From positions 18,869 through 82,868 of the forward strand of contig NZ_JAAKEG010000011.1 of the NCBI RefSeq assembly GCF_011039075.1: a DNA stretch of 64,000 nt, written 5' to 3'. Shown here piece by piece: positions 1 through 64,000 of this stretch (positions are counted from its first letter, which is position 1; each line of letters begins with the position of its first letter). The stretch is from Adlercreutzia sp. ZJ304. Lineage in GTDB: Bacteria; Actinomycetota; Coriobacteriia; Coriobacteriales; Eggerthellaceae. Position numbers and translations under genes: made by a program. Below the pieces are notes generated by a model that did no database searches, had not been told where the DNA came from, and saw only the letters and a program-made list of their open reading frames with translations.

Positions 1-124
1 CACCACCCTTAGACCCTTTGGATTTTTTCGAAGAACTTTCCTTACTTTTATTTGGCGTAGAGGAGGCACCTAGCGCCTCAAATAGATCGTCAATAGATAT
101 AGAGTCGTTCGTAGCGTCACTCAT
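1..124 (-). CDS. Hypothetical protein, N-terminal fragment (runs off the window)
   Basis: Only the first 41 codons are inside the window. The start is the ATG at 124-122, preceded on the minus strand by an AGGGGAAAAG ribosome-binding site. The peptide begins MSDATNDSISIDDLFEALG and then becomes a Ser/Lys-rich low-complexity stretch. No domain can be recognised. It lies 29 bp downstream of the membrane-protein gene at 154-726 on the same strand, so the two are probably cotranscribed. Confidence 0.6.
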   Translation of the reverse strand, partial: MSDATNDSISIDDLFEALGASSTPNKSKESSSKKSKGSKGG

Positions 125-153
125 TCTTTTCCCCTACCCAAACGCTTAGCAGC

Positions 154-726
154 CTAGCAAGCACGTAAAGCGCTGCAGTACTCAGCTGTTATACGCCTTC
201 CTAGCATTTGTCTGCTGTGTGTAATCATGCGTATACCGAGAATAGCACAAACCATTGACAACACAAATGCCACAATTGCTGGAAAGACATTTATCGTTGG
301 TTTTTCAACTGTCTGCTGTGGAGCAGCTTTTGCCGTTACCATAGTGCTTTGCGTGGATGTAACCACCTTCATAGCCTCTGCGCGCTTTTTAGCGGAATCA
401 ACTGCTGTGTCGTTAGCCAACATAGCTGGTCCCACAGTTTCACTCATCAAATTACTGTTGGCAGCCAAATTGGCGCTCTCGCCAGAAACGGCTAACTCGG
501 TAGTGGCAGATTCGGTTGTATTAGCATGATCGCTGATAGCGTCAGAAAAAACAGTACCAGAAAATAGCTGATCGTCATAATCGAACACGCTAGCAGCAAA
601 ACAAGGAATAGCATAGAACATAAGCGCGACAGAAAGTGCTATTAAAAACAAACCACGCATGCGCTGCGCCCGCTGCTTCTTCTTGATAATAGAGCGGTAA
701 TGATGCGCATCGCCTTGATACAGCAT
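154..726 (-). CDS. Hypothetical secreted or membrane-anchored protein with two hydrophobic segments
   Basis: A 190-aa protein. A basic N-terminus (KKKQRAQR) is followed by a hydrophobic segment at about residues 25-45 that could be a signal peptide or membrane anchor. The middle is an Ala/Ser/Thr-rich region with no recognisable fold. A second hydrophobic helix lies at about 147-167 and is followed by Arg/His-rich residues. This suggests an extracytoplasmic middle domain anchored at its C-terminus (inference). The start is supported by AAGGAG nine bases upstream. It shares strand and spacing with the truncated gene at the window edge. Family not recognised. Confidence 0.6.
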   Translation of the reverse strand: MLYQGDAHHYRSIIKKKQRAQRMRGLFLIALSVALMFYAIPCFAASVFDYDDQLFSGTVFSDAISDHANTTESATTELAVSGESANLAANSNLMSETVGPAMLANDTAVDSAKKRAEAMKVVTSTQSTMVTAKAAPQQTVEKPTINVFPAIVAFVLSMVCAILGIRMITHSRQMLGRRITAEYCSALRAC

Positions 727-833
727 CGTATTCTCCTTAATCGTTTAAAGTGCATTTTGAGAACATTCATATGATATCAAATTGCAGAGAATATACGCAA
801 ATTTCACAATTCGGCAAATGGCTTTTAGGAGCC

Positions 834-857
834 GGCAACCACATGGGCAACCACATG
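834..857. repeat. Exact 12-bp tandem repeat upstream of map
   Basis: GGCAACCACATG occurs twice back to back (834-845 and 846-857) in the 206-bp space between the divergent membrane-protein gene and map. No other function is visible. Confidence 0.7.
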
Positions 858-932
858 TAATCTCAAAATTTAACCTGCACAACAATGCGGTGTAGAATAA
901 TAGCAATGAAAATCTAGCGAATTTGGAGAGAT

Positions 933-1817
933 ATGTACGACGGAATGCCCAATATAGGTCGCAACGACGAGTGCTGGTGTGGAAGTGGTAAAAAATACAA
1001 GAAATGCCATGCCGATTTTGATGAAAAACTACAAGCTCTAGCAAATGCGGGTGAAGAAGTACCACCTAGAAAGCTTCTCAAAATGCCAACCGACATAGAA
1101 GGGGTAAAGCGCTCGGCAGAGGTAAACGTGGGCGTACTAGACTATATTAGCGAGAAAATAGAGCCGGGAATTACTACTGAACAAATAGATAAATGGGTGC
1201 ACGATTACACATTTGAACATGGCGCAATACCCGCCCCGCTAGATTACGAAGGCTTCCCAAAAAGCGTTTGCACAAGCGTTGATGAAGTTGTTTGTCACGG
1301 CATACCCAGCGAAGATGAAATTTTACAAGAAGGCAGCATAGTTAATGTGGACTGCTCTACCATAAAGGACGGATATTTCAGCGACTCTTCACGCATGTTT
1401 ATGATAGGGGACGTGTCTCCCGAAAAAGCCGAGCTTGTGCGCGTTACCAAAGAGGCTGTAGATGTAGGTCTTGCAGCTGTGAAACCATGGGGGCACTTAG
1501 GCGATATTGGCGCGGCAATCAACCGGTTTGCCAAAGACCACGGGTATAGTGTTGTGCGCGAATTCGGCGGACATGGTATTGGATTAGAATTTCACGAAGA
1601 ACCATTTGTTAGTTTTGTTACACGCCCAAATACTGGTCCTATATTGGTTCCGGGATTAATGTTTACAATAGAGCCAATGATAAATATGGGCAAACATAAA
1701 ATAGATATGTCTGACCCGAACGGCTGGACAGTGCGCACAGCAGATGGCAAGCCAACCGCGCAATGGGAAGTGCAGATAGTTATAACTGAAGACGGATACG
1801 AATTATTAAGTTGGTAG
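933..1817 (+). CDS. map: Type I methionine aminopeptidase with N-terminal SEC-C zinc motif
   Basis: Removes the initiator methionine from nascent proteins. The 294-aa protein starts with a SEC-C motif (Cys14, Cys16, Cys25, His26; GRNDECWCGSGKKYKKCH), a zinc-binding module that in this subclass is thought to help ribosome or substrate contact. The pita-bread catalytic domain follows. Its dinuclear-metal ligands are visible: the two Asp of NVDCSTIKDGYFSD, the His of GGHGIG, and the Glu of FTIEPM and of QWEVQI. The start at 933 has GGAGAG upstream; Met5 is an alternative. The gene is alone on the plus strand and faces the peptidase gene at 1862-2962. Confidence 0.95.
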   Translation: MYDGMPNIGRNDECWCGSGKKYKKCHADFDEKLQALANAGEEVPPRKLLKMPTDIEGVKRSAEVNVGVLDYISEKIEPGITTEQIDKWVHDYTFEHGAIPAPLDYEGFPKSVCTSVDEVVCHGIPSEDEILQEGSIVNVDCSTIKDGYFSDSSRMFMIGDVSPEKAELVRVTKEAVDVGLAAVKPWGHLGDIGAAINRFAKDHGYSVVREFGGHGIGLEFHEEPFVSFVTRPNTGPILVPGLMFTIEPMINMGKHKIDMSDPNGWTVRTADGKPTAQWEVQIVITEDGYELLSW

Positions 1818-1861
1818 CACAACTAAACTTCATCCGTAAAACTGCATAAATGAAGCGAAGG

Positions 1862-2962
1862 CTACAAAACTACCATTTCGTGCGGCGTGGCTGTAAGCAC
1901 ATCAAAACCGTCTGTGCCTATAACGCCCATATCTTCTAAGCGCATGCCGAATTCGCCCGGTATATAAATGCCGGGTTCAACCGTTACTACATTGCCCGAG
2001 CAAAGCGGACGGTTGTTTCTTATACTTAAAACTGGCAACTCGTGAATGTCGAGCCCGACACCGTGCCCTAGCGCATGACCCATGCATCCCTTAAAGCCGC
2101 CGGCGGCAAGTATATCTTCAGCTAGTTCATGGGCTTGTTTGCCCGTAACACCCGCTTTTAGCATAGATTCAACTTGCTCATTGGCGCTGCGTAGCACCTC
2201 CCACGCACGCAACATTTTTCCGCTGGGCTGCCCCAGAAATACAGTCCGCGTCATATCGGAACAGTAACCGTGCTTTTTGGCTCCGAAATCCATAACAACA
2301 CACATACCAGCTTCCAGCTTTGTATTGCCGGGTTGCGCATGCGGACTTGCACCATTTTCACCACATGCAACTATAGTTGGAAATGCAAGAGCATCGGCTC
2401 CAAGTTTAAACATAATATCGTCGAGAAGCCGCGCAACTTCTATCTCTGTCATGCCCGGTGCCATCTGATCAACAATCAGCTGAAAGGCTTCATCTGTTAT
2501 AGATTGCGCTTCGCGCATATATGCCAATTCGCTATTATCTTTTACGGAACGTAATTCAAGTATTACATCGTGCGTTTCTCGCAAATACTTATGACCTATG
2601 GTGCGCTCTATCTTTCTGTATTCTTCTAAACTTATAGAATCTTCAATACCAAGGTGACTGTTTTTTATTGCACCAGCTTTCTTCCAACGGCGATTTGCCC
2701 ATTCTGAAAAACTTATACGCTTGGCATCTATCTTGAAACCGCTTTTTGCTTGCTGTTTTTTCGCAGCAAGCAAATACCGAGTATCGGTATGCAGATGCGC
2801 CTTTTTGTCCGAAGTGGAAATAAATGCGGCATGAGCACGCTCGTCGTCAAATACCCCCTGAAAGCCCGTTAACCAAGCTATGTTAGATGTGTCGCGAACA
2901 TAAAAGGCATCCAGATGCTGTTTGCGGCAAATTTTTTGAAGCTTTTTTATGCGCTTTTTCAC
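1862..2962 (-). CDS. M24B peptidase (Xaa-Pro aminopeptidase / prolidase family)
   Basis: A 366-aa cytoplasmic metallopeptidase that should cleave N-terminal residues preceding proline. An N-terminal creatinase-like domain (about 1-125) precedes the M24 catalytic domain. The ligand motifs VVMDFGAKKHGYCSDMTRT, GHALGHGVGLDIHE, TVEPGIY and RLEDMG are all present. I place the start at the GTG at 2962-2960 because GGAGG lies just upstream and its GTGA overlaps the aroQ stop codon, which implies translational coupling. A longer reading from 3034 would lie inside aroQ. It is the last gene of the shikimate cluster, the usual actinobacterial position for this pepP-like gene. Confidence 0.92.
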   Translation of the reverse strand: MKKRIKKLQKICRKQHLDAFYVRDTSNIAWLTGFQGVFDDERAHAAFISTSDKKAHLHTDTRYLLAAKKQQAKSGFKIDAKRISFSEWANRRWKKAGAIKNSHLGIEDSISLEEYRKIERTIGHKYLRETHDVILELRSVKDNSELAYMREAQSITDEAFQLIVDQMAPGMTEIEVARLLDDIMFKLGADALAFPTIVACGENGASPHAQPGNTKLEAGMCVVMDFGAKKHGYCSDMTRTVFLGQPSGKMLRAWEVLRSANEQVESMLKAGVTGKQAHELAEDILAAGGFKGCMGHALGHGVGLDIHELPVLSIRNNRPLCSGNVVTVEPGIYIPGEFGMRLEDMGVIGTDGFDVLTATPHEMVVL

Positions 2963-3390
2963 TTGTCCTCCAGAAGAATATCTATTGCGTCCAAATAGCC
3001 CTGACGACCGCGACCACTTATCTGAGCTATACATTCAGGTTCGATAACTGAAACTTTTCGAAAATCTTCCCTAGAGTTGATGTCGGATATATGCACTTCA
3101 ACCACCGGCACATCTATGCTGGCAACAGCATCGCGTAAAGCATATGAATAGTGAGTATGCGCTCCCGGGTTATAAACTATGCCATCGAATTTTCCGTAAG
3201 CAGAATGCATCTTATCTATTAGTGCCCCTTCATGATTAGATTGAAAACACTCTGCCACCGCACCGCGCGATTTAGCATATTCACAAAACTCATTCTCTAT
3301 CGATTTGAGCGTATCGGTTCCATATATTTCTGGCTCACGAACCCCAAGCATATTTAAGTTTGGCCCGTTCAATAGCAACAATTTTTTCAT
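2959..3390 (-). CDS. aroQ: Type II 3-dehydroquinate dehydratase
   Basis: Third step of the shikimate pathway: dehydration of 3-dehydroquinate to 3-dehydroshikimate. The 143-aa length is typical of the dodecameric type II enzyme. Visible motifs are the N-terminal LLNGPNLNMLGVREPEIYG with the catalytic Tyr of EIYG, NPGAHTHYS, and the catalytic His in VEVHISDINSRE. I start at the ATG at 3390-3388 (AGGGGC upstream). The reading frame extends further upstream into aroB. It sits 8 bp after aroB and overlaps pepP by 4 bp. Confidence 0.95.
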   Translation of the reverse strand: MKKLLLLNGPNLNMLGVREPEIYGTDTLKSIENEFCEYAKSRGAVAECFQSNHEGALIDKMHSAYGKFDGIVYNPGAHTHYSYALRDAVASIDVPVVEVHISDINSREDFRKVSVIEPECIAQISGRGRQGYLDAIDILLEDK

Positions 3391-3398
3391 TTTTGCCC

Positions 3399-4505
3399 CT
3401 ATTCGCGCATCCACTTATCTAAAGCATCAATTATTGCAGCATCGTCAACATCCATCAGCTTCCACTTGCCTACATCAAGCGGCAGCACGAACCTTACCTG
3501 ACCCCCACGCGCTTTCTTGTCGCGTTTCATCACATTTAGCACTTCTTCAGGATTTGCCTTCCATCCAAGGCGCACAAGACCCAATTCATCTAAAAGTTGT
3601 GCCTGTGTATCGGCGAATTCTTTACTTGTGCCAAGCATCTCGCTTGCCATTTGCATAGCAAATCGCATACCTTCTGCCACAGCAGCACCATGAGAATAAA
3701 CCCCGTAACCCGACATTTTCTCTATTGCGTGCGCTAATGTGTGTCCGTAGTTCAAACATTCGCGAACGCCTTTGCTTTCAGTTTTATCCTGCGCAACAAT
3801 ATCGGCCTTAAACACAACGCAACGCGCAATAGCCTCTGTCACAACCGCTTCATCACGCGCTGCCATAGCACCAGCTTGGTCCAATAGCCAGAAAAAGAAA
3901 TCGTCTGAACATATAGCGGCAGATTTTGCTACCTCGGCACAACCGCAACGCCATTCGCGCTCTGGAAGAGTATGCAGAGTATCTGTGCTTGCACATACGT
4001 ATGACGGCTGGCAAAAAGTACCCACTAAATTCTTGCCTGCACTAAGGTTTATTCCTGTTTTGCCCCCAACAGACGAATCGACCATTGAAAGCAAAGTAGT
4101 AGGCACTTGAACAACTTTAATACCGCGCATGAAGGTGGAAGCAACAAACCCCGCCAAATCGCCCACAACTCCGCCTCCTAGCGCAACCACAAAGCAATCG
4201 CGCGTAAGACCAAGACCAGCCATGGCTTCCCATATCTCGGAAGCTACATCTATACACTTCGATGCTTCTCCTGCGCCTATAACTACATCGCTTGTTTTGT
4301 ATCCTGCCCGCACAAGCGAGTCTTTCGCGCGCGCCAGATATAGAGGCTCTACATTCGAATCGGTTATAACAAGCGCTTGCGGAGCTTGAGTTATTGATGG
4401 AATTCTGCAGCACCAATCTCCCAGATTGTCTAGAACTTGCGACCCTATGCGCACATCGTAGGGCTTTTCGTCCGCAATGTTTACCTCTATGCGTGTTGCT
4501 GGCAT
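3399..4505 (-). CDS. aroB: 3-dehydroquinate synthase
   Basis: Converts DAHP to 3-dehydroquinate using NAD and a divalent metal. At 368 aa it is normal length. The glycine-rich NAD-binding and substrate motifs are visible (ALGGGVVGDLAGF, PTTLLSMVDSSVGGKTG), and metal-ligand regions include LNYGHTLAHAIE. The start at 4505 is preceded by AAGGATG and lies 10 bp after aroK; longer in-frame extensions enter aroK. It is part of the aroE-C-K-B-Q operon. Confidence 0.95.
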   Translation of the reverse strand: MPATRIEVNIADEKPYDVRIGSQVLDNLGDWCCRIPSITQAPQALVITDSNVEPLYLARAKDSLVRAGYKTSDVVIGAGEASKCIDVASEIWEAMAGLGLTRDCFVVALGGGVVGDLAGFVASTFMRGIKVVQVPTTLLSMVDSSVGGKTGINLSAGKNLVGTFCQPSYVCASTDTLHTLPEREWRCGCAEVAKSAAICSDDFFFWLLDQAGAMAARDEAVVTEAIARCVVFKADIVAQDKTESKGVRECLNYGHTLAHAIEKMSGYGVYSHGAAVAEGMRFAMQMASEMLGTSKEFADTQAQLLDELGLVRLGWKANPEEVLNVMKRDKKARGGQVRFVLPLDVGKWKLMDVDDAAIIDALDKWMRE

Positions 4506-4515
4506 GTTTTCATCC

Positions 4516-5082
4516 TTAACTATTTCGGCAATTACTTGATTCGGACGCATCGACAAGCACACCTGCATGTTGCAGGCAGCGACGCAAATCGTGCGTTATT
4601 GCATTAGTATTCTTATCAAACGTGTCCACCGTAAAATCGCTTGCAGCTTCATAGATTGGAAGGCGCTGAGCAAATCTTGTTCGAGCCGCATCTAAATCTT
4701 GAAATAGCGGACGGCTAGACTTATCGGTTATACGAGATGCTGCTTCATCAACATCTACCAACAAATGGACAACAACGCCTGCTTGCTTCATTATTTCGAT
4801 ATTTATAGGTGTTGTAACTACTCCGCCGCCGCACGAAACAATCATCGGTTCGTCTTGCGACACAATATCGCGCAACGCCTGCGTTTCTGTTTCGCGAAAT
4901 ACTCGCTCACCAGAGTCCGCAAATATTTCACTAATTGACATCCCAGCCATGCGCTCTATATACGAATCTAAATCGATAGATGTTAAGCCGCACAAACGCG
5001 ACAAACGCCTAGATATAGTGGTCTTGCCCGCGCCCATAAAACCTATCAGAAACACGTATTTTGAAAGATTGAAACGCTTCAT
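4516..5082 (-). CDS. aroK: Shikimate kinase
   Basis: Phosphorylates shikimate to shikimate 3-phosphate with ATP. The 188-aa NMP-kinase-fold protein has Walker A GFMGAGKTT at about residues 14-22, the shikimate-binding DLDSYIE, and the GGG loop in SCGGGVVTT. The start at 5082 has GGAG five bases upstream. It is a single-domain enzyme, not fused to aroB, and lies between aroC and aroB in the operon. Confidence 0.95.
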   Translation of the reverse strand: MKRFNLSKYVFLIGFMGAGKTTISRRLSRLCGLTSIDLDSYIERMAGMSISEIFADSGERVFRETETQALRDIVSQDEPMIVSCGGGVVTTPINIEIMKQAGVVVHLLVDVDEAASRITDKSSRPLFQDLDAARTRFAQRLPIYEAASDFTVDTFDKNTNAITHDLRRCLQHAGVLVDASESSNCRNS

Positions 5083-5123
5083 AACAACTCCAATATGACC
5101 TGTCTGCAAAATTCGCGAGACAA

Positions 5124-6293
5124 TTAGCGCCCCATTGTCTTCAAACGACTCTTGTAGCTGGCTATATTAGACTTTATGTCCGCCATGCACGTACTTCCAA
5201 ATGCCTGCATATATGCATCAGCCAAAACAAATGCTGTTTCTGCCTCTGCAACTACAGCAGCAGCGGGCACAGCGCACACATCGCTTCTCTCGCGCGATGC
5301 CATATCAACTTCAAGAGTATCCAAGTTCACAGTCTGAAGCGGATTCATTAGTGTAGGTATAGGTTTCATAGCTGCCGAGATTACCAAAGGTTGCCCGGTG
5401 GTCATGCCGCCTTCCAACCCACCTGCATTATTGCTTGTGCGTGTAAAATCGCTCCCGTCAAGCAATATGCCGTCGTGCACTTTCGACCCGGGCAATTCAG
5501 CAGCGCGAAAGCCAAGACCAAATTCCACCCCTTTTATTGCAGGAATAGAAAATATAGCCGCGCCCAACTTCGATGTAAGCCGCTCGGATGCAGACGCATA
5601 AGTTCCAAGCCCCGGAATTAAGCCTGTAGCCACAACGCGAAAGACTCCACCCAAGCTCTCGCCTGCGGATTTAGCAGCATCTATGGTAGATTTCATGGCT
5701 TCTGTCGTAGCCGGATCGGGGCAACGTGTAGCAGATAATTCTATTTCCATTTGCATTTGCGATAAGTCAAGCGACTTTTCTACAGATTCAGGCAGATGCG
5801 CATCTCCAATAGAAACCACGTAGCTGTAAACCTCAACCCCCAGTTCAGCCAAAAATTCGCGTGCTATACCAGCAGCAGCCACACGCGCAGCAGTTTCCCT
5901 AGCACTAGAGCGCTCAAGAATATCTCTGCAATCGTCAGAATTGGTACGAAGAACACCTACTAAATCGGCATGACCCGGTCTGGGAGTAACTTCGCGCTTT
6001 AAATCGGCTGGCGCAGATCCAAAATGAGCCATGCGCGCACTCCAATTATCCCAGTCGCGATTCTGTACAGTAATGCTGATGGGTGCCCCAGTAGTACAGC
6101 CGAAACGCACACCAGCGGTTACTATAGCTTTATCTTGTTCAATCTGCTGACGAGCACCTCTACCATAGCCAGATTGGCGGCGGCGCAAATCATAATTGAT
6201 ATTCTTTATATCTATGGGTATGCCCGCCGGCACGCCGCTAACAATGGCGGTAAGTTCCGGTCCATGGCTTTCCCCAGCTGTAACGTAATGCAT
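5124..6293 (-). CDS. aroC: Chorismate synthase
   Basis: Last common step of aromatic biosynthesis: EPSP to chorismate with reduced FMN. The 389-aa length is typical. Family signatures are visible: GESHGPEL near the N-terminus, GRGARQQIEQD, RPGHADLVG and SSARETAARVA. It lies 41 bp upstream of aroK and 54 bp downstream of aroE on the same strand. No gene for EPSP synthase (aroA) or DAHP synthase is in the window. Confidence 0.96.
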   Translation of the reverse strand: MHYVTAGESHGPELTAIVSGVPAGIPIDIKNINYDLRRRQSGYGRGARQQIEQDKAIVTAGVRFGCTTGAPISITVQNRDWDNWSARMAHFGSAPADLKREVTPRPGHADLVGVLRTNSDDCRDILERSSARETAARVAAAGIAREFLAELGVEVYSYVVSIGDAHLPESVEKSLDLSQMQMEIELSATRCPDPATTEAMKSTIDAAKSAGESLGGVFRVVATGLIPGLGTYASASERLTSKLGAAIFSIPAIKGVEFGLGFRAAELPGSKVHDGILLDGSDFTRTSNNAGGLEGGMTTGQPLVISAAMKPIPTLMNPLQTVNLDTLEVDMASRERSDVCAVPAAAVVAEAETAFVLADAYMQAFGSTCMADIKSNIASYKSRLKTMGR

Positions 6294-6347
6294 TTATGCC
6301 CGCTTTCGAAAACCGTTAGAAGATATAAATAGTATTCTACACTGAAC

Positions 6348-7271
6348 TTAAAGATCGAAATTAGCAGCTTTAGCCATTATGTCGAATAGCTCATTGTTAG
6401 AGAACGGAATTTGCACTTCCTCTATGTCGCATACTATACCAACGGTTGCCACAGCTTGCGACACCAGCATTCCCTGACCGTTTAGAGCTTTTGCTCCTGC
6501 ATCTTTGGCAGCGCGCAGCAACTCGCTTACCCCATGACCATATACAGTATCAAATATCAACTGGCGCTTATGTATCAAAGATGTATCTATTGGAGACGGA
6601 TCGTCGGGCTTCATACCTAGTGGAGTAGCATCTATTATTATGTCAGCATCTGCAATAGCTTGTTTGGAAGTGCTGTACGAACCAAACATAAATTCGGTAT
6701 TCTTGTATGCATCGGAAAACGACACACGACGCGCACCAGCACCCGGCAGGGTTATAGCTGTAGACAGCAAATTGCGATATTCGTCTAAATAACGATTCAC
6801 TGTATCTTGTGCTTTGTCTTTGCTGCGACTAAGCATTATTACTTTTGCGCAACCAGCCTGCGCGCATTCATGCATAATACTAAGCGCCGTTGGACCGGTA
6901 CCACAAATAACAACACTAGCCCCCAAAAAAGCAGCTCCCGCGCGCTCTAAATACGAAACACAACCTTGACCGTCAACATTGTAGGCTAATAGGTTTTTGT
7001 CTTTGCAGACAACTAAGTTCGCCCCTTGCGCCAACTTCGCTGTAGCTGCCGAGATATCTGCGAAACGAAAAGCCAAAGGTTTCCAAGGTGTAGTTATGTT
7101 CATTGATAAAAATTCACGAGAATTCACAAAAGCGCTAGCATCTTCGCTGTTAGGAATATCCATGAAGCCATATTCCCAATTAAGCCCCATCTTTTGATAA
7201 AGCGCGTTATACATAGCCGGCGATTTCGAATGAGCCACCGGATGACCTAGTATGTATAAGTTATTATTCAA
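6348..7271 (-). CDS. aroE: Shikimate dehydrogenase-family protein
   Basis: NADP-dependent reduction of 3-dehydroshikimate to shikimate. The 307-aa protein has the substrate motif HSKSPAMYNAL, then NITTPWKP, in which the catalytic Lys is kept but the usual P-H/Y-K is P-W-K. NVDGQG carries the catalytic Asp, followed by a Rossmann domain (VVICGTGPTAL). It is longer than the usual roughly 275 aa because of insertions in the nucleotide-binding half. Its position at the head of the aro operon supports AroE. The atypical loop leaves open a quinate/shikimate dehydrogenase variant. Confidence 0.88.
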   Translation of the reverse strand: MNNNLYILGHPVAHSKSPAMYNALYQKMGLNWEYGFMDIPNSEDASAFVNSREFLSMNITTPWKPLAFRFADISAATAKLAQGANLVVCKDKNLLAYNVDGQGCVSYLERAGAAFLGASVVICGTGPTALSIMHECAQAGCAKVIMLSRSKDKAQDTVNRYLDEYRNLLSTAITLPGAGARRVSFSDAYKNTEFMFGSYSTSKQAIADADIIIDATPLGMKPDDPSPIDTSLIHKRQLIFDTVYGHGVSELLRAAKDAGAKALNGQGMLVSQAVATVGIVCDIEEVQIPFSNNELFDIMAKAANFDL

Positions 7272-7297
7272 TTAATGCAAACCTTCTAAGATGCTAA

Positions 7298-8416
7298 TCA
7301 GCTGTACGTTTTTTGATGGTCTTCATAACTAACGCTGAAAGTGTAACCATTTTCGTCAGAGTAGAAATACATATAGTCGGTTTGCTCAGGATTGCATATA
7401 GCCTGCAGTGCCTCTAAAGACGGATTACAAATAGGCGTAGGTGGCAACCCGGGATTAGAATAGGTGCTATACGGCGTATCGGCATGCACTTCTTCGCCCG
7501 ACGGATCGTGACCGACCTCATAGGCTGTAGTTGCATCAGATTCTAGATACGGACGCTCTGACGCTAGGCGGTTATAGAAAACCGATGCCACAGTAGCACG
7601 ATTATCTGGAGCAGATTCCTTTTCAACAATTGATGCCAATATAAGCGCTTCGTAGTGATTTAATCCCTGAGATTCTGGATAAGTCCAATCGATTGCTGCT
7701 GTGTCGGTTTCATATTGGCGCAGCATAGTGCGTACAAGCGATTCGGCATCATCGGTAGCTGTTATCGTGTAGGTCTTCGGGAACAAGAAGCCTTCTAAAT
7801 TATTATCGCCAGCATCGGCTAAAAACGGGAATTCTTCGACATACCAACTGGCAACACGAGAAGCCTCCAAGAATGACTCGTATGTTATACGACCACCAGT
7901 AGCCTCCTGTACTGCCTGAGCTATAGCTTGGCGAGTATAGCCCTCGGGAACCGTAAGAGTGTCCCCCGTGGCAGTTGGTCCCACCACTAAAGCCTCAATT
8001 ATGTCTTCCATAGAAGTTTTCCCATTAAAGACATAATCGCCGGGAATTAGAGATGCCGCAGCGTCTTGCTCTTTAAGCAGGTTTAAGAAAGCCCCAGCAT
8101 CACCTATTAGTCCAGCGTCAACTAAAGAGTCAGCTACTTCTGTAGCCGACTGACCCGGTTCAACTGTAATAATAGCTTGCTGATCGGCAGGCAGAGAGCC
8201 TTCGGGCTTTGGCTGACAGCCAAATATTACCAGCGCCACCGCTAGTGCCACCACCACAAGAATAATTACCAAAAATACGTATGGCAGTTTTGACTTTTTG
8301 GGCTGTATAGCACTGGTATCGTATGTTTTAAACTCTTGCCGTGCACGTGCATGGGCGCTACGAGCAGCACGACTATTTGTTGACGAAATAGGTACTTGCT
8401 TCTGGCGGAGGGGCAT
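7298..8416 (-). CDS. mltG: Endolytic murein transglycosylase MltG (YceG-like)
   Basis: Cleaves nascent peptidoglycan strands and so sets glycan chain length. A basic cytoplasmic N-terminus of about 45 residues precedes one membrane helix at about 47-67. Next come a LysM-like part (ITVEPGQSATEVADSL) and the YceG catalytic domain with the catalytic Glu in ASIVEKESAP and the FYNRL...SDATTAYEVG signature. At 372 aa it is normal for Gram-positive members. It sits 3 bp after ruvX and 26 bp before aroE, matching the conserved actinobacterial order. Confidence 0.95.
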   Translation of the reverse strand: MPLRQKQVPISSTNSRAARSAHARARQEFKTYDTSAIQPKKSKLPYVFLVIILVVVALAVALVIFGCQPKPEGSLPADQQAIITVEPGQSATEVADSLVDAGLIGDAGAFLNLLKEQDAAASLIPGDYVFNGKTSMEDIIEALVVGPTATGDTLTVPEGYTRQAIAQAVQEATGGRITYESFLEASRVASWYVEEFPFLADAGDNNLEGFLFPKTYTITATDDAESLVRTMLRQYETDTAAIDWTYPESQGLNHYEALILASIVEKESAPDNRATVASVFYNRLASERPYLESDATTAYEVGHDPSGEEVHADTPYSTYSNPGLPPTPICNPSLEALQAICNPEQTDYMYFYSDENGYTFSVSYEDHQKTYS

Positions 8417-8419
8417 ATG

Positions 8420-8845
8420 CTACCTTTCTTGCTGCGTTTTATGCGAATCCAGCCAAGACTGCAAAAACAGACTAGCTGCTATCATGTCGATTTTACCGCG
8501 CATTGCGGCTTCATCATACCCTAAATCCCGCAAACTTCGTTTTGCTTCGACAGAGCTTAGCCTCTCATCGGTAAATTCCAGCGGCAATGCGCAATTTTTA
8601 GCTATTTGTTCGGCAGCATCACATACGCGCTTTGCCTGCGCTCCACGCTGACCCGATAGCGTAAGAGGAAGACCGCACACCAACAACTCAGGTTCCCAGT
8701 CTTCCAGAATGCGTCGCCAAGCCTTTCCATTTGTTATTACTTCCTGATAAGGGACAACGCAAACGGGAGAAGCTACATTTTCGGCAGGATCGCTAATAGC
8801 AACTCCGATACGCTTTTCGCCTATGTCAAGTGCCATTATTCTCAT
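8420..8845 (-). CDS. ruvX: YqgF/RuvX family RNase H-like nuclease (16S rRNA processing / Holliday junction resolvase-like)
   Basis: The 141-aa length is typical for YqgF. The N-terminal MALDIGEKRIGVAISDP carries the first catalytic Asp, VCGLPLTLSG follows, and FTDERLSS and the C-terminal DMIAASLFLQ region complete the active site. The family acts in pre-16S rRNA 5' processing in several bacteria. It lies between alaS and mltG with a 3-bp gap to mltG. Confidence 0.94.
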   Translation of the reverse strand: MRIMALDIGEKRIGVAISDPAENVASPVCVVPYQEVITNGKAWRRILEDWEPELLVCGLPLTLSGQRGAQAKRVCDAAEQIAKNCALPLEFTDERLSSVEAKRSLRDLGYDEAAMRGKIDMIAASLFLQSWLDSHKTQQER

Positions 8846-8930
8846 ATGAAATAATATAGCAGACTATTGCAAGGCGCTAACACTAGATAGGTACAACAAG
8901 CCAAATCTGGTGTTAGCGCTCTTACACTGG

Positions 8931-11567
8931 CTACAAAATCATATCGCGCGCAATATTGAGCGCGTCCTCTATGCCAGCAGGATTCTTTCCTCCAGCTTGC
9001 GCCATAGAAGGCTTACCTCCCCCACCGCCACCTATGGCTGGCGCAATAGCCTTTATTATCTGGGAAGCGTCGAAGCCCCGAGCAACCGCCTCATCGGTGC
9101 CAGCTGCCATCAAAATAACCTTGCCCTCATTTTCGCCCGCAATAACAATAGCGCCGGGTTCGTCCATACGTGCACGCATAACATCCCAAAGTTGACGCTG
9201 ACCGCCAGCCTCAATTGCCGGAGCCTTCGCAATAATAACAGGGTATCCCGCACTAGATAGCTTAATCGTTGCAAGCAATTCGGTAATGCCATCGTCAGAT
9301 ACAGCCTCTTTACCGCGCTTGGCAGCTTGTTGTAATTCTTTGAAGCTCTTTAGGTTGGATGCGGTACGTTCGCTAACATCAAACATTGGAACTTTCAATT
9401 CGGCTGCTGCTTCACGCAATTCCGCTTCTATCTTGTTAACGTACTCTAGTGCGCCGTAACTGGTAACAGCTTCTATACGCCGCGTATTCGCACCCACACT
9501 AGTCTCGCCAGTAACTTTTATAAAGCCTATTTCGGCAGTGTTTCCAACATGACAACCACCGCATAGCTCACGCGAGAAATCTCCCGCTTCCACAACCCGG
9601 ACATCGGAATCGTACTTTTCGCCAAAAAGCGCCGTTACACCATTCGCGCGCGCCTCGTCTAGCGTTGTTTCGTAAATATTGGTAGGCACAGCCTCCATAA
9701 CAGCCATATTGGCTACATGTTCCACTTCAGCCACTTGCTTTGCACTAAGCGCTTCAAAATGCGTAAAATCGAAACGCAGCCGGTCTGGTCCAACATAGCT
9801 TCCAGCCTGCCGCACATGCTCTCCCAAAACCTTGCGCAGAGCTGAATGAAGAATATGAGTAGCTGTGTGGTTACGTTCAATAGATGCGCGACGCTTTGCA
9901 TCAACTGTTGCCTCTACCGCATCTCCTACAGAAATGCTGCCACTTTCAACTTTAACGCTGTGCCTGACCAAACCCTTTTCTGGCGCAGTTGTATCGAGCA
10001 CACGCGCACACATATTAGCGCCTTGAATATAGCCGGTGTCGCCCACTTCGCCGCCCATTTCCGCATAGAAAGGCGTACTGTCTAAAATAACGTCGCCGCT
10101 GGTGCCCTCAGAAATAGTGTTAACTAGCTGCCCATCGGACACAAGCGCTACAACTTTGGCATCGAAGCAAATATTGTTGTAGCCAACAAAATTCGTAGGT
10201 CCTAGCTCCTTTAAGATATCGGCATAAATTCCGCCATATGTAGACCAAGCAGCCTCGGCATCTTTTGCACCAGCACTTCTAGCCCTCTCGCGCTGAGCTG
10301 CCATCTCGGCATCGAAGGCATCCATATCAATATCTATTCCGCGCTCAGCGGCTATTTCGCTAGTTATTTCTACAGGGAAACCATAGGTGTCGTGCAACAC
10401 AAAGGCAGTCTTGCCGGAAAGTGTATTTCCTTCCAAACTAGACAACGCATCCTCTAAATAAGCTTGCCCGTGGTTTAAGGTAGCACCAAAGCGCTCTTCT
10501 TCTGCAAGAATAAGTTTGCGTTCAAGTTCCCTATTTTCCACTATTTCGGGGTAAACGTCTCCCATGAGACGCACGATTTCATCGACATAATCGTTGAGGA
10601 ACGGTCCTTCTATGCCTATCAAATGAGCCTTCATGATGGCACGGCGCAGCAGGCGGCGAAGCACATAGCCTCTACCTTCGTTACTGGGAAGTATGCCATC
10701 GGCAATCATAAATGTAACCGCACGGCTGTGGTCCGCCATTATTCGCAGCGCCAAATCGGTAGCTTGATCTTCGCCGTACTTAACGCCTGCAAGACGCTCA
10801 CCCACAGCAACCAAGCTGCGCAACACATCTGTCTCATAGTTGCTTTGTACACCTTGCATTATGGCAGCAATGCGCTCTAGCCCCATGCCGGTATCAATGT
10901 TTTTCTTCGGCAGCTCAACAAACGAGCCGTCTTCTTGACCGTCGAATTGAGTAAACACGCAATTCCAATATTCCAAGAAACGATCGCAGTCGCATCCGGG
11001 GGCGCAATCTGGCTTTCCGCAGCCAAAACTTGGACCTTGGTCAAAGTAAAGTTCAGAACACGGTCCACAAGGTCCTGTTGGACCAGCACGCCAAAAATTG
11101 TCATCTTCGCCGAGACGAGAAATATGGCTGTCGGGCACTCCTAAATTCTTCCAAATCTGAATAGTTTCATCGTCATCCTCAAACACAGTAAAGTAGAGCT
11201 TCTCTATTGGCAGACCCAAGATATTCACGCTGAAGTCTAGTGCCATTGAGCACATTTCCTGTTTGAAATACTTACCAAAACTGAAGTTTCCAAGCATTTC
11301 AAAGAAACTAAGATGGCGACCTGTAGTGCCAATAATGTCAATGTCGTTCGTGCGGACGCATTTTTGCACAGTAGTGGTTCCCACATACGGCTCTTCCAAC
11401 TGCTTTTGCTGTAGAAAGTATGGCTTGAATTGAACCATACCGGCGCTGGTAAGCAACAACGACGGATCGTCTGGTATCAAGGAAGAAGAGGGCATGCGTT
11501 TGTTGCCTTTTTCTTCAAAATAATTCAGATACGCTTCACGTATCTGGGCAGTTGTCATATATTTCAT
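8931..11567 (-). CDS. alaS: Alanyl-tRNA synthetase
   Basis: Charges tRNA-Ala. The 878-aa protein has the full domain set: class II aminoacylation core with motif 1-3 elements in the first roughly 450 residues (for example GYVLRRLLRRA), the editing domain with the zinc-site HTATHILH and ELCGGCHVG, and the C-terminal DHHA1-type domain with the Gly-rich IGGGGGGKPSMAQAGG. It uses the G3:U70 pair that is visible in the tRNA-Ala at 22172. It heads the run alaS-ruvX-mltG-aro, with an 85-bp gap to ruvX. Confidence 0.97.
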   Translation of the reverse strand: MKYMTTAQIREAYLNYFEEKGNKRMPSSSLIPDDPSLLLTSAGMVQFKPYFLQQKQLEEPYVGTTTVQKCVRTNDIDIIGTTGRHLSFFEMLGNFSFGKYFKQEMCSMALDFSVNILGLPIEKLYFTVFEDDDETIQIWKNLGVPDSHISRLGEDDNFWRAGPTGPCGPCSELYFDQGPSFGCGKPDCAPGCDCDRFLEYWNCVFTQFDGQEDGSFVELPKKNIDTGMGLERIAAIMQGVQSNYETDVLRSLVAVGERLAGVKYGEDQATDLALRIMADHSRAVTFMIADGILPSNEGRGYVLRRLLRRAIMKAHLIGIEGPFLNDYVDEIVRLMGDVYPEIVENRELERKLILAEEERFGATLNHGQAYLEDALSSLEGNTLSGKTAFVLHDTYGFPVEITSEIAAERGIDIDMDAFDAEMAAQRERARSAGAKDAEAAWSTYGGIYADILKELGPTNFVGYNNICFDAKVVALVSDGQLVNTISEGTSGDVILDSTPFYAEMGGEVGDTGYIQGANMCARVLDTTAPEKGLVRHSVKVESGSISVGDAVEATVDAKRRASIERNHTATHILHSALRKVLGEHVRQAGSYVGPDRLRFDFTHFEALSAKQVAEVEHVANMAVMEAVPTNIYETTLDEARANGVTALFGEKYDSDVRVVEAGDFSRELCGGCHVGNTAEIGFIKVTGETSVGANTRRIEAVTSYGALEYVNKIEAELREAAAELKVPMFDVSERTASNLKSFKELQQAAKRGKEAVSDDGITELLATIKLSSAGYPVIIAKAPAIEAGGQRQLWDVMRARMDEPGAIVIAGENEGKVILMAAGTDEAVARGFDASQIIKAIAPAIGGGGGGKPSMAQAGGKNPAGIEDALNIARDMIL

Positions 11568-11602
11568 CGGCTATCTTTCATCGCGGAAGTATGTACGAAA
11601 GC

Positions 11603-11633
11603 ATTATATTACCAGTGTATGAATATATGACAA
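11603..11633 (-). promoter_or_regulatory. Possible alaS promoter
   Basis: On the minus strand TTGTCA (11633-11628) is followed after 19 bp by TATAAT (11608-11603), 36 bp before the alaS start codon. The -10 is perfect but the spacing is long, so this is tentative. No T-box leader fits in the 96-bp gap. Confidence 0.4.
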
Positions 11634-11663
11634 CACACCAAATACCACTTCGGTAACGGCTAG

Positions 11664-13019
11664 CTATTTCTGTTTATCTTTTTTCTTTATAAGCCCTTTA
11701 AGCTTCGCCTTGAAGCTATCTTTGCTTTCGTCGTAGGGACGCGCAGATGTGGCATCGCTTAGAGGATGGGCTTCACCATCCACTTCATGCGGGGTTCCCC
11801 TAAAGAATACACCATCTGCCGAAACCGCTTGACGACCAGTATGTTTCTCAAAATAGTAAACAAAGCACGCTTTTATTACGGCAACAGCGGGAATAGCCAA
11901 AAGCATTCCCACAAGCGATCCAAGAAGCCCGCTCATGGCACCACCAATAGCAGATCCAAACATCATTGCAACAAGCGTAAGAGCGGGATGCACATCTACT
12001 GAGCTAGACATTATTCTGGGACTAACGAACGTGTAGACAAACCACTGAATAATAACCAAACCCACTATTGCAACAACGGCGGTTAGCGGACTTACAAATA
12101 TGGCTGGAATAGCAGCGATAATTCCGCCGATCCACGGACCTACAATAGGAACGATATTAGTTATGCCAGTAATAACACCCAAAGCCGGCGCATTAGGAAT
12201 GCCCAACGCCGCAAACAAAAATCCGCAAGCAACGCCAATAAGCAAGCATTGCAAAAACATTCCTTTTATATAGCCGCCAATTATGCGCGTAAATGTAATG
12301 TGTAGAAATTCTGCATCGTCGTAGAACTTCGGGCTTATAAGCCTTTTAGCTTCTCTTTTAATATCTGGCAATTCCATAAGAATCCAGAATGCAACTACCA
12401 TGGCAAAACCTATAGCCATAAATGCGTTTGCAACTGAAGCACCTATGTCAACTACAGTATTAGCGGCTCCAGATGCCATAGAAGATGCCCAGCTAGAAAC
12501 CGATGTCCCTACACTCTCTACCATATTTCTAACAGTATCGTTTTCCAGCCATGTCGAATACTTCGAATATGTTTCGCTTAGCCAACGCGTCAAGTCTGCT
12601 ATATATACAGGAACACTTTCTAGTAAATTCACAAATTGACTGTTCAAACCGAACATCGGCGAGAACATAAGAATTCCAACTATTGCAAGAAGAACGAACA
12701 TAACTACATACGCAAGCGTGGTGGCAAGCGCTCTATTCATTTTTTGCCCGAATCCATTAACTAGACCTCTAAGACAGAAAATGAACACCAAAGTCCAAAT
12801 AAGCATACTGACGGGCAGCGCCAATACATTTAGAAGGTAAACGATAACTCCGACTAAAATTATGGCACCTATAGCCGTCCATACGCCCATAAACCATTTA
12901 CGCACTCTGTCACCCGAAAAATTAGGAAGCGACTGCAGCTTCTTTGATTGAAGCCCAGTCGCTTTCAATTCTTCTATATGTCCAATATGCCCAGATGCGC
13001 CGTCGTTATTCTGATTCAT
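11664..13019 (-). CDS. AI-2E family transporter (PerM/YdiK-like membrane protein)
   Basis: A 451-aa polytopic membrane protein. A roughly 40-residue cytoplasmic N-terminus precedes about eight hydrophobic segments, with the family's conserved middle region (the GxxLGIPNAPALGVITG loop and IVPIVGPWIGGI). The C-terminus is a long charged, Lys-rich tail. Members export small molecules or act in envelope homeostasis; the substrate here is unknown. The start overlaps the end of the DUF948 gene by 14 bp, so the two are probably translated together. Confidence 0.88.
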   Translation of the reverse strand: MNQNNDGASGHIGHIEELKATGLQSKKLQSLPNFSGDRVRKWFMGVWTAIGAIILVGVIVYLLNVLALPVSMLIWTLVFIFCLRGLVNGFGQKMNRALATTLAYVVMFVLLAIVGILMFSPMFGLNSQFVNLLESVPVYIADLTRWLSETYSKYSTWLENDTVRNMVESVGTSVSSWASSMASGAANTVVDIGASVANAFMAIGFAMVVAFWILMELPDIKREAKRLISPKFYDDAEFLHITFTRIIGGYIKGMFLQCLLIGVACGFLFAALGIPNAPALGVITGITNIVPIVGPWIGGIIAAIPAIFVSPLTAVVAIVGLVIIQWFVYTFVSPRIMSSSVDVHPALTLVAMMFGSAIGGAMSGLLGSLVGMLLAIPAVAVIKACFVYYFEKHTGRQAVSADGVFFRGTPHEVDGEAHPLSDATSARPYDESKDSFKAKLKGLIKKKDKQK

Positions 13020-13593
13020 CTAATGCCCCATCCGCAGATACATCTGCAACCGAAACATCCTCAGCTTTTTCTTCAGAATCAATTGGAACATAACCGCTGA
13101 CCACAGGCTTTTCTGTAGTAACTTCTTTGGAGTTAGCAGATGCATCGGTATTCGCAGAAGTTGTATTGCAGGAATCGGCTTTAGCCTCCCCTATTTCTTT
13201 AGATATATCTGATGCGCGCTTTGGAGCGAATTTATCGCGAACCTTGTTCGTGAATGAACTAACAAGATCGAGTGGAGCACTGGTTACATTGTCTACCGCG
13301 GTGACAGTTTTCGATGCGGTGCCAGTTATGCTGCTAACATCTTGGAGAATTTCATCTACACGCATAATTTCCAAATTTGCAGCATCGACCGTAAGAGAAA
13401 CGCGCTCTACAAGAGGTTTCGCATCACTTGTTAGTTGCTCAACATTCGCCAGCGTTGGCTCGATTTGTTTTTGCATATCTTCTACAGTGCTGCGAGTCTT
13501 TCTAATGGTCAGCGCCAGTTCCACAACAAACCAAATAAGCGCCACACCTACAACGATATAAACTATCGGTAGTATCATATTCAATATATCCAT
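13006..13593 (-). CDS. DUF948 domain-containing membrane protein
   Basis: A 195-aa protein. One N-terminal membrane helix (residues 2-25) is followed by an amphipathic, coiled-coil-like region with no Cys (TIRKTRSTVEDMQKQIEPTL) and a disordered acidic Ser/Asp-rich tail. I chose the ATG at 13593 because AAGGAGGG lies at correct spacing; the ATG six codons earlier overlaps that site. DUF948 proteins lie beside alaS in many Actinobacteria, and their role is unknown. Confidence 0.8.
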   Translation of the reverse strand: MDILNMILPIVYIVVGVALIWFVVELALTIRKTRSTVEDMQKQIEPTLANVEQLTSDAKPLVERVSLTVDAANLEIMRVDEILQDVSSITGTASKTVTAVDNVTSAPLDLVSSFTNKVRDKFAPKRASDISKEIGEAKADSCNTTSANTDASANSKEVTTEKPVVSGYVPIDSEEKAEDVSVADVSADGALDESE

Positions 13594-13717
13594 TGCGCAG
13601 CCCTCCTTCACACATCAAACGCGCTTACTACATTATTACATTCTATGCCTGCGCAGCTGGTTTTTATATCATATTCGACAGCAAGTTAAAATGTTGTAAA
13701 GAATATGACGAAAAATG

Positions 13718-15046
13718 TTAATCTTCGGTAATATCGCGATCTCTCAGTGTGGCTTCTGTGCGATAAGCCTCCCAGCCGCGATCTCCCGGATGCCAAAAAG
13801 CGCCTCGCTTTAGACCATCGGGCAAATATTGCTGGTCAACCCAGCCACCTGGATAATTGTGCGGATATTTATACTTCCCGTAGTTTTCAGAACCCGGACG
13901 ATGCCTGTCGCGCAGATAATCAGGCACTTTACGCAGCGGACCCTTGCGCACTTCGCTCAAAGCATCAAAAATGCCGCACGCTGCATTCGACTTCGGCGCA
14001 AGGGCCATATATGTAGCAGCCTGCGCCAGTATTAACTGACATTCTGGATACCCTATAACCTCGGCAGAACGAAATGCAGCCTCAGCTATAAGCAACGCCT
14101 GAGGATCGGCGTTACCTATGTCTTCCGCAGCTAAAATAAATATGCGGCGCGCTATAAATTTAGGGTCTTCCCCGCCTTCTATCATGCGAGCCAACCAATA
14201 CAGGGCAGCATCAGGATCGCTGCCGCGCATAGACTTTATAAATGCAGATATTATGTCGTAGTGTTGATCTTTATTTTTATCGTAGGGAAGCCCACGATGC
14301 GGTGTTGCGCTGCAAACCATTTGCTCGGTTATAAGAGCAGGTGTAGCCTTATTTTTGTTGGTGCTTAAAGCTAGCTGCGAGGCTAATTCTAGCGTGTTAA
14401 GTGCAGCCCGCCCATCGCCTGCAGCAAGAAGCGTTATGGCATCTTTGGCAGCATCGTCTATTGCAAACGCACTATTAAGTCCACGCTCATCAGTAAGCGC
14501 TAAATCTATAAGACTGCATATATCAGCATCGGAAAGCGAGTGCAATTCCACCACCCTGCTTCTAGAAAGAAGTGCGGAATTCACTTCGAAGTAAGGGTTT
14601 TCAGTAGTAGCGCCAACCAATACAACAGTACGGTCTTCTACAGCATGCAGCAAAGCGTCTTGCTGGCTGCGATTGAAACGATGTATCTCATCGACAAAAA
14701 GTATTGTACGCATGCCCCTAGAGCTTAAACGCTTTTGAGCTGCAGATATTTCGCGCCGCAAGTCGCTAACTGTGCCACCCACAGCAGAAACTTCCACAAA
14801 TGTAGCTTGGGTGCTATTAGCAATAACATGCGCAATGGAAGTTTTACCAGTACCCGCCGGTCCAAACAATACAACAGAGCTAAGCGAATCGTTTTCTATG
14901 GCGCTGCGCAGCCAGCTTCCCGTACCAACCGCATCTTGCTGACCGACAATATCTTCCAACGCACGCGGACGCATACGCACCGCAAGCGGAGCGACACTCA
15001 TACGATTTGCATCTTCCATTTCTGTAAAAAGACTAGCTGTTTCCAT
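13718..15046 (-). CDS. rarA: Replication-associated recombination protein A (MgsA/RarA AAA+ ATPase)
   Basis: AAA+ clamp-loader-like ATPase acting at stalled forks. The 442-aa protein has the N-terminal motif MRPRALEDIVGQQDAVG, Walker A GPAGTGKTS at about 61-69, Walker B ILFVDEIHRFNRSQQD, a sensor region GATTENPYFEVN, and the C-terminal MgsA tetramerisation domain (GSDPDAALYWLARMIEGGEDP). It lies between galU and DUF948, as in other actinobacterial alaS neighbourhoods. Confidence 0.95.
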   Translation of the reverse strand: METASLFTEMEDANRMSVAPLAVRMRPRALEDIVGQQDAVGTGSWLRSAIENDSLSSVVLFGPAGTGKTSIAHVIANSTQATFVEVSAVGGTVSDLRREISAAQKRLSSRGMRTILFVDEIHRFNRSQQDALLHAVEDRTVVLVGATTENPYFEVNSALLSRSRVVELHSLSDADICSLIDLALTDERGLNSAFAIDDAAKDAITLLAAGDGRAALNTLELASQLALSTNKNKATPALITEQMVCSATPHRGLPYDKNKDQHYDIISAFIKSMRGSDPDAALYWLARMIEGGEDPKFIARRIFILAAEDIGNADPQALLIAEAAFRSAEVIGYPECQLILAQAATYMALAPKSNAACGIFDALSEVRKGPLRKVPDYLRDRHRPGSENYGKYKYPHNYPGGWVDQQYLPDGLKRGAFWHPGDRGWEAYRTEATLRDRDITED

Positions 15047-15195
15047 ATGCTAGATGTTATCATTTATACCAAATTCGTACAAATGTTTTATCCCTTCAAT
15101 AGCGCTTTAAGACATAGCCAAAAAAAACGGAATCCACAATCTGTCCAGAAACCCATCATACGGAATTCAAATGAATTTCATATACTCATAGGCAC

Positions 15196-15251
15196 GGTTA
15201 CTTCAATTGCTTGGGCGCTTTACCCCTTGAAAGCGTGAGTTGAGGGTAACC
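15196..15251. other. Nested stem-loop in the galU-rarA intergenic region
   Basis: Three nested pairings share one axis: GGTTAC (15196-15201) with GTAACC (15246-15251), then TCAA with TTGA, then CGCTTT with AAAGCG around a short C-rich loop. It sits 150 bp upstream of rarA and 45 bp after galU. It could be a terminator or a leader structure; there is no T-run on either strand. Confidence 0.45.
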
Positions 15252-15268
15252 GCATCATCCCCTCCTCA

Positions 15269-15291
15269 GGTGCCTCCATTTAGGGGGCACC
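15269..15291 (-). terminator. Hairpin directly after galU
   Basis: GGTGCCCCC and GGAGGCACC (minus strand) form a near-perfect 9-bp stem around TAAAT, four bases after the galU stop. There is no good U-tract, so termination is only probable. Confidence 0.5.
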
Positions 15292-15295
15292 ACTT

Positions 15296-16102
15296 TTACT
15301 TCCGATTAAAAAGCACGTTGTTGGTATCAAGCCAAGACGAAACGGTGCCTGTATCAAAACCATCTTTCGGATCTATAACTAAAGCATACATTTCTTCTTC
15401 AGCCAAAAGCGCATCTAGCGCATCTGTAAGTTGAATTTCACCACCAACGCCGGGCTTTACATCAGATAGAAGCTCCATCACACGTGGAGTAAGCAAGTAG
15501 CGCCCAAATACAGCCAGATTAGAAGGCGCATCTTCAAGCGCCGGCTTCTCAACAAGCGCGTCTATTTTCCAAACCCCGTCTGATACTTCTGCACCTGCTA
15601 TAACTCCGAAGCGACTAACTTCTTCATCGGGAACAGGCATAACAGCTATAACACTAGCTCCGCCGTGAGCATCTGATACTTCCTGCATGGCGGGAAGCAT
15701 GTTGTTGTTAGGCACTAGTACATCACCAAGAAGTACATAGAAAGGCTCGCCTGCACAAGCATCAGCAGCGCACAATACGGCATGCCCAAGACCTAGCGCC
15801 TCGTCTTGATATACGTAAGTTACGTTCAAATTTCCAACATATTCAACAACATCGGCGTATTCATTTTTGCCACGCTCGCGCAGAAGCGCCACCAATTCTG
15901 GATTGGGCGAGAAATGCTCTTCTATCGCACGCTTTTCGCGTGAATTCACGATAACTACTTCATCTGCCGCACTTGCTAGCCCTTCTTCGACCACATACTG
16001 AATGGCAGGTCTATCTGCCACAAGCAACATTTCTTTCGGAACAGCTTTAGTGGCTGGCAAAAACCGAGTTCCAAGACCCGCGGCAGGAATTATCGCTTTC
16101 AT
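15296..16102 (-). CDS. galU: UTP-glucose-1-phosphate uridylyltransferase
   Basis: Makes UDP-glucose for envelope polysaccharides and galactose interconversion. The 268-aa nucleotidyltransferase has the signature PAAGLGTRFLPATKAVPKEM at the N-terminus, the UTP/metal-binding region VLLGDVLVPN, and the sugar-binding GRYLLTPRVMELL. It is somewhat shorter than the common 290-300 aa form, with the C-terminus ending soon after FDTGT. A hairpin follows the stop. Confidence 0.92.
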   Translation of the reverse strand: MKAIIPAAGLGTRFLPATKAVPKEMLLVADRPAIQYVVEEGLASAADEVVIVNSREKRAIEEHFSPNPELVALLRERGKNEYADVVEYVGNLNVTYVYQDEALGLGHAVLCAADACAGEPFYVLLGDVLVPNNNMLPAMQEVSDAHGGASVIAVMPVPDEEVSRFGVIAGAEVSDGVWKIDALVEKPALEDAPSNLAVFGRYLLTPRVMELLSDVKPGVGGEIQLTDALDALLAEEEMYALVIDPKDGFDTGTVSSWLDTNNVLFNRK

Positions 16103-16309
16103 ATATACGATTCCTTTCTAATAGAGCGAATGCAACAATAATACAGCAGACGATAAACGAAATTAGACAACTAACATCGATTTATCCGCGTAAATAACGC
16201 GCCGTTAATTTGTGTTTAGCGCAACATTGTAAATATCTACGTAAAAGTAGAATAAGCTGTATATGGGTTGTGTGGGAACAACACCCTCATAAATAAAGGA
16301 GATAGAGAA

Positions 16310-16873
16310 ATGAAGAAAGTTCTAGCGCTTATCGCAGCAGGTATTTTGGCTGCAGGTGTGCTCTGTACGGTCGGATGTGCGGGGCAAAACAGCGAACAAC
16401 TTATCCGGGATAGCCTGACAAAACAGCTAGATAAGTATAAAAATGCTGATGAGGCGGCAATGACCGAACTGGCAACAGTAGCCGAAAGTGAAGGTTTAGA
16501 CGAAATGGGCATAGATTCCCAAGAGTTCGCAGCTGCTGTTTTAGATGGATTTGATTACAGCATTGATAAAATAGTTGTTAATGGCAACAATGCCACAGCT
16601 TCTGTAAGCATAACTTCGAAAAGTTACACCGATTTTGAAAATCGTATGAATGACGTTATTTCAGGCATTACAAGTGACCCTGCATTTGCAGAAATGACTG
16701 AAGAAGAAGCCACTACAGCGCTTGGAGAAAAGGTAATGCAAGCATTTGATGAATGCGAAATAATTACCGAGAATGCCGATATTGAATACACTCTTAAAGA
16801 TAATGTATGGGAACCCGTAAAGGGCGATGCTTCTTTGGCTAGCTTAGACAGTATCGTATTTGCAAACGAATAA
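16310..16873 (+). CDS. Small lipoprotein, DUF5105-like
   Basis: A 187-aa predicted lipoprotein. MKKVLALIAAGILAAGVLC is the signal peptide, and the lipobox ends at the Cys of TVGC, about residue 23. The mature part is acidic, with alternating helix and strand segments and motifs reminiscent of NTF2-like/DUF5105 lipoproteins common in Firmicutes and Coriobacteria (family assignment is inference). The start has AAGGAGATAGAGAA upstream; an earlier in-frame ATG at 16268 lacks one. It is monocistronic, with a strong terminator after the stop. Confidence 0.78.
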   Translation: MKKVLALIAAGILAAGVLCTVGCAGQNSEQLIRDSLTKQLDKYKNADEAAMTELATVAESEGLDEMGIDSQEFAAAVLDGFDYSIDKIVVNGNNATASVSITSKSYTDFENRMNDVISGITSDPAFAEMTEEEATTALGEKVMQAFDECEIITENADIEYTLKDNVWEPVKGDASLASLDSIVFANE

Positions 16874-16918
16874 ACAACCTATATTAAAATTTGGGGTACC
16901 GCTGAGATAAACCTAGAT

Positions 16919-16954
16919 AGCGGGACTGGAAACAAAAGTTCCAGTCCCGCTTGT
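16919..16954 (+). terminator. Rho-independent terminator after the lipoprotein gene
   Basis: A perfect 13-bp stem, AGCGGGACTGGAA (16919-16931) with TTCCAGTCCCGCT (16939-16951), encloses a 7-nt loop and is followed by TGTTTT. It lies between convergent genes and may also serve ribH on the other strand. Confidence 0.85.
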
Positions 16955-16972
16955 TTTAGGTAGCGCAATAAA

Positions 16973-17437
16973 TTATTCCATTGCACGCAAAAGATTGACC
17001 ATCTCTATAGCGCCTTCCGCACATTCGCTACCCTTGTTGCCCGCTTTGCTGCCGGCGCGCTCTATGGCTTGCTCTATTGTGTCTGTAGTTAAAATGCCAA
17101 ACATAACCGGCACATCCGATTCAAGAGAAACATGAGCTATGCCCTTGCTGACCTCGGCACATACATAATCGTAATGGCTGGTAGCACCACGTATAACCGC
17201 ACCTAAGCAAATTACCGCATCGTAATTACCGCTGTGCGCCATACGTTTTGCGATAAGTGGAATTTCGAAAGCGCCCGGCACCCAAGCTATATCTATGTCG
17301 GATTCTGCCACATCGTGTCGCACAAGCGAATCCATCGCACCACTAAGTAGTTTTGCGGTTATGAACTCGTTGAATCGCGATGCCACAATACCTACGCGCA
17401 CACCTTGACTTACAACTTTCCCTTCAAATACAGCCAT
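16973..17437 (-). CDS. ribH: 6,7-dimethyl-8-ribityllumazine synthase
   Basis: Condenses 5-amino-6-ribitylaminouracil with 3,4-dihydroxy-2-butanone 4-phosphate. The 154-aa length is standard. Visible are the N-terminal [10 protein letters not shown], the substrate-binding [25 protein letters not shown] and the phosphate-binding [11 protein letters not shown]. It is the last gene of ribD-ribE-ribH and is 15 bp after ribE. Confidence 0.96.
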
Positions 17438-17452
17438 GCTGCTTTCCTTTCG

Positions 17453-18115
17453 CTAAAAGCCCATCTCGGCTAAAAATTCCTTACTTATACCGTTGCTATG
17501 TTGCGCCGAGCGATCCGCTTGACATTTGCTTGGCGCAATTAGTTTTTCGACGTATTTGCCAATAATATCGCACTCTATATTAAGTTTGTCGTTTACGCGC
17601 TTAGATGAAAGAGTGGTGTTTTCGAATGTGTGCGGAATAATAGAAACCTCAAACGACGAATCTGTGATTAATGCAACTGTTAGGCTTATTCCGTCTAGCG
17701 CAACGGAACCTTTTTCAACTACATATTTCATAGTTTGCGCATTGGCTGCAACGCGAATGCGCACCGCATTGTCATCTTGCGTAATGGACTTAATTTGTCC
17801 GGTAGAATCAATATGCCCAGAAACTATATGACCACCCAATCTGTCCGCCAGCCGCAATGCGCGTTCCAAATTAACCGCATCGGCGCATCGGAGGGTACCT
17901 AAAGTGGATCGCGCACAAGTCTCGGGCATAACATCGGCTACAAAACCCGAAGCATCTAAACTGCGTACAGTTAGACACACGCCATTTACGGCAATACTAT
18001 CGCCAATTTCTGTTCCAGAAAGCACACTTTGCGCCGCGATAGATATTGTGGCACCTCGCGCGCCAGTTTTTATGCTGCGCACAGACCCAACTTCTTCTAT
18101 TATTCCCGTGAACAT
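17453..18115 (-). CDS. ribE: Riboflavin synthase, alpha chain
   Basis: Dismutates two 6,7-dimethyl-8-ribityllumazines to riboflavin. The 220-aa protein has two tandem lumazine-binding barrels, beginning with MFTGIIEEVGSV and containing NGVCLTV in the first half and DGISLTV in the second. The start at 18115 has AGGAGGG upstream and is 8 bp after ribD; the longer frame runs into ribD. It lies directly upstream of ribH. Confidence 0.95.
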   Translation of the reverse strand: MFTGIIEEVGSVRSIKTGARGATISIAAQSVLSGTEIGDSIAVNGVCLTVRSLDASGFVADVMPETCARSTLGTLRCADAVNLERALRLADRLGGHIVSGHIDSTGQIKSITQDDNAVRIRVAANAQTMKYVVEKGSVALDGISLTVALITDSSFEVSIIPHTFENTTLSSKRVNDKLNIECDIIGKYVEKLIAPSKCQADRSAQHSNGISKEFLAEMGF

Positions 18116-18123
18116 GCGCCCTC

Positions 18124-19251
18124 CTAGTTTTGGGTCTGATGCCGATTTGATACCACATCGCCTTCTATGAGGATATCGCATCCAAGGCTGGAAACTGAAA
18201 TGTTTTTCAATTCGGTAGCGTCGGCGGGCAGTATGCAACCTGTACCGCCTACAGGAGATGGCGCAAGAGAGCCGCCAAATATCTTTGGAGCAATGTATGC
18301 CTGTACCCTATCTACATAGCCACCATCGAACATGGCGCCCATTAAAGTTGAACCCCCTTCGACAATGACACTATCAAGATTCATCTTGCCCAACTTGCAC
18401 AAAAGATCGTCTAAGCAGATGTGGCCTTCTCGGTTTTGCGAAACATTTAAGATTGTGCAACCGAATTGCTTGTATTGTTCGTGCAAAAGCGCATCTTCAT
18501 TGCATGTAGCTATGACAGTAGAAATACTATTGGCACTGCTAACAATATTGCTGTTTATTGGCGTGCGCAGGCGCGTGTCGCAAACAACTCTTGTCGGCTG
18601 GTGCGCATTGTTACCCGCACCGCGCGCATTCAGCATGGGATTATCGGCAAGAACTGTATTCACACCAACCATGACAGCAGCATATCTTGCGCGGTCAGTA
18701 TGTACGCGCGCTCGTGCCTCAACTCCCGTAATCCACTTTGATTCGCCCGTTAGCGTGGCTATTTTGCCATCTAGCGTAGTGGCGAATTTAGCAATAACAA
18801 GAGGCTTTCCAGTGGTTACAAAATGAAAGAACGGCATGTTCAAAGCGTCACATTCGCTGCGCAGTACACCTTCGTCTACCTTTATGCCAGCGCTGCGCAA
18901 TCTTGCAATGCCGCGCCCTGCAACAAGCGGATTTGGATCGGACGAGCCCACAACTACGCGCGATATGCCCGCTTCTATAAGCGCATCGCAACAAGGTGGT
19001 TGCTTGCCAGTATGGCAACATGGTTCCAAAGTGACATACGCCGTAGCGCCAAGCGTGTCCTCTCCTGCCCGCTTGCATGAAAGAAGCGCCTCACGTTCTG
19101 CATGAAGCGCTCCGAATTTTGTGTGCCACCCTTGACCTATTATGCGATTGTCTTTCACAATAACACAGCCAACCTGCGGATTAGGATTAACCCAACCGCG
19201 ACCATGCGCTGCCAATTCAATGGCAAGCAGCATATATTTTTGGTCAGCCAT
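18124..19251 (-). CDS. ribD: Bifunctional diaminohydroxyphosphoribosylaminopyrimidine deaminase / 5-amino-6-(5-phosphoribosylamino)uracil reductase
   Basis: Carries out the second and third steps of riboflavin synthesis. The N-terminal deaminase has zinc ligands in LHAERE and PCCHTGKQPPC, and the C-terminal reductase (about 150-375) has VIAKFATTLDGKIA and VEGGSTLMGA. At 375 aa it is full length. It heads the rib operon. The gap to the upstream DUF362 gene is only 37 bp and there is no FMN riboswitch in it. The ribBA gene that usually joins this operon is absent. Confidence 0.95.
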   Translation of the reverse strand: MADQKYMLLAIELAAHGRGWVNPNPQVGCVIVKDNRIIGQGWHTKFGALHAEREALLSCKRAGEDTLGATAYVTLEPCCHTGKQPPCCDALIEAGISRVVVGSSDPNPLVAGRGIARLRSAGIKVDEGVLRSECDALNMPFFHFVTTGKPLVIAKFATTLDGKIATLTGESKWITGVEARARVHTDRARYAAVMVGVNTVLADNPMLNARGAGNNAHQPTRVVCDTRLRTPINSNIVSSANSISTVIATCNEDALLHEQYKQFGCTILNVSQNREGHICLDDLLCKLGKMNLDSVIVEGGSTLMGAMFDGGYVDRVQAYIAPKIFGGSLAPSPVGGTGCILPADATELKNISVSSLGCDILIEGDVVSNRHQTQN

Positions 19252-19288
19252 CTAAATTTCCTAAGTTAGCGCACAGACCAGCAAGCGA

Positions 19289-20173
19289 CTAATCGATTTC
19301 TATAAGGTCGTAATCTTTACTGCCGCATCCCAAACGCGCCGCATCGTCTATAATTTTGCGACCATTCTTGGAATCTATACGCTCAAGCAGATGATCGCGA
19401 CCCGGATCGGTGGAATTCAGAACCGCATCAATGCATGCCTGATCTATTGCTACAGGATCTGTCGAGGCAAAAATGCCAATATCTGCCATACATGGGTCTT
19501 CCGCCTTAGCGCAACAATCGCAATCGACCGACAGGTTAACGGCTATGCTGACATATGCCAAATTGCCCGCAAAATGAGAAACTACCGTTTCGGCAGCCTC
19601 AGCCATACCTTCCAGAAAATCGTCCTGCTTGGCGTGCTTATCCCAGAATTCAGCCTGCAAAAGCGATGCGCCACCAGTATGAATATTCACCTTGCCAGCA
19701 TTAGACGCACACCCGATAGACAGCTGTTTAAGCGCTCCGCCAAAACCACCCATAGGGTGCCCCTTAAAATGACTAAGCACCAACATAGATTCGTAATTCA
19801 TTATGTGTTTGCCAACCAAGTTTTCCTTCAACACGCGCCCATTTTTTATGGGGAATACTACGTCGGGGCCTTCTGAATCCATAATGTCTACGTCAAAATA
19901 TTTGCTCCAGCCATGCGCAGCCATAAGCTTTTCGTGCTTTTCGGTAGTGTCGCGCGCGCCGTCATATGCGGTGTTGCATTCCACTATGGTGCCATCTACA
20001 GCCTGAACCATAGGGCGCATAAATTCTGGGTGTAAGTAATTCTGGTTGCCCTCTTCGCCGGAGTGCACTTTTACAGCAACTTTACCGGGAAGCTGTACAC
20101 CCAGCGCATCATAGGCTCTAATTACCGATTCCGGAGAGATATCTTTGGTGAAATAGACTTTGGATTTCGCCAT
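19289..20173 (-). CDS. DUF362 domain-containing protein
   Basis: A 294-aa DUF362 protein, a family of unknown function often linked to Fe-S proteins. It shows the family's N-terminal VAVKVHSGEEGN, the central LSHFKGHPMGGFGGALKQLSIG and the C-terminal STDPVAIDQA. A short Cys cluster (CDCCAKAEDPC) sits where many homologues carry ferredoxin cysteines, so cluster or metal binding is plausible. The start at 20173 has AAAGGAG upstream; an extension to 20242 has none. It may be cotranscribed with ribD (37-bp gap). Confidence 0.85.
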   Translation of the reverse strand: MAKSKVYFTKDISPESVIRAYDALGVQLPGKVAVKVHSGEEGNQNYLHPEFMRPMVQAVDGTIVECNTAYDGARDTTEKHEKLMAAHGWSKYFDVDIMDSEGPDVVFPIKNGRVLKENLVGKHIMNYESMLVLSHFKGHPMGGFGGALKQLSIGCASNAGKVNIHTGGASLLQAEFWDKHAKQDDFLEGMAEAAETVVSHFAGNLAYVSIAVNLSVDCDCCAKAEDPCMADIGIFASTDPVAIDQACIDAVLNSTDPGRDHLLERIDSKNGRKIIDDAARLGCGSKDYDLIEID

Positions 20174-20287
20174 ACTAGCGCTCCTTTCATATAAAATCTT
20201 ATGCCTGAATGATACAACGTTTCGGCATGCGAAGTAATACAAGCGTATGCTGGTTTAGAACTACATAGCATACCTAAAGGAGCTTAT

Positions 20288-21355
20288 ATGATTTTGGGCA
20301 AGCTAAAAGGTGCAAGCATAGCGCTTGTATGTCTTATATTAGCTGCAGTAACAGGCTTATGCGTGCTTACCGGATGCGCAAGTTCAGGCACAGGCGGCAC
20401 AAGTGCAGACATCGGCGAAACCGCGAGCGCCGACGCAAATTCCCAAGTAGTTCGCGTGGGAACTATGCCAACTGAAGATATATTGCCACTTTGGGTAGCC
20501 GAGCAAGAGAATTTCACAACAGAAAATGGCATGCGAGTAGAAGTGGTTACATTCGATTCCGCACAGGCTTTGTCTGCTGCCATTACATCAGGCGATGTAG
20601 ACATGGCGATGACTGACATAATGCGCGCCGCTAAGTTAACTGAAAGCGGCATAGACACGACTCTTGAATGGGTAACGCTTGGAGAAACCGCCGATCAGGG
20701 GCGCTTTGGCGTACTGGCAGCGGCAGACGCACCGTATAACAACTTGCAGGAACTTGCAGACTACACAGCTTCGGAAGGATCTGGCGATTCGCAAGGCGTA
20801 GGGGTTGGATCTAACACGGTTCCCGAATATGTATTCGATAAATTATGCGAAGAAGCTGGTGTAGACGGTATTCCTGTACAAGAAGTAGCCAGCTTACCCG
20901 ACAGATATAGCCTAGTAGCTTCCGGACAGTTACTTGCAGCGGCACTTCCTGCTTCAATGCTGGCACTTGGAGAAGCAAGTGGAATGAAAGTAATAGCTGA
21001 CGATACGCAGGGTGAAAATATATCGCAATCAGTTATGGTGGCGCGAACAAAATGGAGTGAAGCTAACGCTCAGGGAGTGCTAGATGTAGCACAGATATGG
21101 GATGCAGGAGTAAGCGCCTTGGCAGCTAACCCTAACCAATACCGAGCGCTGCTAGTGGAAAAAGCAAACTTGAATTCCGCCATAGCCGACACATATCCTA
21201 TAAGTTCATACCCGATGGCGCTACACAATGGCGAACTTGCGCATCCTAGCGGCGACATGGTGCAACCCGTACTGGAGTGGATGGTTGCAAAAGGATACGG
21301 CGGTAAGGTGACATACGACGATGCTAGCGGCGTGCTAGAAGTAAAAGCAGCGTAA
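20288..21355 (+). CDS. ABC transporter substrate-binding lipoprotein (NitT/TauT/SsuA type)
   Basis: A 355-aa periplasmic-binding-type lipoprotein. The signal peptide ends in the lipobox VLTGC (Cys about residue 31). The NMT1/SsuA-like domain follows, with VVRVGTMPTEDILPLWVAEQ, AAITSGDVDMAMTDI and a solute-binding cleft pattern. The family imports sulfonates, taurine, nitrate, thiamine precursors and similar; the ligand cannot be told from sequence. AAAGGAG precedes the ATG. A matching permease follows after 26 bp. Confidence 0.85.
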   Translation: MILGKLKGASIALVCLILAAVTGLCVLTGCASSGTGGTSADIGETASADANSQVVRVGTMPTEDILPLWVAEQENFTTENGMRVEVVTFDSAQALSAAITSGDVDMAMTDIMRAAKLTESGIDTTLEWVTLGETADQGRFGVLAAADAPYNNLQELADYTASEGSGDSQGVGVGSNTVPEYVFDKLCEEAGVDGIPVQEVASLPDRYSLVASGQLLAAALPASMLALGEASGMKVIADDTQGENISQSVMVARTKWSEANAQGVLDVAQIWDAGVSALAANPNQYRALLVEKANLNSAIADTYPISSYPMALHNGELAHPSGDMVQPVLEWMVAKGYGGKVTYDDASGVLEVKAA

Positions 21356-21381
21356 AGTCAGACGGACACAGCGTAAGCAAT

Positions 21382-22113
21382 TTGAGCAAGACACTTGGAT
21401 ATATCTGGGGCACTGTATTAGTTATAGCCATCTGGTGGCTTTTAGCTTTAGTTGTGCAATCGCCCGCGCTGCCCACCCCTATTGCCACAGTACCTGTTTT
21501 GGTCGAACAATTTGGCGCAATAATGCCGCAGTTTTGGCTAAGCCTTTGGCGCATACTGCTAGCTATGATTATAGGCACTTTACTAGGTGCACCCATAGGG
21601 CTTGCACTTGGGCGCTCAAAACGCGCCGATGCTGTTTTAGGACCGGTGTTGTATATCCTGTACCCTCTTCCGAAAATAGTGTTACTGCCTATATTGTTTG
21701 TTCTATTCGGAATAGGCGGCGAGGCAAAGGTAATTCTTATAGCCATTGCGGTATTCTTCCAAATGATGGTAACTATGCGCGATGCCGCGCACGCCATACC
21801 AACTAGCGCTGTTGAATCGATGCGAACGCTTGGCGCAAACCGCTGCCGAGTGTTTGTGCATCTTGTAGTACCCGCCACTATGCCTGCCCTATTCACCGCA
21901 CTTCGCATAACCACAGGCACCGCGGTAGCAATTTTGTTCATAGCGGAATCGATGGCGGGCAATACGGGGCTTGGGTATTTTATTATGCACTCGTGGTCGC
22001 TTTTGGAATACACGCGCATGTTTGCCGGAATAATAGCTATGGCACTTATGGGTGTTTTGCTTTACGAAGCATTCGATATTGCCGAGAAGCATTTCAGCAA
22101 GTGGAAAAACTAA
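21382..22113 (+). CDS. ABC transporter permease (SsuC/TauC type)
   Basis: A 243-aa inner-membrane permease with about six hydrophobic segments and the EAA loop (EAMRTLGANRC-like, here VESMRTLGANRCRVFVHLVVPATMP in two pieces) that docks the ATPase. The start appears to be a TTG at 21382 with no clear Shine-Dalgarno; no ATG or GTG lies between the upstream stop and this point in frame. It forms a pair with the binding protein. The cognate ATPase gene is not adjacent: the tRNA-Ala gene begins 58 bp later. Confidence 0.85.
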   Translation: MSKTLGYIWGTVLVIAIWWLLALVVQSPALPTPIATVPVLVEQFGAIMPQFWLSLWRILLAMIIGTLLGAPIGLALGRSKRADAVLGPVLYILYPLPKIVLLPILFVLFGIGGEAKVILIAIAVFFQMMVTMRDAAHAIPTSAVESMRTLGANRCRVFVHLVVPATMPALFTALRITTGTAVAILFIAESMAGNTGLGYFIMHSWSLLEYTRMFAGIIAMALMGVLLYEAFDIAEKHFSKWKN

Positions 22114-22135
22114 CGCACAATGCGCGTCGTTAGGC

Positions 22136-22141
22136 TATAAT
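22136..22141 (+). promoter_or_regulatory. -10 element of the tRNA-Ala promoter
   Basis: A perfect TATAAT lies 30 bp before the first tRNA base. The -35 region is poor. Confidence 0.5.
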
Positions 22142-22171
22142 AGTGCGTCGCGAAAATGATTCGCAACATAC

Positions 22172-22247
22172 GGGGCATTAGCTCAGCTGGGAGAGCGCGT
22201 GGTTCGCAATCACGAGGTCGTGGGTTCGATCCCCATATGCTCCACCA
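22172..22247 (+). tRNA. tRNA-Ala (anticodon CGC)
   Basis: A complete cloverleaf: acceptor GGGGCAT with ATGCTCC, D-arm GCTC/GAGC, anticodon loop TTCGCAA giving CGC (reads GCG, alanine), T-arm with GGTTCGATCC, and an encoded CCA end (22245-22247). The acceptor contains the G3:U70 wobble pair, the identity element for alanyl-tRNA synthetase. The 3' part is repeated 1762 bp downstream. Confidence 0.97.
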
Positions 22248-22373
22248 TAGGAAGATTCTCGAACCCGTCATCATTGGCGGGTTCGAGTTTTATCTGCTTT
22301 ACCCGCACAAACCTATCGCGTTATACTCTGCAATCTAAATAACCGTCCAAACACTCGCGAACACATACTCCGC
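22192..22373 (+). repeat. Left direct-repeat copy (tRNA 3' part, terminator and downstream flank), continued at 22984-23000
   Basis: Starting inside the D-arm of the tRNA, this sequence recurs at 23954-24136 with only about five differences and no net length change up to the end of the tRNA. The copy is split: after the 602-bp element the remaining 17 bp (GAGCAGTCAAATTAGGA) continue at 22984-23000. Total repeat length is about 200 bp. Confidence 0.9.
22258..22291 (+). terminator. Rho-independent terminator of tRNA-Ala
   Basis: A perfect 10-bp stem, CTCGAACCCG with CGGGTTCGAG, around TCATCATTGG, followed by TTTT. A second copy is at 24020-24054. Confidence 0.9.
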
Positions 22374-22975
22374 GGTATATGGGCAGAAAAGTGTGTCTGT
22401 TTTAGTCGATTGCATATGGATAGGGCGCGCTGTTGTGGAACTCTGACCAAACCAGACCGTGTGTTATCTTCGTCACTTTTTAGGCGAAAAATGGTCAAAA
22501 CTTCCGACTTTCCACAGTCTATAATGCCAAATTACACCAATTACGAATCAAAATGGAATTGAAGAACCCTGTTTGCCCAGTGTTCTCCACAATTCAAGTT
22601 ATCTATGTGGCGCTATGACTATGGAAAGCCGGAAGTTTTGACCATTTTTCTAACTTTTTTGAACTAGTATGCGGATGAGTTGAATCGTAATCTAGCGTCA
22701 AGGTGTTGAGAGTTTACCCAAAAGCCATCCAACAAACACTTTAAGCCATCTTGCGGAGGTATCGTTTTTCCTAACGCTAGAGCCTCCGCATAAGGTGCAT
22801 CTCCACCTCTGCCTTTCTGCTTTAGTAAATTTGTTCTTTGACATTTTGCTGCCGCAAATGCTGCATTTTGAGATAGATACCGCTCATCCCTGCCCATAAC
22901 TGACTTTTTCTTGGAAAAAGCTTGCCTGAACAGGGATGTCAAGTGAGAATTAGGCGCACTTTTTGCCTATATGCC
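22374..22975. mobile_element. 602-bp non-autonomous insertion element with terminal inverted repeats and 8-bp target duplication
   Basis: The ends GGTATATGGGCAGAAAAGTG and (reverse complement of the right end) GGCATATAGGCAAAAAGTGC are imperfect inverted repeats that extend over about 25 bp. The element is flanked by TACTCCGC at 22366-22373 and 22976-22983, while the uninterrupted copy at 24129-24136 has it once. No transposase is encoded. A 92-codon minus-strand frame at 22664-22942 is unrecognised and probably not a gene. The 8-bp duplication and GG ends recall ISL3/IS1595-type elements, but the family is not established. Confidence 0.8.
22486..22650. repeat. Inverted repeat of about 37 bp inside the 602-bp element
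   Basis: The left arm (22486-22523) begins GAAAAATGGTCAAAACTTCC. The right arm (22614-22650) is its reverse complement with a few mismatches, separated by about 90 bp. This could be a smaller MITE nested in the larger element or a structured part of it. Confidence 0.75.
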
Positions 22976-23063
22976 TACTCCGCGAGCAGTCAAATTAGGA
23001 TAGGCTGTCTAGGAAATCGTCCGACCCTTCAACCTGATTTGATGAACTGAACTCAGCATAAAC

Positions 23064-23744
23064 TTACGGATCAACAGATTTTCGTTCTAGCGGTTTGAGA
23101 AAATTCTTCTTCAGATTTCTCACATTCATGAAAAAATCCATTTCGGATTTGGTGAGATTATCGTTGCTTAACTTCTCCGCAATAAGCTCTAATGTACATA
23201 TCATGTCAGCTGCTTGGAAAAGACAATAATCAGACGGTTTTGCCTTACGTATATCTGCATCAATAAGTGCATTGAAAACAGCATTGATTATGTTTGTAAC
23301 TTCTTTTTGCCCGTTATCGTAATAGACGATAACGCTATCGAATGACTGAAAGAACTCAAGATGTATCTTTACATATCCGCTTATCTCACGAGAAATTCTA
23401 GATACCATCTTGTCGTGAGTGGAGAACTCTTTCTTCCTGAAAAGGAATGTCTTATAACGAATATCCGACCGCCGAACGAAGCTAAACAGAGCCCTAAAAA
23501 GCTTCCTTCTATCAGCCATAGGCAGACTGATGTAATCAGACTCCCTTCTTATCAATGGCGCTGAGTGTATGTTGTGCGTCTTAGGAAATCCAGCTTCTGC
23601 AAGATGCTGCTTTAAATATGCAACCTGTTCAGAGATGCTCTTACTTTGGTCATGAAGAACAAGCGTAATCAGATAATATGGAGCATGCTTTTCGTAGACT
23701 CCGAAGTCGCCGGATTCATCTATGAACACGCTTAAATCTGCCAT
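23064..23744 (-). CDS. DUF3800 domain-containing protein
   Basis: A 226-aa protein with the DUF3800 signatures: the N-terminal FIDESGDFG and the C-terminal QAADMI. The acidic residues between them suggest an RNase H-like metal-dependent nuclease (family inference; no activity is proven). The ATG at 23744 has AAGGAG very close upstream; an ATG five codons earlier lacks one. It is the only gene between the two tRNA-Ala repeat copies, a position typical of mobile or defence cargo. Its leader contains two hairpins. Confidence 0.85.
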   Translation of the reverse strand: MADLSVFIDESGDFGVYEKHAPYYLITLVLHDQSKSISEQVAYLKQHLAEAGFPKTHNIHSAPLIRRESDYISLPMADRRKLFRALFSFVRRSDIRYKTFLFRKKEFSTHDKMVSRISREISGYVKIHLEFFQSFDSVIVYYDNGQKEVTNIINAVFNALIDADIRKAKPSDYCLFQAADMICTLELIAEKLSNDNLTKSEMDFFMNVRNLKKNFLKPLERKSVDP

Positions 23745-23765
23745 ATGCTCCTTATACATTAAAAT

Positions 23766-23816
23766 GGCGGGGAAATATCCCCGCCTTAGGGTGGACCAGG
23801 GTCTTTCGACCAGCCC
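23766..23816 (-). other. Two adjacent hairpins in the leader of the DUF3800 gene
   Basis: On the minus strand GGTCGAAAGACC (a GNRA-like tetraloop hairpin within a GGGCTGG...CCACCC context) is followed by GGCGGGGA-TATT-TCCCCGCC and ATTTT, 22 bp before the start codon. The second hairpin looks like an intrinsic terminator. The pair may be the 3' end of a small RNA, an attenuator, or the end of a transcript lost on integration. Confidence 0.5.
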
Positions 23817-23953
23817 AGAATATGTCTAGTTTATACCATGTTTTCAGTGAAACTTCAATCTCTTGGAATCTGTTTGAATCATTGTGTATCTGAATTGACC
23901 GATTGCCGTCGAAATTACTTTTATAAACTAGATACGTATGCAAATGACTTGGA

Positions 23954-24153
23954 AGAGCGCGTGGTTCGCAATCACGAGGTCGTGGGTTCGATCCCCATAT
24001 GCTCCACCATAGAAAGATTCTCGAACCCGTCATTGTTGGCGGGTTCGAGTTTTTATCTGCTTTACCCGCACAAACCTATCGCGTTATACTCTGCAATCTA
24101 AATAACCGTCCAAACACTCGCGGACACATACTCCGCGAGCAGTCAAATTAGGA
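23954..24153 (+). repeat. Right direct-repeat copy with 3' tRNA-Ala fragment
   Basis: It contains the anticodon arm, T-arm, acceptor 3' strand and CCA (to 24009), the tRNA terminator (24020-24054) and the downstream flank ending in CAAATTAGGA. The 5' part of the tRNA is missing, so it cannot make a functional tRNA. It has the form of a displaced attachment-site tRNA end. Confidence 0.9.
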
Positions 24154-24167
24154 AGGAATAGCACGCA

Positions 24168-25028
24168 ATGATAGACCCGTTTTGGTTCGTCACCATTGTG
24201 ACGTTGCTTTCCGGCGCAGGCGGCACGGGTATCGGCGGGCTTATAGGCGCGCTGTTCAAGAACGGATCGAACCGCACCATCAGTCTGCTTTTGGCATTCG
24301 CTGGTGGTGTTATGACCGCCATGGTGTGCTTCGAGCTATTAGCTGAGGGCGTTGAAGCGGCAAACCAGCTCTTCAATATGGGAGTCTTGCTTGTTATTGT
24401 TTCCGTAGCGTTTGGCGTTGCAGTTGTATACGCACTCAACTACATTATTGACCGGCGCACCGTTCGGGAAGTGCAGCACACGGCGAATGAAGGTCATCCT
24501 CAGGCACATGACGACATCGATGAACTAGTGCATGCCGATCACTATGCTGAGCACAAGCGTGCGGGCGATTCGCGCGGATCGCTCGTAGTGGCTGGCATTG
24601 TTATGGCATGCGCAATTGCATTACATAATATCCCGGAAGGTATGACAATTGGCGCAGGGTTTGTCATCTCGGATAATCTCATGCTCGGTACAGGCATGAT
24701 CATGGCCGTCCTTATCGGTCTGCACAACATTCCCGAAGGCATGGCTGTCTCGGTGCCGCTTATCAGCGGCGGTATGAGTAGGCTGCGTGCGGTTCTGCTC
24801 ACTGCGCTATGCGGTCTGCCAACACTCTTTGGTGCGTGGCTTGGCTTGTGGCTTGGCGACATAGGACCACTCGGTCTTACCATTAGTTTGGGATTTGCAT
24901 CGGGCGCGATGCTATACGTCGTATTCGGCGAAATTCTGCCCGAGGCATATCTCATGTACCGCTCACGCATTCCGGCATTCTCTTTTCTTGTTGGTCTTAT
25001 GCTTGGTCTATTCATGATCTTTAGCTAG
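24168..25028 (+). CDS. ZIP family divalent metal transporter
   Basis: A 286-aa membrane protein that imports divalent cations such as Zn, Mn or Fe. It has about eight hydrophobic segments, a His/Asp-rich variable loop after helix 3 (GHPQAHDDIDELVHADHYAEH), and the paired metal-binding signatures ALHNIPEG in helix 4 and GLHNIPEG in helix 5. GGAAGG precedes the ATG, immediately after the end of the direct repeat. Codons look more GC-rich than those of core neighbours, which suggests transfer with the following block. Confidence 0.93.
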   Translation: MIDPFWFVTIVTLLSGAGGTGIGGLIGALFKNGSNRTISLLLAFAGGVMTAMVCFELLAEGVEAANQLFNMGVLLVIVSVAFGVAVVYALNYIIDRRTVREVQHTANEGHPQAHDDIDELVHADHYAEHKRAGDSRGSLVVAGIVMACAIALHNIPEGMTIGAGFVISDNLMLGTGMIMAVLIGLHNIPEGMAVSVPLISGGMSRLRAVLLTALCGLPTLFGAWLGLWLGDIGPLGLTISLGFASGAMLYVVFGEILPEAYLMYRSRIPAFSFLVGLMLGLFMIFS

Positions 25029-25041
25029 TGAACACTAAGAC

Positions 25042-25074
25042 AGTTTCTAAGCCAGAAGGGGTTCTCGGCTAAAC
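25042..25074 (+). terminator. Possible terminator hairpin after the ZIP gene
   Basis: GTTT..AAGCC..AGAA pairs with TTCT..GGCT..AAAC across a GGGG loop. There is no clear T-run, so the assignment is weak. Confidence 0.4.
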
Positions 25075-25183
25075 TATATATTCTTAAGTATTCATATTAC
25101 CTGTTCGGGCAGATCAGGCAGCTTACGCGACGCTACACCCTTTTTCGCAAATCGCATAACAAACTGCTTTGAAGCCTTTAAGT

Positions 25184-25742
25184 CTACTTTAAAAGACTGC
25201 TGCTCTGACTAATGGTGACGCCTATTTCGTCTGCCCTCTGCACCGCAAGACCGGCTCTTTCCGCGAACTCGGACCAACTCTCCGCAATATCAACCATACG
25301 ATCGATCCGCGCATACGGATCCGAGATACTGAAGCGCTCGGCCAACCGAAGCAAATCGCTGCGATCTATTCCTGTGAACTTTCCGTTAACAGACAAGAAA
25401 TGCTGGGACAACCAAGGATTGTTCTCTGCATACGCATAAGTCAGGTCGTAAGCAGGAGCAAGCTGCCAGCTGCCCCCTTCTGGAAGCAAAAACGACCAGT
25501 TCTTCGTATGGTCATCGTTGTTGGTCATACACACATTGAACACCACTCTGTCAAAAAGCTCATCGAGAGCATCCAAGTCAAGCTCCAAGTCAATTGCAGC
25601 CTCGAACAGCTGCACAGTACTGAACGTACCTACCATATTGAAATCGAGGTTAGCAAGCGCGCCCAGATGGCTTGAACTCCAGCGCACCTACTCGTTTGCC
25701 CCAGCAGATAACATCAATCCCAAAAACAGGCTTATACGCCAT
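25184..25742 (-). pseudogene. HipA-family kinase, decayed (internal deletion and frameshift)
   Basis: HipA toxins are Ser/Thr kinases that induce persistence. Here an N-terminal stub starts at the ATG 25742 (MAYKPVFGIDVICWGKRVGA, HipA-like) and hits a stop after 30 codons. The C-terminal half follows in another frame (25687 to 25184), with NNDDHTKNWSFL and LAPAYDLT from the catalytic and metal-binding region. The N-lobe and P-loop region (well over 150 residues in intact HipA) is gone. The stub lies 2 bp after the HTH gene, the normal hipBA arrangement, so the operon was once intact. Confidence 0.85.
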
Positions 25743-25744
25743 AG

Positions 25745-26059
25745 CTACTCCACCTTTGTGTTTCCCTGTGCACCCTTGGATCTTGCGCGCTTCCTTTGCT
25801 TTCCATATTGCCTCAATTGAATCGGACTGATGGGTGTGGCAGGCGCGATCAGATCAAGCTGTTCCTCTATGCCAAGCACCTTCATCACTTTAATGAACGT
25901 CAAGAGACGCGAGCCGACACCTCTCTCGAGCTTTGCTATGGTCGCTTGCGTCAACCCCGAACGAGACGCGACCTCGTCTTGCGTCATATTCATATCGAGG
26001 CGATACCTCTTCAGGCGCTGACCAAGCGTCGTTTCCCAATCCCGTGCATTTCTTTCCAT
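25745..26059 (-). CDS. XRE-family HTH regulator, HipB-like antitoxin
   Basis: A 104-aa protein with an HTH at about residues 18-72 (RYRLDMNMTQDEVASRSGLT and AKLERGVGSR) and a basic C-terminal tail. The start at 26059 is chosen because the frame further upstream is AT-rich promoter sequence; the Shine-Dalgarno is weak. It sits directly before the broken hipA. It probably once repressed its own operon and may now be an orphan repressor. Confidence 0.85.
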   Translation of the reverse strand: MERNARDWETTLGQRLKRYRLDMNMTQDEVASRSGLTQATIAKLERGVGSRLLTFIKVMKVLGIEEQLDLIAPATPISPIQLRQYGKQRKRARSKGAQGNTKVE

Positions 26060-26079
26060 AATGTTAATCTTAATATTTC

Positions 26080-26107
26080 TATGGTTTATTAAGTATATAT
26101 AACCATA
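26080..26107 (-). promoter_or_regulatory. Possible operator for the HipB-like regulator
   Basis: TATGGTT (26080-26086) and AACCATA (26101-26107) form an inverted repeat with a 14-bp AT-rich spacer, 20 bp upstream of the HTH gene, where autoregulated hipBA operators lie. Confidence 0.45.
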
Positions 26108-26219
26108 CCATATAATTTTATTATGTTTATTGTGCATACCTATTGTTGCTTCAATGCTGACATGTTCCATATTCAGCCCGTACACGCAAAGTTGGTGAAA
26201 GTGATTAGCGCTTTCTTTC

Positions 26220-26624
26220 TTAGAGGTCTTCGCCTAGCTCAGCCTTCCAATCGAAATCTGCAGGCGGCATAACGGGAAGTGAGCCGTCTTCTTCAATTCC
26301 ATCGCGTCCGTTCCACTGGCACTTCTCCATATCGACGTGGGTATCATCAACAAAGATCACACCCTCAGCCTCAAGCATCTTTTTCTGCTCGTTCGGTCCA
26401 CCGAAGACGTAGCCCTCGCACAGCGCACCATCTTTAAATACCACGCGGTGACAGGGGATATCTTCTGGTCCTGTGCCGGGATGCGGGTTCGAATGCATGG
26501 CGAATCCGACGAAGCGCGACTTGCGCGGCTGCCCGATGAGCCGCGCGATCTGACCGTAACTAGCCACTTTCCCACGCGGAATACGAGACGTTATATCATA
26601 GACTTTGTCCGAGAAATCGCCCAC
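26220..26624 (-). CDS. MGMT-family DNA methyltransferase-like protein (Ogt/ATL C-terminal domain)
   Basis: A 134-aa single-domain member of the O6-alkylguanine alkyltransferase family. The HTH region (IPRGKVASYGQIARLIGQP) with its Arg finger is present. The active-site motif reads IPCHRVV, so the acceptor cysteine is kept, unlike ATL proteins that have Trp there. An acidic roughly 40-residue tail follows. I place the start at the GTG at 26624, six bases after GGAGAG; the longer frame upstream has no ribosome-binding site. It is divergent from hemH. Confidence 0.85.
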   Translation of the reverse strand: MGDFSDKVYDITSRIPRGKVASYGQIARLIGQPRKSRFVGFAMHSNPHPGTGPEDIPCHRVVFKDGALCEGYVFGGPNEQKKMLEAEGVIFVDDTHVDMEKCQWNGRDGIEEDGSLPVMPPADFDWKAELGEDL

Positions 26625-26761
26625 TACACACTCTCCGATCCCAGACGCACTGACCGAGATATTCCCCACAAGACACAACACGCAAATGCCTACTACATGA
26701 TACCATCCTATTATCGACGGAAAACAATCTCTACCCAACAGACCAATCTGCAAGGAGATGC

Positions 26762-27721
26762 ATGGACAAGCTTGGCATACTCATAGCAAACACTGGCAGC
26801 CCCAGCGCTCCCACGCCAGATGCCGTCCGCATCTACCTGCGCGAGTTTTTGAACGACCCGAGAATCCGCCCTATGAACCCGATTCTGTGGAAGGCGATTC
26901 TTGGTGCGTTTATATTGCCGAAACGTTCAGTAGCGTCAGCCGAGAAATACCAGAGCATCTGGACTACTCAGGGGTCCCCTTTGTCTGCAAGTATGGCTTC
27001 TCTTGCCCGCAAGCTTGAGAACAATCTGGACGAATGTATTGTCAAGGAAACTATGAGCTACGGCTCGCCCTCTATGCCAGACACACTTCGCGAACTGCGC
27101 GATGCCGGCTGCGATCAGCTTATAGCAATACCCCTCTACCCGCAAAGCGCGTATTCCACCACAGGGGTTGTCAAAGACAAGCTCAATGCTGCGCTCGCCA
27201 AACTGAACTGGAACCCAAAGCTAACATTTGTTGAGAATTATTGGGAGCAGGAAGCTTATCTGGATGCTGTAGCCAACTCCGTACTAGCCGCCGGATTCTC
27301 CAAAAACGATAAGCTGATGATAGCTTTCCATTCCATTCCCATGCGCGACGTTACCGCAGGTGACACATACGCCGAACAGGCAAAAGTCACAGCAGCCGAA
27401 ATCGCCAACAGGCTACATCTCGCACCTGATTGCTGGCGCATCGGGTTCCAATGTCGCTTCGACAGTCGCAAGTGGGTAGGCCCTTTCACTACCGAAGCAC
27501 TACAGCACCTACAAAATAGCGTCGGGAAACTCTTCGTAGTGGCTCCGAACTTCTCAATTGATTGTCTCGAAACACTCCACGACATAGAAGTAACTCTCAG
27601 GCAGAATTACCTCAGAATCAACCAAGACGCAAGCCCTGACAGTTTCGTGTATGTGCCGTGTCTGAACGACTCCGATGCCCATGTACATATCTTAAAAACG
27701 CTCATATACCCCCAAGAATAA
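26762..27721 (+). CDS. hemH: Ferrochelatase-family protein
   Basis: Inserts iron into (copro)porphyrin. The 319-aa protein has an N-terminal GILIANTGSP, a middle SYGSPSMPDTLREL and IPLYPQSAYSTTG, the catalytic-His region AFHSIPMRD, and the C-terminal WVGPFT and VVAPNFSIDCLET. AAGGAGATGC precedes the ATG. No other heme gene is in the window. It stands beside the ZIP transporter in a block that looks foreign, so it may use scavenged porphyrin (inference). Confidence 0.92.
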   Translation: MDKLGILIANTGSPSAPTPDAVRIYLREFLNDPRIRPMNPILWKAILGAFILPKRSVASAEKYQSIWTTQGSPLSASMASLARKLENNLDECIVKETMSYGSPSMPDTLRELRDAGCDQLIAIPLYPQSAYSTTGVVKDKLNAALAKLNWNPKLTFVENYWEQEAYLDAVANSVLAAGFSKNDKLMIAFHSIPMRDVTAGDTYAEQAKVTAAEIANRLHLAPDCWRIGFQCRFDSRKWVGPFTTEALQHLQNSVGKLFVVAPNFSIDCLETLHDIEVTLRQNYLRINQDASPDSFVYVPCLNDSDAHVHILKTLIYPQE

Positions 27722-27749
27722 AAATGCACAACGAACGAATGGAATAGCA

Positions 27750-28028
27750 ATGGCAGAAGTTTCATTAACAAGACAATTCATAGGTCAAGCTAGATTAGTG
27801 CGGCTTCTGCTTTGGCGCGTAGGAGATTCTACAGATATAGACACGTGTTTTAGCGCAGCACGGGAAGCATCTATGCTAACTGAAGACGATGAATCATTCC
27901 TGCGTGCATGCTTAAAAGCCGAAGAATGCCAGCGAACCGACAACAAACAACTTACAGAAATTGACCAGTCCACAATTAAGCGTCTGCGCCGCTGCGCCGA
28001 CAAGCTTAACCGCGCAGATGCCGCCTAA
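27750..28028 (+). CDS. Small hypothetical protein
   Basis: A 92-aa, mostly helical, charged protein with no membrane segment and no recognisable domain. It is 28 bp downstream of hemH on the same strand. Its codon choice looks like the host's rather than the hemH block's. The ribosome-binding site (GGAAT) is weak, so coding status is likely but not certain. Confidence 0.5.
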   Translation: MAEVSLTRQFIGQARLVRLLLWRVGDSTDIDTCFSAAREASMLTEDDESFLRACLKAEECQRTDNKQLTEIDQSTIKRLRRCADKLNRADAA

Positions 28029-28112
28029 GCGCTATGGCTTTATCTGGCACAAAATTTCCCAACCAGAAAGCTAAACACCGCGCAAACAATTAATTAATCA
28101 GATCGGCATTCA

Positions 28113-28436
28113 TTATTCGTTACGTTTTTCCAACACATATTTATCACGAATATCTATTACTTCTTGCTTAGAATTCACACCAAGCTTGCGATACATATGA
28201 TAGTAATGAGACTTAACCGTATTCTTTGAAATAAACAGCTTATCAGCGATTACAGACATAGTATGACCTGCAAGCAATAGATGTAATATTTCTTGCTCGC
28301 GCTTTGAAAGGTCATAATCTTCCGCAATTAGGGCTTCAATTTCGAAAGGAATTATATTCTTATTGCTATTCTCAGATTCAGCGCTGCCCGCTACCCCTGT
28401 CATTTCATGCGATTTATCAACCAGCTCTTCTGGCAT
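28113..28436 (-). CDS. LuxR-type HTH protein, probably a remnant of a longer regulator
   Basis: A 107-aa frame whose last roughly 65 residues are a complete LuxR/GerE DNA-binding domain (LSKREQEILHLLLAGHTMSV and NTVKSHYYHMYRKLGV). The first roughly 40 residues are nondescript. In Eggerthellaceae this domain normally ends proteins of about 450-550 aa with many membrane helices. Here the frame is closed by a TGA 11 codons upstream of the first ATG and no ribosome-binding site is visible. It is either a short stand-alone regulator or the tail of a deleted gene. Confidence 0.6.
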   Translation of the reverse strand: MPEELVDKSHEMTGVAGSAESENSNKNIIPFEIEALIAEDYDLSKREQEILHLLLAGHTMSVIADKLFISKNTVKSHYYHMYRKLGVNSKQEVIDIRDKYVLEKRNE

Positions 28437-28578
28437 AAAGTCTGCTTTCGAACATGAAGCAGGGGCTCACAATGCTCTACTCATATCGTCTTGTTTCAAA
28501 TCGTGCTTGTTGTAATAAGCTTGTTGCAATAACTTACAAATTGGTTTCCAGTCAATAAATTAATCTTTCTATACACCC

Positions 28579-29697
28579 TTAATTCTTGTTACAGCAAACA
28601 CCGCCACCAACAACGCAATCTCCAACATAAAACACAATTGACTGCCCGGGCGCAGTACGAATATGGGGCGCGTCATAGTGAACATGCGCCGTTCTATCTT
28701 TCGCAATCTCTATACGCGCCGCCACTGGGGCTTGCCTATATCCCGCCTTAACTTCACCAACAAATGCTCTCTCAGTGTAATTGCCAGAAATTATGTTCAC
28801 ATCATTAAGATAAGCTTCACTCTCAAACAGTGCGCTTTGCGGCGCAACAACAAGCTGATTGTTGGCTAAATTCTTTTCCAAAACATATAACGGCTCTTTG
28901 CTTGCAATACCTATACCGCGCCGCTGTCCAATCGTGTAATTTATAAGACCGTTGTGGCATCCAAGTTTTTTGCCTTCAACGTCCACTATATCGCCCTGTC
29001 GAAATAGCGAATCGCGCCCGTTTAATTCCTTATATCGCTCAATAAAATCTTTATAGTTTCCATTTGGTATAAAACAAATGTCTTGGCTTTCGCTTTTATC
29101 TGCGTTATTGAACCTTTGTTCATGAGCAATTTCTCTAACTTGATTCTTAGTTAAATGACCAATGGGAAACAACATATGAGAAAGGTCATCTTGAGTTAAG
29201 TGGTACAACACATAACTCTGATCTTTGGTCTTGTCGGTGGCGCGCAAAAGTTGCCATTTCCCCGTTGCTTCATCAAAATGCCGGCGCGCATAATGGCCTG
29301 TTGCCACATAAGTAGCTCCCAGCTCCCGCCGTCGCTGCTGCAAAGCCTCAAATTTGAGATACCTATTGCAATCAATACATGGATTCGGAGTTAATCCCGA
29401 GATATACGCATCACAAAACCTGTCTACAACGTCGTGCTTGAAATGCTTTTTCATGTTGAATACAAAATGCTCAATACCAAGCTTTGTGCAGGCATTACGA
29501 GCGTCCATAACATCATCAAGCGAACAACAACCAGATTCTATATCTTCTCCAATTAATTGATCGTCAAACAACTTCATTGTAGCGCCTGCAGTCTTATAGC
29601 CCTCTTTGAGAAGAAGAAATGCGGCAACTGTGCTGTCCACGCCGCCGCTCATTGCCATAAGCACATCTGCTATTGGTACGAGATCATAATTGCTCAT
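28579..29697 (-). CDS. mnmA: tRNA-specific 2-thiouridylase
   Basis: Thiolates U34 of tRNA-Lys, -Glu and -Gln with persulfide sulfur. The 372-aa protein has the N-terminal PP-loop MSGGVDST, the nucleophile in NPCIDCNRYLKF, the second catalytic Cys in SQDICFIP, and the C-terminal barrel (GQRRGIGIA). The frame starts at the ATG 29697 about ten residues earlier than usual and has no good Shine-Dalgarno. It lies 15 bp after the PPK2 gene on the same strand. Confidence 0.95.
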   Translation of the reverse strand: MSNYDLVPIADVLMAMSGGVDSTVAAFLLLKEGYKTAGATMKLFDDQLIGEDIESGCCSLDDVMDARNACTKLGIEHFVFNMKKHFKHDVVDRFCDAYISGLTPNPCIDCNRYLKFEALQQRRRELGATYVATGHYARRHFDEATGKWQLLRATDKTKDQSYVLYHLTQDDLSHMLFPIGHLTKNQVREIAHEQRFNNADKSESQDICFIPNGNYKDFIERYKELNGRDSLFRQGDIVDVEGKKLGCHNGLINYTIGQRRGIGIASKEPLYVLEKNLANNQLVVAPQSALFESEAYLNDVNIISGNYTERAFVGEVKAGYRQAPVAARIEIAKDRTAHVHYDAPHIRTAPGQSIVFYVGDCVVGGGVCCNKN

Positions 29698-29712
29698 ATT
29701 GGTTTGACACCA

Positions 29713-31380
29713 CTAATTAAGTCTCTCCTCTAATGCGCCAACTATTATTCGCAGCGCCTTTACGCGAGCATAGCGCTTATCGTCGCTTTCCAGCACCGTC
29801 CACGGCGCATAACTTGTACTTGTTAGACGGAACATGTCATCTATTGCGCTTTTGTATTGCGGATACTTTTCGCGGTTACGCCAATCGTCAGGCGTTATTT
29901 TCCACTGCTTTGCAGGGTCTGCCGCCCTAGCTTCAAAACGCGCTAGCTGCTCTTCGGGGCTTACATCCACCCAGAACTTCAACAAAATTGCGCCCCAATC
30001 AACCAGATCGTGTTCAAACTCGTTTATTTCATCGTATCCGGCAGCCCATGCATCCGGCGGCGTTATTTCCTCTACTCGCTCAACTAGCACGCGCCCATAC
30101 CACGAACGATCGTACATTCCCACATGCCCTGCCTTCGGAAGACGAGTCCAATAGCGCCACAAGTGCGGATGCGCCAATTCAGGCTTTGTAGGCGCGGGGC
30201 TTGGGAATATAGTGTAGGCACGCGCATCCAAAGCCTGAGCAACGCGCTTAATGTTGCCACCTTTACCCGCTGCATCCCATCCCTCGTACATTAAAATTAA
30301 CGGAATACGCGCCTGAAACATAAGGTTTTCAAGTTTGAACAGCTTAGACTGCAAGTGCTTTAGCTCTTTTTTGTATTCGCTCTGAGGTAGCACTAAATTA
30401 TGCTTCATAGTGTCTACTGTTGGATGATTTGCCACTATTTCGAAACGAGACTGCGCCGGCGCAAACGAATGTTGAGCTATAGCAATCGCTTCAGCATCTT
30501 TTTGGTTGACACCATTTTCTTCGGATTGCACACCTGCCGATTGCGCATCCATTGCAGCTTTAGTTTTCGTTTTCAGCGCTTCTGTTTGCTCCGCCGCTTT
30601 ATTTGCAGCCTCTTGTTTGCGGGCAAGTGCATTCTCTAGTGCATCTACTAAAGTACGCGCAATTAGCAAATTCGCACTTCGCTTATCTTCGCCATTTACC
30701 AACACCCATGGCGCAAAATCGTAATTCGATCCTTCCAGAAGCCTATCGTATAGCTTATAGGCGCTCTCATAATCTTTCACACTTGCCAGCTTTTTATCAG
30801 GCACACGCCAACGAGTAGCTTTATCGTCATACAATCTATCAAGGCGTTTCTTTTGTGCCTTTTTCGACACATGTACAAAGAATTTCACGACCACATAACC
30901 ATCGCGCGTCAGTTGACGCTCAAAGTCGCTTATAGACTCTAGATAATGCCGTGTGCCGCCCTGCGGAAGCAACAATTCAGCCTCTGATTTCGCCATCATT
31001 AGCTGCATTGCCTTTGTATACCAGCCGCGATCATAAAATGTGATATGCCCGCGCTCGCCTAGCGCTTTCCAATATTCCTGCATCATAGGGAAAAAGCCAG
31101 AAACACCCTTATTATGTCCCACAAAATCTTTTACTTCCTGAGAATTAATATCGGGAGAGACATATACACTAGTTGCACGTGCGTCTAAATTGTACATAAG
31201 GTCAGATATGCGTGAGCCTTTTCCGGCACCATTCCAACCTTCGAACAGCACCACTAACCCAGCCCCTTCTGCAACTGCACGCTGTTGCAAAACCACAAGT
31301 TTATCCATTAATTCATCATGAGCATCCTTATATTGCTGCTTATCAGGCTGCGGCATGTTGAAATCTACTGTATCAAGCAT
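29713..31380 (-). CDS. Polyphosphate kinase 2 family, tandem-domain (polyphosphate:AMP phosphotransferase type)
   Basis: Transfers phosphate from polyphosphate to a nucleotide. The 555-aa protein holds two PPK2 domains, each with its own P-loop: FEGWNGAGKGSR near residue 45 and YEGWDAAGKGGN near 355. Each has the lid-type motif (YDRGWYTKA and YDRSWYGRV). A roughly 50-residue Lys/Glu/Ala-rich linker joins them. The tandem form is the class II PPK2 (Pap) that makes ADP from AMP. The start at 31380 has AAGGAGTACTC; the ATG five codons earlier overlaps it. It is divergent from ppk1. Confidence 0.92.
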   Translation of the reverse strand: MLDTVDFNMPQPDKQQYKDAHDELMDKLVVLQQRAVAEGAGLVVLFEGWNGAGKGSRISDLMYNLDARATSVYVSPDINSQEVKDFVGHNKGVSGFFPMMQEYWKALGERGHITFYDRGWYTKAMQLMMAKSEAELLLPQGGTRHYLESISDFERQLTRDGYVVVKFFVHVSKKAQKKRLDRLYDDKATRWRVPDKKLASVKDYESAYKLYDRLLEGSNYDFAPWVLVNGEDKRSANLLIARTLVDALENALARKQEAANKAAEQTEALKTKTKAAMDAQSAGVQSEENGVNQKDAEAIAIAQHSFAPAQSRFEIVANHPTVDTMKHNLVLPQSEYKKELKHLQSKLFKLENLMFQARIPLILMYEGWDAAGKGGNIKRVAQALDARAYTIFPSPAPTKPELAHPHLWRYWTRLPKAGHVGMYDRSWYGRVLVERVEEITPPDAWAAGYDEINEFEHDLVDWGAILLKFWVDVSPEEQLARFEARAADPAKQWKITPDDWRNREKYPQYKSAIDDMFRLTSTSYAPWTVLESDDKRYARVKALRIIVGALEERLN

Positions 31381-31552
31381 GAGTACTCCTTCCATTTTGC
31401 GCTAAACATATTAGCATTCAGGTTCCGCACAATTCGGGCAGGAGTGTCTACTTATTTATGTATACACCTTTTTCTGATGCTCAATTTGCCGATTTCTGAC
31501 GGCATGACGTTATACTTGTAGATATACACAAAATCTAAATGGAGGCTTCAAA

Positions 31553-34213
31553 ATGAGTGAAGATGGCAAGTCACTATATGTAACAGCGCCCTATCTGCAA
31601 AACCGTGAGCTTTCATGGCTAGAATTTAACAAAAGAGTTCTAGACCAAGGGATTGACGATACCGTACCGCTGCTAGAAAGACTTAGCTTCATAAGTATTT
31701 TTTGGAGCAATCTGCAAGAGTTTTTCATGGTGCGCGTTGGCAGTCTTACCGACCTTTCACTTTTGAAAAAGACAATAATTGACCAAAAGTCAGGAATGAC
31801 ACCGGCAGAACAATTAAGCGCCATATATAAAAGATGCCACGAGTTATACCCCTATTACGAAGATTGCTTCAATAAACTTCAGCAATTGTTGCTTAAAGAA
31901 GGCATACTGAATGTTGAAAACCACGAAATTGACGAAGAGCAACGCGCTTTTCTGGATGAGCATTTTCAAAATAACATTATGCCGTTTTTGTCTCCACAGA
32001 TAATAAATGCTCACCATCCATTTCCGCATTTGGAAAATGGCGCATTGTATGTAGTGGTGCGGCTTGACGAACACGGAAGTAAGAAGAAAAGCAAGACAGA
32101 AAAGGGTGGCGCAGAAGGCGTTACACTTGGCATAATTCCACTACCGCGTCAATGCGAACGCATCGTGAAATTGCCGGGTGCGGGATGCCAGTTCATGTTG
32201 CTAGAGTCGATTATAGAAATGAATGCTGCCGCAATTTTCAACATGTACAAGGTGAAGCACACAAACGTCATCTGCGTTACACGCAACGCCGATTTAGATG
32301 CCGCCGAAGGTAGTGAAGAGCAGGGTGAAGATTATCGTGAGCAGATGAAGCGCATCCTAAAGAGGCGCGCTAGATTGGCTCCTGTGCGTCTGGAAAGCCA
32401 CCGCGAATTGTCTACAACGGTAAAGCGCGAATTACTAGAGCGCTTGCAACTAAAAAGCTATCAAACGTTTGTGTCGGCTGTACCGCTAGACATGAGTTAT
32501 GTTTATGATTTGCGCAAATACATTGATAGCCAGAAACGCAGCCAACTTACATATGAGCCATTTACACCTGCATGGCCTGCTTGCCTAGACCGCAAACGCT
32601 CTGTAATCAACCAAATTGTCGAGCGCGATATATTGGTTTCGTATCCATATGAAAGCATGGATTCGCTAGATATGTTGTTGCGCGAAGCGGCAGTTGATCC
32701 TGCAGTTGTTTCCATAAAAATAACGCTATACAGACTGGCAAAACAGTCGCGAATGGCAGAAGCGCTTATAGCCGCGGCTGAAGCAGGTAAAGAAGTAACC
32801 GCCGTATTCGAACTGCGCGCACGCTTCGACGAATCGAACAATATAGAGTGGTCGCAGCGCTTTGAACAAGCTGGATGTAAAGTGCTATACGGCTTCCGTG
32901 AATTAAAAGTGCATTCAAAAATATGCTGCATAACTCGTCAAACTCCAGATGGATTACAGCATATTACTCAACTTGGCACCGGCAACTACAACGAGAAAAC
33001 CGCTGCGCTCTACACTGACTTCTCTTTCATGACAGCCGATCCTCAAATCGGCGAAGACGCTACGATGTTCTTCCGCAACTTAGCCCTAGAGTGCTTAAGC
33101 GACGAGTATAAAACCTTATGGGTAGCGCCCCTAATGATAAAACAGCATATTTTAGACGGCATAGACGAGCAGATAGAACGCCACAAACAAGGATTGCCAA
33201 GTGGGCTATTTTTCAAGACCAATTCAATAACCGATTTGGAAGTAATTGAAAAAATAGTTGAAGCTTCACAGGCAGGCGTGAAATGCACTCTGCTGGTTAG
33301 AGGCATATCATGCATCGTACCCGGACTTGCCGACTACACTGGAAATGTTTGCGTAGTAAGCATAGTTGGTCGTCTTTTAGAGCACAGCCGCATTTATTGC
33401 TTCGGACCGCTAGATGCAGATGCACGCATTTATATGTCTAGTGCAGATCTTATGACGCGCAATATGGACAAACGAGTTGAGATAGCTTGGCCTATTACTA
33501 ACGAGCGTCTACGCCAAGAAGTTATAGGTTATATTGGCACATGCATGGCTGATACTGCAAAATTACGCGACCTGCTACCCAACAAAGAATATACTCCTTT
33601 GCGCTTCTTTGCGCCCGAAGACCCGCAAACCGGAATGCCAGTTTTATTCGATGCGCAAGCATTCCTTATAGGAGAAGCACAAAAGATGAATTTGGCTACA
33701 GCCGAGTTAGATGCGTTTGCTAGAGCATCCAGTATTGCAGATAGCCCATGCATGACTGCACGGCAACACCAATCGAAAAAGAAAAAGAAATTAAAGCCGG
33801 AAGATTTGCCAGCAATAGAAACAACAGCACCAATAGTGCCTAACCTACAAGATGCGCCCGTCTCCTCTGCCCAAACGAAAACTATCCCCGTTTTGCCCAA
33901 AGAGCAGGAGCAGGAACAGAAGCAAGAGCAAGCGTTTGGCTACGGAATAAAATCGCCCAATAAACAGGCGAACTCTACACAAGCTGCAACCACCATGCCT
34001 ATAGATGCAGAGTTGCTTCAAAAGCTAGTTGATAATACTCCGCGCCCCGAGCCTGTTGCGAAAGCTGTAGCGCGCCATGCAAAGGCGGCACACGACAAAG
34101 ATAAAGTGCTTTATGATTCGCCGGAAACCTTCTTCGAGAAACCACAGGAAGACAATCAGATTGTTATTCCGACCGAAAAGACAGGCTTCTTTAGCAGATT
34201 ATTCGGCAAATAA
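31553..34213 (+). CDS. ppk1: Polyphosphate kinase 1 with long C-terminal extension
   Basis: Polymerises the gamma-phosphate of ATP into polyphosphate. At 886 aa it is about 180-200 residues longer than usual. The N-domain (NRELSWLEFNKRVL), head domain and two PLD-like catalytic domains are intact, with the phosphorylated His in ELKVHSK (about residue 453), the second His in LLEHSR (about 609), and SSADLMTRNMDKRVE. After about residue 690 comes a disordered Lys/Pro/Gln-rich tail containing EQEQEQKQEQ and ending in the amphipathic TGFFSRLFGK. GGAGG precedes the ATG. Confidence 0.95.
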   Translation: MSEDGKSLYVTAPYLQNRELSWLEFNKRVLDQGIDDTVPLLERLSFISIFWSNLQEFFMVRVGSLTDLSLLKKTIIDQKSGMTPAEQLSAIYKRCHELYPYYEDCFNKLQQLLLKEGILNVENHEIDEEQRAFLDEHFQNNIMPFLSPQIINAHHPFPHLENGALYVVVRLDEHGSKKKSKTEKGGAEGVTLGIIPLPRQCERIVKLPGAGCQFMLLESIIEMNAAAIFNMYKVKHTNVICVTRNADLDAAEGSEEQGEDYREQMKRILKRRARLAPVRLESHRELSTTVKRELLERLQLKSYQTFVSAVPLDMSYVYDLRKYIDSQKRSQLTYEPFTPAWPACLDRKRSVINQIVERDILVSYPYESMDSLDMLLREAAVDPAVVSIKITLYRLAKQSRMAEALIAAAEAGKEVTAVFELRARFDESNNIEWSQRFEQAGCKVLYGFRELKVHSKICCITRQTPDGLQHITQLGTGNYNEKTAALYTDFSFMTADPQIGEDATMFFRNLALECLSDEYKTLWVAPLMIKQHILDGIDEQIERHKQGLPSGLFFKTNSITDLEVIEKIVEASQAGVKCTLLVRGISCIVPGLADYTGNVCVVSIVGRLLEHSRIYCFGPLDADARIYMSSADLMTRNMDKRVEIAWPITNERLRQEVIGYIGTCMADTAKLRDLLPNKEYTPLRFFAPEDPQTGMPVLFDAQAFLIGEAQKMNLATAELDAFARASSIADSPCMTARQHQSKKKKKLKPEDLPAIETTAPIVPNLQDAPVSSAQTKTIPVLPKEQEQEQKQEQAFGYGIKSPNKQANSTQAATTMPIDAELLQKLVDNTPRPEPVAKAVARHAKAAHDKDKVLYDSPETFFEKPQEDNQIVIPTEKTGFFSRLFGK

Positions 34214-34235
34214 CACACTAGCTTTTCATATTAAT

Positions 34236-34293
34236 AATCGAAGGAGGGTGAAGTGAGGGCTGCGAAGCTTCTGAACGTAACCCTCCTTCGATT
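34236..34293 (+). other. Hairpin 1 of a tandem pair with conserved loop
   Basis: A 14-bp perfect stem (AATCGAAGGAGGGT, 34236-34249, with ACCCTCCTTCGATT, 34280-34293) encloses a roughly 30-nt loop. Positions 34252-34282 share 29 of 31 bases with 34325-34355 in the next hairpin. It lies 22 bp after ppk1 and is followed by CTATTTT, so it could act as a terminator, but loop conservation suggests more. Confidence 0.75.
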
Positions 34294-34309
34294 CTATTTT
34301 GCATTAGTG

Positions 34310-34368
34310 AAATCGGAAAGACGGAGTGAAGGCTGCGTAGCTTCTGAACGTAACCTCTTCCGATTTTT
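34310..34368 (+). terminator. Hairpin 2 of the tandem pair, terminator-like
   Basis: AAATCGGAA (34310-34318) pairs with TTCCGATTT (34358-34366) and runs into a TTTTT tract. Four more pairs continue inward past single-base bulges. The loop contains the same 31-nt segment as hairpin 1. It lies between the convergent genes ppk1 and glmM (glmM stop at 34380). Confidence 0.75.
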
Positions 34369-34379
34369 ATGCATCAGGA

Positions 34380-35747
34380 TTAAACCGCACGAACCGCCTG
34401 AGCAACTTGTTCAGCTATGTGCTTTGCAACCGATTCATCTGCGGCCTCTACCATGACACGCACAACAGGTTCAGTACCGCTAGGACGCAGCAGCACTCGC
34501 CCATTGTCACCAAGTTCATCCTCAGCAATTTTCACAGCTGCAGCAACGCTTTCATCTGCGCTAACAGCATGTTTATCAGCAACATTAACGTTGATTAGTT
34601 CCTGAGGAAATTTTTTCATAACACTGACAGCTTCTTCAAAAGTACCACCAATGCGTTTTACAGCTGCAAGGAATTGTACTGCTGTCATAAGCCCATCGCC
34701 AGTTGAGTTGTGCTCAAGCAATATCATATGCCCCGACTGTTCGCCACCAATAGAGTACCCATTAGCGCGCATCTCTTCTAGCACATACCTATCGCCAACT
34801 TTTGTTTGAATGACATCTATACCTGCGTCGCGCATTGCATGAACGAAGCCAAGATTGCACATAACTGTACTAACCACTGTATTTTTAGCAAGAGCACCTC
34901 GACGCTTCATATCTAGCGCTATAACCGCTTCTACAATATCGCCATCTATTTCGATACCTTTAGGCGTAACCATCATAACTCTGTCGGCATCTCCATCATG
35001 TGCAATACCAATGTCAGCGCCTGTGTCGCGTACAAGCTGCTTTATCGGCTCTAAATGCGTAGATCCGCATTCAACATTTATATCGGTACCATCGTAATCA
35101 TCGTTAATGACTATTACATCGGCACCAAGACGCTCAAGCGCAACAGGACTCGTAAGAGAAGAGGCACCATGACCCGTATCAAGAGCAATAGTCATGCCTT
35201 CAAAATTAATCCCCTGCTTTTCGATAGAGCGCACTGCATGATCAATATAAATATCGCATGCATTTTCAACTTCTATAGCCACGCCTAACTCAGATCCTGA
35301 CGGCATAGCCGCATCAGGGCTTCCTTCAGCACACGAAACTGCAATTTCGCCTTCAAGACCACCAGAAGTGATGAACTGCTCTATTTCGTCTTCCAATGCA
35401 TCGGGCAACTTAAAGCCTTTTGCGTCGAAAAGTTTAATGCCGTTATACTCCGGAGGATTATGAGATGCAGAAATTACAGCACCACCTGCAGCATTAAGCT
35501 CTCGCACTAGAAGTGCCACACCCGGTGTAGGAATAACGCCGGCTAGCAATGCACTACCCCCAGCGCTTGTTATGCCTGCTACCATAGCCGCTTCAAGCAT
35601 ATCACCAGAAAGGCGCGTATCCTTGCCGACAACTATTGTCTTTCCTAAAAACTTAACAGCCGCCTGACCTAAATAATAGGCGATCTTATTAGTAAGTTCG
35701 ACGTTAGCAACGCCTCGTACACCGTCGGTTCCAAATAACCTTGCCAT
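34380..35747 (-). CDS. glmM: Phosphoglucosamine mutase
   Basis: Interconverts glucosamine 6- and 1-phosphate on the way to UDP-GlcNAc and peptidoglycan. The 455-aa protein has the N-terminal RLFGTDGVRGVAN, the active-site phosphoserine loop ISASHNPPEYNG, the metal-binding DGDADR, the substrate loop GGEQSGH and the C-terminal RPSGTEPVVRV. The start at 35747 has GAGGG upstream. The frame upstream of it enters hisE, whose stop lies 2 bp away. Confidence 0.96.
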   Translation of the reverse strand: MARLFGTDGVRGVANVELTNKIAYYLGQAAVKFLGKTIVVGKDTRLSGDMLEAAMVAGITSAGGSALLAGVIPTPGVALLVRELNAAGGAVISASHNPPEYNGIKLFDAKGFKLPDALEDEIEQFITSGGLEGEIAVSCAEGSPDAAMPSGSELGVAIEVENACDIYIDHAVRSIEKQGINFEGMTIALDTGHGASSLTSPVALERLGADVIVINDDYDGTDINVECGSTHLEPIKQLVRDTGADIGIAHDGDADRVMMVTPKGIEIDGDIVEAVIALDMKRRGALAKNTVVSTVMCNLGFVHAMRDAGIDVIQTKVGDRYVLEEMRANGYSIGGEQSGHMILLEHNSTGDGLMTAVQFLAAVKRIGGTFEEAVSVMKKFPQELINVNVADKHAVSADESVAAAVKIAEDELGDNGRVLLRPSGTEPVVRVMVEAADESVAKHIAEQVAQAVRAV

Positions 35748-35748
35748 A

Positions 35749-36189
35749 CTATTTCCCTCGCTTAATATGACCCTCAACAAGACGAGCTGCCCCACTAGGT
35801 CGCTCTTCGTCGGTCATGCGCTCGTTCAATTCCGCTGCAAATTCATCCATAGATATATTGAAGCGCGAAAGCAAAACCATTAGATGATACACAATATCAG
35901 CTGCCTCATAACGCAAATGATCCACAGCAAAGTCAATTATAGCCTCATCATTAGAATACACATTAAGCATCTCAGCTTCCTTGGCAGCAAGCCCCGCTTC
36001 TGCCGCTTCCTCAGATACTTTCTTGCATAAATCGTCCAATTTCCCTTGAAGCAGTATTCGTGTATAGCTGCTTTCCCGACCTTCGCTTTTACGCGACTCT
36101 ATGGTGGCAGCCAGACAATCAAGTGCCGCCCCTATCTGAGATAAGGGCGGCACCTCGCCTTCGGCAATATATATCTTGCTACTATTCAT
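35749..36189 (-). CDS. hisE: Phosphoribosyl-ATP pyrophosphatase
   Basis: Second step of histidine synthesis (PR-ATP to PR-AMP), MazG-like fold. The 146-aa protein has the catalytic helix ERKSEG-like start, [14 protein letters not shown] and the C-terminal [18 protein letters not shown], which supplies the metal-binding acidic residues. About 25 N-terminal residues precede the usual start. The ATG at 36189 lies inside the end of rpoC (8-bp overlap) with GAAGG upstream. No other his gene is nearby, so it appears to ride on the rpoBC transcript. Confidence 0.92.
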
Positions 36190-39100
36190 TATCGCCTTCA
36201 TTATCGGCATCAGCACTATTAGCTTCAGCTTCGACATCGGTTATGCCAAATCCAAGCCCTTCAACAGCCCCGAGCAGCGCATCAAGCTCTTCAAGGTTTC
36301 GCTGATAACTGCGCGGCGGCAAAGCCTCGCCTAGCATTTCTTCGCCTTCATTGTTGAAACGCGGCGGCTCATCTCCACCTATCAGAATAGTATCGTCAGG
36401 GCTAAACACCATGTCTAGCAGCTGTGACATATCATCGCTTGTGGCAGACAGGTCATCTTCTATCACGTGCATAAGCCCGCGCTCTTCTAGACCCTCTTTC
36501 AATTCCTCAATAGCCTTAACGCCTATTCCCTCTATGCGCAGAAGATCATCTTCGGTATGACCCAAAAGATCGGCAACTGTTTCTATACCGGCCTCGCTAA
36601 ACTTATTAGCCCAGCGCTGAGACACTCCCAAATCGTCAAATATATAAAGACGCGCCTGCTCGTCGGTCAGATTATGTCTGCGACTACCCATGCTTAAAGC
36701 ATTCAGATAGCTACCGTAGCTGCCTGTAGTGTTAAAGAAACCATCGCCATCTAAAGACCAATCTTGAGGATGCGGCAGTAAGTCTTCTATTTCACGAAGC
36801 GCCTCTGGAGCATATTCTGGCAAAACATCGCCATCTGCCGATTCAACAGGTTGCCCCTTATATGTAATTCCCACATTGCGATAACGCGTAAGTCCGGTAC
36901 CAGCAGGTATGGGTTTGCCAATAATTACATTCTCTTTTAAGCCAGCCAAATGATCAGTCTTGCCCTCTATGGCAGCGTCGGTTAGAACCTTGGTAGTTTC
37001 TTGGAACGATGCAGCTGACAACCACGAATCAGTCGCCAGTGATGCCTTTGTAATACCGAGCAGAAGCGGCTGACCTATAGGCGGCTCTTTCCCTTCCGCA
37101 ATAAGATCGTTTGCAACTTTCTCAAATTCAAAACGATTAACTTGTCCGCCCGGCAATAGGTTAGAATCGCCCGCATCTAATACCGCTACCTTGCGAAGCA
37201 TCTGGCGCGCAATAACTTCAATATGCTTGTCGTTAATATCAACGCCTTGGCTGACATAAACACCTTGAACCTGTCCGACAATATAGCGAAGCGTGGTATT
37301 CGGGTCGGTCAAACGCAGCAAGTCGTGCGGATTAATAGAACCCTTTGTAAGCTGCTGCCCTATATGAACTTCACAACCATCTACCACACCGGGCATCATA
37401 GTAACGCGCGCTGATACTACGTATTCGCGCAGATTACCCTCTTGGTCATGGATTGTAAGCACCTTAGATGACTTATCGCCACCTATTTGCAAAGTGCCGG
37501 ATATTTCCGCAAGCACAGCCTGACCCTTAGGCTTACGCGCTTCGAAAAGCTCTTGAACACGGGGAAGACCATGGGTGATGTCTTCACCAGCAACGCCGCC
37601 GGTGTGGAACGTGCGCATCGTTAGCTGCGTACCGGGCTCACCAATAGACTGCGCAGCAATAATGCCGACAGCAGTACCTATATTAACTGGACGACCAGTT
37701 GCCAAATCCCAACCATAGCATTTCTGGCAAACGCCATGTTCAGCATGGCAAGTCATTATTGTGCGAATTATAACTTCTGTGATACCAGCGCTTTGCATAT
37801 TGCGAAGCTGCTGCATGGAAGTTATATAGTCGCCAGCATCCATCAAAACTTCGCCATTTTTGCCAGTAACAGGTTCTAATATACAACGCCCAATCAGGTT
37901 CTCGTCAAGTTCGCCCTTTTCAGTCTCTAGCGCATAAGGTACACCCTCATGAGTATGGCAGTCTATTTCGCGAACAATAACATCTTGCGCAACGTCAACC
38001 AGACGGCGAGTCAGATAACCAGAGTCGGCAGTACGAAGCGCCGTGTCAGCCAAACCCTTACGAGCGCCATGCGTAGAAATAAAGTACTCCAACACCGACA
38101 AGCCTTCGCGGAAGTTTGCCTTAATAGGACGGTCAATAATTTCGCCTTTCGGGTCAGACATAAGACCACGCATACCAGCCAACTGACGAATCTGCTTGAT
38201 ATTACCGCGGGCACCCGAGAAAGCCATCATGTAAATAGGATTAAACTTGTCAAAGTTTTCAGCCATGGCATCGCCAACTTCTTCGTTGGCTTCATTCCAA
38301 ATGTCTACAACCTGCTTATGACGTTCCTCGTCGCTAACAAGACCTAGTTCGTAGTCTTCATCTATAGCAGCTACCTTAGCATCGGCCTTCGCAAGTATTT
38401 CACCTTTGTTAGGCGGGATAGTAGCGTCGTACACAGATACGGTAACACCAGCACGTGTAGCGTAGTGGAAACCAGCATCTTTCAAACCATCCAAAATTGG
38501 AGGCAACTCAGAAAGTTCATAGGTGTTACAAACATCCTCTACCAGACGGCTAATTTCCTTCTTGTTCATTTCGTAGTTCAAGAAAGCGTAATCTGGCGGC
38601 AGAACATCATTGAAAATAATGCGTCCAACCGTGGTTTCTATACGATCGCCTGCCTTGTGTTCCTCATAAACACCATAGCTAGTAGCAACTTGGCAAGGTA
38701 CACGAAGACGCACTTTAATCTTAGCCTGCAAATCTAGGTCGGCACGCGCATCGTATGCACGCATTGCATCATCTATGTCGGTAAATACGCGCCCTTCGCC
38801 CTCAAAGCCATCACGTGCAGCTGTCAGGTAATACAAACCGATAATCATGTCCTGCGTAGGTACGGTAAGCGGGCGACCGTGTGCCGGAGACTTTATGTTG
38901 TTTGAAGACAGCATAAGAACGCGAGCCTCAGCCTGCGCCTCGGCACCAAGCGGCACATGTACAGCCATTTGGTCGCCGTCGAAGTCGGCATTAAACGCAG
39001 TACAAACAAGCGGGTGCAGACGAATTGCTTTACCTTCAACAAGCACTGGCTCGAAAGCCTGAATGCCCAAGCGGTGCAGGGTTGGTGCGCGGTTCAAAAG

Positions 39101-40603
39101 TACCGGATGATCTGCGATAACTTCCTCAAGCACGTCCCATACGCGGCTTGCTCCGCGATCTACCTTGCGCTTCGCATCTTTAATATTGTTCGCATATTCA
39201 AGCTCGACCAAACGCTTTATAACAAAAGGCTTGAACAGCTCTAATGCCATCTGACTAGGCAGACCACATTGATGCAGTTTCAGCTGCGGACCAACAACAA
39301 TAACCGAACGACCTGAATAGTCAACGCGCTTGCCCAACAAGTTCTGGCGGAAACGACCTTGCTTGCCCTTTAGCATATCGCTAATCGACTTCAACGGACG
39401 ATTACCGGGACCTGTAACCGGGCGACCACGACGACCGTTATCAAACAAACTGTCAACCGCTTCCTGCAGCATGCGCTTTTCGTTGTTAACGATAATTTCA
39501 GGTGCGCCCAAATCGAGCAGACGCTTCAAACGATTGTTGCGATTAATTACGCGACGATATAAATCGTTTAGGTCTGAAGTAGCGAAACGACCACCATCCA
39601 ACTGCACCATTGGACGCAGATCGGGCGGTATAACCGGCACTACATCTAAAATCATATCGGTGGGACTATTGTCGCTCTTCAGGAACGCATCTACCACCTT
39701 CAAGCGTTTTGTAGCCTTAACGCGCTTTTGACCCTTACCGGTGCTTATAACTTCGCGCAACTCTTCTGCCGTGGCTTCCAAATCTATCTGATCTAGCAAA
39801 TCGCGGACAGCCTCAGCACCCATGCCGCCAGTAAAGTAATCGCTATAGTTCGCGCGCATTTCGCGATAAAGAGCCTCATCTGGCACAAGCTGCTTCGGCT
39901 CTATACGCATAAATTCATCTAGCGCATCGGCACGCAGCGCCTTGCGCTCGTTAAATTCCTCGTAAATGTCGGCAATTTCTTGATTAACCTCTTCGGGGGT
40001 TAAACGATCGTCATCGTCGGCATAGTCGATAAAATCGTCATCCTCGGGCACATAGTCGGTAGAAAGCTTACGTGTAGCCTCTATCAACCTGTCGCGCTCA
40101 GCGTCAATTTCCTCTAAGTCAGCCGCAAGTTCATCACGCAGCTCATCTGCATCTTCTTCGCGCGCTTCCTTATCTACACTGGTAATAATTGAGCTAGCGA
40201 AATAAAGGACTTTCTCCAATTCCTTCGGCGGAATGTCTAGAAGATAACCTAGACGCGAAGGGGACCCTTTGAAATACCAGATATGACTTACCGGCGCTGC
40301 CAGTTCTATATGACCCATGCGTTCGCGACGAACCTTTGAACGCGTAACTTCAACACCGCAGCGTTCGCACACAATGCCGCGGAAACGAACGCGCTTGTAT
40401 TTACCGCACGCGCATTCCCAGTCTTTCGTAGGACCAAATATCTTCTCGCAGTAAAGACCATCTTTTTCAGGCTTCAAAGTACGATAGTTAATAGTCTCTG
40501 GCTTTTTAACTTCACCACGCGACCAGCTACGTACATCTTCAGCACTTGCAAGGGATATGCGAAGCGCATCGAAATTGCGCACATCGTATTCGGTGTTCGC
40601 CAT
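36182..40603 (-). CDS. rpoC: DNA-directed RNA polymerase beta-prime subunit with C-terminal HhH extension
   Basis: A 1473-aa catalytic subunit. The N-terminal zinc site ([20 protein letters not shown]), the catalytic-Mg motif [12 protein letters not shown], bridge-helix and trigger-loop regions ([11 protein letters not shown]) and the second zinc cluster ([15 protein letters not shown]) are intact. After the normal end region (about residue 1280) it continues for nearly 190 residues. Residues 1324-1377 form a helix-hairpin-helix unit resembling the alpha-subunit CTD, followed by a roughly 95-residue acidic tail. Its start overlaps the rpoB stop (TAATG). Confidence 0.97.
36473..36634 (-). other. 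Alpha-CTD-like helix-hairpin-helix domain at the C-terminus of RpoC
   Basis: Residues 1324-1377 of beta-prime ([20 protein letters not shown], then [20 protein letters not shown] and [14 protein letters not shown]) match the order and spacing of the RpoA CTD: first helix, the T-E-D-x-LL helix, the GxGxK hairpin, then a terminal helix ending in RGL. It is not part of the canonical beta-prime fold. Confidence 0.75.
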
Positions 40604-43600
40604 TATTCGGCTCCTTTCTCTTCATTGGAACCGATCAACTCATTAGCAAGGTTGTCCAATGCTTCTGCGGAATTATTGTTCACAGGTGCGCTGGTGCCTA
40701 AATCGGCGCCTATCAGCGTATCTCCATCATCAATCAATAAATCGGCTGTGTTGTCGCGGTCGATATCACTCATAAGTTCACCAAGTTCAGCAGCTATATC
40801 GTCTATAGCGTTGCTCTCTTGCTTCTCGGTTTCGCGGGCACCCGATGCCAAAGCCTCGTAAATAGCACGATCTTCGTCGCCCTCGTCACCGTCAATATTT
40901 ACATCGCTTGCGCCGAGCGCACCTTCAAGTTCAACATTCAAGCAAAGGCTCTTCATTTCCTTTACCAAAACCTTGAACGACTCAGGCACTTCAGGAGCCG
41001 GAATATTTTCGCCTTTCACAATGGCTTCGTAGCTCTTTACACGACCTGCCGTGTCGTCAGATTTCACAGTTAGAATCTCTTGCAACACATTGCTTGCGCC
41101 GTAAGCGTAGAGCGCCCACACTTCCATTTCGCCGAAGCGCTGACCGCCGAACTGCGCCTTGCCGCCTAGCGGCTGCTGGGTGATAAGACTGTAAGGACCA
41201 GTAGAGCGTGCATGAATCTTATCGTCAACCATATGACCGAGTTTAAGAATGTATGTAGCACCCACAGTAATAGGTTCGCGGAATTTCTCGCCTGTACGAC
41301 CATCGTATAGCCAAGTCTTACCGGTAGGAGTAAGTTGCGGCACCATTTCGTCGCGCGCCATTTCGCCATACTTCTTATGGTTCATATTTATTAGGTTGCG
41401 ATTAGCCTTCACAATAGCATCTGAAATTTCGTCTTCAGTGGCACCGTCAAACACAGGCGTGGCAACAAACATGGGACCTTCCACCACGTCATCGGTTTCA
41501 GCGTCGTCAGACCAGCCCCACTTCGCAGCCCAACCCAAGTGATTCTCAAGCAGCTGACCCACATTCATACGGCTAGGAACGCCCAGCGGATTCAGGATTA
41601 CGTCGATAGGCGTACCATCAGCCAAGTAAGGCATGTCTTCCACAGGAAGCACGCGGCTGATAACACCCTTGTTACCGTGACGACCGGAAAGCTTGTCGCC
41701 CTGTTGCACCTTACGCTTTTGAGCAACATAGACACGCACCAGATCTTTAACTTGCGGCGGCAAATCGTCGCCAGCTTCGCGGCTGAAACGCAAAATGCCA
41801 ATAACGCGACCACCCGCACCGTGCGGCACCTTCAAAGATGTATCGCGCACTTCGCGTGCCTTTTCGCCAAATATAGCACGCAGCAGGCGCTCTTCAGCGG
41901 TAAGCTCGGTTTCACCCTTCGGAGTAACTTTGCCGACCAAGACATCGCCCGGACCAACCTCGGCACCTACGCGAATTATGCCGTCGGCATCAAGGTCGGT
42001 AATCATATCGTCAGAGATATTCGGTATTTCGCGCGTTATTTCCTCGTCGCCCAACTTTGTTTCGCGGGCATCAACCTCGTATTCGGCTATCTGAATGCTG
42101 GTAAGCAGGTCTTCGGAAACCACGCGCTCGGATACGATAATAGCGTCCTCGTAGTTGTAACCTTCCCACGGCATGTAGGCAACCATCAGATTTGCGCCCA
42201 GCGCTAACTCGCCATGATCGCAGCTTGGACCATCAGCTAAAACATCTCCCACTTCCACTCTGTCGCCGGGGCGAACAATGGGCTTATGGTTAATGCAGCC
42301 AGACTGGTTAGAGCGCTGGAATTTAGGAATTAGATATTCGTCGTATTCCCCATCGTCTGTCTCTATGATGATGGTCTGACCATCCACATAGTCAACCACG
42401 CCGGAATTCTGCGCGACTAATATCTCGCCAGAGTCAACCGCGATGCGATGCTCAATGCCAGTACCAACAAGCGGTGCTTCGGTACGCAGCAGCGGCACAG
42501 CCTGACGCTGCATGTTTGAACCCATCAACGCACGGTTAGCATCGTCGTGTTCGAGGAATGGAATAAGAGACGTAGCCACACTAGTCATCTGGCGCGGAGA
42601 AACGTCCATATAATCAACTTGTGTAGGCGGAACTTCATCAGGTTCGCCAAATTCACCAGCAGCATTCTTTGTACGACAGAGAATACGAGCGCTGGGATGC
42701 CAATTACCGTCTTTATCGTATGTGCCGAACTCGCGCGTTTTAGGATCGAATGGATCGTTAGCCTGCGCAATAACGTAGTTTTCTTCCTCGTCAGCCGTAA
42801 GATAATCTACATCATCTGTTACTTTGCCATCGACCACACGGCGATACGGACTTTCAATAAAACCAAACGGATTAACGCGCGCATATGCCGCCAGCGAACC
42901 AATCAGACCAATGTTTGGACCTTCAGGCGTCTCAATTGGGCACATGCGACCATAGTGAGAAGTATGCACGTCGCGCACTTCAAAGCCTGCGCGTTCGCGC
43001 GACAAACCGCCCGGACCCAAAGCCGACAGGCGGCGCTTATGCGTAATGCCGGCAGCAGGATTTGTTTGATCCATGAACTGAGACAGCTGCGAAGATCCGA
43101 AAAACTCCTTGATAGCTGCCACAATTGGACGAATATTCACAAGGCTTTGCGGAGTGATTTCTTCAGGCTCTTGCATGCTCATGCGCTCGCGCACCACGCG
43201 CTCCATGCGTGAAAGACCAATACGGAACTGATTTTGAATCAGTTCGCCCACAGTGCGGATACGGCGGTTACCAAAATGGTCAATATCGTCAACCTGATAA
43301 CCTTCTTCGCCTGCATGAAGCGCAATTATGTAGCGCATTGTGCGCACAATATCTTCGCGCGTAAGCGTGGAAGACTCAGCCGATTCAGGATTTTCGCCCA
43401 GCTTTTTATCTATCTTGTAGCGACCCACCTTCGCCAAATCGTAACGCTGCGGATTAAAGAACAAGCCATCTAACAGCGTGCGAGCTGAATCAATTGTAGG
43501 CGGCTCGCCCGGACGGAAGCGCTTGTAAAGCTCAATTAGGCTTTCCTCGCGGGTAGTAGCTGGGTCACGCTCTAGGGTGCGGCGCAGCATTTCAGAATCG

Positions 43601-44247
43601 CCAAGAAGATCGATTATCTCTTCGTTCGTCTCGGCTAGTCCAAGTGCGCGCACCAACAGCGTGGCAGGCTGCTTACGCTTACGGTCAATACGAACCGACA
43701 GCACATCGCGCTTATCGGTTTCAAATTCTAGCCAAGCACCGCGGCTAGGAATAACCTTAGCGTTATATATAGTCTTGTCAGAAGTCTTATCGCGCTCACT
43801 TCCAAAATAAACACCCGGGCTACGCACTAGCTGACTTACCACTACGCGCTCGGTGCCGTTTATGATGAACGTACCACGCGGAGTCATAAGCGGAAAATCG
43901 CCCATGAACACCTTTTGTTCTTCAATAACACCTGTTTCGCGATTAATGAAACGCACATTTGCGCGAAGAGCAGCTTGGTAGCTGACATCTTTTTCCTTGC
44001 ATTCATCAACCGTATACTTCGGCTCTTCGAACTCGTGTTCGCCGAATTCGAGCGCCATATCTTTAGTGCTGTTCTCAATTGGAGCAATATCGTTGAAAGC
44101 TTGCGTAATGCCTTCCGTTTGGAAATGCTTAAAACTTTCTGTTTGGATACCGATAAGATTCGGAAGATCCATTACATCTTGGATCTTTGCGAAACTGCGT
44201 CGATCTCTGTAATTGCTGGTAGTAGGTGATTTTTTTAGCTTTGCCAC
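40603..44247 (-). CDS. rpoB: DNA-directed RNA polymerase beta subunit
   Basis: The 1214-aa beta subunit. The N-terminal part ([20 protein letters not shown]), the rifampicin-region [20 protein letters not shown] with [11 protein letters not shown], the Mg-binding [16 protein letters not shown] and the C-terminal [20 protein letters not shown] are visible. An acidic tail of about 110 residues follows, longer than in E. coli. The start is a GTG at 44247 with GAAGGGGGAT upstream. rplJ and rplL, which usually precede rpoB, are not here: a divergent phosphofructokinase gene is. Confidence 0.98.
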
Positions 44248-44301
44248 GAAGCTGATCCCCCTTCAAAATTCCTTTGGAACTGAAAATTGCAGCAACGCAC
44301 T

Positions 44302-44330
44302 AAAATACTTAAAAGTACGCCCTTGGTCAA
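44302..44330 (-). promoter_or_regulatory. Promoter of rpoBC-hisE
   Basis: On the minus strand TTGACC (44330-44325) and TATTTT (44307-44302) are separated by exactly 17 bp, leaving a leader of about 45-50 nt before the GTG start of rpoB. Confidence 0.65.
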
Positions 44331-44507
44331 GAAAAATTTTTTAGAAATATGTAGTTTTTGTGTTTTATATATAAACAACCACTAATAAGCAAACCAACAA
44401 CGGATGCACTCAATCTTAACATTCATATAACCGATCAAACGTAAGCGATGCCTAACGATGTGTGATACGCTTTCAACATAACTTTCTAAACGGAAAAGGA
44501 GTTCGAA

Positions 44508-45752
44508 ATGGGCAATTGTTTGGTGGCGCAATCTGGAGGACCAACTGCTGTTATAAATGCTTCACTGGCAGGCGTTGTGCGCGCAAATCAGCTAAACCCA
44601 ATATATGACCACGTATATGGTGGCATTCACGGCATAGAGGGCGTGCTTGAAGAGAAACTTTACGATCTGACCAATCTTTCAGGAGCAGAAATTGAATTAC
44701 TGCGCCAAACTCCATCAAGCGCGCTTGGTACTTGCCGCTATAAGTTAAAGCGCGACAATCCAGCCGATTTCGAGCGCCTGTTAACCATAATGGACAAAAA
44801 TGATATAGACGTAATGTTTTATATCGGCGGCAACGATTCTATGGACACAGTAGATGCACTTTCAGAATATGCCGCCGCGCACAACAGCAAGAAGCGCTTC
44901 GTTGGTATTCCGAAAACTGTTGATAACGACCTAGTGCCTGTAGACCACTGCCCCGGCTTCCCAAGTGCCGCTAAGCTGGCTTGTCTAGTAACGCATGCCA
45001 CACGCTTAGATTATGATGCCTACACGCGCCCCGAGGTATTTGTGCTTGAAACCATGGGTCGCGATGCTGGCTGGTTAGCTGCAAGCTGCTGTTTAACTGG
45101 CGATGTAGATTTGTTGGTGCTGCCCGAAGTAGACTTTGACCGCGAAAAGTTCTTAGCGCAGGTGCAAAAGAAGATGGATGAGGTCGGCTCGTGCTATATA
45201 GTGGTTAGCGAAGGCGCACATTATGCCGATGGCACCTACATCTCTGCGGGCGATACTGCAAATGATGGTTTCGCGCATGCTGTGTTAGGTGGTGCTGCAC
45301 AAACACTAAAGCAAATGATAATCGATGCTGGCATTGCTCCGCGCGGCGTAGTGCAAGACCTTTCGCGCGCAGCACGGTCTTCAAATTTCGCGCAATCGAA
45401 AATAGATGTGACCGAAGCTTACGAACTTGGCATGAGCGCACATATGCGTTCGGCAAACCCAGAGTTTACTGCGCAAGTTGTAGGCGTAAAGCGCGGTAAC
45501 GCACGCAAAATGGAATGTTCGGGCGGCAGCTGCCAAATGATTGAGTCTTACAATGCAGAATTTTTCGCAGGACCTGCAAGCGAGTTCGCGAATTATGTAA
45601 AAGCATTCCCGACCGATTGGATACTGCCCGACTATCAAGGCATAACTGAAGATGCACTTGAATACTTCCGCCCATTAGTAGAAGGCGAACCGGCAATAAT
45701 CTATGGCAAGGACGGAATGCCTGCCACCATAGAGCCTTTCAACAAGCGCTAA
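44508..45752 (+). CDS. pfp: 6-phosphofructokinase, pyrophosphate-dependent type
   Basis: Phosphorylates fructose 6-phosphate in glycolysis. The 414-aa protein has the N-terminal loop AQSGGPTAVINAS, GGNDSMDT and IPKTVDNDL. The Asp in GGNDS (Gly in ATP enzymes) and the Lys in PKTVDND (Gly in ATP enzymes) are the residues that mark PPi-dependent PFKs. The substrate motif ETMGRDAGWL is present. AAAGGAG lies upstream. It is divergent from rpoB. Use of PPi would fit the polyphosphate genes 10 kb away (inference). Confidence 0.9.
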   Translation: MGNCLVAQSGGPTAVINASLAGVVRANQLNPIYDHVYGGIHGIEGVLEEKLYDLTNLSGAEIELLRQTPSSALGTCRYKLKRDNPADFERLLTIMDKNDIDVMFYIGGNDSMDTVDALSEYAAAHNSKKRFVGIPKTVDNDLVPVDHCPGFPSAAKLACLVTHATRLDYDAYTRPEVFVLETMGRDAGWLAASCCLTGDVDLLVLPEVDFDREKFLAQVQKKMDEVGSCYIVVSEGAHYADGTYISAGDTANDGFAHAVLGGAAQTLKQMIIDAGIAPRGVVQDLSRAARSSNFAQSKIDVTEAYELGMSAHMRSANPEFTAQVVGVKRGNARKMECSGGSCQMIESYNAEFFAGPASEFANYVKAFPTDWILPDYQGITEDALEYFRPLVEGEPAIIYGKDGMPATIEPFNKR

Positions 45753-46384
45753 AACGCCGCTTCAAAAGGGTCAGATTCCGATATTTCGGACTGACCCTTC
45801 GTAATTTCTATAAGTTTATCTATAAGCGCTTGCTGGTTGCCGGCAAGCGCTCTGAATTTCAAAGCCACATCCTGAGCAAAATTACTGTCTTGAAGTTTCG
45901 CCCCTGTGGGCTGCACCGCACGCAGCACTTGCTCGTATTGTGAGTACGGAACGCACAAAGACACATCGATACATTGCGATATGGTAACAACTTGCGCCAT
46001 ATCAACTGCCGCTTGTACTGCCCCTGAATACGCACGCACAAGACCACCTGTACCAAGCAGCGTGCCGCCAAAATAACGCGTTGTTACGCAAATAATGTCT
46101 GTAAGCTCTGCATGACGCAAAACATTCAAAGTAGGCATACCAGATGTACCGCTAGGTTCTCCATCATCTGAATATCGCACACGCTCAGATGCACCACCCA
46201 CGCCCCGCACAATATAGGCATATACGTTATGTCTGGCTTGCGCATGCTTAGTACGAACGCTTTCAAGAAATGCCAACGCTTCATCTTCAGTTGAAACTGG
46301 TGCTAGCTGCGCTATGAAGCGTGATTTTTTCTCTACAATTTCCGCCTCGGCAAAACCTTGTATTGTGCGATACGCTTGCGTCAT
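45749..46384 (-). CDS. YigZ/IMPACT family protein
   Basis: A 211-aa protein of the IMPACT family, whose bacterial members have no firmly established role. Visible are the N-terminal EIVEKKSRFIAQLAPV, the signature DDGEPSGTSGMPTLNVL and TRYFGGTLLGTGGLVRAYSG. A C-terminal DUF1949-like domain follows. The start at 46384 overlaps the ABC-F gene by 4 bp (ATGA), and its 3' end overlaps the convergent pfp by 4 bp. Confidence 0.92.
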   Translation of the reverse strand: MTQAYRTIQGFAEAEIVEKKSRFIAQLAPVSTEDEALAFLESVRTKHAQARHNVYAYIVRGVGGASERVRYSDDGEPSGTSGMPTLNVLRHAELTDIICVTTRYFGGTLLGTGGLVRAYSGAVQAAVDMAQVVTISQCIDVSLCVPYSQYEQVLRAVQPTGAKLQDSNFAQDVALKFRALAGNQQALIDKLIEITKGQSEISESDPFEAAF

Positions 46385-48276
46385 TGCCCTAGCCTTTCGG
46401 CAGCATCGAACCATTCCAGTTCTAGCTGCTCAATTGATTTTTCAAAGTCTGCTATTTCTTCCTGAATTGCACTTAGCAGTTGATAATCGGTTGGGTCGGC
46501 TTGCGCCAGTTCCTCTTGTTTGGAAGCTATTTTCTTGCGAAGTGTATCTATTTTTCCCTCGTTGGAAGTCATAAGCTTACGCAGTTTGCGCTGTTGACCA
46601 CCCGATAGTTTCTTATCAGCGACAGTATCAACTTCAGCGCTCGTTTCAGGTGTGCTCACAAAGCGAGTTCCGCAGGCGCTTTGCGCCGAGGACTGTTTGA
46701 GCGACTGAGCATTCCCGAAAGGAGCACCGAAACCCCCGGAACTCTCTGAAAGGTTTTCCGTAATTTGCAGATATTCATCAATACCACCGGGAAGATGGCG
46801 CAACTTGCCATCTATCAGCGCAAACTGATGATCGGTTACGCGCTCCATTAAATACCTGTCGTGCGTTACAAGCAGCAAAGTGCCCGGCCATCCATCCAGC
46901 AGACTTTCTACAGCAGCCAACATGTCAGTATCTAGGTCGTTACCGGGTTCGTCTAATATAAGCACGTTTGGCTGATCTAGCAAAATAAGCATCAAAGCCA
47001 GCCTGCGCTTTTGACCGCCCGACAAATCGCATATCGGTTCATTCAAATCGGCTTTGGAAAACTCTAGGCGCTCTAATAGCTGAGCTGGCGATTGTTCTCT
47101 GCCATCTAACATAATGCGGCGGGAATATCTACTTATAACTTCACGCACTCTATCACTACCAAGAGATGCAAGCTCATCTAAATGCTGCGAAAGTACAGCA
47201 AAGCGCACGGTCTGCCCTATTTTTATACGACCGCTGCTGGGCTGCAATTCGCCCTGAATCACTTGCAGTAATGTTGTTTTGCCCGCACCATTTTCTCCCA
47301 CAATTCCGTAGCGATCGCCCGGACCTATCATCCACGTTATATCGTCAAGCACACACCGCGCCGCGTTGTCTTCGCCTTCGCCTTCGCAAAATTGAACAGT
47401 TACATCCTCTAAATCTACCACTTGCTTTCCAAGGCGCGCCATTGCCATGCGCTTCAGTTCTAGCTGATTGCGCAAAGGCGGCACATCGGCAATTAAGGCA
47501 CGTGCAGCAGCCACATGAAATTTTGGCTTAGTTGCACGAGCGCGCGCACCGCGCGATAGCCATGCCAATTCACGACGCAACATATTCTGTCGTTTTGCTT
47601 CTGCTTGCGCAGCTATTCTTTCACGTTCAACTCGCTGCATTATGTACGCAGAAAAACCGCCCTCAAACGGCTCTATAGTGCCATCATGCACTTCCCACAT
47701 TTGCGTAGCCACTTCATCTAAAAACCAGCGGTCGTGCGTGACCACCAAAAGCGCCCCTTGACCGCTGCGCCAGCGAGTGCGCAGATGCCCAGCCAACCAC
47801 GTAATAGCGCGCATATCTAAATGGTTTGTAGGCTCGTCTAGCATTAACACATCCCACTCGCCTACCAGCAAGCGCGCTAAATCTGCACGGCGACGCTGAC
47901 CACCAGATAGCTCTTTAATATGCTGCTGCGGATCTATGTCGGATAGAAGCCCTGAAAGTACTCCGCGTATGCGGCTACTGGCAGCCCACACATATTCAGG
48001 AATATCTCCCAAAACCACCTGTTCTACAGTTGCATCAGCCGCTAGCGAATCGCTTTGACCAAGCACGCCCACACTTATGCCGTGCGTTCGCACCTCCCTA
48101 CCACTGTCGGGCTGCACATTGCCCGCCAATAGTCCCAAAAGTGTAGATTTTCCATCGCCGTTGCGCCCAACTATGCCAATACGATCGCCTGTATTTACCC
48201 CAACAGACACGTTCTCAAAAACGCGCTTTGTCGGAAAATCAACCGTAGCTTTCTCGCAACCTAAAAGAAATGACAT
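46381..48276 (-). CDS. ABC-F family ATP-binding protein
   Basis: A soluble ribosome-associated ABC-F ATPase of 631 aa. It has two ABC domains with Walker A GRNGDGKST and GENGAGKTT, signatures LSGGQRRR and LSGGQKRR, and Walker B plus Glu (LDEPTNHLD and LDEPGNDLD). A basic Arg/Ala-rich linker joins the domains, and a C-terminal coiled coil spans about 560-625 as in Uup. There are no membrane segments. The second LDEPGNDLD departs from the usual LDEPTNHLD, as in many Uup proteins. It is likely cotranscribed with yigZ. Confidence 0.93.
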   Translation of the reverse strand: MSFLLGCEKATVDFPTKRVFENVSVGVNTGDRIGIVGRNGDGKSTLLGLLAGNVQPDSGREVRTHGISVGVLGQSDSLAADATVEQVVLGDIPEYVWAASSRIRGVLSGLLSDIDPQQHIKELSGGQRRRADLARLLVGEWDVLMLDEPTNHLDMRAITWLAGHLRTRWRSGQGALLVVTHDRWFLDEVATQMWEVHDGTIEPFEGGFSAYIMQRVERERIAAQAEAKRQNMLRRELAWLSRGARARATKPKFHVAAARALIADVPPLRNQLELKRMAMARLGKQVVDLEDVTVQFCEGEGEDNAARCVLDDITWMIGPGDRYGIVGENGAGKTTLLQVIQGELQPSSGRIKIGQTVRFAVLSQHLDELASLGSDRVREVISRYSRRIMLDGREQSPAQLLERLEFSKADLNEPICDLSGGQKRRLALMLILLDQPNVLILDEPGNDLDTDMLAAVESLLDGWPGTLLLVTHDRYLMERVTDHQFALIDGKLRHLPGGIDEYLQITENLSESSGGFGAPFGNAQSLKQSSAQSACGTRFVSTPETSAEVDTVADKKLSGGQQRKLRKLMTSNEGKIDTLRKKIASKQEELAQADPTDYQLLSAIQEEIADFEKSIEQLELEWFDAAERLGQ

Positions 48277-48297
48277 TAACGCTCCGTCCGCTTTTGT

Positions 48298-49128
48298 TTA
48301 TAGCCGCGCAGCTTTCAGCGCCGCTATCTCCGCCGCCCAACCCGACAAATTATCTTGCGGAGTTTCTAGAAAAAACGGCAGACTGCGCAGCGCTTCATGG
48401 TTTATAACTGCCGTAAGAACTTCAAAGCCTATCTCTCCTTCGCCAATTCTAGCGTGACGGTCTTTGTGCGCTCCGCAAATGTTTTTTGAATCGTTTAAAT
48501 GTATGGCGTGCAGGCGGTCCAAACCTACAATTCTGTCGAATTCCTCTAGCACGTCATCTAAGTGTGCAATGTTATAACCACCATCCCAAACATGACACGT
48601 ATCCAAGCAAACTCCCACATGATCACTTAATTCAACCTGAGCAATTATTTGCGCCAATTCAGTAAAAGTAGCACCAACTTCGCTGCCTTTTCCTGCCATA
48701 GTTTCCAGCAATAACAACGTAGTTTGCTCTGGGCGCAAAACCTTATTCAGCGCATCGGCAATCAGGCGAATCCCCACATCGGCTCCCTGCCCCACGTGGC
48801 ATCCCGGGTGCATGTTATACATTTGACATGGTGTAGCTTCCATACGCTGCAAATCGTCAGCCAACACTTCAAGCGCAAATTCGCGGGTTTCGGGCTTTTT
48901 TGATGCGGGATTCAAGGTGTAGGGCGCATGAGCCAGAAAACAAGTTATGCCTGCCTCTTGCGCAAGCGCGTTAAACGACGCAACATCTGCGGGATCTATA
49001 GGTTTTGCCTTGCCACCACGAGGGTTGCGCGTAAAAAACTGAAAAGTATTAGCCTCAATAGATAAAGCATCTTTTGCCATTTGACTATACCCTTTCGCGC
49101 TAGACAAATGACATCCTATTGTGAACAT
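48298..49128 (-). CDS. nfo: Endonuclease IV (AP endonuclease)
   Basis: Cleaves DNA at abasic sites with three zinc ions. The 276-aa TIM-barrel protein carries the metal-ligand motifs: [47 protein letters not shown] with [13 protein letters not shown], and FFLETP at the C-terminus. It is normal length and follows the same strand as the ABC-F gene with a 21-bp gap. Confidence 0.96.
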
Positions 49129-49286
49129 GACCCTCTCCTCTGAATTCGGCTATGCGCAAAACCCAAACGCTTTAAAACATTACCAAACATAGAACTACAA
49201 ACAAATTCTAGATGCTTCATATTACGACAAACGATAGAATACCTCTTTAATTAAAAAGCATACTGCCTGTATCGGAGGTATTCTGC

Positions 49287-50228
49287 ATGCCGTCGAAGCG
49301 CTGCGAAGTTCGTTTTCTTGCTGCATTACTGCTTGCGCTGACGCTTGCGTTTGGGTGTTTGCCGGGTTGCTTGCCCACGCCGCAAAAAGCTACACCACCA
49401 GTCGCAACAAGCACAACCAGCAGTTCGGCTGATAACTCCAGTTCCACCGATAACTCCAGTTCAGCTAATGCTCCTGCAGAAGCGCACCCTAATGCAATAA
49501 CGAATCGCGCACTAGACAACACAACACAAATTGCCACAATTACTCAAAACATTGAGTCTATCCAAGCACTTCCCGCTTTTACCGAAGCGCCGGGTGTATA
49601 CATAAATGGCAACATTCCTTCATTTACAAGCGAAGACTTAGCTCTTCCATATGGAACGGAAAACTACGGACAACTAGACCAACTAGGGCGATGCACAGCC
49701 GCAATAGCTATGGTGGGTCCAGAAACCGAACCGACCACCAAACGCGGTAACATATCGCATATTCACCCCAGCGGTTGGGTGCAGGCGCGATATCCCGAAA
49801 TAGGGCTTGACCACTTATATGAGCGCAGCCATATGATTGCCCATTGTCTAACAGCTGAAGATGCAAACGAGTGCAATTTAATAACTGGTACAAATTATAT
49901 GAACCAAGGTGCCATGCAAAAACTTGAGCAAAAGATGAATGTTTTTGTAGATTCTACCGGCAATCATATTTTGCTGCGCGTAACGCCAGATTTTCACAAT
50001 GAAGAACTGGTTGCACGAGGCGTGCAAATGGAAGCATATTCGCTGGAAGACGATGGCGAAGCAATTTGTTTCAATGTGTATCTATACAACGTACAACCGG
50101 GCGTTCAGATAGACTATTCCACAGGACAAAGCCAAGTTGCAACGTCTACCGCATACAATAACTGCGATCCGCAAAACAACGGGATTCACAATGCACACAG
50201 ACATCACCAGAATCCAAATACTCTTTAG
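49287..50228 (+). CDS. Secreted DNA/RNA non-specific endonuclease (EndA type), lipoprotein
   Basis: A 313-aa protein. The signal peptide ends in the lipobox LPGC (about residue 28). A Ser/Thr-rich linker of about 45 residues, with a short repeat of SSSADNSSSTDNSSSA type, precedes the Endonuclea_NS_2-like domain. That domain has the ERSHMIAHCL catalytic motif (the His of RSH) and LITGTNYMNQGAM, which supplies the metal-binding Asn. The family degrades extracellular DNA for nutrition, uptake or competition. GGAGG precedes the ATG. The next gene starts inside its 3' end. Confidence 0.88.
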   Translation: MPSKRCEVRFLAALLLALTLAFGCLPGCLPTPQKATPPVATSTTSSSADNSSSTDNSSSANAPAEAHPNAITNRALDNTTQIATITQNIESIQALPAFTEAPGVYINGNIPSFTSEDLALPYGTENYGQLDQLGRCTAAIAMVGPETEPTTKRGNISHIHPSGWVQARYPEIGLDHLYERSHMIAHCLTAEDANECNLITGTNYMNQGAMQKLEQKMNVFVDSTGNHILLRVTPDFHNEELVARGVQMEAYSLEDDGEAICFNVYLYNVQPGVQIDYSTGQSQVATSTAYNNCDPQNNGIHNAHRHHQNPNTL

Positions 50229-52077
50229 AAGTAGTGCGATACTGACTTGCTTCGTATCGCTAGCAATGATCGTTCCTGCAATAGCTTTAATGTTTAACGT
50301 ACCCGTAATGGGCTGGATGATTCCATTCGCATTCCTACTAGGCGTGCTTATAGTTGCCCTAGCAGCCAAAAGCGGCTCTGCGAAAATTACGCTTTACGCT
50401 TGCGGCATAGCTTTAGTAAGCCTAGTTCTGTGCACATTAATTTGTGGTGCATTCTTTGACTTTTCGTATGACGGAAACACACATCATAAAGAAGCGGTGG
50501 TATTTTTAGCGCAAGGATGGAATCCGCTGCGCGAGTCTGTTGCCAGCTGGCGCGGCTTTCAAGAACTTTACCCCAATGGCAGCATGATTCAGCTATGGAT
50601 AGACCACTATGCGCGCGGACCGTGGCTTTTCGGCGCAGCAATGTATGACTTAACGGGGTGGATAGAAACCGGCAAGTCATACACACTGATATCAATGGTT
50701 GCAGCGGGATGCATGTTAGGCGCAATGCTTAGCGGACGTGGCTTTGCTGGTTGGCAATGCGTACTGCTTGCATTGCTTGCAGCGGTAAATCCGATAACTG
50801 TACCGCAATTTATCACGTTTTATAACGACGCATTTCTTATGATGTCGCTTTTTGCAGTGTTGCTTAGCCTATACATTGTGGCACTTAGAAAAAACAGCTT
50901 ACAAAATGATGTGATATCAGAAGTATCAGTGCCATCGGATAGCGCATTTCGTATAAGCTTGCTGGTGTTTGCATTCGCGTTTATATCGTGCGTGCAAGCC
51001 AAATTCACTGGATTGGCGTATGCCGGTTTATTTTCAGTCGCATTTTTGGTGTTATATGCGGTGCAGGCTGTGCAAAGCCGCAAGGGTTGCATTAACGACG
51101 GTGCGGACTCGCGCACGCGTGCTGCCGCCGAAATTGTCAGCGCCGAAATTGATGCCGATAAAATTGCGCAAGATTGCAAAAACTTTGCCCTAAAGCGTTT
51201 CTTACTAATGGGCATACTTATGCTTAGCACGCTTATTGTTTCGGTTTGCGTTGTTGGCTATAGCCCCTATATAACAAACTTCTTAAATGCCGGGCATCCA
51301 TTCTATCCGCTTATGGGCGAAGGCGCCGTTGACATTATGACAGCCAACAGCCCAGCAATATTCGCCAATATGAACACGCTACAAAAAGAATTTGTGTCGC
51401 TGTTTTCGCCACTTGCTAGCCCTGAAGTAACCGACGACTACGAATTGGCGCTAAAGTTGCCGCTTAGCATCAGTTTCAGCGAACTAAGGCAAATGCCCGC
51501 AAACGATTCGCGCATAAGCGGATTCGGTTTACTGTATAGCGCAATTGCTATCGTGAATTTCATATGCGTTATCCCAATGCTAATAATTAGCCGCAAGCGC
51601 TGGAATGTATTTTTCATGGGATGCGTTGCGTATTATGCGTGCGTAGTGGCGCTAGTGTTCATTTTTAGCGACGGCTGGTGGGCGCGATATAGCGGGTACA
51701 GATATTTCTCTAGTATTATTTTGCTAGCGTTTATGTTTAAACTGCTAAACGAACGAAATTGCCGCATCATTAATTACCGCTTCGTTAAACCAGTTGCGGT
51801 GCTGTTTGCCGCACTATTGGTGGCAAATACCGCACTTTTCTTAGTATTGAATACCAGCGTGCAATATGTCAGATCTTGCGCCCTAAACAGCCAGCTTATG
51901 CACCTGAAGCAGGAAGTTGACAATGGTGCCGAGCTGCATCTAGCTTCAGAAAATCAAGAACTTGGATTACTGTTCAACCTAGACTCTATGGGGGCTAGAT
52001 ATATATATGATGGTCCCGTTACGGAAGATTTCGCCCCCACCGGTGCCACCCACAGATTCTTATACAGGCTTGATTAA
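50191..52077 (+). CDS. Multi-spanning membrane protein, GT-C glycosyltransferase-like
   Basis: A 628-aa protein with about twelve hydrophobic segments. The first large loop after the early helices contains an Asp-rich motif (FFDFSYDGNTHHKEAV), as is common in GT-C glycosyltransferases that act on lipid-linked sugars. A short C-terminal extracytoplasmic part follows the last helix. Start 50191 gives an N-terminus just before helix 1 and overlaps the nuclease gene by 38 bp; an earlier ATG at 50137 is possible. Function is inferred from architecture only. Confidence 0.7.
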   Translation: MHTDITRIQILFRSSAILTCFVSLAMIVPAIALMFNVPVMGWMIPFAFLLGVLIVALAAKSGSAKITLYACGIALVSLVLCTLICGAFFDFSYDGNTHHKEAVVFLAQGWNPLRESVASWRGFQELYPNGSMIQLWIDHYARGPWLFGAAMYDLTGWIETGKSYTLISMVAAGCMLGAMLSGRGFAGWQCVLLALLAAVNPITVPQFITFYNDAFLMMSLFAVLLSLYIVALRKNSLQNDVISEVSVPSDSAFRISLLVFAFAFISCVQAKFTGLAYAGLFSVAFLVLYAVQAVQSRKGCINDGADSRTRAAAEIVSAEIDADKIAQDCKNFALKRFLLMGILMLSTLIVSVCVVGYSPYITNFLNAGHPFYPLMGEGAVDIMTANSPAIFANMNTLQKEFVSLFSPLASPEVTDDYELALKLPLSISFSELRQMPANDSRISGFGLLYSAIAIVNFICVIPMLIISRKRWNVFFMGCVAYYACVVALVFIFSDGWWARYSGYRYFSSIILLAFMFKLLNERNCRIINYRFVKPVAVLFAALLVANTALFLVLNTSVQYVRSCALNSQLMHLKQEVDNGAELHLASENQELGLLFNLDSMGARYIYDGPVTEDFAPTGATHRFLYRLD

Positions 52078-52267
52078 ATAAAAGAGCTAACTGCAACTCA
52101 TTCTGTCTGGAAGTTTCGCAATTACCTAACTTTGTGTGTAACGGCATATCTTCCGTTTCCGCAATAAGGCATCCCAATCTATTACGGGAAGTTTAACGGG
52201 CAGTTTAGGCTGTTATGATTCGGCTATAGATTGGCAAATATCTCGAGGATAGAAGGGAGATCCCGTA

Positions 52268-52567
52268 ATGGATATCAGCGAGGCGATGAAAAACCAGATA
52301 ACCGCAAAAGGTTACGACCTCGATAACGTTGAACTTCTTGAAATACGAGGAAAGTTTGACAAACAAGTAGTGGGATCCTACACCGAAGGTGTATTCAAAG
52401 CCGGAGATGGCAGTTACTTTAAGTGCGGCGAAGGTATGCCGAAGTCAAATTACGAGCTGCGTGCGGGACTGCTTGTGCGAGCAGGCACAAAGCTGTTTGA
52501 AATTACCGAAGAAGAAGCCAATGAATGGCTGAAGAACACGGACATGTCGATATATCCCGTTCAATAA
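52268..52567 (+). CDS. Small hypothetical protein
   Basis: A 99-aa acidic soluble protein. Helix- and strand-rich segments surround a Gly-rich middle (KAGDGSYFKCGEGMPKS). AGAAGGGAGATC lies directly upstream of the ATG. It is monocistronic, with a strong hairpin 4 bp after the stop. No family is recognised. Confidence 0.7.
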   Translation: MDISEAMKNQITAKGYDLDNVELLEIRGKFDKQVVGSYTEGVFKAGDGSYFKCGEGMPKSNYELRAGLLVRAGTKLFEITEEEANEWLKNTDMSIYPVQ

Positions 52568-52570
52568 AAC

Positions 52571-52628
52571 AAACGAAGGGATAATGTTATTGCGCAGCAA
52601 TAAACCATGCGTTATCCCTTCATCGTTT
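52571..52628 (+). terminator. Two-tier hairpin terminator
   Basis: The outer stem (AACGAAGGGATAA at 52572-52584 with TTATCCCTTC-AT-CGTT) encloses a second perfect stem TTATTGC-GCA-GCAATAA. It is followed by TTTAG. It lies between the convergent small gene and the Fic gene. Confidence 0.65.
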
Positions 52629-52675
52629 AGTTCTTCATCCAGCTATCTTTATGCGCAACATGCATACTAAAAGCA

Positions 52676-53965
52676 TCAGCGAAACGCCGACTCCCGCGAA
52701 ATAAGCTCAGTCGGAATAATTTTTCCCGATAGCGACTTAACCATATTGAGCGCATCGGGCGATTCAAAACACCGATTGCGAGTATTCTTGTTCATAGGTC
52801 TAAGTATTTCGGCTTCTACAAGTTGATGAATAGCATCATTAGCCGCCGAAAATCCTTTACCGGTAGCATCCATCACGGTAGCCACTGTAATTATTGGCTT
52901 TCCGGGAAGTTCCTGCAAAACAAGGTCGATCACGCTTCCCTTTCGCATGCCCGGCAATCGCCTGAGCCATTTTTCTTCCATATCGGTTATCTGATCCATA
53001 AGCGAACGGACAAGGCTAACTGAAAAAGCCATGCATTCCGCACAATGAAATGTCCATCTATCAAGAGCCATAGCTGCTTCTCGCTCGCTGAACGGCTTAT
53101 TCGCCCGATAAGGGAACAAAAGCTGAGCATGGTCGCGCACATTCATAGCGGGAACAACCGCTATTGGAGGAATTATGTGGTTATAAAACAAGCGCCTTTT
53201 CATAATCATGTGGGCAAAAGCGCGTCCGGTGCGATCCATACCAGTTTTGAACGGTCGAATTGCTTCTAAATGAAAATGAGCAACAGCAGCTTGAGTAGTA
53301 GGAGAAAGATTGTTTCCGTTGCAAAAACTCATCAGATCATCAATAAGCATGGGAATGCGATCTGGTTCCGGGGCAATATATATGTTCTTTACAACCCCAG
53401 AAAAAGCCATGCGCATCCGATAGGGCTGCTCGCGAAAGTGCATTTCCTCGTCTGCCTGCTCCCCTTCTTCATACATAATCTGACTATGCAGGCGCAACAA
53501 AGTATTGCGATCGAATGTGAAATTAGCCGTCCCGCAAGCTATATCTTGAATAGCGGCGCAATAGCGCACAGCTGCTTGCGACGCGCGCTGAGTATTATCG
53601 CCTGCTATTTTGCCGCACGAAAGCGCAGAATCGTAGCCATAGCGTTTCGCATGCCGCAACGCCTCTGCCTCTATAAGAAGCATGGTTTCAATATCGGGTG
53701 CGGTACCATCAACGCATATGGTAGCCATAGCCTCCAAATGCGCAAGCAAAACACGCAGCGCATGATTATATGGGTAGCGAACACTACGTTCGTCAATACG
53801 CGCATACTTAATTTCAGCATCAGCCATAGTGCCAAGTGTTTTGTTCTGAAAAACAAAATTCCGATTACTGAAAGGACGCGGCGAATAAACGCTTCCCATA
53901 GTAGGTTTTTGAGCTTCATGAACAGCATTCAATGGATCTTCAGTAACCATTTGGACACCAATCAC
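52676..53965 (-). CDS. Fic-family protein with altered active-site motif
   Basis: A 429-aa protein with Fic core and C-terminal winged helix. Fic enzymes transfer AMP or other groups using HPFx(D/E)GNGRxxR. Here the region reads IRPFKTGMDRTGR (about residues 236-248): the catalytic His is Arg237, the acidic metal residue is Lys, and GN is MD, while both Arg of the anion hole remain. The surrounding helices (HFHLEAI and AHMIMKRR) are Fic-like. The start is uncertain: 53965 or 53950, with no good ribosome-binding site. Enzymatic AMPylation is doubtful. Confidence 0.8.
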   Translation of the reverse strand: MIGVQMVTEDPLNAVHEAQKPTMGSVYSPRPFSNRNFVFQNKTLGTMADAEIKYARIDERSVRYPYNHALRVLLAHLEAMATICVDGTAPDIETMLLIEAEALRHAKRYGYDSALSCGKIAGDNTQRASQAAVRYCAAIQDIACGTANFTFDRNTLLRLHSQIMYEEGEQADEEMHFREQPYRMRMAFSGVVKNIYIAPEPDRIPMLIDDLMSFCNGNNLSPTTQAAVAHFHLEAIRPFKTGMDRTGRAFAHMIMKRRLFYNHIIPPIAVVPAMNVRDHAQLLFPYRANKPFSEREAAMALDRWTFHCAECMAFSVSLVRSLMDQITDMEEKWLRRLPGMRKGSVIDLVLQELPGKPIITVATVMDATGKGFSAANDAIHQLVEAEILRPMNKNTRNRCFESPDALNMVKSLSGKIIPTELISRESAFR

Positions 53966-54114
53966 GCGATTGCCTACAGCAAATCTTTAAGGCAAATACT
54001 CGCCCAACGATTAACAGTACCTATCAACTAGCAGCAATTACAATAAGAAACGATCAGCCTATCTAGGATTCGCCCAATACTCATCCAAAAAGCGAACAAA
54101 TAGATGCACACATA

Positions 54115-54570
54115 TTAAAGAGCACCTATATTATCCTGTACAACCTCAAAACGCTCTCCATTAATGCCGCGGAAAAACATGATTATTAGATTCAAGCCTT
54201 TATCCCCATAAGCAGAAAATATTGTTGAATCGTCTAGCTGTCGGTCAAATTCTATTGAAGTTGCAAATGGACCAGCTTCAATAGGTATGGAAAGTTCATT
54301 GAGTTTCTGCTCGAAGGCTTCCATGTTATCCACGCGAAATGAGATGTGATTCTGCGTGGATGCTGCCCCTTTTAGTGTTTCTTTATCCTCCTGCTCAAGC
54401 AATTCTAAAATAATATTATCCCCAGCTTTAATCCAAGCCATATATAGCGGCTTATCGCCCTCCATTGCTTGCGTCTTAAATAGCAGTTCAAACCCAAGAT
54501 TCTCGTACCAGAGGATCGTTTCATCTATGTTATTACAGTATATACCACCATGATGTAGATTCTTCAGCAT
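54115..54570 (-). CDS. VOC family protein (glyoxalase/bleomycin-resistance fold)
   Basis: A 151-aa protein. Two beta-alpha-beta-beta-beta modules are visible, with candidate metal ligands His (LHHGGIYCNNID), Glu (IILELLEQE) and His (STQNHISF). The substrate is unknown; the family includes lactoylglutathione lyases, epimerases and dioxygenases. The ATG at 54570 is preferred over a TTG two codons upstream. A purine-rich GGGGTGAA precedes it. It is a single gene on the minus strand. Confidence 0.85.
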   Translation of the reverse strand: MLKNLHHGGIYCNNIDETILWYENLGFELLFKTQAMEGDKPLYMAWIKAGDNIILELLEQEDKETLKGAASTQNHISFRVDNMEAFEQKLNELSIPIEAGPFATSIEFDRQLDDSTIFSAYGDKGLNLIIMFFRGINGERFEVVQDNIGAL

Positions 54571-54988
54571 TCTCAATTCACCCCATTCTCCTAATTGGTC
54601 TATATAGCCTATATAGGCAATTCGCAGACCACCTCTATCCTAGATAATACGCGCCAAACAAGGTGCCTTTTACGATTTACCAAAAGTCCTTTTATGTATT
54701 GCGGTCTGTTGCTTAAACAGCAATATTCCACCCCGCTCTTCAGATTGCCTGTTGCGGTTTATAAGGCAAAAGCGAATAGGTGTGCACATTATTTAACGAC
54801 ATATTGCGAAGGTCTTTTTGCCTCCTTATGGTGATAGAAGTCGAATAAATTCGCAGAGCAAACTAGGGGGCCCAAGTATGTTCTGCGAATCCCTTTTCAA
54901 TACAAAAGATAGGCCAACTAATCATCTCGACCACCTTTTCACACATAGTTCGACAAAAAACGCCGGACTAAAAAAGAGAGGAGAAGAA

Positions 54989-57478
54989 ATGGGTAGAGAA
55001 GAAATCGTCGGCAAGCTATCCGAGCGTCATGAAGGGGTTCACCATGTTTATACAACATGCGTGAACAACGGATGCTGGGATGCAAGCTGCATCATGAAGT
55101 GCGCCGTAAAGGACAATAAAATAATTTCAATCGAGCCTGATGACTCCATCCATCCAAACAACGCCCGTGAGGATGTAGGCGATGAAGCCATCAATCAAGG
55201 CATGATTCAGATGCGTGGATGCCCTATGGGTCACGCATGGCGACAAGAACTGTACGCCGAGAGTCGTTTGCTATACCCAATGAAACGCATTGGAGGCAAG
55301 GGCGCTGGCAACGGACATTTTGAGCGCATTTCATGGGAGGAAGCGCTTGATACTATCGCGGAAAAAATGCGTGAAGTAAGCGACAAATATGGGGATGCCT
55401 CAATCGCTTATTGCCAATATTCCGCTTTTGAACATTCCGATCTTCCTCTTGCTCCATGGCTGCGCGGCGCGCTGGCAACATGGGGCGACCATTCTACTTC
55501 TGGCGGACATGCGGGTGAAGAATTTTTTGCCGGAGTAGACCTTGTTGACATAATGTTTAACGGCACGTCTCAATCGTATCCGGGCTTTGAGGCTCCAGAC
55601 CTGCTGAACAGCGACCTTATCGTACTTTGGGGATTTGATCCTTTAGTCGGATGGTTTGGCGCAGTTCCGTATTACATGAAGCTTGCTCAGGAACGCGGAT
55701 GCAAGGTTGTTTGCATAGAGCCACGCTACACGGTTTCTTGCGAAGTTTTGGCAGATCAGTGGATTCCTATTCGCCCCGGCACCGACATGGCTTTAATGTT
55801 AGCCATAGCGTATGTGCTCTACACCGAAGATTTATATGACCATGAATTTGTAGATCAATATGTTGAACCTGTAGGTTTTGAAACATGGCGTAAGTATGTA
55901 GTAGGTGAAGTTGACGGCGAACCTAAAACTCCAGAGTGGGCAGCACCGCTTACTGGCATTCCTGCTGAAACTATCCTCGCTTTCGCGCGCCTTTACGGCA
56001 ACGCAAAAGCAGCTCATCTGCAGGTACATTATTCAGTTTCCAAGCGCAACTTGGGCGACTATGCCGGTGCAGGCGCTATGCTGCTGCAAGCCATGACCGG
56101 AAATATTGCTCGCCCCGGCGGCTGCGAGTCGGGATGCTCTCTTGTTACTATGCCGCACGTGATTCCACCGAACCTAGATTGGGGTCGCGCTCCAACCGAA
56201 TTCTTCCCACCAGTGGTGTGCAATAACAACAAGATTACAGAAGCTATCTATTGCAGGCCTCTATACGATGCTGGCGAAATGCCCGAAGAGGAATATCGCC
56301 GTCGCATCGGCGCACCGCTAGATTCACCTCTACCAAACATTCACATGATTATCATGGACAACAATTATGCGAACAACCAGCACAATGTGAATAAGCGCAT
56401 GCGCGGTTATGCATCTATGGATTTCTCGTGGGGTTGGCAGTGGCATGAGGGTCAGCCTTCCGCAGAGTTCCTAGACATTGTTCTTCCAGCACCTATCCAT
56501 CAGTTTGAAACCATGGACACATACTTCTTTGGTAACGAGCGTATGTTCTTAGGACCTTGCGGCATGCGCAACTACTTCGTGTATTGCGACCAAGCAGTAG
56601 AACCGCCTGAGGAAGTTCGCCCTAAGGAATGGGTATGGATGCAGATAGCAAAACGCTTGGGTATTGGCGAGAAATACAGCTCGAAACTTTGCCAATACGA
56701 CGACCCTAAAGAGTTTACTGAAGGCGTTAAAGCGATTTATCGCGAGGGATACGAAACTTGGGCACGCGACGATTACGGCATGCTTGCCGCAGCTGGCATT
56801 ACGCCCCTACCTTGGGAAGAGTTCGTTAAGCACCCCATTATTCGCGTTCCTATGGAAGAGCCGTTCTATCCATTCAAGAACTGCATAGAAGCAGGTGTAA
56901 GTCCGTTTATTACTCCTTCCGGTAAGTTTGAATTCGATTCAAACTACATCAAGGAAAACCCGCTGCCTCAGACAAAATACCGCGGCGAGTTCAACACTTA
57001 CCCGGTTTGGCAGCCTAAGTACCAAGATGTTCCCGCCAACGATAGTTACTATCATCCAAAGACCGGCGAATTCCCGCTTTCACTTGTAACGCCTGTTACG
57101 TCTTATCGTCAGCATTCGTCTAACGATAAAAATCCATGGATGCGCGATGATGTATACAAACATGCGGTGTGGATCAACCCAGCCGACGCGGTACCTCGTG
57201 GCATCAAAGACGGCGATATGTGCAGCGTATACAACGAATTAGGCGAAGTTCGCATACCTGCCTTTGTTACTTCCCGCACAATTCCCGGTACTGTATCTAT
57301 ACACCACGGTTCATGGTATCGCCCTGACACAACGGAAGTAACAGACAAGATGCCCTATGGTGTCGATCAAGGTGGAAACTGTAATTTGCTTATCGGCGAT
57401 ACGCATCTCCCGCACATCATTGGAGCACTTTTGACTGCGGGTCTAGTGCAGATCAAGAAGTTTGGAGGAGATGAATAA
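54989..57478 (+). CDS. Molybdopterin-dependent oxidoreductase, catalytic subunit (DMSO-reductase superfamily)
   Basis: An 829-aa catalytic subunit. The N-terminal Cys group (Cys24, 29, 34, 38 and a later Cys in RGCPMGH) can hold a 4Fe-4S cluster. The molybdopterin domains follow (ERISWEEALD, VLWGFDPLVGW, PGTDMALMLAIAYVL), and the Mo-binding loop is probably in WGDHSTSGGHAGEE (Ser or His ligand, inference). The last roughly 120 residues form the cofactor-binding barrel. I chose ATG 54989 for its strong GAGAGGAG. There is no Tat signal even on the longer frame, so the enzyme is probably cytoplasmic. The architecture resembles catechol dehydroxylases or pyrogallol transhydroxylase. The substrate is unknown. 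Confidence 0.9.
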   Translation: MGREEIVGKLSERHEGVHHVYTTCVNNGCWDASCIMKCAVKDNKIISIEPDDSIHPNNAREDVGDEAINQGMIQMRGCPMGHAWRQELYAESRLLYPMKRIGGKGAGNGHFERISWEEALDTIAEKMREVSDKYGDASIAYCQYSAFEHSDLPLAPWLRGALATWGDHSTSGGHAGEEFFAGVDLVDIMFNGTSQSYPGFEAPDLLNSDLIVLWGFDPLVGWFGAVPYYMKLAQERGCKVVCIEPRYTVSCEVLADQWIPIRPGTDMALMLAIAYVLYTEDLYDHEFVDQYVEPVGFETWRKYVVGEVDGEPKTPEWAAPLTGIPAETILAFARLYGNAKAAHLQVHYSVSKRNLGDYAGAGAMLLQAMTGNIARPGGCESGCSLVTMPHVIPPNLDWGRAPTEFFPPVVCNNNKITEAIYCRPLYDAGEMPEEEYRRRIGAPLDSPLPNIHMIIMDNNYANNQHNVNKRMRGYASMDFSWGWQWHEGQPSAEFLDIVLPAPIHQFETMDTYFFGNERMFLGPCGMRNYFVYCDQAVEPPEEVRPKEWVWMQIAKRLGIGEKYSSKLCQYDDPKEFTEGVKAIYREGYETWARDDYGMLAAAGITPLPWEEFVKHPIIRVPMEEPFYPFKNCIEAGVSPFITPSGKFEFDSNYIKENPLPQTKYRGEFNTYPVWQPKYQDVPANDSYYHPKTGEFPLSLVTPVTSYRQHSSNDKNPWMRDDVYKHAVWINPADAVPRGIKDGDMCSVYNELGEVRIPAFVTSRTIPGTVSIHHGSWYRPDTTEVTDKMPYGVDQGGNCNLLIGDTHLPHIIGALLTAGLVQIKKFGGDE

Positions 57479-58215
57479 TGACACAATATGGATTCTTTTT
57501 CGACCAAACGCGTTGTTACGGATGTCAAGCGTGCTCAATAGCTTGCAAAGACTGGAATGACATAGCGCCCGGTCCTGAAAAGTGGATGTGTGTATATGAA
57601 TGGGAAGTTGGAACATTTCCCGAAGTGCGCCTGCATGAGCTAGCTTTCTCTTGCGGCCACTGCGAGGAACCAGCTTGTATCGGTGCTTGCGCTCACGGTG
57701 CAATCTTCAAAGATGACAAGTATGGCACCGTATTGATAGATAAAGAAAAGTGCGAAGGCGATCGCAACTGCTTCGCCGCCTGCCCTTACGGATCCATCAA
57801 ATTCGCAAGTGATGATAAATCTGAAAAAGCGAGCAAATGCACCATGTGTATCGATCGCTTGGAAAAAGGCTATCTTCCCGAGTGTGTTATGTCCTGCCCA
57901 ATGCGCGCGCTGGACTTCGGTCCCCTTGATGAACTTCGCGCAAAATATGGAGATTGCTCTCAGTTAGAAGAAATGCCTGCACCGACCACAAAACCGGCAT
58001 GGATAGCCAAGCCTATCGGGGATAAAAGACAACTTTTGCCATACGATGCAGACGAGGCTATTAAGTTGAGTATGCAGAGGGGAGATCTGCCGCCGGTGTT
58101 TACGAATGCCGAAGACATTACGCCGGAAGACGGTGTTATCAGACGCAACAAACTTATCATGAAAAACGCCACCGCAGAAGATGTCATGCTTAATACCACT
58201 AACAATCAGGGTTAA
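57478..58215 (+). CDS. 4Fe-4S electron-transfer subunit (DmsB/BthL-like)
   Basis: A 245-aa ferredoxin-type subunit with four cluster motifs: CYGCQACSIAC, CGHCEEPACIGAC, CEGDRNCFAAC, and CTMCIDRLEKG with ECVMSCP. It passes electrons to the Mo subunit. Its ATG overlaps the stop of the Mo gene (TAATG), so the two are translationally coupled. No NrfD/DmsC-type membrane anchor gene is present, which fits a soluble complex. A GC-rich hairpin follows the gene. Confidence 0.94.
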   Translation: MTQYGFFFDQTRCYGCQACSIACKDWNDIAPGPEKWMCVYEWEVGTFPEVRLHELAFSCGHCEEPACIGACAHGAIFKDDKYGTVLIDKEKCEGDRNCFAACPYGSIKFASDDKSEKASKCTMCIDRLEKGYLPECVMSCPMRALDFGPLDELRAKYGDCSQLEEMPAPTTKPAWIAKPIGDKRQLLPYDADEAIKLSMQRGDLPPVFTNAEDITPEDGVIRRNKLIMKNATAEDVMLNTTNNQG

Positions 58216-58229
58216 AAGCTCAAAAGTTC

Positions 58230-58256
58230 GGGGCGGCAATTTGGTTTAGCCGCCCC
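58230..58256 (+). terminator. GC-rich hairpin after the Fe-S subunit gene
   Basis: A perfect 8-bp stem, GGGGCGGC with GCCGCCCC, around an 11-nt loop, without a T-run. It may cause partial termination before the MFS gene, 156 bp further on. Confidence 0.5.
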
Positions 58257-58411
58257 ACACCGCTAGTGTTAATCGCTTAGCTCGCGTAAATTGCCGTGAA
58301 CCGCTTATTGCGCAATTTTCACTTTGCGGGTTTTGCTTTTGCTTTTTGCTTCGCAGCTTTTACTCTGTGTTTTCCTTCGCATGACTTCCTTAGTGTATTG
58401 AAGGAGTTAAT

Positions 58412-59677
58412 ATGTCCGAAATTAAAAAACAAAGATATGGTAATTGGATTCTTATAGCAGTTGCATTGCTGCTGTTCGGTACTGCAATCGCCACAACGCA
58501 GTTCAAAGTGCCAGTAATTATGGCAAACCTGATGGAACAGTTCAGTATGGACCCAGACGGTGCATCATGGCTTATGTCCATCTTCACGTTTGTTGGGATT
58601 GTGCTTGCCTTACCAACAGGAATGCTTGCCAAGCAGTTCGGTCCCAAGAACATGCTAGTTGCAGCAGCGGCTATTATGGCGGTTGGCTCGCTTATAGGCG
58701 CATTTTCAACTAGCAGCTTAATGCTTATTATTTCGCGCGGCATTGAAGGCGTGGCATTTATCTTCGTAACCATTTGCGGTCCGCTTGCCGTGCAAAAATA
58801 TGCTGCACCAGACAAAATAGGTTCCGCCACAGGAATTTGGGCACTTTGGGTATGCCTAGGTTCGGTAGTAGGTGGCACGCTAACCCCGTCGCTATTCTCC
58901 GCTACAGGATTTATGGGCGTTTGGATTATTTATGCAATAGCGGTAGTTGTTTTTATCGTTGGCGTAATCGTATTTGTGAAGCTGCCGGATGGCGAGGCTT
59001 CTGCTGCTAGCGAGGTCGATATTGCCGGCATCGAGGCTGAGGCTGAGGCTGGGGTTGAAGCTGGCGCTGGCGCTGGCGAAATTAGAGCAGCTCACGCAGC
59101 AGAAAAAGTAAGCTATGCAACATTTTTCAAGCCTAATACTTTGCTGTTCTTCTTTACGTTCCTAGCCTTTAACATGGTGCTGATGGCTGTGCTTTCTTTC
59201 TCGCCTACGTGGATGCAACTTCAAGGTATAGACCCAACAGTATCCGGATTTATCAGCACGCTTCCTATGCTGCTTGCTGTTATAGCCTCACCAACATTTG
59301 GCTCTCTGGCAGACAGATTGGGTCGCTGCAAACCTCTGTACATAATAGGCATGCTAGCCATGGGTCCTTGCGCATTCCTAATGCTTACAGGCTCCGATGC
59401 CATGCTGTGGGTTGGCGCTGTTTTGATGGGTCTTTTGGGCTTGGGCGTTCCGGTGATGTGTCTTACATCGTTTAATGGCGTTCTAGCTGAGCCAAAACTT
59501 GCTTCAGTTGGCATGGGTGTACTTATGTTGGTGCAAAGTCTTGGACAGTTTTTGGGAACATTTATTTCCCCAATGCTGCTTGGACCAGCATCAGACCAGT
59601 GGATGACCCTTGGAATTGCCATGCTGATAATTGGACTTATCGGTACGTTGTCTATTGTTGTATGTAAGTTTAAATAA
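58412..59677 (+). CDS. MFS transporter
   Basis: A 421-aa carrier with twelve hydrophobic segments in two halves and the MFS motif A-like loop FGPKNML after helix 2. The central cytoplasmic loop (about residues 198-228) is an Ala/Glu/Gly low-complexity insert of EAEAEAGVEAGAGAGE type. GAAGGAG precedes the ATG. It is placed after a Mo/Fe-S oxidoreductase pair with the same orientation, so it probably imports the enzyme's substrate or exchanges it for product (inference). A strong terminator follows. Confidence 0.9.
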   Translation: MSEIKKQRYGNWILIAVALLLFGTAIATTQFKVPVIMANLMEQFSMDPDGASWLMSIFTFVGIVLALPTGMLAKQFGPKNMLVAAAAIMAVGSLIGAFSTSSLMLIISRGIEGVAFIFVTICGPLAVQKYAAPDKIGSATGIWALWVCLGSVVGGTLTPSLFSATGFMGVWIIYAIAVVVFIVGVIVFVKLPDGEASAASEVDIAGIEAEAEAGVEAGAGAGEIRAAHAAEKVSYATFFKPNTLLFFFTFLAFNMVLMAVLSFSPTWMQLQGIDPTVSGFISTLPMLLAVIASPTFGSLADRLGRCKPLYIIGMLAMGPCAFLMLTGSDAMLWVGAVLMGLLGLGVPVMCLTSFNGVLAEPKLASVGMGVLMLVQSLGQFLGTFISPMLLGPASDQWMTLGIAMLIIGLIGTLSIVVCKFK

Positions 59678-59690
59678 TGCGATAGCGTAA

Positions 59691-59740
59691 AACAGTGGAA
59701 CGAAAAGCGACGCTTTCTTGTGCTTTCTCGTTCCACTGTT
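59691..59740 (+). terminator. Terminator after the MFS gene
   Basis: A 13-bp perfect stem, AACAGTGGAACGA (59691-59703) with TCGTTCCACTGTT (59728-59740). It is convergent with the toxin gene and may work in both directions. Confidence 0.75.
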
Positions 59741-59755
59741 ATATCTATAGCGTAT

Positions 59756-60025
59756 CTACCATGCAGCTCTCTGAGGAATTAAGGCTTCAATTCTTATAAG
59801 ATCTAGTTCAGGATAAAACGTATACACCAAATCAAATGGATTATTAGCCACCTTGCGTACACCGTCACCAAATTCTTCCCGAATAGACATGGGAATATTA
59901 GCACTACCAAATTCAGCGAACATTTCGATATTATCCAGGTCTTCTAATATCCTTGATTCAACCTTGGGCGAAGTAACCATAGCTAAATCATTCGCAAATC
60001 TTTCAGAAAACTCTAGTCTAGGCAT
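59756..60025 (-). CDS. RelE/ParE-family toxin
   Basis: An 89-aa toxin-like protein with the fold's helix-helix-strand order: an N-terminal LEFSERFANDLA helix, IREEFGDGVRKV, and the C-terminal strands FDLVYTFYPELDLIRIEAL. RelE-type toxins cleave mRNA on the ribosome and ParE-type toxins poison gyrase; the subtype cannot be settled by eye. It overlaps the antitoxin gene by 8 bp, downstream of it, in the normal antitoxin-first order. Confidence 0.82.
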   Translation of the reverse strand: MPRLEFSERFANDLAMVTSPKVESRILEDLDNIEMFAEFGSANIPMSIREEFGDGVRKVANNPFDLVYTFYPELDLIRIEALIPQRAAW

Positions 60026-60311
60026 TTATAGCCTCGCGCTTTTTCGCAACAGCAGCAAGCAAATCTTCACGCGATGAATAGTAAAGCCCTTCGTAAAAAT
60101 CATGTCTAGATTCTCGTAGAGCATCAGTCATGCGCTGCTCGTAGATAGCATCCTGAACCGCTTGGTCTACTGCATGCTGGAAAACCTCTTCCGACATGAA
60201 CACATACTTACCCCAACCATTTTCTGTAATATGAACAATTTCGTTGTCAGCCTTGCTTTTAATTTCCCGCTGTTGATTTTTCAAAGCTGTAGAAGGATAT
60301 ATTGCAGGCAT
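60018..60311 (-). CDS. Phd/YefM-type antitoxin
   Basis: A 97-aa protein. The N-terminal MPAIYPSTALKNQQREIKSK and VHITENGWGKYVFMSE match the Phd/YefM fold that binds DNA and neutralises a RelE/ParE toxin. The C-terminal half is helical and charged (toxin-binding). The start at 60311 has GAGGAG upstream; a longer frame to 60425 has none. Together with the next gene it forms a type II toxin-antitoxin pair that probably represses itself. Confidence 0.85.
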   Translation of the reverse strand: MPAIYPSTALKNQQREIKSKADNEIVHITENGWGKYVFMSEEVFQHAVDQAVQDAIYEQRMTDALRESRHDFYEGLYYSSREDLLAAVAKKREAINA

Positions 60312-60593
60312 AGCAACTCCTCTTATTAGGAACCTAATATCATACTTAATTACGAACTTAATTATATCCATTTTTAAGCAAAAAGGCTTCCTAGCTATAA
60401 ATCTAATCAAACCACCAATAAACACACCCTACAGAACCAAGGCAAACACATTTTCGATTTTGGTCAAGCCCCATTCATGCTCCTTAAGGTTGATGTCGCA
60501 CATTGCAAAAAGAACATCCTACAAATTAGATTCAATGCAGCATTCAGCAAGAATTCTATTTCCAGCAAACTCAGTAACACAATTTAAATATTT

Positions 60594-60640
60594 ACACTCG
60601 CAGTCATGGTCTTGTCACACTCGCAGTCTAATGCTATAGT
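60594..60640 (+). promoter_or_regulatory. Promoter with 12-bp direct repeats
   Basis: TTGTCA (60612-60617) and TATAGT (60635-60640) are 17 bp apart. ACACTCGCAGTC occurs at 60594-60605 and 60617-60628, spaced 23 bp (about two helical turns); the second copy lies in the -35/-10 spacer. This is a likely operator for the next gene. Confidence 0.65.
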
Positions 60641-60665
60641 GTTCAGCATAGCGATAGGAGTAACC

Positions 60666-61331
60666 ATGAACAATAACTCTAGCCTCATAAACTGCATCAC
60701 CTTGCTGCATGAAACCGAAGAGAGTCTTCGTGATGCTATCGCATGTTTTGTTACGCATAAGACATTCCCCGATGAAAGAATTGCCGACCTCCTAAAAGAA
60801 GCGTCAAATATTCAGGGAATCAGTGACCGACTTGCCGCAATCGATAAAACGGCATACAGTGACTTCGCATCTCCCAATAAAACCCCTATTGCAAAAATGC
60901 GTCTAAACGAAATAGATGATAGTGTCATCAATCGCGGAAAAGCATTCTTAGAAAGTCAACTAAAAACTGAATTGCCTGTCTTTTTCGTCGATAATTCACG
61001 TCTATACAAAATCGGATCCAAAAGATCTACGGAAGAAGCCGGTGTATGGATGAAGAGTGTCTCTATGGATATAGCAAAGCAAATTATGATTGCCATTGAG
61101 AAAACTGGACACGTTAAGGAACTTTTCACACGGCTAGAAATACAAGAGTCGATGCCAAGTGCATGGCCTGCATATTATGTCGAGATTGTTTTTTCGGCTT
61201 TATTGGAAAACGGAATTCTAACCAAACCAAAGCGCGGGCACTACCATATCGAAATCTCTGATGTTTACCGGTGGATTAGCATTTTGGAAAAACTACCGAA
61301 AAGAGGTGATTTAATGAATGTCGCAAATTAG
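60666..61331 (+). CDS. Hypothetical protein with possible C-terminal winged helix
   Basis: A 221-aa soluble protein, unrecognised. The N-terminal half is helical and charged. The last roughly 50 residues (VEIVFSALLENGILTKPKRG then HYHIEISDVYRWI) look like a winged-helix tail, which would suit a DNA-binding role (inference). The ATG at 60666 has TAGGAG upstream; an earlier in-frame ATG is inside the promoter. The direct repeats in its promoter suggest self-regulation. A hairpin overlaps the stop (61331-61361). Confidence 0.7.
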   Translation: MNNNSSLINCITLLHETEESLRDAIACFVTHKTFPDERIADLLKEASNIQGISDRLAAIDKTAYSDFASPNKTPIAKMRLNEIDDSVINRGKAFLESQLKTELPVFFVDNSRLYKIGSKRSTEEAGVWMKSVSMDIAKQIMIAIEKTGHVKELFTRLEIQESMPSAWPAYYVEIVFSALLENGILTKPKRGHYHIEISDVYRWISILEKLPKRGDLMNVAN

Positions 61332-61361
61332 GGTTTCCCCGCCCATGCGTCGAGGAAACCC
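61331..61361 (+). terminator. Hairpin at the end of the 60666 gene
   Basis: GGGTTTCC (61331-61338) pairs with GGAAACCC (61354-61361), 15-nt loop, then CTTAG. The U-tract is weak. Confidence 0.5.
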
Positions 61362-61464
61362 CTTAGTGTGATAAAACACTCCACAAAATTGATTTTATCG
61401 CAATTCATATTAAAGCGCATGGGCTTTCCATAAATAAATGAACATAAACGAAAGGACTCTAGAT

Positions 61465-61674
61465 ATGGAAAAGTTCATTGTAAACTCTGAAGTAGACAGA
61501 CGTGGTTATCATGAAGTACACAGATTGACCTGCAATCACCTTCCCAGTCCAATACACTGCGAAGATTTAGGGTATTGTACAGACGAATATGAGGCGCTAT
61601 ACAAAGCAAAGCAATATCGCTACGAACACAGTGATGGGTGTTACTACTGCTGCGAACTCATACATAATCACTAA
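61465..61674 (+). CDS. Small Cys/His-rich protein
   Basis: A 69-aa protein with ordered Cys and His (HRLTCNHLP, HCEDLGYC, DGCYYCCELIH), which probably bind one or two zinc ions. The pattern recalls a family of small uncharacterised bacterial proteins ending in DGCYYCCxxCH. The start at 61465 is supported by AAAGGACT upstream; an in-frame ATG at 61438 has none. It stands alone between two accessory loci. Function unknown. Confidence 0.7.
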   Translation: MEKFIVNSEVDRRGYHEVHRLTCNHLPSPIHCEDLGYCTDEYEALYKAKQYRYEHSDGCYYCCELIHNH

Positions 61675-62038
61675 GAAAATTCGCTAACTATCAATCCAGA
61701 AATGGTTCCTTTATTCGGAGTCATTTCTGGATAATTCCACTTTCTTAGCCATTAGTTCTCTCGTATTATTCTTTAGCATCTCATACATATCCACACGCTT
61801 GCCCAATGACTACGAAAATAGTTCAGTTTTCGCAAGATTAGAAAAGTGTAATACATCAAGTTTCGCAACAACTAGCACTGTATTTTTAGTTTAGAGTGCT
61901 AGTGCTGCCTTAGATTACATATAAAACGCCTATTCAAGTTAATGTTTTGAACTTATCGTCAATACTGGTTTTGGAAAGACCGCAAATCAAGTTCTTTAAT
62001 TGACCTCATATCATGTTTCTTGAAACTATCACCAATCC
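61675..62038. other. Gene-free stretch with inverted repeats
   Basis: No convincing gene. It holds a perfect 11-bp hairpin stem (ATCCAGAAATG at 61694-61704 with CATTTCTGGAT at 61722-61732), a TAGCACT/AGTGCTA pair near 61872-61900, and at 61957-61993 a sequence resembling one at 63597 (CAATACTGGTTTTGGAAAGA). Confidence 0.6.
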
Positions 62039-62488
62039 TTAATCCTCTGAATCATCAAGTAATGCTGCAGGATTAATAGCAGGAAGCGTCATCTTTCCCA
62101 ACGGCGACATTAACGATGCCATTTCTATCAAATCACGAATCTTTCCCCATATAAAGACAATTAGATTCGGTGCTAATATGCCCTTAAGAACATCTTCATG
62201 AGCCTCGTCATATTCACACGAAGCACCACCAATCATGCCGCATTTTGCCTTGAATTCTGCTGGACCTCGCTCTCCCTGAAAAACAACCACCCAAGTTACT
62301 TCTATTGAACCGTTACAGAGAAGCCTATCGCCATCGCGATTGAAAGCTAAACCTCGATTAATGTCTAACTTAGACTCAGCGCCCTCTATTGCTGGCTTAT
62401 CATCACAATTCTCAATAAGATCCCTAATATCAAAAGAAAAATGAATCAGATGCGAAGCGTCGTATTTCAAAAAAGATTCAATATCCAT
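62039..62488 (-). CDS. SecB-like chaperone of a toxin-antitoxin-chaperone module
   Basis: A 149-aa protein. The C-terminal part (LAPNLIVFIWGKIRDLIEMA, then LPAINPAALL) matches the end of the SecB fold (helix followed by the LxxxNFxAL segment), and the middle has the SecB-like beta strands (IEVTWVVVFQ). It follows an MqsA-type antitoxin with a TAATG overlap. In TAC systems such a chaperone stabilises its antitoxin, so this role is inferred from context. Housekeeping SecB is unusual in Actinobacteria. Confidence 0.8.
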   Translation of the reverse strand: MDIESFLKYDASHLIHFSFDIRDLIENCDDKPAIEGAESKLDINRGLAFNRDGDRLLCNGSIEVTWVVVFQGERGPAEFKAKCGMIGGASCEYDEAHEDVLKGILAPNLIVFIWGKIRDLIEMASLMSPLGKMTLPAINPAALLDDSED

Positions 62489-63096
62489 TATGCAGCCTCA
62501 ATCAATGAACCTGGTTTGATGTGCTCGTATTTTTGCTTAGTATGCGGAAAATTCATGTTAGCTGTAGCGGACTTATGAAACCTACTCTCAGATACAAACG
62601 ACGCCCACGAACTTGCCGGAATATTCCATCGAACACAGAAACTTGGTTCCTCATTTTTCGAAAAACTGTCATTTATATCCATCTTAGGCATCTCAAAACC
62701 CGCATTGGCAATCAATAGACTAGCAGCTTGCGGAAACTCCCTCATCAATCGCATGAGATTGTCTGCTGTCTTTGATTGTATAACAGCACCTGTTTCCCAT
62801 CGACTAGCAGTTGGTGAAGCTACTCCTAGCATCTGCTCGAATTGATTTTGCTTCAATCCATAACTAGAACGAAGCGATCTTATCTCCTGAGGAGACAATA
62901 AACCATGCAGTTCACGATAGATTTGATTTTCGGCTTTATCGAGAGCGTCAAGATCTTTACTCTCAAATTCAACCTCACCGCAAGACGCGCATTTCCAATG
63001 CTCCACCCCTTTGACTTCCATAGTCTCGCCCTTAAAGACAGACTGAATAGGATCTAAGGAGCGCAACATCTCCTTGCCGCATTCCATGCACTTCAT
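62488..63096 (-). CDS. MqsA-type antitoxin with C-terminal extension
   Basis: A 202-aa protein. The N-terminal zinc finger of YgiT/MqsA type has Cys3, Cys6, Cys36 and Cys39. An XRE-type HTH spans about 67-125 (LRSSYGLKQNQFEQMLGVAS then SRWETG). A roughly 65-residue extension (about 138-202) follows that E. coli MqsA lacks; in TAC systems this is the chaperone-addiction region. The start at 63096 has GAAGGAGATAG upstream. It lies 10 bp after the toxin gene and overlaps the SecB-like gene. Confidence 0.88.
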   Translation of the reverse strand: MKCMECGKEMLRSLDPIQSVFKGETMEVKGVEHWKCASCGEVEFESKDLDALDKAENQIYRELHGLLSPQEIRSLRSSYGLKQNQFEQMLGVASPTASRWETGAVIQSKTADNLMRLMREFPQAASLLIANAGFEMPKMDINDSFSKNEEPSFCVRWNIPASSWASFVSESRFHKSATANMNFPHTKQKYEHIKPGSLIEAA

Positions 63097-63106
63097 ACTA
63101 TCTCCT

Positions 63107-63397
63107 TCAATATGGATATCCATTCCACTTGCACGATAAAACACGAACTTTCACTTCGCTGTCTTCTACCATGAATTTTACATACCATGTCGTGTCGTCA
63201 TAATCGACATGATAGACATCGCCCACTTGACCAGGAAACTTGTCCAATTTCAGAGTCTTGTAAAACCCCTCAGACCGCATGGCATCAAATACTTCTTTTA
63301 CGACCTCTGTCACATACATATCAGGATACCGAGTGCGCACGAATTCCCTAACTCTGCTAATAACAGTAAAATCATCATTAGCAATAAGTCGCTTCAC
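63107..63397 (-). CDS. MqsR-like toxin (start codon uncertain)
   Basis: A 96-aa protein from the GTG at 63397. Toxin context and the fold (two N-terminal helices, then strands with VYHVDYDDTTWYVKFMV and KVRVLSC) suggest an MqsR-type RNase. Family-like sequence continues in frame upstream (GPKYDLQE before the GTG), but no ATG, GTG or TTG occurs between it and the TGA at 63436-63434. The toxin may be N-terminally shortened, start at a rare codon, or be inactivated. Confidence 0.7.
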   Translation of the reverse strand: MKRLIANDDFTVISRVREFVRTRYPDMYVTEVVKEVFDAMRSEGFYKTLKLDKFPGQVGDVYHVDYDDTTWYVKFMVEDSEVKVRVLSCKWNGYPY

Positions 63398-63445
63398 TTC
63401 TTGAAGATCATATTTTGGACCAGTTCCTATAGTTCACCTCACATG

Positions 63446-63478
63446 TATAAATTTAGCATGATGCTAAATTTATATCAA
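63446..63478 (-). promoter_or_regulatory. Promoter and palindromic operator of the toxin-antitoxin-chaperone operon
   Basis: TTGATA (63478-63473) and TAAATT (63455-63450), 17-bp spacing, on the minus strand. A perfect palindrome, TATAAATTTAGCA-TGA-TGCTAAATTTATA (63446-63474), covers the spacer and -10, so a bound HTH antitoxin would block RNA polymerase. Confidence 0.7.
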
Positions 63479-64000
63479 CTAGTCGACAATTATTTCACTA
63501 TTAAGAAAGTACCACCACAGCCGACTTTTCTGAATCTGATGTTTTTTGTCACTTTTTGCCTCCATTTTGGGTCCGACCGTTAATATTTTTAGCATATATC
63601 CAACACTGGTTTCGGAAAAACCCAATAACTTGGAGCTCTGATAATGGGCGCTTAAAAGCTACCAAAATCCTTTGATTTCTCTGTTCGTACCTTACAATTT
63701 ATATAAGTTATCAGTTCAGAATATATATTTGAGTGATCTACCAACACAGTTTTGTTGAACGCCCAATAACTATCATTTTTATACATTAGCAAACTTCAAA
63801 TTCTCTATATTACATAATTGTAATTTTACGGCTTTCCTCATTTTCTGTTGTTTTGGCAATTCGTGAGTTCCTCTTTAGGGTCGATTTCTCGATTCCTTTC
63901 AAAACTGTGTTGGTGGGCTGATCTTGATGTGATCAGTCGGTTCAAGATGCAAGCTCCCACAAACTAGAATCAGTGTGTCTGCGATGCGTATAGAGTAATC
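63479..64000. repeat. Gene-free right end with mobile-element-like repeats
   Basis: No gene is visible. CAACACTGGTTTCGGAAAAA (63601-63620) resembles 61961-61980 and, less closely, CAACACAGTTTTGTTGAACG (63742-63761), and the last two are followed by the same CCAATAACT. CCAACACAGTTTTG (63741-63754) has a perfect inverted copy at 63900-63913, and CTGATC/GATCAG forms a small hairpin near 63918-63936. These look like ends of insertion elements. Confidence 0.5.

What the first reader, a model, noticed from the sequence alone, without database searches (positions are those of the whole stretch)
34236..34368. Two tandem hairpins with different stems but a 31-nt loop segment conserved at 29 of 31 positions
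Seen: 34252-34282 and 34325-34355 differ at two bases, while the flanking stems differ yet each pairs with its own partner. A plain duplicated terminator would not keep its loop and change its stem. Inference: a duplicated structured RNA element (small RNA, protein-binding loop, or dispersed repeat family) located after ppk1 and before glmM.
Basis: seen in the sequence. Interest (0 to 1): 0.75.

Follow-up and report, generated by a model that had tools for sequence, protein, structure and literature searches.

The report
Mobile hairpin repeat with rewritten stems
The two hairpins are two of 42 detected copies of a short DNA element scattered through this bacterium's genome and found even inside protein-coding genes; the copies share nearly the same loop while their stems differ in sequence yet mostly match themselves, and the element likely spreads as a DNA hairpin.

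Summary
The 31-nt loop segment is the fixed head of a dispersed palindromic element. A covariance model finds 42 distinct copies in this 2.0-Mb genome. It finds the element in 18 of 138 genomes of the family, Eggerthellaceae, with 1 to 35 matches each. Viral, phage and plasmid searches found none. Stems differ from copy to copy yet mostly stay complementary (covariation score 0.68, 0.24 shuffled). Eleven copies lie in open frames inside six ORFs, leuS and murD among them. In sister genomes G001 and G002, ppk1 and glmM overlap by 18 nt; here a 166-nt spacer holds the two hairpins. G.T and A.C stem mismatches are about equally common (31 and 25), which argues against upkeep through a transcript of one strand. 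I read it as a non-autonomous mobile palindrome, like REPINs or Rickettsia palindromic elements, whose arms are probably kept matched by arm-to-arm template switching. Neither the Y1 transposase domain nor reverse transcriptase tracks its presence, so the mover is unknown. A second, unrelated head with copy-specific arms exists in relatives.

The parts
34236..34249 (+). hairpin 1, 5' arm (AATCGAAGGAGGGT), copy-specific
34250..34279 (+). hairpin 1, conserved structured head (core)
   Evidence: the 31-nt segments differ at 2 positions
34280..34293 (+). hairpin 1, 3' arm, perfect complement of 34236-34249
34309..34320 (+). hairpin 2, 5' arm (about 12 pairs, outermost G.U)
34323..34352 (+). hairpin 2, conserved structured head (core; alignment columns 20-49)
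34355..34367 (+). hairpin 2, 3' arm, one bulged base
34214..34379 (.). 166-nt ppk1/glmM spacer holding both hairpins; in sister genomes G001 and G002 the two genes overlap by 18 nt

Best explanation
The two hairpins are two of 42 detected copies in this genome of a dispersed palindromic element of roughly 65-70 bp, with a fixed ~30-nt head on a copy-specific, mostly complementary stem, which likely spreads as a non-autonomous mobile DNA hairpin and whose arms are probably kept matched by arm-to-arm copying (template switching) during replication. Shown: the copies, their patchy presence, the conserved head, compensated stem differences, copies in open frames inside ORFs, and absence at the same place in some relatives. 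Inferred: that absence in relatives means insertion, that the folded form is single-stranded DNA, that an unknown enzyme acting in trans recognises the head, and that complementarity is restored by template switching and not by selection on an RNA. A side effect that I think likely but did not test: intergenic copies just past stop codons act as 3'-end hairpins or weak terminators.
For: Copies: 42 distinct here, in 18 of 138 family genomes. Stem: 16 of 16 outer pairs have changes on both sides; 90.9% of all cells pair against 68.2% shuffled and at most 49.4% when slid. Head: inner pair 24-45 is U-A in 34 and C-G in 10 of 49; G25 A26 stands opposite CUGA in 42 of 49. The element strand folds better than its complement in 42 of 49, with RNA and with DNA parameters. 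Absence in relatives: ppk1/glmM in G001 and G002; the hypA/hypB spacer of G086 against G006 and G087 (gene names are my reading); the motif is in 2 of 240 fetched MurD and LeuS homologues, both the query's own clusters. DNA-level upkeep: G.T against A.C mismatches 31 and 25 in 12 inner pairs, p 0.50; 48 and 38 in all 16, p 0.33. Six orthologous pairs show 9 one-sided and 4 two-sided changes in 108 stem pairs, 0.67 two-sided expected, P 0.005; two are double transversions inside an ORF. Two copies in one ORF of G001 differ in their 16 stem pairs only by an adjacent AA/TT to GG/CC change. A second head with copy-specific arms in g5 genomes. Template switching is described as making and mending such stems (PMC8794818, PMC8604942; abstracts).
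Against: No moving enzyme: Y1_Tnp in 10 of 18 carriers and 61 of 120 others, p 0.80; reverse transcriptase in 3 of 18 and 27 of 120, p 0.76. No target-site duplication established. At ppk1/glmM the polarity is open: G024 and G009 have what look by eye like plain terminator hairpins there, so the sisters may have lost a spacer. Four of five empty-site comparisons in G086 were too diverged to place the ends. In this genome orientation is strongly biased (10 of 10 tandem intergenic sites and 6 of 6 ORFs antisense), which a purely selfish element does not predict without a further reason. Of five covariation measures one, pairs with a change on both sides, was reached by 10 of 500 shuffles, and shuffles ignore relatedness. 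Six orthologous pairs are few; the expectation of 0.67 assumes independent arms; one of the four two-sided changes starts from a mismatch. Own ORF copies pair less well (0.75 of 13 inner pairs) than intergenic ones (0.84).
Confidence: 0.62

Rival explanations
1. A functional 3'-end RNA hairpin (terminator or mRNA stabiliser) with a loop bound by a protein; selection on the RNA keeps the stem paired.
For: In this genome 23 of 24 intergenic sites lie between convergent genes or, in tandem, within 68 nt of an upstream stop codon; in 9 of 10 tandem sites the element is nearer the upstream stop codon. Outer stems are often A-rich then T-rich, as in bidirectional terminators. The head is more conserved than the arms.
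Against: Copies inside ORFs, in both orientations in relatives (19 sense, 14 antisense of 46 placements, heuristic). No significant excess of G.U over A.C (31 to 25, or 48 to 38). A separate terminator-like hairpin, seen by eye, precedes the copy at L017:8242. The terminator scan called neither hairpin (its loop limit of 8 would exclude them). No Rfam family.
Confidence: 0.2
2. Insertion of a bare ~31-nt head into the loop of hairpins that were already there (for example terminators), so that the stem belongs to the site.
For: In one search stems of many copies look unrelated yet complementary; distant relatives have terminator-like hairpins at ppk1/glmM.
Against: At the hypA/hypB spacer neither arm is in the alleles of G006 or G087. 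Arms of intergenic copies here share a consensus (AAAaTCGGAAAGGC; mean arm identity 0.44), so the inner stem seems to travel with the head. Copies inside ORFs also have long stems.
Confidence: 0.1
3. A RAYT-mobilised REP/REPIN family.
For: Same style: short palindrome, tandem clusters, downstream of genes, compensated hairpin changes (PMC3116915, passages; PMC3733652, passages).
Against: The Y1_Tnp domain does not track carriers; G062 with 24 matches and G069 with 14 have none (both 84-85% complete). No conserved GTAG or CGTC tag stands out at the ends of the stem.
Confidence: 0.08

Closest known systems
REPINs / REP elements (RAYT-associated)
   Same: Short palindromes, dispersed and clustered, mostly downstream of genes; REPIN spacers show compensatory changes with the hairpin kept (PMC3116915, passages).
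   Different: In REPINs two conserved outer regions flank a less conserved spacer, and REPs carry GTAG or CGTC tags; here the conserved part is the apical head and the stem varies. No link to Y1 transposases.
Rickettsia palindromic elements (RPE)
   Same: Palindromes found in frame inside unrelated genes; a review passage gives about 150 bp, ten families, 44 integrations in metabolic genes of one species (PMC10969869, passages).
   Different: Different lineage, about half the length, one fixed head with copy-specific arms. Whether RPE arms vary the same way was not checked: the primary paper is not held.
PARCEL coding palindromes
   Same: Coding repeats with dyad symmetry and punctate distribution (PMC2996958, abstract).
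   Different: Tandem 25-residue domains, many in ORFs with membrane-targeting sequences; here single or few inserts, several in housekeeping enzymes, and many intergenic copies.
MITEs
   Same: Small, apparently non-autonomous, patchy.
   Different: No parent transposon was found or systematically sought beyond two domains, and no fixed terminal inverted repeats; the inverted arms differ from copy to copy.

Membership tests
REP/REPIN (RAYT-associated) | co-occurs with a RAYT (Y1 tyrosine transposase) | tested here: not met
   Y1_Tnp in 10 of 18 carriers, 61 of 120 non-carriers; none found in G062 with 24 matches. Domain-level test; RAYTs were not separated from IS200, and some genomes are incomplete.
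REP/REPIN (RAYT-associated) | conserved GTAG or CGTC tag at the end of the stem | tested here: not met
   no such tetranucleotide stands out in the flank profile of 30 intergenic or 17 relative copies
REP/REPIN (RAYT-associated) | palindrome, dispersed and clustered, extragenic | tested here: inconclusive
   31 of 42 copies intergenic, 11 inside ORFs
Rickettsia palindromic elements | in-frame insertion in unrelated protein genes | tested here: met
   11 copies in open frames of 6 ORFs here, further ORFs in relatives; for MurD and LeuS homologues without the motif were seen
Rickettsia palindromic elements | sequence homology to an RPE family | not tested
   no RPE sequence was fetched
MITE | fixed terminal inverted repeats shared with a transposon | tested here: not met
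   arms differ between copies: mean arm identity 0.44, head 0.84 among 33 own copies
MITE | target-site duplication | tested here: inconclusive
   one clean empty site only
Known structured RNA family (Rfam 15) | covariance-model match | tested here: not met
   none at gathering score here; only one hit, E 8, far below its gathering score
Intrinsic terminator | G+C-rich hairpin followed by a U run, with RNA 3' ends | not testable with these tools
   some copies have T runs, many do not; no transcript data

The most novel reading that the evidence does not exclude
Eggerthellaceae genomes carry a general stem-rewriting process: unrelated mobile heads (at least two families) each sit on arms made or re-made complementary at every site, so that the inverted arms, not a shared terminal repeat, are the working part of the mobile unit. 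Each copy would be a natural record of template switching, including inside essential genes.
Probability: 0.3. Interest if true: 0.8.

Novelty: new variant of a known kind. Interest (0 to 1): 0.66.

Why it matters
Covariation of a stem is commonly taken as the best evidence of a functional RNA. Here a strongly covarying stem also sits inside coding genes, in either orientation among relatives, with no significant strand signature in its mismatches, so it is a natural test case for the claim that DNA template switching can make and keep stems. It is also, so far as the listed paper searches show, an undescribed coding palindrome outside Rickettsia, adding peptides to enzymes such as LeuS and MurD and, by my reading of the sequences, HypF, RsmB, DnaX and MetH.

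Tried and rejected
Rejected: local tandem duplication as origin of the pair (mates are not nearest relatives in 5 of 6 tandem pairs tested; the exception is L019). Rejected: known RNA family. Not found: phage, plasmid or viral carriage (0 matches; the viral scans were for exact patterns only). Rejected as general: plain terminator. Rejected, as far as one clean empty site allows: one arm taken from the target at insertion. No association with Y1_Tnp or reverse transcriptase. I first drew the inner helix as 25-27 with 39-41 (model R1) and changed it to 23-24/45-46 and 27-31/36-40 (R2), which RNAalifold had already given on A1, after copies from relatives showed a covarying pair. A GC-skew or replication-strand test of orientation was not done. 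A kink-turn-like fold of the head was considered from memory and not tested. No structure was predicted.

Dropped rows: of 51 rows, 6 are the same places on the reverse strand and 3 are the contig C32 copies of C6 (identical over 12576 of 12576 bases), leaving 42; 40 of these have E <= 0.001. A4 holds 33 own and 16 relative copies, 49 in all; short, weak or gapped copies were left out. Behind, four placements are in short, doubtful ORFs (L137 twice, L109, L120), at least three loci are counted twice (L063/L145, L064/L116, L113/L144), and the 38 loci are only part of the carriers' copies. In one search I compared five of eight fetched G086 loci.

Full report
Observation. The two 31-base segments differ at 2 positions. 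Hairpin 1 is strong (14 bp, z -5.2); hairpin 2 is weak alone (z -1.15, 27 of 200 shuffles as good).

It is a family. AGTGARGGCTGCG occurs exactly 25 times in the 2.0-Mb genome. From 22 copies I built a covariance model. It gives 51 rows at E <= 0.1: 42 distinct copies after removing 6 reverse-strand repeats and 3 rows on a duplicated contig; 40 of them at E <= 0.001. Many stand in pairs or triples. A second model from 49 copies (33 own, 16 from relatives) finds the element in 18 of 138 genomes of the family, in 10 of 48 genera, with 1 to 35 matches. In 396 genomes drawn from the class, 15 have a match, 14 of them in the family; the other is one weak match (G227, 37 bits). Four named records hold exact matches, all Eggerthellaceae metagenome-assembled genomes. 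No match in viral contigs (two exact patterns), phages or plasmids.

Anatomy. Outer stem of roughly 11-21 bp; then a 3x3 loop, GNA opposite GNA in 39 of 49; two pairs (mostly G-C, then U-A or C-G); GA opposite CUGA in 42 of 49; a five-pair helix; a GCGN loop in 46 of 49. All 16 outer pairs have two-sided changes; 90.9% of cells pair, against 68.2% in shuffles and 36.5-49.4% when slid; covariation score 0.682 against 0.243. No shuffle of 500 reached these two, but 10 of 500 reached the count of pairs with two-sided changes. Mean identity between own copies is 0.84 in the head and 0.44 in either arm. The element strand folds better than its complement in 42 of 49 copies with RNA and with DNA parameters, so one strand is the better structured one.

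Where it sits. Eleven of the 42 copies lie in open frames of six ORFs: an activase-type ORF (2), RsmB (1), an 883-residue ORF (3), HypF (2), MurD (2) and LeuS (1), all antisense to the gene, where the frame often reads LRSEA(S/A/T)QPSLR. ORF names are my reading of the sequences; MurD and LeuS are borne out by source names. Among the 120 listed MurD and 120 listed LeuS homologues only the query's own clusters carry the motif. In LeuS the alignment to the solved enzyme 1h3n breaks between query residues 233 and 272 and chain residues 234 and 240, which holds the insert. The other 31 copies are at 24 intergenic sites: 13 convergent, 10 tandem, 1 divergent, by a simple ORF caller. All 10 tandem sites are antisense to their genes and 9 of 10 are nearer the upstream stop codon. 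With the six ORFs this makes 16 of 16 antisense (p 3e-5, taking each site as independent). Relatives do not share this bias: 33 of 46 placements are in ORFs, 19 sense and 14 antisense (see dropped rows).

Presence and absence. In G001 and G002 the 3' ends of ppk1 and glmM overlap by 18 nt; here 166 nt holding both hairpins lie between the stop codons. Two more distant relatives (G024, G009) have terminator-like hairpins there (by eye), so which state is older is open. In G086 a copy between ORFs that I read as hypA and hypB is missing, both arms included, from G006 and G087. Four further G086 sites show no such head in the compared stretches of relatives but are too diverged to place the ends.

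How the stem stays matched. Three results point to DNA and not RNA. Mismatches that pair as G.T on the element strand and those that would pair only on the other strand (A.C) are 31 and 25 in the 12 inner pairs (p 0.50), 48 and 38 in all 16 (p 0.33). Coding copies keep long stems, though own ORF copies pair less well (0.75 of 13 inner pairs) than intergenic ones (0.84) or relatives' copies (0.88). Orthologous copies, six pairs, show 9 one-sided and 4 two-sided changes in 108 stem pairs where 0.67 two-sided are expected if the arms change independently (P 0.005). Three of the four go from one standard pair to another and one starts from a mismatch; two are double transversions at one site inside an ORF (L105/L143). 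Two copies in one ORF of G001 (which I read as nifJ) differ within their 16 stem pairs only by an adjacent AA/TT to GG/CC change. Replication template switching between arms predicts this, and is reported to create and mend stems (PMC8794818, abstract) and to homogenise arms inside genes (PMC8604942, abstract). That it acts here is inferred.

The mover. Neither Y1_Tnp (10 of 18 carriers, 61 of 120 others) nor reverse transcriptase (3 of 18, 27 of 120) tracks the element. No other enzyme was tested. The mover is unknown.

A second case. In three g5 genomes an unrelated head (CTCAGTCGCTCAGACAGTCC ... CTTGGTGAGC) also sits on copy-specific arms that look complementary by eye in eight copies; no statistics were run on it. 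If general, stem rewriting belongs to the host's replication and not to one element.

Place among known things. It works like REPINs and like Rickettsia palindromic elements. It fails the RAYT and tag tests for the first; homology to the second was not tested. I saw no account of it in the listings of five paper searches, in a library without most subscription papers.

Noticed in passing
L132, L153, L157, L160, L162, L166, L167, L168 (G086, G087, G006): A second dispersed hairpin family: head CTCAGTCGCTCAGACAGTCC...CTTGGTGAGC flanked by copy-specific arms that look complementary by eye.
   Followed up: partly
P0125, P0126 (LeuS homologues): A different insert (SLEQSSLRCGTR, with a variant second copy in P0125) in the same LeuS linker: perhaps another coding repeat family.
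   Followed up: no
window 23770-23817 (-): Rfam match DUF3800-XI RNA, 70 bits against a gathering score of 37.8.
   Followed up: no
L011 and L022 (contigs C6 and C32): Identical 12576-base stretch on two contigs; probably an assembly duplicate, or a recent duplication.
   Followed up: partly
L010, L106, L139, L108, L119: Copies in what looks like the same linker of an activase-type ORF in five genomes of four genera, with different stems in most: repeated insertion into one permissive linker, or old insertions with rewritten stems.
   Followed up: partly
L017:3036-3090: Degenerate repeats resembling parts of the element between two full copies.
   Followed up: no
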